From Pelagibacteraceae bacterium (GTDB lineage: Bacteria; Pseudomonadota; Alphaproteobacteria; GCA-002720895), in the NCBI GenBank assembly GCA_002717245.1, contig PBCY01000022.1:1-37224 (forward strand): a stretch of DNA of 37,224 bases. The letters run 5' to 3'. This document shows positions 1-37,224 of the stretch, piece by piece (the stretch's first letter is position 1; the number at the start of each line of letters is the position of its first letter). Made by a program: the position numbers and the translations under genes. The notes beneath the pieces were generated by a model, which was not told the origin of the DNA, searched no databases, and saw only the letters and a program-made list of their open reading frames with translations.

Positions 1-1945
<1,945 letters not shown>

Positions 1946-1986
1946 GCATTTATTTCCTTAATTTTTTTTTATATCATTCAGTTAAT

Positions 1987-2829
1987 ATGCAAATTGGCGG
2001 AATGAACTCTTTTATGAAATTAAAAGTAAAAAATAAAAAAAATTTATTTTCAGATTATTCTTTAGTTCTTTTTATTCTATTATCTATATTTTTGATATTT
2101 ATTGATATTAAGAATATTATTAACCCATCATTAATAAGATCTAATACATTAGATTTAATTTTTAGTGTAAATGATTTTTTTAAATCTAATTACCCAGATT
2201 TATCAAAATATAAAGCAAATTTTACTTCTAATGAAGAGTTGATTTCGGAAAATGAGTTTTTAAAAGAAAAATTAGAACAAAGTAATTTATTTAAATTAAA
2301 ATCTGAAAAATTGGAAATAGAAAATAATATACTAAGAAAAGAACTATCTTTATTACCTCCGGCTTTAGAAAATTATGTGTTTGTTAAAGTTATAGCTGAT
2401 ACACAAACTAGATATAATAAAACTATAGTAATCACTGCAGGTAAAAACATGAATATACAGAAAGGTGATGCTGCATTAACTTCTAAAGGATTAATAGGGA
2501 GAGTTATAGAAGTTTATAAAAAATATTCTAGGGTTCTTTTAATTAATGATATAAATTCTAAGATTCCAGTAAGAGTAGGTAAAAAAAATGTGAAAGCTAT
2601 AATTAGTGGTAATAATAGTGATAAAATAGATCTTTTATATTTTAAAGAAAATACACCAATTAATGATAGTGATTTAGTATATACATCAGGAGATGGAGGG
2701 TTTTTTAATCCTGGTATACCTGTTGGTGTAGTAAAGCAAGATGAGGAATCTTTTTATATAGTTCCTCTTAATGATTTATCTCAAATTCAATATATTAATA
2801 TTTATATAAATCAATTTAAGAATTTTTAG
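1987..2829 (+). CDS. mreC: Rod shape-determining protein MreC
   Basis: MreC is a bitopic membrane protein of the elongasome that links MreB to periplasmic PBP2. The sequence shows a basic N-terminus, one transmembrane helix (around SLVLFILLSIFLIFID), and a charged, Glu/Lys/Leu-rich coiled-coil stretch at about residues 80-120. A beta-rich MreC core follows, with GLIGRVIEV and the late YTSGDGGFFNPGIPVGVV motif typical of the family. Length 280 is normal. In-frame ATGs at 1987, 2002 and 2014 are all possible starts. They change only a few residues before the membrane helix, and I kept the longest. The gene lies 41 bases after mreB and 1 base before mreD. Confidence 0.95.
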   Translation: MQIGGMNSFMKLKVKNKKNLFSDYSLVLFILLSIFLIFIDIKNIINPSLIRSNTLDLIFSVNDFFKSNYPDLSKYKANFTSNEELISENEFLKEKLEQSNLFKLKSEKLEIENNILRKELSLLPPALENYVFVKVIADTQTRYNKTIVITAGKNMNIQKGDAALTSKGLIGRVIEVYKKYSRVLLINDINSKIPVRVGKKNVKAIISGNNSDKIDLLYFKENTPINDSDLVYTSGDGGFFNPGIPVGVVKQDEESFYIVPLNDLSQIQYINIYINQFKNF

Positions 2830-2830
2830 A

Positions 2831-3337
2831 ATGATAGATGATATAAAAAAATTTTTTAAAATTTCTTTTCCAGTAACGACGATATTATTTTTAGTTTTTT
2901 TAAATTTATTTCTTTCTAATAATTTTTTTGATTTTGGTCAATTATTTATTTTTCAATCTATTTTCTTTTGGTTGTTATTTTTACCACAATTAATTCCTTT
3001 ATATTTAATTTTAATAATAGGAGTTTTTCAGGATATTATTTATTTATCACCGTTAGGCTCTACTTCTTTAATTCTTTTTATTATTATTTTTTTATTTGAT
3101 AAATATAATAAATTTTTTTTAGAACCATCTTTTTTTGAATTATTTATAAGTTTTATAATTTTATTTTTAGTAGGTTCAGTTAGCTTTTGGTTATTAAATT
3201 CTTTAATAAATTTTAAATTTTTACCAGTAGATATTAATCATTTTTATGAATTTTTATTAAATGTATTCTTTTTTCCAATTAATTATTTATTTTTACATAT
3301 TTGTTATAGAAAATTTAATTTAGATAAAAGATTATAA
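2831..3337 (+). CDS. mreD: Rod shape-determining protein MreD
   Basis: MreD is a small polytopic membrane partner of MreC in the elongasome. The 168-residue product is almost entirely hydrophobic, with about five predicted membrane segments rich in F, I and L. It has the short polar GVFQDIIYLSPLGSTSLI segment seen in the MreD family between helices. Identification rests mainly on position between mreC and mrdA, size and hydrophobicity, because MreD diverges fast. It starts one base after the mreC stop and ends one base before mrdA, so translation is probably coupled. Confidence 0.9.
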   Translation: MIDDIKKFFKISFPVTTILFLVFLNLFLSNNFFDFGQLFIFQSIFFWLLFLPQLIPLYLILIIGVFQDIIYLSPLGSTSLILFIIIFLFDKYNKFFLEPSFFELFISFIILFLVGSVSFWLLNSLINFKFLPVDINHFYEFLLNVFFFPINYLFLHICYRKFNLDKRL

Positions 3338-3338
3338 A

Positions 3339-5180
3339 ATGTATAAATATCCAAACATTGATAAATTATTATCTAGAAGAGCTTTTTTACTTAGCATAGG
3401 AAAAGGAGCTTTATTTTCTTCAATTTTTCTAAGACTTGCTTATCTGCAATTATATAAATCTGATCAATATAAAGTTTTAGCTGAAAAAAATAGAATAAGT
3501 CTAAGATTAATACCACCTTTGAGAGGTGATATTATTGATAGAAATAATAAAATTTTAGCTTTAAATAAAAATAGTTATAACATTTTAGTTGAAGGTGTAA
3601 AAAATATAAATTCTTTTGAAAATATAATTGAACAAATAAGTAGAATTATTTATATAAATGAAGCAGAAAAAGAAAAAATTTATGATACTTTTTTAAATAG
3701 AAAAAAATCAGATTTACCAATATTTATAAAAAAAAACTTAAAATGGAATGAGTTAGCATCTCTTAATGTTAATTTAATTAATTTACCAAATGTATTTATA
3801 GAGCAGGGTATAAAAAGAGAATATCCTTTTAATGAATTAGCAGCTCATGTTGTTGGTTATATGGCTACTCCAAAGAAATCTGATATTAAAGAAAACCCAA
3901 TTTTAAAAATGTTGGATACAAATATCGGACGTTCAGGAATTGAAGAAAGTTTTGAAAAGGAATTGAGAGGGTTCCCTGGAACTAGACATTTAGAAGTTAA
4001 TGCCAGTGGAAGAGAAATTAGAGAAATAAGTAAAGAAGAAAGCGTAAGAGGAATAAATGTTAAGTTAACCATAGATATAAAACTTCAAAAATATGTTAAT
4101 TCTTTACTTAAAGACTTAAATGGATCAATAGTTGTTATAGATGTTAATAATGGAGATTTATTAGCTATAGAATCTTCTCCTAATTTTGATCCTAATTTAT
4201 TTACAAAGAGTATTTCACAAAAAGAATGGGATAAATTAATAAAAAATCCTATGTCACCATTAGTTAACAAATCAATTTCCGGAGAATATTCTCCTGGCTC
4301 AACATTTAAATTAATAGTTTTATATTCCGCTTTAATTAATAAAGTAATTGAGCCGAACGGAACAATCAATTGTGCAAGCAAAGTTAAATACGGAGATAGG
4401 AACTTTTATTGTTGGTGTCATAAAAAAAAAACTGGATGTTTTGCTACTAGAACACATACAAGAAAAGTTGGTCCAGAATTAGCAATAGCACAATCTTGTG
4501 ATAGTTTTTTTTATGAACTAGCAAAAAGAGTAGGAATAGAAAATATAGTTGAAACAGCAAGAAATTTTGGACTTGGTTCTAAAAGTGGTATTAATTTAAA
4601 AGGAGAAAAAGATGGTTTAGTTCCAAATAAATCGTGGAAAAGAAAACATTTAAAACAAAGTTGGAAGATAGGAGAAACAATGATTACTGGAGTTGGGCAA
4701 GGTTTTTTAACTGCTACTCCAATGCAACTTGCAGTAATGACTGCAATTTTTGCAAATGATGGAAAAAAAATATTTCCTAGTATCTTTAAAGATTTGAATC
4801 GACCTGGTGGTGTTGAAAATGAAGTTTTTACCAGACAAACTATAAACCAAAAGAAATTTTTTTCTTTAATTAAGAGTGGAATGTTTTCAGCAGTTAATAA
4901 ACCGTTTGGCACTGCTTTTAAATCTAAAATAAATAACCCAATTTTTGCAGGTAAAACTGGGACTGTTCAAGTAAGAAATATTACTGAAAAAGAAAGAGAA
5001 ATAGGTATTATTGCAAATAAAGATTTGCCACTTAAAAGAAGAGACCATGCACTTTTTGTTGGTTTTGCCCCATATAATAATCCTAAAATAGCATTATCAG
5101 TTGTCATAGAACACGGTGGAAGTGGTTCTAAGGTAGCAGCACCTATAGCAAAAAAAATATTTAGAAAAATTTTATCATAG
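3339..5180 (+). CDS. mrdA: Penicillin-binding protein 2 (elongation transpeptidase)
   Basis: PBP2 is the D,D-transpeptidase that cross-links lateral peptidoglycan, paired with the glycosyltransferase RodA. The 613 residues comprise a cytoplasmic tail, one N-terminal membrane anchor (about 15-40), the PBP dimerisation domain (PLRGDIIDRNNKILALN) and a transpeptidase domain. The catalytic motifs are SxxK (STFK, residues 321-324), SxN-type SCD in AQSCDSFFYELA, and KTG (539-541). The anchor contains SRRAFLLSIGKGALFSS, which resembles a twin-arginine signal. A Cys-rich insertion (YCWCHKKKTGC) precedes the SCD motif. Its position directly before rodA supports the call. Confidence 0.97.
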   Translation: MYKYPNIDKLLSRRAFLLSIGKGALFSSIFLRLAYLQLYKSDQYKVLAEKNRISLRLIPPLRGDIIDRNNKILALNKNSYNILVEGVKNINSFENIIEQISRIIYINEAEKEKIYDTFLNRKKSDLPIFIKKNLKWNELASLNVNLINLPNVFIEQGIKREYPFNELAAHVVGYMATPKKSDIKENPILKMLDTNIGRSGIEESFEKELRGFPGTRHLEVNASGREIREISKEESVRGINVKLTIDIKLQKYVNSLLKDLNGSIVVIDVNNGDLLAIESSPNFDPNLFTKSISQKEWDKLIKNPMSPLVNKSISGEYSPGSTFKLIVLYSALINKVIEPNGTINCASKVKYGDRNFYCWCHKKKTGCFATRTHTRKVGPELAIAQSCDSFFYELAKRVGIENIVETARNFGLGSKSGINLKGEKDGLVPNKSWKRKHLKQSWKIGETMITGVGQGFLTATPMQLAVMTAIFANDGKKIFPSIFKDLNRPGGVENEVFTRQTINQKKFFSLIKSGMFSAVNKPFGTAFKSKINNPIFAGKTGTVQVRNITEKEREIGIIANKDLPLKRRDHALFVGFAPYNNPKIALSVVIEHGGSGSKVAAPIAKKIFRKILS

Positions 5181-5184
5181 TAAT

Positions 5185-6285
5185 ATGGATATAAATAATA
5201 TTCTAAGTAGAATTAATTGGTTTTTTATAATAATTTTAGTACTGATTTCATCTATTGGTATTGCTTTATTATATTCTATTGCAGGCGGTTCTTGGGAACC
5301 TTGGGCATCAAATCAAATTATAAGAATTTCAATAGGACTATTAGTTTTGATTTTAGTATCTTTTGTGCATGTAAGAGTTTGGTATAGATATGCCAATTAC
5401 TTTTATTTGTTTAGTATTTTTTTAATTTTAATAACATTGTTTTTTGGTAAGGAGGTTAGTGGTGCAACTAGATGGATAAATTTATATTTTTTTTCTTTCC
5501 AGCCCGCGGAGCTTGTTAAAATATTTATATTACTTGCTTTAGCAAAGTATTTTCACTCTATTAAGTTACAAAGTCACGATATAAAACAAAGAATATTCTT
5601 TCCTTTATTAATTTTACTTATACCTGTTTTTTTTGTTTTTAAACAACCTGATTTAGGCACTGCATTAATAATTTTTTTTTCAGGCGTTATAGTTTTATTT
5701 TTATCTGGGGTTAATATAAAAACATTTGTTTTGTCAGGTATAGGAGGATTAATATCTCTTCCAATTTTATGGACATTTCTTAAAGATTATCAAAAGTCAC
5801 GTATAATAAATTTTTTAGATCAGCAAAGTAACACTTTAGGAGCCAATTATCATATTACACAATCTAAGATTGCTTTAGGCTCAGGAGGTTTTTTTGGTAA
5901 GGGTTTTCTAGAGGGTAGTCAAAGCCATTTAAATTTTATACCTGAAATGGAAACAGACTTTATTTTTTCAGTTTTAGGAGAGGAATTTGGATTCTTAGGA
6001 GTTATGATATTATTTTTTTTATATTTTTTACTAATTGCTTGGGCGTTAAAGGTAAGTTTTGAATCAAAAAATTATTTTTCTAAAATTTTTGGAATTAGTT
6101 TTGTCGCATCTTTTTTTATAGTTATTTTTGTAAATATAGGAATGGTAACCGGCATTATTCCAGTTGTTGGTGTTCCATTACCTTTTTGTTCATATGGAGG
6201 ATCAGCAATATTATCAAATTTTATTGGTTTTGGTATTATATTAAGTGGATATAATTATCGTGATTTTAAATTACATAATATTTAG
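5185..6285 (+). CDS. rodA: Rod shape-determining protein RodA (SEDS glycosyltransferase)
   Basis: RodA is the SEDS-family peptidoglycan polymerase of the elongation machinery and works with PBP2. The 366-residue protein has roughly ten membrane segments. It carries SEDS hallmarks: GATRWINLYFFSFQPAELVK, KQPDLGTALIIFFSGV, FIPEMETDFIFSVLGEEFGF (containing the functionally important Glu/Asp region) and GVPLPFCSYGGSAILSNF near the C-terminus. FtsW is the main alternative, but the mre/mrdA context makes RodA the better call. It starts 4 bases after the mrdA stop. tRNA-Lys follows 6 bases after its stop, so the tRNA may be transcribed by read-through from this operon. Confidence 0.97.
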   Translation: MDINNILSRINWFFIIILVLISSIGIALLYSIAGGSWEPWASNQIIRISIGLLVLILVSFVHVRVWYRYANYFYLFSIFLILITLFFGKEVSGATRWINLYFFSFQPAELVKIFILLALAKYFHSIKLQSHDIKQRIFFPLLILLIPVFFVFKQPDLGTALIIFFSGVIVLFLSGVNIKTFVLSGIGGLISLPILWTFLKDYQKSRIINFLDQQSNTLGANYHITQSKIALGSGGFFGKGFLEGSQSHLNFIPEMETDFIFSVLGEEFGFLGVMILFFLYFLLIAWALKVSFESKNYFSKIFGISFVASFFIVIFVNIGMVTGIIPVVGVPLPFCSYGGSAILSNFIGFGIILSGYNYRDFKLHNI

Positions 6286-6291
6286 AAATGC

Positions 6292-6363
6292 GGGCGATTA
6301 GTTCAGGGGTAGAACAATGGATTCTTAATCCATGTGTCGGGGGTTCGATTCCCCCATCGCCTA
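6292..6363 (+). tRNA. tRNA-Lys (anticodon CTT)
   Basis: A complete cloverleaf can be drawn. The acceptor is GGGCGAT/ATCGCCT with a G-U first pair. The D arm is GTTC-AGGGGTA-GAAC, the anticodon arm ATGGA-TTCTTAA-TCCAT gives anticodon CTT, the variable loop is GTGTC, and the T arm is GGGGG-TTCGATT-CCCCC. The discriminator is A and CCA is not encoded. It reads AAG lysine codons. An AT-only hairpin (6367-6382) follows and could be a weak terminator. The accessory glycan block begins immediately downstream, so this tRNA is a candidate boundary of an inserted region. Confidence 0.95.
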
Positions 6364-6382
6364 TTCAATAATAAAAATTATT

Positions 6383-7957
6383 TTATTTACAGGAATTTTT
6401 ATTTTCTTTAAATTTAGTTACGTTTGAAGTAAAAATTAAATGTTTATTAGATTCGTAATACTTTTCTATATCACTAAACTTTATTTTTATAGATTTTGAA
6501 TAGTTTAAAGCATCATTAATAGTTAAACAGTTATTTGTAAAATTTTTTTTTCCTATAAGCCAGTATATTTTTTTATTTTGATATTTATTAAGTAATTTAT
6601 TTAAATTTTTCTCTGATATTTCTTTTTCTAAAGTATTTTTAGCTCTACCATTATCAGGAAATAACCAAAATATATCTTTTTCAATTTTATTTTTATATTG
6701 ATCGTCAAATTCTTTAATAAAATAAGGAGCTAATTCTGGTCTTGTTACAAATATAGGATTTTTTTCTTTTATTATTTCTTTTTTTAAATTTATTAATTTT
6801 GTATTTTCTAAAAATCTTTCTTTGTATATGTTGAATTTAATAAGATGTATTAAATTCCACGATGAAATAATAAAGAATGAAATTATAAAGAAACTATTTT
6901 TTTTTTTTAATATATAATTTAAAAAATAAGTATTCCATGGGATTAGAAATAAAAAAAGAATTAAATAAAAAATAGAAATACTTATTAAATACGGATGATT
7001 TCTTTCTAAAATTAGTAAAAAAATAGAACTAAAAAAAATTGATAAAATTATATCATTGTTTTTTATTTTTGATAATTTTGAAAAAATTTTTTTTATATTT
7101 GTAAATATATATAAAATCAATAATAAGGATGGTAAATAATAATACGTATTTACTAAACCAATTAAAAAGTCTTTATTATAAAAAATATCTAAAGAGTAAG
7201 ACGATAACCCTTTCCAAGCTTTAAAATAAGGTAGCCCTTTTGCTTGCAGGTTAATTTGAGATAAAGATTCAGGTAAGTTTATATAGTAATAAAAAATTAA
7301 TAATATAATTGGTAGAGAATTAAAAAAACCACATACAATAATCTTTTTTAATTTATTTTTAAAAAAAAATTTTAAAAAAATAAAAAAATTAAATATTAAA
7401 AAACAAGGATGACACAAAATACTTAAACCAAATATAAAAAAAGCAATTTCGTATTTATATAATTTGAATTTATTTTTCTCAGATATAAAAAAATAAATTC
7501 CTAATAATGTAAAAAGAATTCCTAAGTATTCAGGCCGAGCAGATAAATATGTTTGAGATATTGGTGTTATTGATAAAGCTAAAGGAAAAAAAATAATTTT
7601 ATTAAAATTATTATTTTTACTAAATTTTTTAATAATTATGAAAGAACTAATTAAAATTAGTATAAAAATTAAAATATTTATAATTTTATATGTATAAAAA
7701 TTTAGTACTAAAAATGGGGAAATTATTTTATAAAAAATACCTAAAAATAATGTATATAAAGGAAATCTTTCAAAAAAAGTATATTTTAAATCAAATTGTG
7801 TAAATGATATTTCATTTAAATGTTTAAAACCTAATGCTGGGAAAGTATAAAAGACATCATCACTGTTAGGTATTAGTTGATAATTAGAAAAAAAAAAGTT
7901 AATTATCCAAAAAGAAATCAATACTAAGTATATTTTTTTTATGTTACTGTGATTCAA
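6383..7957 (-). CDS. Polytopic membrane protein, probable GT-C-type glycosyltransferase
   Basis: No close family is recognisable by eye. The 524-residue product has about ten or more hydrophobic helices. An acidic pair, Asp33-Asp34 (in NSDDVFYTFP), sits in the first extracytoplasmic loop after the first helix. A soluble C-terminal domain of about 130 residues follows. This layout matches GT-C glycosyltransferases (PMT/ArnT/GT39-like), which move a sugar from a polyprenyl-phosphate carrier and use acidic residues in that loop. It starts divergently from a GT2 gene of the type that makes such lipid-linked donors, which supports the idea. Donor and acceptor are unknown. It is convergent with tRNA-Lys. 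Confidence 0.7.
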   Translation of the reverse strand: MNHSNIKKIYLVLISFWIINFFFSNYQLIPNSDDVFYTFPALGFKHLNEISFTQFDLKYTFFERFPLYTLFLGIFYKIISPFLVLNFYTYKIINILIFILILISSFIIIKKFSKNNNFNKIIFFPLALSITPISQTYLSARPEYLGILFTLLGIYFFISEKNKFKLYKYEIAFFIFGLSILCHPCFLIFNFFIFLKFFFKNKLKKIIVCGFFNSLPIILLIFYYYINLPESLSQINLQAKGLPYFKAWKGLSSYSLDIFYNKDFLIGLVNTYYYLPSLLLILYIFTNIKKIFSKLSKIKNNDIILSIFFSSIFLLILERNHPYLISISIFYLILFLFLIPWNTYFLNYILKKKNSFFIISFFIISSWNLIHLIKFNIYKERFLENTKLINLKKEIIKEKNPIFVTRPELAPYFIKEFDDQYKNKIEKDIFWLFPDNGRAKNTLEKEISEKNLNKLLNKYQNKKIYWLIGKKNFTNNCLTINDALNYSKSIKIKFSDIEKYYESNKHLIFTSNVTKFKENKNSCK

Positions 7958-7993
7958 ACTTTTTTTGGCAAAAAAAATATTAATTATAAGTTT

Positions 7994-8716
7994 ATGAAAA
8001 AAACACTAATTTCAGTGATAATACCAGTTTACAATGAAAGCGCAACATTCTCAAAACTTATAGAAAAAATTATAAGTTTAAAAATAAAAGGAATTAAGCT
8101 TCAAATAATTATAGTTGAAAGCAATTCAAGCGATGGAACTAAAGAACAAGTTGAATTATTAGATAAAAAAAAATTTGATATTATTTTTCAAAAAAAAGCT
8201 AAGGGTAAAGGAAGTGCCGTAATTGAAGGATTAAAAAAAGTTAAAGGAGATATAATTTTAATACAAGATGGTGACTTAGAATATGACCCAAACGATTATT
8301 ATTCTATGATATCTCCAATATTAAAAGGAAAAACTAATTTTGTTTTGGGTGCTAGAATTAAAAATGGAATTCTTGGGATGAGAAAATTTAATAATAATTT
8401 TATTAAATCGTTTATATTTAATTTTTCTCATATTATATTAACTTTTTCATTTAATTTAATTTACACTCAAAATTTAAAAGATCCTTGGACTTGTTATAAA
8501 GTATTTAAGAAATCGTGTATTAAAGATATGAGATTTGAATGTTTAGGATTTGATTTTGATATGGAGCTTTTGTGTAAATTGGTTAAAAAAGGTTTTATTC
8601 CAAAAGAAATTCCAGTAAATTATATTTCTCGTACACATCAAGAAGGAAAAAAAGTATCAATAATAAGAGATGGACCAAAAGCGATAATGGCTATGATAAA
8701 ATATAGATTGAAATAA
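7994..8716 (+). CDS. GT2 glycosyltransferase, polyprenyl-phosphate sugar synthase-like
   Basis: This family 2 glycosyltransferase resembles dolichol/polyprenyl-phosphate mannosyl- or glucosyltransferases. ISVIIPVYNES near the N-terminus is the nucleotide-binding start. VESNSSDGT follows, then QDGDLEYDP carrying the metal-binding acidic residues, and late RTHQEGKKVSIIRDG, typical of DPM1-like enzymes. Two hydrophobic stretches in the second half may contact the membrane. I chose the ATG at 7994. The upstream ATG at 7949 would overlap the divergent gene's start and add residues before the conserved strand. The likely product is a lipid-phosphate sugar that the neighbouring GT-C protein could use; the sugar cannot be read from sequence. 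Confidence 0.88.
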   Translation: MKKTLISVIIPVYNESATFSKLIEKIISLKIKGIKLQIIIVESNSSDGTKEQVELLDKKKFDIIFQKKAKGKGSAVIEGLKKVKGDIILIQDGDLEYDPNDYYSMISPILKGKTNFVLGARIKNGILGMRKFNNNFIKSFIFNFSHIILTFSFNLIYTQNLKDPWTCYKVFKKSCIKDMRFECLGFDFDMELLCKLVKKGFIPKEIPVNYISRTHQEGKKVSIIRDGPKAIMAMIKYRLK

Positions 8717-8760
8717 CCAATCTCTATACATAAACTTAATAAGAACACTTTTTTTTTATT

Positions 8761-10326
8761 ATGAATAAAATTAAAAAGAATTATAAATGCTTGATTATTT
8801 ATCCACCTAATCAATTAATGGATGTCGAAACTCCAAGACCAGATGGTTCTTTAGGCCCACTATATTTAGCTTCAGCTTTAGAGAAAGTTGGAATAGAAAC
8901 CGAAATTTTAGACGCGTCTGTTGGTGGAAAAGATTATTCTTTGAATGATACTTTTTATAGAAGAATTAGACAAGGAAATGGATTAATACGAATTGGTATG
9001 AATTTTAATGAGATAGCAGATTATGTTGAAAAAGGAAATTTTGATTTTGTAGCTATTAGTTCAAATTTTACTCCACAAACAAGTATGGCATTTAAAACGG
9101 CAGAAGCTATTAAAGAAAGAAATAATGAAATAAAAATATTTGCTGGCGGAGTGAATGCTAGAAATTTATACCATAGATTTTTAAAAACTGGGAATTTTGA
9201 TGGAATATGTTTATCAGAAGGTGAGATAATTTTTCCAAAGATGATTTTAGCTTCCATTAATAATTATTCAGTTTCTAAAATACCTGGAACTATAACAATA
9301 GATAAAAAAGGTCTTATTAGTATTAATCCAGTTGATAAAAGCTGTTTTCCTAATCAATTAGATGATCTTGAAATGCCAAAATGGGAGGCCTTACCTTTTG
9401 AAAAGTATGAAAAAATAGCTTCGCCGCACGGTGTTAATGTTAATGATAGAGGCGCTGAAAGATATGCTCCTATTATGACATCTAGAGGTTGCCCTTTCAA
9501 ATGTGCTTACTGTCATATTTCTCAAGAAAAAGATAACGCATCAATGTTTGGAAACATTGGTAATTTAAGAACTCATAGTATAGATAGGGTAATTAAAGAA
9601 ATAGATCATTTAGTTTCATTAAAAGTAAAAAAATTATTTTTTGAAGACGATAGTCTTTTAGCTCATAAAGATAGAGTAAAAACTATATTTAAAAAAACTA
9701 AAAATAAAAAGTTATCAATTGCAAATGTTAATGGCGTTAACTTGGTTCATTTTTTTAATTCACGTGATAGATCTGGTTGGGTAGATGGTAAATTTGATAT
9801 AGATGTTGAATATTTAGAAATCTTAAGAGATTCAGGTTTTGATCAAATAGTTTTTCCTGTTGAATCGGCTGCAAAAAGAATATTAAAACTTTATGCAACA
9901 AATAAAGTTAATCTAGATAGAATGAATTTACCTTTATTAATGAAAAAAATGACTGATTTAGGAATTCAAGCTCCTGTTAATATGATGATTGGTTTTCCTG
10001 ATGAGACTGAAGAAGAAATAAATATGTCTATAGATTTTGCAAAAATTTTAATGGACAACGGAGCTCCTTACGTAACTTTTTTTGTTCCAATTCCTTTTCC
10101 AGGAAGCAATTTATATAATATTGCAATAAATGGAGATTATTTAGATAAAAATTTTGACACGGATAAAATGAATTGGAAAAATCCTGTTATGAAAAATACT
10201 ACTGTAAGTCCAGAAAAATTAATTGAAATAAGAGATAAAGCAAATGAAATAATTAATACTAAAGAACATTTGAAAAAGAGATTAATTAACAGCGCCGGCC
10301 ACAGGTTTGCAGAACAAATAAATTAA
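8761..10326 (+). CDS. B12-binding-type radical SAM protein of unknown substrate
   Basis: The 521 residues are arranged as an N-terminal cobalamin-binding-like Rossmann domain (about 8-190; LIIYPPNQLM, GPLYLASALEKVGIETEILD, FVAISSNFTPQ, IFAGGVNARN, LSEGE) and a radical SAM barrel. The CxxxCxxC cluster ligands are Cys244, Cys248 and Cys251 in SRGCPFKCAYCHIS. FEDDSLL, FPVESAAKRILK and NMMIGFPDETEEEIN are typical strands of the barrel. Family members (as in BchE- and MiaB-distant groups) do methylations, cyclisations or rearrangements, so the reaction here is unknown. It lies 3 bases before the transaldolase-like gene, so it may act in the same sugar pathway. Confidence 0.88.
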   Translation: MNKIKKNYKCLIIYPPNQLMDVETPRPDGSLGPLYLASALEKVGIETEILDASVGGKDYSLNDTFYRRIRQGNGLIRIGMNFNEIADYVEKGNFDFVAISSNFTPQTSMAFKTAEAIKERNNEIKIFAGGVNARNLYHRFLKTGNFDGICLSEGEIIFPKMILASINNYSVSKIPGTITIDKKGLISINPVDKSCFPNQLDDLEMPKWEALPFEKYEKIASPHGVNVNDRGAERYAPIMTSRGCPFKCAYCHISQEKDNASMFGNIGNLRTHSIDRVIKEIDHLVSLKVKKLFFEDDSLLAHKDRVKTIFKKTKNKKLSIANVNGVNLVHFFNSRDRSGWVDGKFDIDVEYLEILRDSGFDQIVFPVESAAKRILKLYATNKVNLDRMNLPLLMKKMTDLGIQAPVNMMIGFPDETEEEINMSIDFAKILMDNGAPYVTFFVPIPFPGSNLYNIAINGDYLDKNFDTDKMNWKNPVMKNTTVSPEKLIEIRDKANEIINTKEHLKKRLINSAGHRFAEQIN

Positions 10327-10329
10327 AAA

Positions 10330-11067
10330 ATGGTAGATATAAATAAATTAAATATAAAAATTTTTCTTGATACTGCTAATTTAGATAAAATTAAAGACTC
10401 TATAAAAAATTTTTCTTTCATAAAAGGTTTTACAACAAATCCAAGTTTAATGCATAAAGAAGGAGTTACAAATTATGAAGAGTATTGTAAAGATGCATTA
10501 AAAGTTACTTCAAATTTGCCAATCTCATTTGAAGTTTTTTCAGATGACTTAAAGGATATGGAGGAGGAAGCTAGGATAATTAATAGTTGGGGAGGAAATT
10601 CTTATGTGAAAATACCAATTAGCAACACTAAAGGAGAGTCAACTTCTAATGTTATAAAAAATTTAAATAAAGATAATATAAAATTAAATATAACTGCAAT
10701 TTTTACAGTTGATCAATTAAAAAACATATTAGATTCTTTTAACAATCCAACTCCTTCAATAATATCAGTATTTGCTGGAAGAATAGCAGATAGCGGTTTA
10801 GACCCAATGAAAATTATGAATGAATGCGCTCAAATAGTAAAGTCAAAAGAAAATATGGAATTATTATGGGCAAGTTCACGAGAGGTTTTAAATATTTTTC
10901 AAGCTGAAGAATCTAATTCACAAATAATAACAATTGCTCCAGAGATATTAGATAAATTAAAATTTCTTAATAAAGATTTAAATGAATTTTCATTAGATAC
11001 AGTTAAAGATTTTTTTAAAGATGCAAATAGCGCAGGTTTTAATTTACTTAAAAAGGACTCACATTAA
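10330..11067 (+). CDS. Transaldolase-family protein (TalC/FSA-like)
   Basis: A small class I aldolase of the transaldolase/fructose-6-phosphate aldolase family. At 245 residues it is closer to the short TalC/FSA group than to classical transaldolase (about 315). Visible motifs are IFLDTANLDKI, GFTTNPSLM, the Schiff-base lysine Lys94 in SYVKIPIS, NITAIFT, and WASSREVLNIFQAEE at the later strand. It shares a TAATG one-base overlap with the heptose kinase gene. Transaldolases interconvert sedoheptulose-7-P and fructose-6-P, so a dedicated role in supplying or draining S7P for the downstream heptose pathway is a reasonable inference. An FSA-type reaction is the alternative. Confidence 0.85.
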   Translation: MVDINKLNIKIFLDTANLDKIKDSIKNFSFIKGFTTNPSLMHKEGVTNYEEYCKDALKVTSNLPISFEVFSDDLKDMEEEARIINSWGGNSYVKIPISNTKGESTSNVIKNLNKDNIKLNITAIFTVDQLKNILDSFNNPTPSIISVFAGRIADSGLDPMKIMNECAQIVKSKENMELLWASSREVLNIFQAEESNSQIITIAPEILDKLKFLNKDLNEFSLDTVKDFFKDANSAGFNLLKKDSH

Positions 11068-12047
11068 TGATAATTACTAGAAGTCCCCTAAGAATTACAT
11101 TAGGTGGAGGAGGTACTGATTTACCATCATATTATAAATTAAAAAATGGATTTACGTTTTCTGCAGCTATAAATAAATATGTATACATAAACATACACAA
11201 GACTTTTCAAGAAGGTTTTTATTTAAAATATTCAAGTTTTGAAAAAGTAAAAAAAATTAACAAAATTAAACATCCGTTAATTAGAGAGGCCCTAAAAGAA
11301 TTAAAATTAGTTGATAAAAATTTAGAAATAGGTAGTCAAGCAGATATCCCAGCAGGAACCGGTCTAGGATCTTCTGCAAGTTTTACCACAGCACTTTTAA
11401 AAGGTTTATATTTAAGCCAAAATAAAGATACATCTAAAAATGGACTAGCCGAACTTGCAAGTAAAATTGAAATTGAAAAATTAAATGATCCTGTAGGTAA
11501 ACAAGATCAATATATTGCTTCTCATGGAGGAATAAAAGTTTTTAATTTTTTAAAAAATGGAAAAGTTAAAATTTTAAAAAATAATATTAAAAAAAAATAT
11601 ATAAATAATCTTGAAAAGAATTTATTACTTTTTTTTACTGGTTTTTCTAGAAAATCAACAGAAATTTTAAAAGAACAAAACGATAAAACAAAAATAAATT
11701 CACAAAAAATGATACAGAATTTGGATTATATTAAAGAATTAGGAATAAAAAGCTTGGAAAGTATTCGTAATGGTAATTTTAATGAATTTTGCAAGATAAT
11801 GAATGAACATTGGATTTTTAAGAAAGAAAGATCAAATAAAATGTCAAATTTATTTATTAATGAATGCTATGAATATGCATTATCAAATGGAGCAGATGCT
11901 GGTAAAGTTGTTGGAGCTGGAGGCGGAGGTTTTTTAATGTTTTATAGCAAAAATAAAAAAAAATTACAAAAAGCATTAAAAAATAAAGGGTTAAATGAAG
12001 TAGATTTTAATTTTGATTATGAAGGCACAAAAGTAATGGTAAAATAA
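11067..12047 (+). CDS. hddA: GHMP-family sugar kinase, D-glycero-D-manno-heptose-7-P kinase-like
   Basis: A GHMP kinase of HddA type, which phosphorylates heptose-7-phosphate at C1 to the 1,7-bisphosphate on the way to GDP-heptose. RSPLRITLGGGGTDLPSYY is at the very N-terminus. The ATP-binding loop IPAGTGLGSSASF spans about residues 94-106, and GKQDQYIASHGG and the C-terminal GAGGGGFLMFY glycine motif follow. The 326-residue length fits. It overlaps both neighbours by one base (TAATG), so translation is probably coupled with the transaldolase and the nucleotidyltransferase. Other GHMP sugar kinases, such as fucokinase-like enzymes, share the N-terminal motif. The SIS, HAD and NTase neighbours favour heptose. 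Confidence 0.85.
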   Translation: MIITRSPLRITLGGGGTDLPSYYKLKNGFTFSAAINKYVYINIHKTFQEGFYLKYSSFEKVKKINKIKHPLIREALKELKLVDKNLEIGSQADIPAGTGLGSSASFTTALLKGLYLSQNKDTSKNGLAELASKIEIEKLNDPVGKQDQYIASHGGIKVFNFLKNGKVKILKNNIKKKYINNLEKNLLLFFTGFSRKSTEILKEQNDKTKINSQKMIQNLDYIKELGIKSLESIRNGNFNEFCKIMNEHWIFKKERSNKMSNLFINECYEYALSNGADAGKVVGAGGGGFLMFYSKNKKKLQKALKNKGLNEVDFNFDYEGTKVMVK

Positions 12048-12772
12048 TGAAATTACCAAATATTTTAATCCTAGCTGGAGGAAAAGCTAAAAGATTAGGA
12101 AAAATATCTAAAAATATTCCAAAGTCCTTAATAATTTTTCATAATAGACCTTTTTTATTTTATCAATTAATATTATTAAAAAAGAATAATTTTAAAAAAG
12201 TAGTCATTTCAACTGGTCACTTATCTAATAAAATTAAAGATTATATAAATTCAATAAATAACATTTTAAAGTTAGAAATAGTATTCTCTGATGATGGAAA
12301 AAAAACACTTGGTACTGGCGGAGCAATAAAAAAAGCATTACCAAAATTATCAAAAAATTTTTTTGTAATTTTTGGGGATTCATATTTAGATATTAATTAT
12401 AAACAAGTTTATTTGAATTTTATAAATTTTAAAAAATTAGGATTAATGACTGTTTATAAAAATAATAATTTAAAGGATAAATCTGCTGAAGGATTAAGTG
12501 ATGTAGAAATTAAAAATAAAAAAATAATTGCATATAATAAAATAAAAAAAAATAAAAATATGCAATATATTAATTATGGAATTTCTATTTTAAATAAGAA
12601 TGTTTTTAAAAAATATTATTTCCCAAAAAAAATGGATTTACAAAGAATAAACCAAAAATTGATAAAAGAAAATCAATTATCATTTCAAATAATCAAAAAA
12701 AGATTCTATGAAATAGGATCTAGAAAAGGAATAGAACTAACAAAAGAGTATTTTAAAAAGTTTAAAAAATGA
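12047..12772 (+). CDS. Sugar-1-phosphate nucleotidyltransferase, HddC-like
   Basis: A 241-residue nucleotidyltransferase of the RmlA/HddC type, expected to join heptose-1-phosphate to GTP and give GDP-heptose. The N-terminal loop reads LAGGKAKRLGKISKNIPKSL. That keeps the LAGG, Arg and PK elements but lacks the usual second Gly (GxGTR). GTGGAIKKALP and FFVIFGDSYLDI (GDS in place of the more usual GDx metal motif) follow. It sits directly after hddA and overlaps the next NTase by ATGA. The GTP preference is inferred from the HddA-GmhB-HddC set. Another NTP cannot be excluded. Confidence 0.82.
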   Translation: MKLPNILILAGGKAKRLGKISKNIPKSLIIFHNRPFLFYQLILLKKNNFKKVVISTGHLSNKIKDYINSINNILKLEIVFSDDGKKTLGTGGAIKKALPKLSKNFFVIFGDSYLDINYKQVYLNFINFKKLGLMTVYKNNNLKDKSAEGLSDVEIKNKKIIAYNKIKKNKNMQYINYGISILNKNVFKKYYFPKKMDLQRINQKLIKENQLSFQIIKKRFYEIGSRKGIELTKEYFKKFKK

Positions 12773-13494
12773 AATGTATTTTATTAGCTGCCGGAACAAG
12801 TGGTAGAATTTTATCAGTTTCTAAAGGATATCCTAAACCATTAATAAAAATTAACAAAAAATCAATAATAAGAAGAAATATTAATTGGTTATTAAAATAT
12901 AAAGTTAAAAATATTTTTGTTAATTTATTTTTTAAACCAAAATTAATAATTAATGAAATAAATAAATTAAATAAGAATATAAATTTTACTTTTAGCTTAG
13001 AAAAAAAGTTATTGGGAACAGCGGGAGCAGTTAAAAAAATTGAAAACAAGCTTGGAAAAAATTTTTTAGTTATCTATTCAGATAATCTTCTTAATTTTAA
13101 TATAAAAAAATTTATTAATTTTCATAAAAGAAAGAAATCAGATTTATCTATCGCACTTTATTCTCCTTCAGTTAATTTTTTTTCTGGGCTAGCAAGTAGT
13201 AATATTAATATAAACAAGAATAATAAAATTATAAGTTTTAAAGAAAAAAGAAATAAAAATTCAAAAAAAAATATATATGTAAATACTGGCGCATATATTG
13301 TTAATAAAAGTATTTTGAATAAAATACCTAAAAATACTTTTTATGACTTTTCTTCTGACTTATTTCCACAATTAATAAATAAGAATTTTTATGGTTATGT
13401 TATTGAGAAAGAAGGTTATTGTTTAGGAATTGATACCCCCGAAACATATAAAAAATCATTAGAAATTATTAAAAAATATAAAATTTTTAAATAA
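12769..13494 (+). CDS. Second sugar-phosphate nucleotidyltransferase
   Basis: A second 241-residue NTP-transferase, starting inside the previous stop (ATGA overlap). LAAGTSGRILSVSKGYPKPL, GTAGAVKKIENKLG, FLVIYSDNLLNF (SDN at the metal site), YVNTGAYIVNKSIL and GIDTPETYKKSL resemble bacterial nucleotidyltransferases that activate sugar-1-phosphates. It is clearly related to its upstream neighbour but diverged. It may activate a different sugar or phosphonate/polyol phosphate, or be a modified duplicate. The protein is extremely K/N/I-rich, as are the following genes. It ends against a convergent FAD-oxidoreductase gene with no spacer. Confidence 0.8.
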   Translation: MKCILLAAGTSGRILSVSKGYPKPLIKINKKSIIRRNINWLLKYKVKNIFVNLFFKPKLIINEINKLNKNINFTFSLEKKLLGTAGAVKKIENKLGKNFLVIYSDNLLNFNIKKFINFHKRKKSDLSIALYSPSVNFFSGLASSNININKNNKIISFKEKRNKNSKKNIYVNTGAYIVNKSILNKIPKNTFYDFSSDLFPQLINKNFYGYVIEKEGYCLGIDTPETYKKSLEIIKKYKIFK

Positions 13495-14508
13495 TTACTT
13501 TATTATTTTTAATATTTCCTTTTCTGCCTCGAATATAGTATCAATTTTACCACCCAATACTGTTATGAGCCTATTTTGTTTATTCACAAGAGTAGGTCTT
13601 GAGTCTTTTTTTGAATTAAAAACTGTAGTCATAGATTGATAATAGTTTATAAAATTAAATTTTTTCTTAAATTCCGGGTAAAATTTTTTTACTAAATTTT
13701 CCGTTTTATTTTTTCTATATAATATTTCTTTTTTCGTTATTTTTTTAGCAAATTGTATTGCAGATTTTAATTTTTTAAATTTTTTGAATCTTGAAAATTT
13801 TACACTACCCAAAGTATAAAAATTCTTTTTATGAGGATATAATGTAAAAAAATTACCGTCCATAATCATTAAAGCAAAATTATTAATATTACTTTTATAA
13901 ACAAAAGTTACTCTAGGTTCAAAAGATAAGTTAAATATATTATTTTTTTGCCATTGAGCAGCACTACAATCAATTACCCAATCGTATTCATTGTTATCTA
14001 AAATAATTTTATTTTTTTTATTAATTAATTTTTTTGGTTTTGTATTAGTGTTTAAATTATTTTTTAGTTTTTTATAAAAAAATTTTTCTGCTTCTTTAAA
14101 TAAAATCAGGCCTTCAGGCGTTTTAATCAATCCTTCAATATTAATTACTTTATCGTTCATTTCATTTGTTTCAAATATTGGTAATTTATTTTTTTTCATA
14201 ATTCTTTTATAGTTTTTGAAACTTACTTTTGAATTATTTTTAGATATTCCAATATAATTTTTTTCAATTTTTTTATATAAATTAGGGTATTTCTTTATAA
14301 ATAAATTATATCCTTTTAATGACTGGTCCCTTGTTATTAGTGATCTTGGGTAATGATATCCCATATGTAATCTATTTGTATTAAATCCTGACATACCATT
14401 AAAGATTTTTTTTTCTTTTTCAAAAATTCGAATGTTAAATTTCTTTTTCTTTAACACATAAGCGATGTGTGAGCCCATCCACCCGGCTCCGATTATTGCA
14501 ATTTTCAT
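13495..14508 (-). CDS. FAD-dependent oxidoreductase (DAO-like)
   Basis: The N-terminal dinucleotide-binding fold is clear: IAIIGAGWMGSHIAYVLKK followed by an acidic FEKE strand end, the pattern of FAD-binding amine-oxidase/DAO-type proteins. NTNRLHMGYHYPRS follows and may lie near the flavin. The last strand region is RLITVLGGKIDTIFEAEKE. Length is 337. The substrate is unknown. It is the only minus-strand gene inside the heptose block and is transcribed divergently from the Gfo/Idh gene, with about 59 bases between starts. FAD/DAO-type proteins occur in surface-sugar clusters, so a modified-sugar oxidation is possible, but this is inference. Confidence 0.75.
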   Translation of the reverse strand: MKIAIIGAGWMGSHIAYVLKKKKFNIRIFEKEKKIFNGMSGFNTNRLHMGYHYPRSLITRDQSLKGYNLFIKKYPNLYKKIEKNYIGISKNNSKVSFKNYKRIMKKNKLPIFETNEMNDKVINIEGLIKTPEGLILFKEAEKFFYKKLKNNLNTNTKPKKLINKKNKIILDNNEYDWVIDCSAAQWQKNNIFNLSFEPRVTFVYKSNINNFALMIMDGNFFTLYPHKKNFYTLGSVKFSRFKKFKKLKSAIQFAKKITKKEILYRKNKTENLVKKFYPEFKKKFNFINYYQSMTTVFNSKKDSRPTLVNKQNRLITVLGGKIDTIFEAEKEILKIIK

Positions 14509-14567
14509 ATTTTTTTAATTTAAATAATATAATATTAATGCAACAAAGTATCTTTAATATAAAAAAA

Positions 14568-15332
14568 ATGAATAAATTAAATTATGGAATAATAGGTAAA
14601 AACTGGGGTTCTAAAATATTCAGAATTTTAAAAAAATTAAATAAGAACGTTATATATTTAGATATTAAAAGTCCTAAAAATTATAAAAATATCTATAGTT
14701 ATAAAATAAATGTAAAAAGAGAAATTTTAGAAAAATCTCCAAATATTGATATATTATGGATAGCAACTCCTACAAATTTTAAATATTTTCTTGTTGAAGA
14801 GGCTCTTAATAATAATTTAAATGTTATTGTTGAGAAACCTTGGCTTCATGATGAAAAAAAAACTAAAAAAATAATTCAAATAAGCAAAAAAAAAAAATTA
14901 CAAGTCGGGGTTCATTTTGAGTTTCTTTACTTAAAACAATTTTTAAATTTAAAAAATAAACAATTAATTAATAATAAAAATAATCTTTTTTCTGGTTTTT
15001 TTAATGTAAAAAAGAAAAGTCATTTCAAAAAACTTTCAGCATTTCATGAATTAGGCTCACATATTGTAGCTATTAAACTAAAGTATTTTAATAATACAAA
15101 ATTTAAAACTTTTAAATCTAACTATAATAAGAAAAATTTAAGAAAAATAATTATAGATAGTAAAATAAAATCGTTTTCTTATGATTTTACAAATAATAGT
15201 GAAAAATTAATTCAGAAATATATAAAGGATTTTGAAACAAAGTTATTATATAAAAATAATTACAAAATTGATTTGAAGTTTGCTTCAAATGTATATAAAT
15301 GTACTAAATATTTAATTAAAAAATATGGATAA
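14568..15332 (+). CDS. Gfo/Idh/MocA-family NAD(P)-dependent oxidoreductase
   Basis: Gfo/Idh-type features are present: an N-terminal Rossmann strand YGIIGKNWGSKIFRIL (the glycine motif is degenerate), LWIATPTNFKYFLVEEAL, and NVIVEKPWLHD, the conserved EKP motif. VGVHFEFLYLKQFL and LGSHIVAIKLKYF follow. At about 254 residues it is shorter than the usual 330-350, so the C-terminal sheet domain is reduced. Upstream in-frame ATGs (14469, 14538) precede the Rossmann strand by many residues, so 14568 is preferred. The family oxidises or reduces sugar hydroxyls at the nucleotide-sugar level. The gene contains a 12-A run (in SKKKKL) that stays in frame. Confidence 0.78.
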   Translation: MNKLNYGIIGKNWGSKIFRILKKLNKNVIYLDIKSPKNYKNIYSYKINVKREILEKSPNIDILWIATPTNFKYFLVEEALNNNLNVIVEKPWLHDEKKTKKIIQISKKKKLQVGVHFEFLYLKQFLNLKNKQLINNKNNLFSGFFNVKKKSHFKKLSAFHELGSHIVAIKLKYFNNTKFKTFKSNYNKKNLRKIIIDSKIKSFSYDFTNNSEKLIQKYIKDFETKLLYKNNYKIDLKFASNVYKCTKYLIKKYG

Positions 15333-15927
15333 ATTTATAAAAGAATATTTATCAAATACAAGTAATGTCCTTTCATTAGTTAATCAGAAAATTATTAAAG
15401 ATATTATTTTTGCATTAAAGAAATTAAAAAAGAAGAAAGGAAGAGTTTTTTTTCTTGGTGTAGGAGGAGGAGCAGGTAATGCTACTCATGCTGTGAATGA
15501 TTTTAGAAAAATTTGTGGAATAGAAAGTTATACTCCTTCAGATAATGTTTCAGAATTAACAGCACGTATAAATGATGATGGATGGGAGAACTCTTATAAA
15601 GATTGGCTAATAGTAAGTAATTTATCAAAACGTGATGCGCTATTTATTTTTTCTGTAGGGGGAGGAAATATAAAAAAAAAAGTAAGTTTAAATTTAGTTC
15701 AAGCAATAAAAATTGCTAAACAAAGAAAAACATTGATTATAGGAATCACAGGTCCAGATGGAGGTTATACAAAAAAAGTTTCAAATTTATGCCTTACAAT
15801 TCCTATAAAAAATAAAAAAAAAATTACTGCTATAACTGAATCTTTTCAATCAATTATCTGGCATTTAATTGTCTCCCATCCTGAGTTAAAAAAGAATTCT
15901 ATGAAATGGGAAAGTCTTTTAAAATGA
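15325..15927 (+). CDS. SIS-domain phosphosugar isomerase, GmhA-like
   Basis: A 200-residue SIS-domain protein resembling phosphoheptose isomerase, which turns sedoheptulose-7-P into D-glycero-D-manno-heptose-7-P. VFFLGVGGGAGNATHAVNDF (about 41-60) is the phosphate-binding loop region. FIFSVGGGNIKKKV and IIGITGPDGGYTKKVSNLCL are the following SIS strands, and TAITESFQSIIWHLIV is the C-terminal helix seen in GmhA proteins. It overlaps the Gfo/Idh gene by 8 bases and the GmhB-like gene by ATGA, and shares the operon with an HddA-like kinase. The combination supports GmhA. Variation in the usual GNGGSA loop leaves room for another phosphosugar. Confidence 0.82.
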   Translation: MDKFIKEYLSNTSNVLSLVNQKIIKDIIFALKKLKKKKGRVFFLGVGGGAGNATHAVNDFRKICGIESYTPSDNVSELTARINDDGWENSYKDWLIVSNLSKRDALFIFSVGGGNIKKKVSLNLVQAIKIAKQRKTLIIGITGPDGGYTKKVSNLCLTIPIKNKKKITAITESFQSIIWHLIVSHPELKKNSMKWESLLK

Positions 15928-16483
15928 AAAAAGCAATTTTTTTTGATAGAGACGGAGTTATTAATAAAGAGGTTTTTAGAAAAAAGTTAAATAAATGGAC
16001 TGCTCCACATAAAATATCAGAAGTTAAAATAAAAAAAAAAACTTTAAAAGTTATCAATGAATTAAAAGAAAAAAATTTTTTTTTTTTGTAATATCTAATC
16101 AGCCAGATTATGCATTAGGATTAACTAGTTTAAAAAATTTAAAGTTAGTGCATGGTAAAATAAAAGAAATTCTTCAAAAAAATTCTATTTTAATTAAAAA
16201 ATATTTTTATTCGTATAGGCATGAAAAAAGCATAATAAAAAAATTGGGCCCGCCTTGTTTTGATAGAAAACCCAAGCCTTTTTTTTTAAATAAAGCAAAA
16301 AAAAAATATAATTTAGATCTTAAAAACTCATGGATAGTTGGTGATCGTTATACTGATATAGATTGTGGTAAAAAAGCTGGTTTAAAAACTATTGGGATAA
16401 AAAGTGATATTTATTCATTTAACAGAAGTAAACCTGATTATTTAATTAAAAATATTAATGAATTATTAGATATTATTGATTAA
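15924..16483 (+). pseudogene. GmhB-like heptose bisphosphate phosphatase, frameshifted at a 12-T run
   Basis: Two pieces of one HAD phosphatase lie in different frames. The first (15924-16091) has the nucleophile motif AIFFDRDGVINKE and ends NFFFL-stop. The second, open from 16088, has VISNQPDYALGL (motif II), CFDRKPKPFFLNKA and WIVGDRYTDIDCGKKAG (motif III). The frames meet in a run of 12 T (16076-16087). A -1 shift, or one extra T, restores a protein of about 185 residues, the normal GmhB length. GmhB removes the C7 phosphate from heptose 1,7-bisphosphate. The gene could be disrupted, rescued by slippage on the run, or miscounted in sequencing. The start at 15924 overlaps the previous stop (ATGA). 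Confidence 0.8.
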
Positions 16484-16532
16484 TAAAAATAATTAATTTA
16501 AAAAATATTTAAATATTGATAATATTAAAATT

Positions 16533-17024
16533 ATGAACAATAAAAATACTTCACCAACAATTGAACAGTCATTAAAAATGATTGAAGACAAACTTAATAA
16601 TGAAAAAAAAGTTAATAAAAAAAAAGAAAATAATAATTCAATAAAAAGAATTTTCTCAAAAGTTATAAAAAAGAATTCTGAAAAAAACAATAATAAAAAA
16701 GAAGATGTAATTTTATTAACAAAAAAAGTTGTTGCTAAAGATAAAAAAAAAAATAAACCTTTAATAAAAAAAGTTAGTAATAAAAAAATTAATGTAGAAA
16801 AAAAAGAAGATATTGCTGTTGATTTAAGAATTAAAAATCAAAAAAATTTAGAAAATACTACTGAATTAGCAGTTATTATAAAAAAATTAAAAAATATTAG
16901 AGATAAGAAAATTAATAATTCTAAAAAGAAAAATTCAAAGAAAATAAATAAAGAAATTAAAAAACTTAATGAAGCAATTGATTTAGCTGAGAATTTATTC
17001 AAAAAAGAGCTATTAGATTTATAA
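16533..17024 (+). CDS. Lys/Asn-rich hypothetical protein
   Basis: I do not recognise this 163-residue protein. It is extremely rich in K and N, with no membrane helix or signal peptide. A short acidic/amphipathic N-terminal helix (TIEQSLKMIEDKLN), a low-complexity basic middle and a C-terminal helical stretch (LNEAIDLAENLFKKELLDL) are visible. The high charge suggests a nucleic-acid- or membrane-associated protein, or a disordered linker. No strong ribosome site is seen. An open frame of this length in such stop-rich AT DNA favours a real gene, but low-complexity A runs also keep frames open. It sits between the heptose block and hsp20. Confidence 0.55.
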   Translation: MNNKNTSPTIEQSLKMIEDKLNNEKKVNKKKENNNSIKRIFSKVIKKNSEKNNNKKEDVILLTKKVVAKDKKKNKPLIKKVSNKKINVEKKEDIAVDLRIKNQKNLENTTELAVIIKKLKNIRDKKINNSKKKNSKKINKEIKKLNEAIDLAENLFKKELLDL

Positions 17025-17055
17025 TTTGAAACAAATTATTTTTTTCTTAAGTACT

Positions 17056-17084
17056 CTTGAAAACAAGTTTTGTTTACCTTATAT
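17056..17084 (+). promoter_or_regulatory. RpoH (sigma-32)-like promoter of hsp20
   Basis: CTTGAAA (17056-17062), a 14-base spacer, then CCTTATAT (17077-17084) closely match the sigma-32 pattern CTTGAAA-N(11-16)-CCCCATNT. The predicted start of transcription is near 17091, giving a leader of about 58 bases before the hsp20 ATG. The heat-shock gene directly downstream makes this assignment likely. Confidence 0.7.
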
Positions 17085-17090
17085 GGCACT

Positions 17091-17148
17091 ATGGGATATG
17101 CCGATTATGGGTATCTAGATTATAAACTTGCTTTAAAAAGGAGTTAAA
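17091..17148 (+). promoter_or_regulatory. ROSE-like RNA thermometer in the hsp20 5' leader
   Basis: The leader can form two hairpins. The first is 17094-17116, a GC/AT stem with a bulged G100 and a GAUUAU loop. The second masks the ribosome site: AACUUGCUU (17125-17133) pairs with AAGGAGUU (17138-17145), leaving one bulged G (17130) opposite the Shine-Dalgarno AGGAG (17139-17143). An anti-SD UUGCU with a bulged G opposite AGGA is the hallmark of ROSE elements, which control small heat-shock genes in rhizobia. Melting on warming would free the ribosome site. Folding was done by eye. Confidence 0.6.
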
Positions 17149-17604
17149 ATGATGGATAAAGTCCCTTCAATTTTTAACAATTTAAGACCTTTAACTATAG
17201 GATTTGATGATGTTTTTGATCATTTTGAATCTTTGTTAGATGATGACTATAGAGTCACATCATCTAGAATAAATTATCCACCATATGATATAAGAAAAGT
17301 TGGTGATAATAAATTTAATATCGAGGCTGCTCTTGCTGGTTTTAATAAGAATGATATAGAAGTGTTAACAAAAGATAATACTTTGACTATTAAAACCAAA
17401 AAGGAAAAAACATTACATAATAATAAGAATGGTGATAGCGAGGTTCTCCATAAAGGTATTTCAAAAAGATACTTTGAAAGATCTTTCACAATCGCCGATG
17501 ATGTTAAAGTACTTGGAGCTGAATTAAAAGATGGTCTTTTAAAAGTTTCCTTAGAACGTTTAGTACCTGAGGAAAAAAAAGAAAAAGTTATCGTAATTAA
17601 ATAA
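17149..17604 (+). CDS. Small heat-shock protein (Hsp20/IbpA-like)
   Basis: A 151-residue Hsp20-type holdase that binds unfolding proteins and passes them to ATP-dependent chaperones. The N-terminal arm (FDDVFDHFESLL) is followed by an alpha-crystallin domain: YPPYDIRKVGDNKFNIEAAL, AGFNKNDIEV, ISKRYFERSFTIADDV and late AELKDGLLKVSLERLVPEE (the G-L-L region). It ends KKEKVIVIK, a basic tail. Two adjacent ATGs (17149 and 17152) are possible, and AGGAG is 5 bases before the first. RpoH-type promoter and ROSE-like leader signals precede it, and a hairpin terminator follows. Confidence 0.95.
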   Translation: MMDKVPSIFNNLRPLTIGFDDVFDHFESLLDDDYRVTSSRINYPPYDIRKVGDNKFNIEAALAGFNKNDIEVLTKDNTLTIKTKKEKTLHNNKNGDSEVLHKGISKRYFERSFTIADDVKVLGAELKDGLLKVSLERLVPEEKKEKVIVIK

Positions 17605-17612
17605 AAAAATTG

Positions 17613-17638
17613 AATGGGGTGGCTTTTTTGGCCCCATT
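17613..17638. terminator. Hairpin terminator between hsp20 and the convergent nuclease gene
   Basis: AATGGGG (17613-17619) and CCCCATT (17632-17638) form a perfect 7-bp stem with a loop containing six T. There is no long T run right after it on either side, so it is a modest terminator. It lies exactly between convergent stops and could serve both strands. Confidence 0.55.
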
Positions 17639-17641
17639 TAG

Positions 17642-18124
17642 TTATCTATTTGATTTTCTCCACTCCCATGGATAATTAAATTTTCCTGACCACGCACCTG
17701 CTTTAACTTTTTTTGCTTCATTTTCTGCATCTTTATATTTTTTAGACATATAACTAAATGCATAACCATAAAGAACCATATTCTCATTAATATCAAGTTC
17801 TCCAATATAACAAGTAGCCAACCATCTTTTATAACGATCTTTTTTCTTTGTTATACATCGAACCGGTTGTTCAGAAATTATTTTTGATAAAGCAGATATG
17901 GAATCTTTACCACATTTATAATTATTACCATTTTTTCTAAAACATTCTTGTTTTTTCTCAAATGCATCTATTCCAAGTAATCTTATTTTATTATTATTTA
18001 TTTCAATTGAATCGCCATCAATTATTCTTACCTTCCCAAAAATTTCCTGTACATCATTTTCGTATACAGAATGAGAGCATAAATATAAAAAGAAAAATAT
18101 AAACAAAAAGGATTTATTCATCAA
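17642..18124 (-). CDS. Secreted thermonuclease-family protein (SNase-like)
   Basis: A 160-residue staphylococcal nuclease homologue. The N-terminus is a signal-peptide-like hydrophobic stretch (SFLFIFFFLYLCSHSV). VRIIDGDSIEINNNKIRLLG carries the first metal-binding Asp pair and the Arg of IRLLGIDAFE. KKKDRYKRWLATCYI holds the second catalytic Asp/Arg region. MVLYGYAFSYMSKKYKDAENEAKK and AWSGKFNYPWEWR form the C-terminal helix and tail typical of bacterial secreted members. It is last in a minus-strand set after cytochrome c and apt, overlapping apt by 11 bases. Likely role: extracytoplasmic cleavage of DNA or RNA. Confidence 0.88.
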   Translation of the reverse strand: MMNKSFLFIFFFLYLCSHSVYENDVQEIFGKVRIIDGDSIEINNNKIRLLGIDAFEKKQECFRKNGNNYKCGKDSISALSKIISEQPVRCITKKKDRYKRWLATCYIGELDINENMVLYGYAFSYMSKKYKDAENEAKKVKAGAWSGKFNYPWEWRKSNR

Positions 18125-18632
18125 ACGATAATAGAGATTCAGTTTGAACTTTAATTTTATCTCTTCCCTTTAAATTTGAAAGCTCTATTAAAGTTAAAAA
18201 AGCCGAAACATTCGTACCAGTTTTTTGTAGAAGCTCTATTGCTGCACTAGCTGTCCCACCTGTTGCTAACAAATCATCTATTAGTATCACATTTTTATTT
18301 TTTAGATCTTCTCTTTTTTGTATTTCTAAACAATCTTCCCCGTATTCTAATTTATAAGTATGCGATATTGTTTGTCCTGGCAACTTGCCTTTTTTTCTAA
18401 TCATTATAACTTCGCAATTTAATTTATATGCTATTGTAGATGCAAAAATAAAACCCCTTGATTCTATGCCAGCTAATACTTCAGGATTATGTTTTTTTAT
18501 AAGTGTAGAGAATTGATTTATAGTTTCTTGCCATATATCTTTATTAATCATTAGTGACGATATATCATAAAACAAAATACCAGGTTTAGGAAAATCTGGG
18601 TGAGTATCGATATAATTTTTTAAATCAATCAA
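18114..18632 (-). CDS. apt: Adenine phosphoribosyltransferase
   Basis: Apt salvages adenine with PRPP to AMP in the cytoplasm. The 172-residue length is standard. FPKPGILFYDISSLM at the N-terminus, VLAGIESRGFIFASTIAYKL, MIRKKGKLPGQT and the PRPP-binding VILIDDLLATGGTASAA are all diagnostic. It lies 3 bases after the cytochrome c stop and overlaps the nuclease start, so it is probably the middle gene of a three-gene transcript. Confidence 0.97.
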   Translation of the reverse strand: MIDLKNYIDTHPDFPKPGILFYDISSLMINKDIWQETINQFSTLIKKHNPEVLAGIESRGFIFASTIAYKLNCEVIMIRKKGKLPGQTISHTYKLEYGEDCLEIQKREDLKNKNVILIDDLLATGGTASAAIELLQKTGTNVSAFLTLIELSNLKGRDKIKVQTESLLSFDE

Positions 18633-18635
18633 TAG

Positions 18636-19001
18636 CTATTTAGTTTTTAAATATTCAATTACCGCAGCTCTATCTTCAGCTTTTTTAAGACCAGGATAAA
18701 TCATCTTTGTTCCAGGATACATTCCCTTTGGATTAGCTAACCATTTGTCTAAATTAGCTTCATCCCAGACAATACCGGATTCTTTAAGTGCTTTAGAATA
18801 TTTTTTATATCCATCTACAAGACCAGCTTTTCTGCCAATTATACCAACTAAATGTGGTCCAACTTTATGTTTTGGCTCTTCAGCATTATGACATGCTTTA
18901 CATTTTGTAAATATTTTCTTACCTTTAGCTGCATCAGCAAATGCGTTGTTATTTAAGATAAAAATAGTTAATATTAAAACAAATAATTTAATGAAATTCA
19001 T
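18636..19001 (-). CDS. Periplasmic class I cytochrome c
   Basis: A 121-residue exported mono-haem cytochrome c. The signal peptide is residues 1-22 (cut after AFA). The haem site is Cys34-x-x-Cys37-His38 (CKACH), and a Met ligand lies in GTKMIYPG. GPHLVGIIGRKAG and the final helix KKAEDRAAVIEYLKTK are typical of the mitochondrial-like c2/c552 group in alphaproteobacteria. It likely carries electrons between the bc1 complex and cytochrome oxidase. It is transcribed divergently from the cyclophilin gene across 71 bases of very AT-rich DNA, in which I could not single out a promoter. Confidence 0.95.
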   Translation of the reverse strand: MNFIKLFVLILTIFILNNNAFADAAKGKKIFTKCKACHNAEEPKHKVGPHLVGIIGRKAGLVDGYKKYSKALKESGIVWDEANLDKWLANPKGMYPGTKMIYPGLKKAEDRAAVIEYLKTK

Positions 19002-19072
19002 ATTATTAATCCAAAAAAAAAAGTTAAGAAAAAAATATAATATTAACTATAATATATTTCAAAATTACAAAA

Positions 19073-19606
19073 ATGAAATCCTTTTTTAAAATTTTATTTT
19101 TTTTATTTTTAATTAAAAATACAATGGCGCAAGATTTAACAAATATAGTTTATTTGGAATTAAAAGACGGGAAAGTGGTTATAGAAATGAAGCCAGATCA
19201 TGCCCCTAAACATGTGCAAAGGATAAAATCCTTAATTAGCGAAAAGTTTTACGATGGTTTAAAATTTCATAGAGTAATAGATGGTTTTATGGCACAAACG
19301 GGAGATCCTAGAGGCGACGGTACAGGTGGTTCGGGTCAAAATATTCCTGCAGAATTTAATTCTTTGCCTCATATAAGAGGTGCTGTGTCGATGGCAAGAG
19401 CACAAGATCCAGACAGCGCTGATAGTCAATTTTTTATTTGTTTTCAGGAATCTTCTTTTTTAAATGGCCAATATACTGTTTGGGGCCAGGTAATAGAAGG
19501 TATGGAGTTTGTAGATAAAATAAAAAGAGGCGAGGGCCAGAATGGAATGGTTGATAATCCTGACAAAATAATTTCAATGAGATTAGCTGAGGATATAAAA
19601 AAATAA
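19073..19606 (+). CDS. Periplasmic cyclophilin-type peptidyl-prolyl isomerase
   Basis: A 177-residue cyclophilin that catalyses cis-trans isomerisation at proline. An N-terminal hydrophobic signal peptide ends at about MAQ, placing it in the periplasm. FHRVIDGFMAQTGDPRGDG contains the catalytic Arg and Phe/Gln. AEFNSLPHIRGAVSMARAQD, SADSQFFICFQE and NGQYTVWGQVIEGMEFVDKI complete the fold. A GT9 gene follows after 13 bases, probably on the same transcript. Confidence 0.95.
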   Translation: MKSFFKILFFLFLIKNTMAQDLTNIVYLELKDGKVVIEMKPDHAPKHVQRIKSLISEKFYDGLKFHRVIDGFMAQTGDPRGDGTGGSGQNIPAEFNSLPHIRGAVSMARAQDPDSADSQFFICFQESSFLNGQYTVWGQVIEGMEFVDKIKRGEGQNGMVDNPDKIISMRLAEDIKK

Positions 19607-19619
19607 TTTTATATTTGAT

Positions 19620-20654
19620 ATGAGTTCTCAAGCAATTGTTTTACCTTATTACGGAATAGGTGATTTCTTAAGCAATTTAACATTTATTAACGCTCTTTTA
19701 AAAAAATTCCCAAAAGATAAATTTATAATTTTTACAAAGCCAAGAACAAAAGCAAAAGATTTAATGAAACATGAAAAAAATGTAAAAATTTTTTATATAA
19801 AAGACAAATATAATTTTTTTTCAAGTATTAATGATTTTTTTTTATTAAGAAATTTTTTTTTAAAAGAAAATATTTACAGAATATGGATTTTTCATAGAAG
19901 TCCAAGATATGCAATTATTAGTTTTTTTTCTAAAGTTAAAGAAATATTTGGTTATGGCTATGGACTACAAAAATTTTTTTTAAATTCTGGTAACTTTTTA
20001 GATAATAATTTTAAAAAATCTATTCCAGTTATTAAAGCTTATCAATTTTTAAAAGCAAATAGTATTGGATTAGATTCATTAAACCCTTTTTTAAAAGTTT
20101 CAAAAAAAGAAATCATTAAAATAAAAAAAAAATTTAATTTTTTACCGAAACCATGGGTTTTAATTGGTTTTAGCTCTACTGATAAAAGTAGAACCTGGAA
20201 ATACAATTATTTTGTAAAGTTAATTCAGCTACTTAATAAAAAAAAGAATTTTTCCTTTTTTTTAATAGGAGCGCCAACTGAAAGTAAAGAAGCTAATAAA
20301 ATTATTAAACTTTCAAAAGTAAAAGGTTCAAAGATAAATAATTTTTGTAAATCTATAAATGAAACAATGGCATTGATGAGTCAGTCTAATTTTTACGTTG
20401 GTAATGATGCAGGTAACGCACATTTATCTTTAGCATGTGAACTAAAAACATATATAATTCATGGAGGATCTCCTCCATATTCTCAAACTATTTATAAAAA
20501 TTATTACCCAAAAAAATTTTTAAAAAATTTAAATCCTATAATTCCTCCAGATGGATTAATCAGAAACCCTAACTTAAGATCTATAGATACTGTACCACAG
20601 GAAAAAGGAATGGATTTGATTAAACCAGAGTATGTAGCTAATTTTTTATTATAA
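19620..20654 (+). CDS. GT9-family glycosyltransferase (heptosyltransferase-like)
   Basis: The 344-residue protein has the two-Rossmann GT-B layout of ADP-heptose:LPS heptosyltransferases. The N-terminal AIVLPYYGIGDFLSNLTFIN has the glycine loop. PWVLIGFSSTDKSRTWKYN holds the central nucleotide-side strand, and NFYVGNDAGNAHLSLACELK is the hallmark GNDxGxxH motif. It is more diverged than the second GT9 gene at 27307, for example GNDAGNAH against GNDSGLMH, so the donor sugar may differ. It ends convergent with the polyprenyl synthase gene. A role in core or surface glycan assembly is inferred. Confidence 0.85.
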   Translation: MSSQAIVLPYYGIGDFLSNLTFINALLKKFPKDKFIIFTKPRTKAKDLMKHEKNVKIFYIKDKYNFFSSINDFFLLRNFFLKENIYRIWIFHRSPRYAIISFFSKVKEIFGYGYGLQKFFLNSGNFLDNNFKKSIPVIKAYQFLKANSIGLDSLNPFLKVSKKEIIKIKKKFNFLPKPWVLIGFSSTDKSRTWKYNYFVKLIQLLNKKKNFSFFLIGAPTESKEANKIIKLSKVKGSKINNFCKSINETMALMSQSNFYVGNDAGNAHLSLACELKTYIIHGGSPPYSQTIYKNYYPKKFLKNLNPIIPPDGLIRNPNLRSIDTVPQEKGMDLIKPEYVANFLL

Positions 20655-20665
20655 ATTCAATAAAA

Positions 20666-21688
20666 TTAAAAACTTCTATTTAATATAAAGTCGATTAAAT
20701 CTACTAGTATTTTTTTTTCTTTTTTATTTGGGAATATTTCCAAAGCATCTTTTGCTACATTGCCATAGTGTTTTGCTCGTTCAAAAATATCGTTTAAAAT
20801 ATTTCTTTTTTCAAGATAATCGCAAGCTTTTTCAAAATCACCCTTTTTTTGTTCGCTTTTTTTTATAGTTTTTATCCAAAATTTTCTTTCAACATTATTT
20901 CCTCTATGATAAGCAAGGATAATAGGTAAAGTTACTTTCCCTTCTGCAAAATCATTACCCATTTTTTTTCCAGTATAGTTTTCGATTGATTTATAATCTA
21001 AAAGATCATCTATTATTTGAAAAGTCATTCCTAAATTCATTCCAAAACTATTTAATGCATTTGAGTAAATTTTTGGTTTATTTGCAATTAAAGCGCCAAC
21101 TTCGCATGATGTAGCAAATAATTTTGAAGTTTTAGCTTTTATTATTTCTAAATAATCATCTTCTGTTATAGAAATATCATTATTTGATAATAACTGTGAT
21201 ATTTCTCCTTTAATTAAAATTGATGCAGTTTGTGATAAAAGTTTTAAAATTTCGATTTGTTCTATATCAACCATTAATTCAAATGATTTACCTAATAAAA
21301 AATCTCCAACCAAAACACTGCTTTTATTTCCCCAAATTTCATGTGCTGTAGATATTCCTCTTCTTTTTTTACTGTTATCAATAACATCATCGTGAAAAAG
21401 AGTAGCTGTATGAATAAATTCTACGCATGCAGCTAGTTCAATAATTTTTTTGTCATCACAATCACATAATTTTGCAGAAGCCAGGCATAACATAGGTCTA
21501 ATTCTTTTTCCGCCAGCTTCAAATAAATGTTTAGATACTAATCCAATGAAAGGAACGTTATTATTTAATCTTTTTTCTATTAAATTATTTACTTTTACAA
21601 GATCTTTGCTTACAAGACTTTTAAGTTTAAAAAAACCTTTTTTATTTTTTTGACTTTTGTTTGTATCAATTTTATATATAAGTGGCAC
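20666..21688 (-). CDS. ispB: Long-chain trans-polyprenyl diphosphate synthase (IspB-like)
   Basis: A 340-residue isoprenyl chain-elongating enzyme. The first Asp-rich motif is HDDVIDNSKKRRG (Asp100, Asp101, Asp104) and the second is FQIIDDLLDYKS (Asp227, Asp228, Asp231). FEAGGKRIRPMLCLASAKL and GNDFAEGKVTLPIILAY are also typical. Small residues ahead of the first motif suggest a long product, probably the octaprenyl/decaprenyl tail of ubiquinone. The exact chain length cannot be read here. It is divergent from the SppA-like gene. Confidence 0.92.
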   Translation of the reverse strand: MPLIYKIDTNKSQKNKKGFFKLKSLVSKDLVKVNNLIEKRLNNNVPFIGLVSKHLFEAGGKRIRPMLCLASAKLCDCDDKKIIELAACVEFIHTATLFHDDVIDNSKKRRGISTAHEIWGNKSSVLVGDFLLGKSFELMVDIEQIEILKLLSQTASILIKGEISQLLSNNDISITEDDYLEIIKAKTSKLFATSCEVGALIANKPKIYSNALNSFGMNLGMTFQIIDDLLDYKSIENYTGKKMGNDFAEGKVTLPIILAYHRGNNVERKFWIKTIKKSEQKKGDFEKACDYLEKRNILNDIFERAKHYGNVAKDALEIFPNKKEKKILVDLIDFILNRSF

Positions 21689-21748
21689 GATATAACATTA
21701 GTTTTTTTTTTCGTTTTCTCAATATAAAAAAGTTTATATTATGTATGG

Positions 21749-22579
21749 ATGTTTAATTTTTTTAAAAAAAAAATAATTCCTGTTGTTCATATCTCTGGAG
21801 TAATTGGGAATATAGGTGGATTAAGAAATGGTGTAACTATATCTTCAGTTGAAAATCTATTAGAAAAAGCTTTTAAAATAAAAAATGCTCCTGCAGTAGC
21901 TATAATAATTAATTCTCCGGGAGGATCACCGGTACAATCTTCTCTTATTTATAAAAGAATAAGATCTCTTGCAAGCAAAAAAAAAGTCAAAGTAATCTTT
22001 TTTGTTGAAGATGTTGCTGCTTCAGGCGGCTACTATATAGCTTGCGCAGGCGACGAAATATACGTAGATGAAAATTCTATTATAGGCTCAATAGGGGTAA
22101 TATATGCAAGTTTTGGATTTGAAAAATTAATAAAAAAATATGGTATCGAAAGAAGAATATTTACCACTGGTAAATATAAATCAATTTTAGATTCTTTTCA
22201 AAAACAAAAATTATCAGATGTAAAAAAATTGAAAAGTGTTCAAATGGAGATTTTCAAGAATTTTAAAAATGTTGTTTTAGAAAGTAGAAATAGAAAAATT
22301 AATAGAAAAAATCAAAATATATTTTCTGGTGGTTTTTGGGTAGGAAAAGAAGCAATAAAGCTGGGTTTAGTTGATGGCATTGGTGACTTAAAGACTACAA
22401 TGGAGAAAAAATTTGGAAAAAAATTAAAATACCTTGTTATTAAACCTAAAAAATCTTTTGTAAAAAGTATTTTATCTAAGTCTTTTTTTTCAAAAGAGTT
22501 TGTAGATACAAAAAAAATAATTAGTGATATTATAGCTTATATGGAGAGTAGAAATATCTGGGGAAGATATGGTTTCTAA
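21749..22579 (+). CDS. sppA: S49-family signal peptide peptidase (SppA-like)
   Basis: A 276-residue single-domain S49 protease. Visible motifs are VVHISGVIGNIGGLRNG, INSPGGSPVQSSLIYKRI, the nucleophile Ser92 in VAASGGYYIACAG, SIIGSIGVIY, and the candidate general-base lysine Lys144 in TTGKYKSILDSF. SppA proteins degrade leftover signal peptides at the membrane. No convincing N-terminal membrane helix is visible, so it may be peripheral. It overlaps glyQ by 11 bases, so it appears to lead a glyQ-glyS-meaB run. Confidence 0.92.
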   Translation: MFNFFKKKIIPVVHISGVIGNIGGLRNGVTISSVENLLEKAFKIKNAPAVAIIINSPGGSPVQSSLIYKRIRSLASKKKVKVIFFVEDVAASGGYYIACAGDEIYVDENSIIGSIGVIYASFGFEKLIKKYGIERRIFTTGKYKSILDSFQKQKLSDVKKLKSVQMEIFKNFKNVVLESRNRKINRKNQNIFSGGFWVGKEAIKLGLVDGIGDLKTTMEKKFGKKLKYLVIKPKKSFVKSILSKSFFSKEFVDTKKIISDIIAYMESRNIWGRYGF

Positions 22580-23450
22580 GCAAAATGTTTTATCATTTCA
22601 AGATATAATATTTAATCTTCAAAGTTTTTGGAGTAATAATAATTGTACTATAATTCAGCCAATTGATTTACAAGTAGGAGCTGGTACATTTCATCCTGCT
22701 ACTGTTTTAGGCGCATTAGGAAAAAAATCTAGAAATATAGCTTATGTTCAACCAACTAGAAGACCAACTGATGGAAGATATGGAAAGAATCCTAATAGAC
22801 TTCAACATTATTATCAATTTCAGGTTTTATTAAAGCCATCTCCTAAAAATATACAAAATATTTTTCTTAAAAGTTTAAAATCTATTGGGATAGATCCAAA
22901 AAAGAATGATATACAATTTAAAGAAGATGATTGGGAAAGTCCAACATTAGGCGCCTCTGGGCTTGGTTGGGAAATAAGATGCAATGGTATGGAAATATGT
23001 CAATATACATATTTTCAACAAATTGGAGGCATAGAGTGTAACCCAATTTCTGTAGAAATTACCTATGGCTTAGAGCGTTTAGCTATGTTTATACAAAAAG
23101 TTAATAGCGTTTTTGATATTGTTTGGAATGAAAATAAAAAAGATAAAAAACTAATTAAATATAAAGATATTTATATGGAATCTGAGAAGCAATTCTCTAA
23201 ATATAATTTTGAATTAGCGAATACTGAATATTTATTTAAAAATTTTGAACATGCAGAAAAAGAATGTGAAGATTTATTAAATAATAATTTACCATTGCCT
23301 GCATACGAAAATTGTATAAAAGCTAGCCATTATTTTAATATTTTAGATTCAAGAGGGGCTATTGGCGTTAAACAAAGACAATCATACATTTTAAGAATTA
23401 GATCTTTAGTTAAAAATTGTTGCGAAATTTATATAAAACAAGAGCTTTAA
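22569..23450 (+). CDS. glyQ: Glycyl-tRNA synthetase alpha subunit
   Basis: The 293-residue catalytic subunit of the bacterial heterotetrameric GlyRS, which charges tRNA-Gly. SFQDIIFNLQSFWSNNNC at the start, QPIDLQVGAGTFHPAT, AYVQPTRRPTDGRYG and GLGWEIRCNGMEICQYTYF are all characteristic. It lies 6 bases before glyS and overlaps the end of the sppA-like gene, indicating shared transcription. Confidence 0.98.
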   Translation: MVSKQNVLSFQDIIFNLQSFWSNNNCTIIQPIDLQVGAGTFHPATVLGALGKKSRNIAYVQPTRRPTDGRYGKNPNRLQHYYQFQVLLKPSPKNIQNIFLKSLKSIGIDPKKNDIQFKEDDWESPTLGASGLGWEIRCNGMEICQYTYFQQIGGIECNPISVEITYGLERLAMFIQKVNSVFDIVWNENKKDKKLIKYKDIYMESEKQFSKYNFELANTEYLFKNFEHAEKECEDLLNNNLPLPAYENCIKASHYFNILDSRGAIGVKQRQSYILRIRSLVKNCCEIYIKQEL

Positions 23451-23456
23451 TTTAAT

Positions 23457-25535
23457 ATGTCAGAATTATTCATTGAGTTATTATCTGAGGAAATCCCTTA
23501 TTGGTTACAAAAAAATATTGTTGAGCAACTTGAAAAAAAAATAACCGATTTAATTATAGAAAATGATTTATCATCATCTAAAAAGATAGATATTAATTAT
23601 AATTTTACGCATTTAAGAATAGTTTTTTCTTGTAATAATTTAGTTAAAGAACAAAAAAGTTTTGTAAAAGAAATAAAAGGGCCTCCTGTAAATGCTCCAG
23701 ATAACGCTATTACAGGATTTTTAAAAAAAATCGGGATATCTAAAAATGATTTAGAAAAAAGAAAAATTAATAATCAATATTATTATTTTGCAAAACACAA
23801 AGTAATTGGTGAAAAAACAGAAATAATAATAAAAAATAATTTAGAAAAAATAATAACAGATATTAATCTACAAAAATCAATGAGATGGACTCATGAAAGC
23901 TTTAAATGGGCTAGGCCAATTAATAATATTTTTTTTTATTTTGATGATAAATTTGTACCTTTAGATTTTTTAGAAAAATATTCAATTAACAATGATTCTT
24001 TTAGTTGTTCACATAAAAAATTAGATAAGGAAATAAAATTTAAAAATTTTAGTGACTATAAGAAAAAATTGAACAGTAATAAAGTTGTTATTGAGCAAAT
24101 TAATAGAGAAAATATAATCAAAAAATCTATCCAAGATTTTTGTAAAATTAAAAAAACTATTTTAAAACGTGATCATAACGCACTTATTTCTTTGAATGCA
24201 GGTTTAACAGAATACCCAGATGTTTTATTTGGTAAAATAAAAAATGATTATATGAAATTACCTCAAGAAATTTTAGAAGTTGTTATGATAAATGATCAAA
24301 ATTTTATTCCTTTATTTTTAGAAAAAAATAAATTAAGCCCTTATTTTGTAATAATTAGTGATTTTATAGAAAAAAAATATCAAAAAGAAGTTACTGAAGA
24401 TAACGAGAAGGTTTTAGAAGCAAGATTCGAAGATGCGGCATTTTATTGGAAAAATGATTTAAAAGTTAGATTTGATTCTAGAAAAAAACTCTTAAATGAT
24501 ATTCAGTTTCATCAAAAGCTAGGAAGTATTAAAGATAGAGTTGATAGAATGGAGCAATTTGCTTTAAATTTAGAAAAAAGTTTTAGTTTTAAAATAAATT
24601 CAAATAATTTAATTCAAGCTGTTCAATTATCAAAATTAGATTTAACAACAGGTTTAGTCAGAGAATTTCCAGAATTGCAAGGAATTATAGGAGGGTATAT
24701 TGCTGAATTTGAAAAAAAAGATAAATCTATTTCTTTATCTGTTAGAGAACAGTATATGCCAAAAGGGCCATCTGATGCATGTCCAAAAAATAATTTGAGT
24801 ATTATACTTTCATTATCTGATAAATTAGATACTTTACTTGGTTTTTTTTTAGTAGATGAAACACCTACTTCCTCTAAAGATCCATATGCATTAAGAAGAT
24901 CAGCTTTAGGAATTTTACGAATAATAATAGAAAATAATTTAAAAATTGAATTAGAAAGTTTTTTTAATAAAGAATTAATTGAAAAATATAATTTAGATAA
25001 TACTGATAATTTTCAAATTAAAAGTTTAATATCTTTTTTAATGGATAGATTTAAATTTTTTTTAAAATCTATTACAAGAAAACAGGATGTTGTTAATGCT
25101 TTGTTCAGTAAAGAAATTTATAGTAGTGATTTTTTAAAACTCTATAAAAAGTTTTTGGCATTGAATGATTTTGTGAATGAAGGGCAAGGTAAAAAAATTA
25201 TAGAATTAAATAAAAGGGCATTAAATATAGTAATAATAGAAGGTAAAAAATTAGATATAAAAAATTTTGTAAATAAAGATTTGTTAAAAGAAAAAGATGA
25301 AAAAATTTTAGTTGAATTATTAGATGAATTAAAAAACAAAATAGAACAAGAAGATGATGATTTTAAAGGAGTGTTAAAAAAGATTTCTGACTTACATGCT
25401 CCATTAAATAATTTTTTTGATAATGTTATGGTTAATGTTAATGATAACCAAATTAAAATTAATAGGCTTTCTATTTTGAAAAAAGTTATAGATACTTTAA
25501 AAATTTATGCAGATTTTTCAAAAATTCAAAAATAA
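23457..25535 (+). CDS. glyS: Glycyl-tRNA synthetase beta subunit
   Basis: The 692-residue tRNA-binding subunit of GlyRS, close to the usual length. The N-terminus SELFIELLSEEIPYWLQKNI, KGPPVNAPDNAITGFLKK, SMRWTHESFKWARPINNI, and the HD-like middle (LGSIKDRVDRMEQFAL, EFPELQGIIGGYIAEFE, PSDACPKNNLSIILSLSDKL) are family signatures. DPYALRRSALGILRI leads into the C-terminal anticodon-binding part. It follows glyQ directly and precedes meaB by 5 bases. Confidence 0.98.
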   Translation: MSELFIELLSEEIPYWLQKNIVEQLEKKITDLIIENDLSSSKKIDINYNFTHLRIVFSCNNLVKEQKSFVKEIKGPPVNAPDNAITGFLKKIGISKNDLEKRKINNQYYYFAKHKVIGEKTEIIIKNNLEKIITDINLQKSMRWTHESFKWARPINNIFFYFDDKFVPLDFLEKYSINNDSFSCSHKKLDKEIKFKNFSDYKKKLNSNKVVIEQINRENIIKKSIQDFCKIKKTILKRDHNALISLNAGLTEYPDVLFGKIKNDYMKLPQEILEVVMINDQNFIPLFLEKNKLSPYFVIISDFIEKKYQKEVTEDNEKVLEARFEDAAFYWKNDLKVRFDSRKKLLNDIQFHQKLGSIKDRVDRMEQFALNLEKSFSFKINSNNLIQAVQLSKLDLTTGLVREFPELQGIIGGYIAEFEKKDKSISLSVREQYMPKGPSDACPKNNLSIILSLSDKLDTLLGFFLVDETPTSSKDPYALRRSALGILRIIIENNLKIELESFFNKELIEKYNLDNTDNFQIKSLISFLMDRFKFFLKSITRKQDVVNALFSKEIYSSDFLKLYKKFLALNDFVNEGQGKKIIELNKRALNIVIIEGKKLDIKNFVNKDLLKEKDEKILVELLDELKNKIEQEDDDFKGVLKKISDLHAPLNNFFDNVMVNVNDNQIKINRLSILKKVIDTLKIYADFSKIQK

Positions 25536-25540
25536 TTTAT

Positions 25541-26431
25541 ATGGATTTAAATAAAATAAAAAAAGATGGAAAGACCGGATTAGCAAACGCTTTAGTTGAG
25601 TTAGAACAAAATCCTTTTAATAAAAATAGTTTAAATTTATTAACACAAGCTTATAAGGCTAAAAATGGAAACATTCTAGGAATCACAGGCCCTCCTGGAG
25701 TTGGAAAATCAAGTTTAATTAAAAATTTAATTAAGTTTTATAGAAGTAAAAAAAAAACAATTGCTGTTATAGCCGTTGATCCCTCATCAAAAAAAACTAA
25801 AGGTGCTTTGTTAGGAGATAGAATTAGATTAGAAACAGATCCAAATGATAAAGGTTTATTTATTAGATCTATGGCAGCTAGAGATAAATTAGGAGGGCTT
25901 GCTTCAATTACTTTATCTTCTGCTTTTTTATTCAATGCTTTATTTGATTTGACCATTATAGAAACAGTTGGAGTGGGTCAATCAGAAACAGATATTGTAA
26001 ATATAGCTGATACAGTTTTATTTTGTGTTCAACCTGGATCTGGAGACGCTTTACAGTTCATGAAAGCTGGAATTGTTGAAATACCAGATATTATAGCAAT
26101 AACTAAATCTGATTTAGGTGAAATTGCCAATATAACAAAAAATGATGTTATTAATTCAATAAAAATAGGTAATTATTCAAAAGAACAAGATTTACCTATA
26201 GTATTAATTTCTTCTAAAGAAGAAAAAAATATAAATGATTTAATTAATAAAATAGAAGAATCTCAAAAAAGAAATGAAGCTATAAAGAATAAAAAAAAAG
26301 AGATTAGAAGTATTTTCTGGCTAGAAGAATCTATTAAAGAACAATTTGGATTATCTGGTATAGAAAAATTAAAAAAAATAAAAATTAATACAAATTCACC
26401 ATTTTTACAATTCTTAAAAATTATTAAATAA
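25541..26431 (+). CDS. meaB: Methylmalonyl-CoA mutase-associated GTPase MeaB (ArgK-type)
   Basis: A G3E-family P-loop GTPase of 296 residues. The Walker A is GPPGVGKS (residues 50-57). AVIAVDPSSKKTKGALLGDR, IRSMAARDKLGGLAS, IIETVGVGQSETDIVNIADT and ITKSDLGEI (specificity) are classic MeaB/ArgK motifs. MeaB loads and protects the B12 cofactor of methylmalonyl-CoA mutase. The mutase genes are not in this window. A B12-type radical SAM gene is present about 15 kb away, but no link is shown. It ends overlapping the convergent ygfZ-like stop by 8 bases. Confidence 0.95.
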   Translation: MDLNKIKKDGKTGLANALVELEQNPFNKNSLNLLTQAYKAKNGNILGITGPPGVGKSSLIKNLIKFYRSKKKTIAVIAVDPSSKKTKGALLGDRIRLETDPNDKGLFIRSMAARDKLGGLASITLSSAFLFNALFDLTIIETVGVGQSETDIVNIADTVLFCVQPGSGDALQFMKAGIVEIPDIIAITKSDLGEIANITKNDVINSIKIGNYSKEQDLPIVLISSKEEKNINDLINKIEESQKRNEAIKNKKKEIRSIFWLEESIKEQFGLSGIEKLKKIKINTNSPFLQFLKIIK

Positions 26432-27275
26432 TTAATATATTTTTTTCTTTTTTAATTTTTTTTATTTGGCTTATTTCTATTAATGCTAAAGCAATATTCT
26501 TGTAATGAGATGTTGTGGTACCGATTAATTTATTATTATATTTAATATCTTCAGGAGAACTTATTTTTCTTGATAAAGATTTAATAGTATATAATTTTTT
26601 TTTTAGCACTCCTTTATTTTTCATTTTGATAGTTACTTCTTGCCCAATAAAACATCCTTTTTTCCAACAAATAGAATTTAAATTATCAAAATTATATTGT
26701 AATAAGTAAGCTTTATTATATAAATTGTCTTTTTTTATATCTGGTACACAATTTATAATTCTTTTTTTTTCATATTCATTTGCGTTTAAAAGTATTTTTT
26801 TATCTTTTACAATTTTTTTTATTTTTTTTTGATCTTCTTTTTTATCACATATAATTCTTATACCTAAATTAATATTTCTTGGATCATTAAATATTTTAAG
26901 GTTATTTATTTTTTTATATTCTCCTAATTTTTTTTCAATTTTTAAGATTTTATTTATATTATTTCCAAAAAATAAGAAATAAGAGTTAATTTTTTTTTCA
27001 ATTATTTTTACACTTCTATTTAGTTTGTATAAATTTAATTTTTTTTTTAATTCTGTAATATTTTTTTCTAAAGAATCTAAATAAATTTTTTCTTTTTCTT
27101 TAATTAAAAAGAAATCATGTAATAATTTACCTTGCGGTGATAGTAAAGTAGTATAGATAACTCTATTAACTTTTAATTTATCAATGTTATTTGTAATTAA
27201 TCCTTGTAAGAACGATAACGTATCTTTACCTTCTATACAAAGAACAGATTTTTTATTAATTTTGCAATAATACAT
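26424..27275 (-). CDS. ygfZ: YgfZ/GcvT-like folate-binding iron-sulfur repair protein
   Basis: The 283-residue protein has the YgfZ signature KGCFIGQE (residues 206-213) with the essential Cys208. LSFLQGLITNNIDKL and TTLLSPQGKLLHDFFLI occur near the N-terminus, as in aminomethyltransferase-related folds. YgfZ uses tetrahydrofolate to help assemble or repair Fe-S clusters, including those of radical SAM enzymes such as MiaB. It is very K/I/N-rich. Divergent from the GT9 gene at 27307, with 31 bases between starts. Confidence 0.9.
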   Translation of the reverse strand: MYYCKINKKSVLCIEGKDTLSFLQGLITNNIDKLKVNRVIYTTLLSPQGKLLHDFFLIKEKEKIYLDSLEKNITELKKKLNLYKLNRSVKIIEKKINSYFLFFGNNINKILKIEKKLGEYKKINNLKIFNDPRNINLGIRIICDKKEDQKKIKKIVKDKKILLNANEYEKKRIINCVPDIKKDNLYNKAYLLQYNFDNLNSICWKKGCFIGQEVTIKMKNKGVLKKKLYTIKSLSRKISSPEDIKYNNKLIGTTTSHYKNIALALIEISQIKKIKKEKNILII

Positions 27276-27306
27276 AAAAATATAAAATACTTGTTAATTA
27301 ATTTTT

Positions 27307-28248
27307 ATGAAAGTACTTTTTATAACTTCAACTAGAATAGGAGATGCGGTTTTATCTACTAGTATTATAAATTATATAAAAAGTACATTTCCTTTTTCTC
27401 ATTTATATATTGCTACAAGTAGAGATTCAGCTCCATTATTTAAGAATTTTTTAAATTTAAAGAAAATATTTATTGTAAATAAATTTTTTTTAAAAATCCA
27501 TTGGCTTAAACTTTGGTTGCAAACTTTTTTTTATAAATGGGATATTGTGATTGATTTGAGAGGATCTGCAATTAGCTATTTTCTTTTTAATGAGAAAAAA
27601 TATATTTATAAATCAATTAACAAGCATATTCATAGGTTAGATGAACTTGCTATTTTAATGAAAAAGACAAAGTTACCTTTGCCACATGTGCCTATTTTAG
27701 ATAAAGATTTTAATAAAGTTTCTAAAGATTTTTTAAAATTAAAAAATCCTATTGCAATTGGAGCATCAGCAAATTGGCCAGCAAAAGTTTGGCCATCAAA
27801 AAAATTTGTTAGATTAATTAAAATGATTTTAAAAGAAAAAAAGTTCGGAAAAAAAAAATCTATAGTTTTTTTTGGTTCTTCAAAAGATAAAAAAAATACA
27901 AAAAAAATTATTAAACATTTAAAAAAGAATAAAATTAAAAATTTTTGCGGCAAATTAAATTTAATTGAAGTAGCAGCACATATTAAAAAATGTAGAATTT
28001 TTATAGGAAATGATTCCGGATTAATGCATATTGCTTCTTCAACCGGCATTCCTACTTTAGGATTATTTGGGCCTAGTTTAGAAACTCGTTACTCACCAAA
28101 AGGAAATAACGCTTATTATATTAGAACTAAAAAAACTTTTAATCAGCTCACAGGTTCAAAAAATTTTGATTGGAATACTAAAAAAAATTTAATGAATTCA
28201 CTTTCAGTAAACCGTGTTTTTAACAAAGTTAGAAAAATTTTACACTGA
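27307..28248 (+). CDS. GT9-family heptosyltransferase-like protein
   Basis: A 313-residue GT-B enzyme, close to ADP-heptose:LPS heptosyltransferases (WaaC/WaaF). VLFITSTRIGDAVLSTSIIN is the N-terminal loop. WDIVIDLRGSAISYF, AIGASANWPAKVWPSKKFV, IVFFGSSKDKKN and IFIGNDSGLMHIASSTGIPT (with FGPSLETRYSPKG) are characteristic. It is the closer match of the two GT9 genes here to the canonical family. It is predicted to add heptose to a cell-surface acceptor in the cytoplasm-facing membrane leaflet. Whether its donor is ADP- or GDP-heptose is open. Convergent with umuC, with 5 bases between stops. Confidence 0.88.
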   Translation: MKVLFITSTRIGDAVLSTSIINYIKSTFPFSHLYIATSRDSAPLFKNFLNLKKIFIVNKFFLKIHWLKLWLQTFFYKWDIVIDLRGSAISYFLFNEKKYIYKSINKHIHRLDELAILMKKTKLPLPHVPILDKDFNKVSKDFLKLKNPIAIGASANWPAKVWPSKKFVRLIKMILKEKKFGKKKSIVFFGSSKDKKNTKKIIKHLKKNKIKNFCGKLNLIEVAAHIKKCRIFIGNDSGLMHIASSTGIPTLGLFGPSLETRYSPKGNNAYYIRTKKTFNQLTGSKNFDWNTKKNLMNSLSVNRVFNKVRKILH

Positions 28249-28253
28249 TTATT

Positions 28254-29540
28254 TTAACATTTAACGACTAACAAATCTTTTAAATTAGTTGTAAAATTTG
28301 AAGAACATTTGCTTCTTTTCATTAACCATTTTTTTTCAATTCCTTCAGATGCAATACGAACAGAATTATTTCCATATTTTTGATTTATAAAATCAAAAGC
28401 ATTCATTAAAAATTCTTTTTTTTTGTCATCTTCTTCAAATAAATTTAGATCTGAGTTTTCATTTTCTAATCCAGATAAAATTACTCCTGCTTTTTGATAT
28501 AAGTAGCCTTTTTTAAAAATTTTATTTAGACCAAGTAAAGTTGCTTTATTTAAAATAATAGTATTATTTGTTGGGAAATTTAAAGGAATAGAGACACTAT
28601 TTGAGTAATATTCTTTAGCAACTTTTTTAAATGGGCTAGTTCTTATATAAAGATTTATATTATTTGATACTAATTTTTCATTTCTTATTTTTTCTGCAGC
28701 TCTAGATATATAAGTAGAAACAGCTTCTCGCATATTTTTTAGAGATGTTATTTTTTTCCCAAAAGATCTTGAAACACAGCAACTTTTTCTTTGTTTAAAA
28801 CTATTTTCTAACTCATAACAAGATATTCCATTTAATTCCATTTTTGTTTTTAGACCTAAAACATTCATATTTTTTCTTACCCATCTATTATCTTGTTTTA
28901 TAAATTCATAAGCATTGTAAATATTATTTTTTATTAAAAATTTAGATAATTTATTTCCAATTCCCCATATTTTTCCCACTTTTATTTTTTTTAAGATCTT
29001 TTCTTTATTTTTAATTTTTGTAATATCGAAAACGCCATTAATTTTTGGATTATCTTTAGCAATCTGATTTGCAATTTTTGCAAGTGTTTTAGTTTCGCCG
29101 ATCCCAATACTTACTGGGATTCCAGTCCATTTTAATATAATTTCTCTTATTTTTTTTGCGTACTCAGAGTAATCATAAATTTTTTTAAGATCAGATATTT
29201 CCATAAAAGCTTCATCAATTGAGTAAATTTCTATATTAGGAAATGATTGCTCAAGTATTTTCATTACTCTATTTGACATACTTCCATATAAGGCATAGTT
29301 AGAGGAAAAAACTTTTACATTATATTTTTCTATAATTTTTTTTGCTTTAAATAAAGGTTCACCCATTTTAATCCCTAATTCCTTTGCTTCATTTGTTCTT
29401 GCGACTATACAACCATCATTGTTTGATAAAACTACCACAGGCCTATTATTTAGTTTTGGGTTGAATACTCTTTCACATGAAGCATAAAAAGAATTGCAAT
29501 CTGCTAAAGCAAAAATTCTTTTTTTATTCTTAATATACAT
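28254..29540 (-). CDS. umuC: Y-family translesion DNA polymerase UmuC (Pol V catalytic subunit)
   Basis: A 428-residue UmuC. FALADCNSFYASCERVFNPK, VLSNNDGCIVARTNEAKELG (dNTP contacts) and IEIYSIDEAFMEIS (catalytic Asp-Glu) define the Y-family palm. VSIGIGETKTLAKIANQIAK and GIPVSIGIG complete it, and a WGIGNKLSKFL helix-hairpin segment follows. Near the C-terminus, DLNLF (in NSDLNLFEED) matches the beta-clamp binding pentapeptide. Role: error-prone synthesis across lesions after UmuD processing. The start overlaps the umuD stop by 11 bases, giving the usual umuDC order under SOS control. Confidence 0.97.
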   Translation of the reverse strand: MYIKNKKRIFALADCNSFYASCERVFNPKLNNRPVVVLSNNDGCIVARTNEAKELGIKMGEPLFKAKKIIEKYNVKVFSSNYALYGSMSNRVMKILEQSFPNIEIYSIDEAFMEISDLKKIYDYSEYAKKIREIILKWTGIPVSIGIGETKTLAKIANQIAKDNPKINGVFDITKIKNKEKILKKIKVGKIWGIGNKLSKFLIKNNIYNAYEFIKQDNRWVRKNMNVLGLKTKMELNGISCYELENSFKQRKSCCVSRSFGKKITSLKNMREAVSTYISRAAEKIRNEKLVSNNINLYIRTSPFKKVAKEYYSNSVSIPLNFPTNNTIILNKATLLGLNKIFKKGYLYQKAGVILSGLENENSDLNLFEEDDKKKEFLMNAFDFINQKYGNNSVRIASEGIEKKWLMKRSKCSSNFTTNLKDLLVVKC

Positions 29541-29916
29541 TATGAATAACTTTAGTAACTACACCCCATATAAATATATCTGATTCGTTATTTATTTTTA
29601 GATTTTCATAATTTTTACTATCTGAACACAGAAAAATTTTGTTATTTGATGTGTTAATGCGCTTTACTGTTAAATCCCCATCAATAGAAGCTATGACTAT
29701 AGAGTTATTTTTAGGTTTTATACTCCTATCTACGATTAGTAAGTCTCCTGAGTGTATACCAGCCTGTAACATGCAGTTTCCTTGGGATTTTACTATAAAA
29801 GTAGCTAGAGGATTTTTAATTAAATATTTATTTAAATCAATTTCTCCTTCTAAATAATCATTTGCAGGAGAGGGAAAACCTGCACACACAGAGTTTAAAT
29901 ATAACGTTACTTTCAT
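29530..29916 (-). CDS. umuD: UmuD-type LexA-like self-cleaving subunit with Cys in place of catalytic Ser
   Basis: UmuD is self-cleaved with RecA help, and its short form activates UmuC. The 128 residues include the cleavage region CAGFPSPANDYLEGEIDLN (predicted cut Ala12-Gly13), a shorter N-terminal arm than E. coli's (24 residues). The nucleophile motif, normally GDSM, reads GNCM, with Cys48 where Ser is expected. The general base is Lys85 in DGDLTVKRI. Spacing is 35 residues from cut to nucleophile and 37 to Lys, equal to E. coli UmuD, so alignment is not in doubt. There is no DNA-binding domain, so it is not LexA. An in-frame stop upstream supports the ATG chosen. Confidence 0.93.
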   Translation of the reverse strand: MKVTLYLNSVCAGFPSPANDYLEGEIDLNKYLIKNPLATFIVKSQGNCMLQAGIHSGDLLIVDRSIKPKNNSIVIASIDGDLTVKRINTSNNKIFLCSDSKNYENLKINNESDIFIWGVVTKVIHNVY

Positions 29917-29924
29917 ATCTAAAT

Positions 29925-29939
29925 GTTCATGTTTTGTTC
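29925..29939 (-). promoter_or_regulatory. LexA-type SOS box (GTTC-N7-GTTC) before umuDC
   Basis: The plus strand reads GTTCATGTTTTGTTC, an exact GTTC-N7-GTTC direct repeat, the form of the LexA operator known in alphaproteobacteria. It is 9 bases upstream of the umuD ATG. It lies just downstream of a possible minus-strand promoter (TTGACT at 29969-29964 and TATAAA at 29948-29943), so it would cover the transcription start. Repression by LexA and induction after DNA damage are inferred. Confidence 0.75.
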
Positions 29940-29942
29940 TTT

Positions 29943-29969
29943 TTTATATTGTTTTATTTACAAAGTCAA
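29943..29969 (-). promoter_or_regulatory. Candidate sigma-70 promoter of umuDC
   Basis: On the minus strand TTGACT (29969-29964) is followed 15 bases on by TATAAA (29948-29943), or 17 bases on by TAAAAA. Spacing is slightly short for the better -10. Its position immediately before the SOS box supports it. Confidence 0.45.
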
Positions 29970-29994
29970 GATAGTTTTTGGCTTGAATCAATTA

Positions 29995-30003
29995 TGGTAA
30001 AAT
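29995..30003 (+). promoter_or_regulatory. Candidate extended -10 promoter of the 57-residue protein gene
   Basis: TGGTAAAAT (TGn followed by TAAAAT) fits an extended -10 element, and no clean -35 is seen at 16-18 bases. It would start transcription near 30010, about 33 bases before the ATG at 30043, and is divergent from the umuDC promoter. Confidence 0.35.
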
Positions 30004-30030
30004 AACTCATTAGTTAATTTTAACGTACCT

Positions 30031-30038
30031 AGGAGGTG
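30031..30038 (+). promoter_or_regulatory. Very strong Shine-Dalgarno of the 57-residue gene
   Basis: AGGAGGTG lies 4 bases before the ATG at 30043. It is close to a full match to the anti-SD of 16S rRNA and the strongest ribosome site noticed in the window, where most genes have weak or coupled starts. It decides the start and implies high translation. Confidence 0.8.
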
Positions 30039-30042
30039 CAAT

Positions 30043-30216
30043 ATGGCTGAAGAACTTTCATTCTATGATGTTAAAACAAAAAAGAAGTTTAATACATCAG
30101 ATTACAGAATTGAAGACAAAGCTGGCAGAAAATTCGCAGTAACCAAATCTCAAGAAGGATCTCACGAATGCTGGAGAGTGGTTTCAAAAGATTTCGCTGC
30201 AGCAAATGGCGGATAG
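30043..30216 (+). CDS. Small conserved-looking protein of unknown function, 57 residues
   Basis: I do not recognise a named family. The product begins MAEELSFYDVKTKKKF and continues with a Y-x-I-x-D segment, GRKFAVTKSQEGSHECWRVV, and ends SKDFAAANGG. It is charged, soluble and without signal or membrane helix. It looks like a small beta-rich domain with a Lys-rich first turn, which could bind nucleic acid, but that is a guess. The gene has a near-perfect Shine-Dalgarno, less AT-biased codons than its neighbours and its own strong terminator, all signs of a highly expressed single-gene transcript. It lies between umuDC and tRNA-Thr. Confidence 0.85.
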   Translation: MAEELSFYDVKTKKKFNTSDYRIEDKAGRKFAVTKSQEGSHECWRVVSKDFAAANGG

Positions 30217-30245
30217 TTAGTAAAAACTAATTAATTAATTGCGAT

Positions 30246-30285
30246 GTAGCCAACCTAATGTTGGCTACTTCCAATTTTTTTATTT
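30246..30285 (+). terminator. Strong rho-independent terminator of the 57-residue gene
   Basis: GTAGCCAAC (30246-30254), loop CTAAT, GTTGGCTAC (30260-30268) form a perfect 9-bp stem. It is followed by TTCCAATTTTTTTATTTT, a T-rich tail. It is the clearest intrinsic terminator in the window and ends transcription before the convergent tRNA-Thr gene. Confidence 0.88.
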
Positions 30286-30288
30286 TGG

Positions 30289-30360
30289 TGCCGCCAAGTA
30301 GAATTGAACTACCGACCCCACCATTACCAATGGTGTGCTCTACCACTGAGCTATGGCGGC
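30289..30360 (-). tRNA. tRNA-Thr (anticodon GGT)
   Basis: On the minus strand the acceptor is GCCGCCA/TGGCGGC, the D arm GCTC-AGTGGTA-GAGC, the anticodon arm CACCA-TTGGTAA-TGGTG with anticodon GGT, and the T arm GGTAG-TTCAATT-CTACT. The discriminator is A and the next bases on the minus strand read CCA (30288-30286). It reads ACC threonine codons (and ACT by wobble). A perfect TATAAT (30373-30368 on the minus strand) lies just upstream and is the probable -10 box. Confidence 0.95.
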
Positions 30361-30426
30361 TTTATTAATTATATAATTGACATATCAATTAAAAAATATC
30401 AAGTTAATTTAAAATTGTTAAATTAC

Positions 30427-30552
30427 ATGATTGCAAAAAATAAAACAAAAAAAGAAAAGTTTTTAAAAGAACAAAGAAAATTAGAATTAAAATTAAGAGA
30501 AAATTTAGTAAGAAGAAAGGTAAAAAAAAGTATTTATGACAATAATGTCTGA
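30427..30552 (+). CDS. Small basic hypothetical protein upstream of dcd, 41 residues
   Basis: A short [21 protein letters not shown] to SIYDNNV, is very Lys/Arg/Glu-rich and probably one long helix. The same frame is open from 30304, but that start lies inside the tRNA-Thr gene on the other strand, so the ATG at 30427 is preferred. It overlaps the dcd start by 8 bases, which suggests translational coupling. A TTGACA (30377-30382) upstream could be a -35 box, but no well-spaced -10 is seen. Unrecognised function. It may be a real small protein or a leader ORF. Confidence 0.5.
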
Positions 30553-31090
30553 TAAATGGATAAAAAAAATGGTTAAAGAAAAACAAATGATAAAACCATT
30601 TGTAGAAGGTCAAATAAGAAAAGAAGGAATTTCTTATGGAGTGTCATCTTATGGTTACGATGCAAGAGTGTCTAATAATTTTAAAATATTTACTAACGTA
30701 GATTCTGCTGTAGTAGATCCAAAGAATTTTTCAAATCAAAGCTTTGTTGATAGAAAATCTGACGTTTGTGTTATTCCACCAAATAGTTTTGTTTTAGCAA
30801 GTACAGTAGAATATTTTAAGATACCTAGAGACGTTATGGTAATTTGTTTAGGAAAATCAACATATGCAAGATGCGGAATTATAGTTAATGTTACTCCATT
30901 AGAGCCAGAATGGGAGGGACATGTGACTTTAGAATTCTCAAATACCACACCTTTACCTGCGAAAATATATGCAAATGAAGGAGCATGCCAATTTCTTTTT
31001 TTAAAAGGAGATACAGATTGTGAGATATCTTACGCTGATAGAAAAGGCAAATATCAGAAACAAAAAGGCGTAACATTGCCAAAACTCTAA
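30545..31090 (+). CDS. dcd: dCTP deaminase
   Basis: Dcd turns dCTP into dUTP, the main source of dTMP precursors in many bacteria. The 181-residue form starting at 30545 ([19 protein letters not shown]) fits the family; an ATG at 30536 would add three residues. [38 protein letters not shown] (with the catalytic-site Ser/Arg) and [20 protein letters not shown] (with the catalytic Glu) are diagnostic. The C-terminus is [16 protein letters not shown]. It is 19 bases before murA. Confidence 0.96.
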
Positions 31091-31109
31091 AAATCACTAT
31101 CTATGTAGG

Positions 31110-32378
31110 ATGGAAAAAATATCTATAAAAGGGGGCAAACCACTTTATGGAAAGGTTAAAATAAGTGGATCTAAAAATTCATCATTGGCAATTTTAGCAT
31201 CTTGTTTATTAACCAATAAAAAAATTTCTATTTATGGAGTACCTAAATTAACTGATACTTTCTTTTTTTTAAAAATTTTATCTTCTTTTGGCGTTAATAT
31301 CGAAGGATTAAATAATTTTAAAAATACTAATAAATTTGTTCTTGAAGCTAAAAAAATTACAAACAATAAAGCCCCGTATAATCTTGTAAGAAAAATGAGA
31401 GCGTCAATTTTAGTACTTGGGCCATTATTAGCAAGAACAGGAAGAGCAATTGTTTCTTTACCAGGAGGTTGTTCAATTGGTGCAAGACCAGTTGATATAC
31501 ATTTAAAATCTTTAGAAAAATTAGGGGCAAAAATTTTTATTAGAGAAGGCTATATTTATGCAGAAGCTCCTAAAGGATTAAAAGGAAATAAAATAGTTTT
31601 TCCTAAAGTATCTGTCGGAGCAACTACAAATGTTTTGATGGCTGCTGTTTTGGCAAAAGGAACAACAGAAATTTATAATGCTGCTAAAGAACCTGAAATA
31701 AAAGATTTAGGACTTTGTTTAAAATCTATGGGAGCAAAGATTAAAGGATTAGGTACAAATAAAATTTTAATTGAAGGAGTTAAGGAATTAAAAGAAACTT
31801 CTTATAAAGTAATGTTTGATAGGATAGAAGCAGGAACATATGCTTTAGCAGTTGCAATTACTGGAGGAGAAATAGAATTATTAGGGGTTGAAAAAAAGTC
31901 TTTAACTTTATTTATAAATGTTTTAGAGACCATAGGTGTCAATTGTATTGAAAAAAAAAATAGTTTAGTTTTTAAAAGACAATCGAATTCTTTAAATCCA
32001 ATAGATGTAACAACTGAGCCTTATCCGGGATTTCCAACAGATTTACAGGCCCAATTAATGGCTGTTATGGCTGTATCTAATGGTACTTCCGTTATTACAG
32101 AAAATATATTCGAGAATAGATTTATGCATGCCCCTGAATTAATTAGAATGGGAGCAAATATTAAATTAAAAGGTAATTTGGCAATAGTTAATGGTGTAAA
32201 AAGATTAAAAGGTGCTGAGGTTATGGCAACTGATTTAAGAGCATCTGTCTCTTTAGTTCTAGCTGGACTTGTTGCAGAAGGAACTACTAATATTAATAGA
32301 ATTTATCATATCGATAGAGGCTATCAAGATATTGTAAAAAAATTAAAATTTTGTGGAGCAAACATTAGTAGAATATAA
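31110..32378 (+). CDS. murA: UDP-N-acetylglucosamine 1-carboxyvinyltransferase
   Basis: MurA adds enolpyruvate from PEP to UDP-GlcNAc, the first committed step of peptidoglycan synthesis. 422 residues, usual length. KISGSKNSSLAILASCLLT at the N-terminus, MRASILVLGPLLARTGRA and LPGGCSIGARPVDIHLKSLE carry the catalytic Cys121, the residue attacked by fosfomycin. TEPYPGFPTDLQAQLMAVM and ENRFMHAPELIRMGA complete the family pattern. First of murA-hisG-hisD-infA, 2 bases from hisG. Confidence 0.98.
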   Translation: MEKISIKGGKPLYGKVKISGSKNSSLAILASCLLTNKKISIYGVPKLTDTFFFLKILSSFGVNIEGLNNFKNTNKFVLEAKKITNNKAPYNLVRKMRASILVLGPLLARTGRAIVSLPGGCSIGARPVDIHLKSLEKLGAKIFIREGYIYAEAPKGLKGNKIVFPKVSVGATTNVLMAAVLAKGTTEIYNAAKEPEIKDLGLCLKSMGAKIKGLGTNKILIEGVKELKETSYKVMFDRIEAGTYALAVAITGGEIELLGVEKKSLTLFINVLETIGVNCIEKKNSLVFKRQSNSLNPIDVTTEPYPGFPTDLQAQLMAVMAVSNGTSVITENIFENRFMHAPELIRMGANIKLKGNLAIVNGVKRLKGAEVMATDLRASVSLVLAGLVAEGTTNINRIYHIDRGYQDIVKKLKFCGANISRI

Positions 32379-32380
32379 TT

Positions 32381-33031
32381 ATGAGAATAAATTCAAAAAT
32401 TGTATTAGCAATACCTAAAGGAAGAATTGCAAAAGAAATAATGCCATTACTTTCTTCTTTAAATCTTGATCCAGAAAAGGATTTTTTTGAAGATGAAAAA
32501 AATAGAAAGCTTTTATTTAAATCTAAAACAAAAAATTTTTTTTTAACTAAGGTTAGAAACTTTGATGTTCCAACAATAGTCGCATTTGGTGGTGCTGATT
32601 TAGGAATAGTTGGAAGTGATGTGGTAAATGAATTTAATTATGATGAAATTTATTCACCTATTGATTTAAAGATAGGAAAGTGTTCCATGGTTTTGGCTAA
32701 AAAAAAAAATCAAAAAATAAATACAGGAGCAAGTATTATAAAAATTGCATCTAAATACCCTGTTGCAACACAAAATTATTTTAGTGATAAAGGAAAACAA
32801 ATTGAATGTGTTAAATTAAATGGATCAATTGAAATAGCCCCATTGTTAGGTATTTCTGAAATGATTGTAGATTTAGTTTCTACAGGAAAAACTTTAGAAG
32901 AAAACAATCTTGAGGTTGTTGAAAAAATAAGTGATGTATCTTCAAATCTAATAGTAAATCGTATTTCTTTAAAAACAAAATCTGATGAAATTAACAAAAT
33001 AATTAATGCATTCGAAAAAAAATTATTATGA
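32381..33031 (+). CDS. hisG: ATP phosphoribosyltransferase, short form
   Basis: HisG starts histidine synthesis by joining ATP and PRPP. At 216 residues it is the short form, without the C-terminal regulatory domain, and in known cases it works only with the HisZ subunit. LAIPKGRIAKEIMPLLSS, FGGADLGIVGSDVVNEF, and KLNGSIEIAPLLGISEMIVD followed by DLVSTGKTLEENNL are characteristic. No hisZ lies in this window. It overlaps hisD by ATGA. Confidence 0.96.
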   Translation: MRINSKIVLAIPKGRIAKEIMPLLSSLNLDPEKDFFEDEKNRKLLFKSKTKNFFLTKVRNFDVPTIVAFGGADLGIVGSDVVNEFNYDEIYSPIDLKIGKCSMVLAKKKNQKINTGASIIKIASKYPVATQNYFSDKGKQIECVKLNGSIEIAPLLGISEMIVDLVSTGKTLEENNLEVVEKISDVSSNLIVNRISLKTKSDEINKIINAFEKKLL

Positions 33032-34326
33032 GTTCAAATATAATTTATAAAGATAGAGAAGTTAAAAAGTTTATATTTAAACTTATAAATCACAATACAT
33101 CTTTAAACTCAAGGGTAGAAAAAGAAGTAGATGTAATATTTAAAAATATAAAAAAGAATGGTGATAAAGCATTATTTAATTACGCAAAGAGATTTGATGG
33201 TTTAAGATTAAATAAAAATAATATTGAAATAAAAAAAAGTAAAATAAAATTTTATTCTAGAAAATGTCCTAGCGATATTGCAAAAGCTTTATTATTTTCT
33301 TCATCTAGAATAAAAAGATTTCATTTAAAACAAATTCCAAATAATTATAAATACAAAGACTCTAAAGGAGTTACATTGGGATCAAAATGGCAACCCATGA
33401 ATTCTATTGGTATTTATGTACCGGGTGGGACAGCTAGTTATCCTAGTTCAATTTTAATGAATTCAATACCCGCTAAAATAGCTGGAGTTGATAAAATAAT
33501 TATGGTAACTCCTCAAAGCAACGAAGAATTAGATCCTATAATTGCTAAAGCAGCTGAAATTGCAAATGTTGATAAAATTTATAGAGTTGGAGGGGCCCAC
33601 TCAATAGCTGCTCTTGCCTGGGGAACTGAGTCAATTAAACCAGTAGATAAAATAGTTGGACCTGGGAATATATATGTAACTATAGCAAAGAAAAAAATTT
33701 TTGGGGATGTCGGTATAGATATGATAGCTGGACCTTCAGAAATATTAGTAGTTTCCGATAATAAAAATAATCCTGATTGGATTGCTGCTGATTTATTATC
33801 ACAAGCTGAACATGATGTTAATTCCAGATCTATTTTAATAACTAATAATATTTTCTTTGCAAGAAAGGTAAAACAATCTATTGCTAGTATTTTAAAAAAA
33901 TTACCTAGAGCATCTATTGCATCAAAGAGTTGGAAAAATAATGGTAAAATTATTATTATAAAAAATATTTTTGATTCATATAATTTAATAAATAATATAG
34001 CTCCGGAACATTTAGAACTAGCAATTGATAAACCTGAAAAATTATTAAATAAAGTAAAAAATGCAGGATCAGTTTTTTTAGGTAGATATACACCGGAAGC
34101 AATAGGCGATTATGTGGCAGGGCCAAATCATGTTTTACCAACTGGTCGAACTGCAAGATTTTCATCCGGATTGGGCGTGTTAGATTTCTTAAAAAAAATA
34201 ACTTTTACTAAATGTGATAAAAAAAGCTTGCATTTACTATCTAATTCGGCCATAAAAATAGCTAAAGCCGAGGGGTTAGATGGGCATGCTTTATCGATAA
34301 ATATGAGGAAAAAAAATAATGGTTAA
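33028..34326 (+). CDS. hisD: Histidinol dehydrogenase
   Basis: HisD makes the last two oxidations to histidine with NAD+ and zinc. 432 residues, usual length. [68 protein letters not shown] and [15 protein letters not shown] are conserved. The later NIAPEHLEL and [20 protein letters not shown] hold further active-site residues. It overlaps hisG by 4 bases and infA by 8, so these genes are translated in tandem. Confidence 0.98.
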
Positions 34327-34540
34327 AGAAGAATCTTTAGAATTTACAGGAGTTGTTTTAGAACTTTTACCAAATGCTATGTTTAAAGTAAAACTTGAAA
34401 ATGATCATGAAGTTTTAGCTCATACATCTGGAAAATTAAGAAAAAATAGAATTAGAGTTTTGGTTGGTGATAAAGTTGATGTTGAAATGACACCATATGA
34501 TTTAACCAAAGGAAGAATAGTTTATAGACATAAAGATTAA
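34319..34540 (+). CDS. infA: Translation initiation factor IF-1
   Basis: A 73-residue OB-fold protein that binds the ribosomal A site during initiation. [60 protein letters not shown] and [12 protein letters not shown] cover nearly the whole IF-1 fold. It starts inside the end of hisD. The 77-base spacer after it contains the promoter for tRNA-Phe. Confidence 0.98.
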
Positions 34541-34569
34541 TTTTTTTATCTGTTTTTATATATTGTATT

Positions 34570-34598
34570 TTGATTTCTTTAAAAAATAAGACTATATT
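34570..34598 (+). promoter_or_regulatory. Sigma-70 promoter of tRNA-Phe
   Basis: TTGATT (34570-34575), a 17-base spacer and TATATT (34593-34598) give a near-consensus housekeeping promoter. Transcription would start near 34605, 13 bases before the mature tRNA. It may also serve gmd, which follows the tRNA by 12 bases. Confidence 0.65.
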
Positions 34599-34617
34599 AA
34601 ATTCTTTTATTATTTAT

Positions 34618-34690
34618 GCCCAGGTAGCTCAGTCGGTAGAGCAAAGGACTGAAAATCCTTGTGTCGGTGGTTCGATTCCGCCCCTGGGCA
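34618..34690 (+). tRNA. tRNA-Phe (anticodon GAA)
   Basis: The acceptor is GCCCAGG/CCTGGGC, the D arm GCTC-AGTCGGTA-GAGC, the anticodon arm AAGGA-CTGAAAA-TCCTT with anticodon GAA, the variable loop GTGTC, and the T arm GGTGG-TTCGATT-CCGCC. The discriminator is A and CCA is not encoded. Only 12 bases separate it from the gmd start, so tRNA and mRNA may share a transcript that RNase processing separates. Confidence 0.97.
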
Positions 34691-34702
34691 CATTTTAAGA
34701 TT

Positions 34703-35740
34703 ATGAAAAAAAAGATTGCATTAATAACAGGGATAACAGGCCAGGACGGCGCTTATTTAGCCAATTTACTTTTAAACAAAGGTTATAAAGTTTATGGTAC
34801 ATATAGAAGAAGTTCTTCTCTAAATTTATGGAGATTGCAAGAATTAGGAATTATTGAGTCTATAGAACTTTTATCTTTAGAGTTATTAGAAAAGTCAAAC
34901 ATAGAAAGAGTTGTTAAATTAATTAAACCGGACGAATTTTATAATTTAGCAGCACAAAGTTTTGTAAGTTTATCATTTGAGAATCCAATTTATACAGCTC
35001 AAGCAGACGCAATAGGAGTATTAAATATTTTAGAATCAATAAGAATAGTTGATAAAAAAATTAAATTTTATCAAGCATCCTCTTCTGAAATGTTTGGTGA
35101 AATAGGATCAAAAAAATTAAATGAAAATTCACATTTTCATCCTCGTAGTCCTTATGCAACTTCAAAAGTATTTGGGCATTACATTACTTTAAATTACAGA
35201 GAAGCTCATGATATTTTTGCTTGTTCAGGGATTTTGTTTAATCATGAGTCGCCTTTAAGAGGTACAGAGTTTGTAACTAGAAAAATTACATCTACACTGG
35301 CAGAAATTCAAGCTGGTAGAAAAAAAACTTTAGAACTTGGGAATTATTATGCAAGAAGAGATTGGGGGTACGCAGGCGATTTTGTTGATGGTATATGGAG
35401 AATGATGCAAAATAAAAAACCAAAAGATTATGTATTAGCAACTGGAGAAGAACATTCAGTTAAAGAATTTGCTTCAGTAGCTGCTAAATTGATGGGATTT
35501 AATTTATTATGGAAAGGTTCAAAGCCAAATGAATATGCAATAGATAAAGATACAAAAAAAATTATAATTAAAAAGAATAATCAATATTATAGACCTTCAG
35601 ATGTTTCTTTTTTAAAAGGTGATGCTAAGGAAGCAAGAAAAGATTTAGGCTGGTCTCCTAAAATAAAATTTAAAGAGTTAGTTAGATTGATGGTAGAAAG
35701 TGATAAAAAAAAATCACTTAAAGGAAGAATATTAGAATAA
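34703..35740 (+). CDS. gmd: GDP-mannose 4,6-dehydratase
   Basis: Gmd converts GDP-mannose to GDP-4-keto-6-deoxy-mannose, the precursor of GDP-fucose, rhamnose, perosamine and other deoxysugars. 345 residues from the ATG at 34703. An upstream start at 34661 would lie inside tRNA-Phe. The NAD(P)-binding ITGITGQDGAYLANLLLNKG, YGTYRRSSSLNLWRLQ, FYQASSSEMFGEIG, the YxxxK of SPYATSKVFGHY, FNHESPLRGTEFVTRKI and RDWGYAGDFVDGIW are family motifs. It abuts convergent manC, which makes its substrate. Confidence 0.95.
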   Translation: MKKKIALITGITGQDGAYLANLLLNKGYKVYGTYRRSSSLNLWRLQELGIIESIELLSLELLEKSNIERVVKLIKPDEFYNLAAQSFVSLSFENPIYTAQADAIGVLNILESIRIVDKKIKFYQASSSEMFGEIGSKKLNENSHFHPRSPYATSKVFGHYITLNYREAHDIFACSGILFNHESPLRGTEFVTRKITSTLAEIQAGRKKTLELGNYYARRDWGYAGDFVDGIWRMMQNKKPKDYVLATGEEHSVKEFASVAAKLMGFNLLWKGSKPNEYAIDKDTKKIIIKKNNQYYRPSDVSFLKGDAKEARKDLGWSPKIKFKELVRLMVESDKKKSLKGRILE

Positions 35741-37168
35741 TTAATTTCTATTATAGATATCTTCAAATCTGATAATATCATTTTCCAATAATTTATCTCC
35801 AGTTTGAATTTCAATAATTACCAAAGGAAGATTTTGTTTATTCTCAACTCTATGTTTTGAGCCTTTTGGAATATCTATAGATTGATTTTTTTTTAAGTTA
35901 TATATTTTATTATTTTTTGTAACTGTGGCTAAGCCATTTACTACAACCCAATGTTCTGATCTATATTTATGTTTTTGTAATGATATTTTTTGTTTAGGAT
36001 TAATAACTAATCTTTTTACCTGATAATTCTTTTTTGTTAATAAAACTTCAAAAGAACCCCAAGGTCTATAAACATTTGGGTGAAATAAAACTTTTTCATT
36101 ATTTTTTTTTGATAAATTTTTAATACTATCTTTTATATTTATATTCTTATCATTGGGCATAATTAATAGCGCATCTTTAGTTGATATTACTATTAGATTT
36201 TCTTGATTTATTACCATAACTTGCTGATTTTCAGATTGTATAAAGCTATTTTTTACATTTGTAGTTTCAACTAATCCTTTTAAAAGATTATTTTTATTAT
36301 TTTTTTTTGCTAAATCAAAGATTGAAGGCCATGATCCAACATCACTCCAATCACATTCAAAATTTTTAAATATAATTTTTTTTGATTTTTCTATAACAGA
36401 TATATCAATGGGTTTTGCAGTTATTTTATTAAAATGTTTTTTTGATAATCTCAAGAAATCAAGATCTTTGTTAGAAAATTTAATTGAATTAATAGAATGA
36501 TCAAAAGTTTTTTTATCATATAATTTAATTTCATCTAACATTAAATCAGCTTTAAAAAAAAATATTCCAGAATTCCAAAAGTAATTTTTATTTTTTAAAT
36601 ATTTTTTTGCAGTATTTAAAGATGGTTTTTCTTTAAATTCATTAACATAAAAAGTCTTACTTTTTTTATCAAATATTTTTCCTTTTTTTATATAGCCATA
36701 GTTTTTATCTGGCTGAGTAGGTTTTATTCCAAAAATAACAATTTTATTTTTTTCACAAACATGAGAACAATTATTAATTACTTTTTGGAAATTATTTGTT
36801 TTACTAATTTTATGATCTGATGATAAAACTAAAATTTTTGCATTTTCATCTATTTTTTTTAAAATTGACGAGGCAACAGATATTGCGGCAGCAGTATTTT
36901 TACCTATTGGCTCTAATATTATTAATTTTGGCTTGATACCTAATTCTCTAAGTTGTTCAGCAATTATAAATCTGTGTTCGTCATTACATATTAATATTGG
37001 AGGATGAAAAATTTTTTTATTATTTATTCTAATTAAAGTTTCTTGAATTAATGTATAATCAGAATTAATTTTTAAAAATTGCTTTGGAAATGATAAACGA
37101 GATTGAGGCCATAAACGTGTACCCGATCCCCCAGATAGAATTACTGGATATATTTTATTAATTTTCAC
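35741..37168 (-). CDS. manC: Mannose-1-phosphate guanylyltransferase / mannose-6-phosphate isomerase
   Basis: A 475-residue two-domain enzyme of the type II PMI-GMP family (ManC/AlgA). The N-terminal guanylyltransferase has SGGSGTRLWPQSRLSFPKQF (residues 12-31), LVLSSDHKI and FKEKPSLNTAKKYL. The C-terminal cupin-type isomerase has RPWGSFEVLL, PKQKISLQKHKYRSEHWVVV and DIPKGSKHRVEN with metal-binding His residues. It makes GDP-mannose for Gmd and mannosyl transfer. Its stop directly touches the gmd stop on the other strand. The two genes form one supply route but are not one operon. Confidence 0.96.
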   Translation of the reverse strand: MKINKIYPVILSGGSGTRLWPQSRLSFPKQFLKINSDYTLIQETLIRINNKKIFHPPILICNDEHRFIIAEQLRELGIKPKLIILEPIGKNTAAAISVASSILKKIDENAKILVLSSDHKISKTNNFQKVINNCSHVCEKNKIVIFGIKPTQPDKNYGYIKKGKIFDKKSKTFYVNEFKEKPSLNTAKKYLKNKNYFWNSGIFFFKADLMLDEIKLYDKKTFDHSINSIKFSNKDLDFLRLSKKHFNKITAKPIDISVIEKSKKIIFKNFECDWSDVGSWPSIFDLAKKNNKNNLLKGLVETTNVKNSFIQSENQQVMVINQENLIVISTKDALLIMPNDKNINIKDSIKNLSKKNNEKVLFHPNVYRPWGSFEVLLTKKNYQVKRLVINPKQKISLQKHKYRSEHWVVVNGLATVTKNNKIYNLKKNQSIDIPKGSKHRVENKQNLPLVIIEIQTGDKLLENDIIRFEDIYNRN

Positions 37169-37180
37169 TATTTATGATTT

Positions 37181-37224
37181 ATGAGCAAGCCTAGACGAAA
37201 TCAATCAAAAAATATAGTTATTTC
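37181..37224 (+). CDS. Possible start of a gene cut by the window end
   Basis: ATG at 37181 opens a frame MSKPRRNQSKNIVI that runs off the window, divergent from manC 12 bases away. It is only 14 codons, so this may be chance. No open frame on the minus strand enters from the right edge. Confidence 0.25.
   Translation, partial: MSKPRRNQSKNIVI

Follow-up and report, generated by a model that had tools for sequence, protein, structure and literature searches.

The hsp20 gene in the window (the whole 37,224-nt stretch of DNA analysed here) raises the question of whether its short leader could act as an RNA thermometer beneath a heat-responsive promoter. A first-pass annotation had proposed these two layers, an RpoH-type promoter and a ROSE-like element, and the layout it described (an RpoH-like promoter, a leader of about 58 nt and hairpins with a bulged G) was recovered base for base. 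The features of the locus are as follows.

17056..17084, + strand: predicted RpoH (sigma-32)-type promoter, CTTGAAA-N14-CCTTATAT (basis: sequence, orthologues and rpoH in the genome)
17092..17157, + strand: whole ROSE-type element (Rfam ROSE_3, RF02523, model positions 1-69 of 69)
17094..17116, + strand: hairpin I, stable, with bulged G17100 (UAUGCC/GGGUA) (basis: fold, SAR11 homologues and sister genus)
17125..17145, + strand: hairpin II, putatively thermosensing, anti-Shine-Dalgarno strand AACUUGCUU paired with AAGGAGUU, G17130 bulged (basis: fold and SAR11 alignment)
17138..17143, + strand: Shine-Dalgarno sequence AAGGAG, inside hairpin II (basis: sequence; orthologues have AGGAGG or AGGAG in the same place)
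17149..17604, + strand: hsp20, IbpA-like small heat-shock protein of 151 aa (PF00011, E 1.1e-17)
17612..17640, + strand: likely intrinsic terminator, AATGGGG...CCCCATT followed by T (basis: sequence reading)

The gene gave the single match of a PF00011 search and is the sole HSP20 gene of the source genome; the best NCBIfam match of its product is IbpA, with 99 bits, under the cut-off of that equivalog. Because the likely terminator follows it directly, hsp20 is probably monocistronic.

hsp20 Is Preceded by a Predicted RpoH-Type Promoter

Upstream of the leader, CTTGAAA occupies positions 17056-17062 and CCTTATAT positions 17077-17084, with 14 bases between them. Judged from these letters, the stretch would qualify as an RpoH-dependent promoter (CTTGAA as -35, CC-TATAT as -10, spacing of 15-16), and transcription would be expected to start near 17090, giving the leader of about 58 nt. 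Read as CTTGAA-N15-CCTTATAT, it is similar to CTTGAA-N15-16-CCTATAT, the consensus quoted for Sinorhizobium RpoH1 (PMC4843759), from which it differs in a -10 element one base longer than CCTATAT. The promoter also recurs at the orthologues. In most of the 80 hsp20 loci of Pelagibacteraceae (SAR11) that served as relatives (L070-L149, the best named relatives, with 55-62% protein identity), TTGAA and a CC[AT]TAT-like -10 lie about 55-65 bases 5' of the start codon. Moreover, RpoH is encoded in the source genome (TIGR02392, 345 bits, over the model cut-off), and on these grounds the promoter assignment of the first-pass annotation was upheld. The promoter pattern alone is not rarer than chance, with 3 matches in the AT-rich genome vs 2 for a reversed control pattern.

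The source genome carries two RpoH-type sigma factors, at C14:61159-61968 (345 bits) and C4:30665-31468 (251 bits), which can be likened to the RpoH1 and RpoH2 pair of rhizobia. A second good RpoH-like promoter match, CTTGAA-N14-CCTTATTT, was found on the minus strand at G000:C14:57649-57676.

The Leader Is Predicted to Fold Into Two Hairpins of Unequal Strength

For the leader followed by no more than 7 nt of coding sequence, RNAfold draws both hairpins. Numbering positions by the last digits of 17xxx, hairpin I consists of the pairs G94-U116, G95-C115, A96-U114, U97-A113, A98-U112, U99-G111, C101-G110 and C102-G109, and hairpin II of A125-U145, A126-U144, C127-G143, U128-A142, U129-G141, C131-G140, U132-A139 and U133-A138, so that the AUG at 17149 follows 3 nt after it. 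The predicted energy of hairpin I is -6.0 kcal/mol at 37 C and -13.1 at 5 C, and that of hairpin II is -2.3 kcal/mol at 37 C and -7.4 at 5 C. Hairpin I being the stronger, the order of stability fits a ROSE-type design. The folding energy of the leader does not stand out (z is -0.5, and 51 of 200 shuffles do as well). Since the energy alone is unremarkable, the case rests on comparison, and the sequence of the window taken by itself cannot prove a thermometer. When 36 nt of coding sequence were added, nearest-neighbour folding gave competing pairings, with about half of the probability on the pairing of the anti-Shine-Dalgarno strand with the Shine-Dalgarno sequence and little temperature dependence. 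Nearest-neighbour models do not cover the non-canonical pairs of ROSE elements.

The Leader Matches the ROSE_3 Family Over Its Full Length

At gathering thresholds, Rfam annotated nothing at the leader. At an open threshold ROSE_3 aligned with the element from end to end, with 34.5 bits and E 6.2e-6 (161 nt searched). As this score lies below the curated gathering score of 43, we file the element as ROSE-type and not as a member of RF02523. The Rfam search suggested by the first-pass annotation was thus favourable as to ROSE_3, under this reservation, and negative as to ROSE (RF00435), which has no match in the source genome at E <= 0.01. The leader is the sole ROSE_3 match at E <= 0.01 in the whole source genome (E 1e-5), and among 385 genomes drawn from the class 11 have such a match at E <= 0.01, one of them over the cut-off.

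The element also has the sequence and structural traits by which ROSE thermometers are recognized: the gene whose 5' UTR contains it encodes a small heat-shock protein (the PF00011 gene from 17149); its 3'-proximal hairpin pairs U(U/C)GCU, the ROSE signature (PMC3669281), imperfectly with the Shine-Dalgarno sequence, leaving one G unpaired (17130); and it has two hairpins, where ROSE elements have two to four, the upstream one being stable. The idea that so short a leader might be a new minimal form of ROSE did not hold, for Pseudomonas has proven two-hairpin elements with a length of 61-62 nt (PMC3669281), and ROSE_3 itself measures 69 nt.

Both Hairpins Are Conserved in SAR11 and Other Relatives

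The order to which the window belongs comprises six genomes, and this hsp20 is found there only in the source genome and in that of the sister genus (L003). Hairpin I and the UUGCU/Shine-Dalgarno hairpin II are present in all 80 SAR11 loci and in L003, and these recurrences, together with the ROSE_3 alignment, support the proposed ROSE-like thermometer. The SAR11 leaders are remarkably alike: GUAAGUCGCC-UAAU-GGGGCUUAC is followed by either AACUUGCUU-loop-AAGGAGG or ACCUUGCU-loop-AGGAGG, and this by AUG. Of the 80, 79 fit a strict two-hairpin expression; the exception, L140, has UGGAGG but retains both arms and UUGCU. In L003, hairpin I (CUAGAUGCC-AUUA-GGGUCUAG) has another sequence and the same design, and hairpin II pairs CCUUGCU with AGGAGG. 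The more distant L004 also has a GCC-loop-GGG hairpin I with a UUGCU/Shine-Dalgarno hairpin II, and the plan is kept, besides L004, in the more distant genomes L159, L162, L163, L164, L166 and L187.

Loss of the UUGCU pairing in orthologues would have spoken against a thermometer, and we found no such loss, the motif being kept in 80/80 SAR11 loci. This constancy and the full-length ROSE_3 match weigh against fortuitous hairpins, that is, a hairpin I serving as a 5' mRNA stabiliser and a UUGCU that complements the Shine-Dalgarno sequence by chance. A fold energy no better than that of shuffles, and the occurrence of an anti-Shine-Dalgarno strand before AGGAG and ATG at five other places in the genome, are what such a coincidence would lead one to expect, and we regard it as highly improbable.

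No gathering-level Rfam ROSE match was obtained in the 20 loci tested (19 SAR11 and L003). Two SAR11 leaders were searched at an open threshold, of which L101 gave weak matches to ROSE (17 bits) and ROSE_3 (15 bits) and L080 gave none. Since the Rfam models yield no gathering-level match and weak or no matches at the open threshold, the SAR11 ROSE elements appear to be unannotated in Rfam. No description of a ROSE element in SAR11 was found in the literature searched, an absence that is not proof of novelty; in a study of SAR11 strain HIMB5, one of the motifs is mentioned as a possible RNA thermometer with no further specification (PMC6429828).

Covariation and an Independent Covariance Model Support the Structure

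Covariation was assessed in a motif-anchored, gap-free alignment of 42 distinct leaders (A5), including the window and L003, with the loop centres removed; motif anchoring was preferred because MAFFT alignments shifted UUGCU by one base. Over the 15 pairs, 95.9% of the cells are standard-paired vs 87.5% in shuffles, two-sided changes amount to 43 cells vs 10.7 in shuffles (cells count sequences, not events), and the covariation score of 0.313, vs 0.155 in shuffles, was reached by no shuffle. Offsetting the partners by 1-3 columns brought pairing down to 38-64%. Hairpin I has two-sided changes in 6 of its 9 pairs. The UUGCU/AGGAG core of hairpin II is invariant across the SAR11 alignment and therefore has no covariation of its own, and one flanking pair covaries (C-G in 19, A-U in 6, not paired in 16). 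The covariation that the first-pass annotation had proposed to look for in 17125-17145 is hence confined to that flanking pair, and it is the element as a whole, through hairpin I, that covaries. A model-fitted alignment (A7) gave the same trend, but leans to structure by construction. Three weak extra hits in A7 (L086 4409, L144 5294 and L077 638, with G+C of 18-22%) are probably due to chance.

A covariance model (R1) was also built from 15 SAR11 leaders, leaving out the window and L003; its E-values are rough. Within the window it placed the site at 17096-17151 first, with 30.7 bits against 11.3 for the next, and this site ranks first in the whole source genome as well (E 1e-3; next site 22.1 bits). 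L003 was detected with E 8e-8.

Codons 2-4 of hsp20 May Offer a Second Partner in SAR11

In SAR11, codons 2-4 of hsp20 read ACA AGT AAG, each in 78 of the 80 loci (e.g., L070 2504-2512), while elsewhere in the gene lysine is encoded by AAG in 19% of cases and serine by AGT in 11%. Of 101 well-conserved codon columns, codons 3 and 4 alone lack any synonymous variation, and codon 2 is in the top five. These codons supply AAGUAAG or AGUAAGG, which pair over 7 bp with the CUUGCUU or CCUUGCU of the SAR11 leaders, and so the anti-Shine-Dalgarno strand might have two partners, the Shine-Dalgarno sequence and the start of the coding region, forming a two-state switch and not a simple zipper. In keeping with this, L135, whose start deviates, keeps AGUAGGG, and L003 (1452-1500) has in codons 2-4 a perfect 7-bp complement (UUGCUAU/AUAGCAA) unrelated in sequence to the SAR11 one and predicted to supplant the Shine-Dalgarno pairing at 37 C. 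No other in-frame coding window in the SAR11 or L003 hsp20 complements as well. In predicted SAR11 ensembles taken from 5 to 45 C, pairing with the Shine-Dalgarno sequence falls from 0.53 to 0.35 and pairing with the coding region rises from 0.13 to 0.33, but this shift is modest; L004 has no coding complement, and in the window the best coding pairing spans 6 bp, one of them G-U, and is equalled by 9% of coding windows. A two-partner switch is accordingly quite unlikely as the reading of this leader. We also consider unlikely, if a little less so, a broader scenario for SAR11 and its relatives, in which the Shine-Dalgarno sequence and codons 2-5 compete for the anti-Shine-Dalgarno strand in a bistable switch, with the coding arm under synonymous-site selection, and the lineage of the window keeps the ROSE hairpin with the coding arm lost or weakened. 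These observations hint at a competing hairpin, which is a lead for SAR11 and no property of the window.

Self-Repression by the Small Heat-Shock Protein Is a Plausible Added Layer

Alternatively, the main function of the conserved leader might be to bind the small heat-shock protein, which would thereby repress its own translation, temperature being sensed indirectly by titration of the protein on aggregates. E. coli IbpA represses its own translation via the ROSE-containing 5' UTR, R93 being essential for mRNA binding, and Arg93 and Tyr34 are both needed to bind its own 5' UTR (PMC10474464). By the motif R-x-F-E-R, R107 of the window protein would correspond to R93, an equivalence drawn from the motif and not from an alignment with E. 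coli IbpA, and it is invariant in the alignment of relatives (A1); by the YPPY motif, tyrosine Y43 would correspond to Y34, which is also noted as conserved. Under sulfur limitation, the IbpA protein of 'Ca. P. ubique' (SAR11_0181) is listed as up in a condition that has no listed change of ibpA mRNA (PMC5069961 table), which is compatible with translational control. In gamma-proteobacteria, however, self-repression works with the thermometer and not in its place, which makes it an added layer. As the main role of the leader we find self-repression rather doubtful; as a third layer on hsp20 it would be plausible, going by the residues that the protein has in common with E. coli IbpA.

hsp20 Is Absent From a Genome of the Same Genus

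In a genome of the same genus (G004, L156:3313-5920) the neighbours that follow hsp20 downstream keep their order, and the basic-protein gene upstream has its end at 3825; hsp20, its promoter and its leader are absent, and a TPR-sulfotransferase-like gene (3840-5435, minus strand) lies in between. No ROSE element was found at this syntenic place. In a protein tree the window hsp20 groups, weakly supported, with Pelagibacteraceae and not with L003. Some species may have lost the gene, and the lineage of the window may have gained it horizontally; both are possible. That the contig with hsp20 might be a contaminant (6% contamination is listed for the bin) was considered and rejected, the downstream neighbours being syntenic with the same-genus genome.

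A Proposed Two-Layer Model and Its Relation to Known Thermometers

We favour, with a probability of roughly 0.87, the reading of the leader as a short two-hairpin ROSE-type RNA thermometer, in which RpoH drives transcription and hairpin II gates translation. RpoH would transcribe hsp20 from the promoter at 17056-17084 when heat or unfolded protein raises its activity. At low temperature the UUGCU strand would trap the Shine-Dalgarno sequence in the weak, bulged hairpin II and block the ribosome, and upon warming hairpin II would melt while the stronger hairpin I remains folded, allowing translation to start. Of this model, the analysis shows the elements in the sequence, how they are conserved and that hairpin I covaries; the dependence on RpoH, the melting and the translational response are proposed by analogy with the ROSE elements of Pseudomonas and rhizobia.

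Such a leader would widen the range of ROSE thermometers to include a marine alphaproteobacterium with a streamlined genome and, on the same evidence, practically all Pelagibacteraceae hsp20 leaders examined. SAR11 bacteria, which rank with the most abundant cells of the ocean, have very few regulators and are exposed to small shifts of temperature. If a thermometer is kept in all the genomes examined, it would count among the few direct temperature sensors known in SAR11, and this reading yields a prediction, open to test, about translation as surface water warms.

Compared with known systems, the element has in common with fourU of Salmonella agsA a weak, U-containing strand that masks the Shine-Dalgarno sequence, but fourU sets UUUU against AGGA, whereas here it is UUGCU with a bulged G. 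With Rfam ROSE (RF00435, 94 positions, the Bradyrhizobium hspA type) it shares the UUGCU/Shine-Dalgarno core in the 3' hairpin and the small heat-shock gene, and it differs in having two hairpins instead of three to four. The likeness to ROSE_3 (69 positions) extends to the full-length alignment, both hairpins and the same bulge in each, although the element stays below the gathering score and its SAR11 relatives score lower still or do not match. Among tested elements the nearest are the two-hairpin ibpA leaders of Pseudomonas, 61-62 nt in length, where melting opens hairpin II and spares hairpin I, and where hairpin II is sufficient by itself (Krajewski et al., 2013, PMC3669281). Unlike these, the element described here is A+T-rich, is known from its sequence, and has a hairpin I with a bulged G (GCC/GGG core), as in ROSE_3. 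It has in common with them a leader of similar length, a stable hairpin I and a weak hairpin II with U(U/C)GCU set against the Shine-Dalgarno sequence, as well as the small heat-shock gene downstream and, presumably, transcription by sigma-32.
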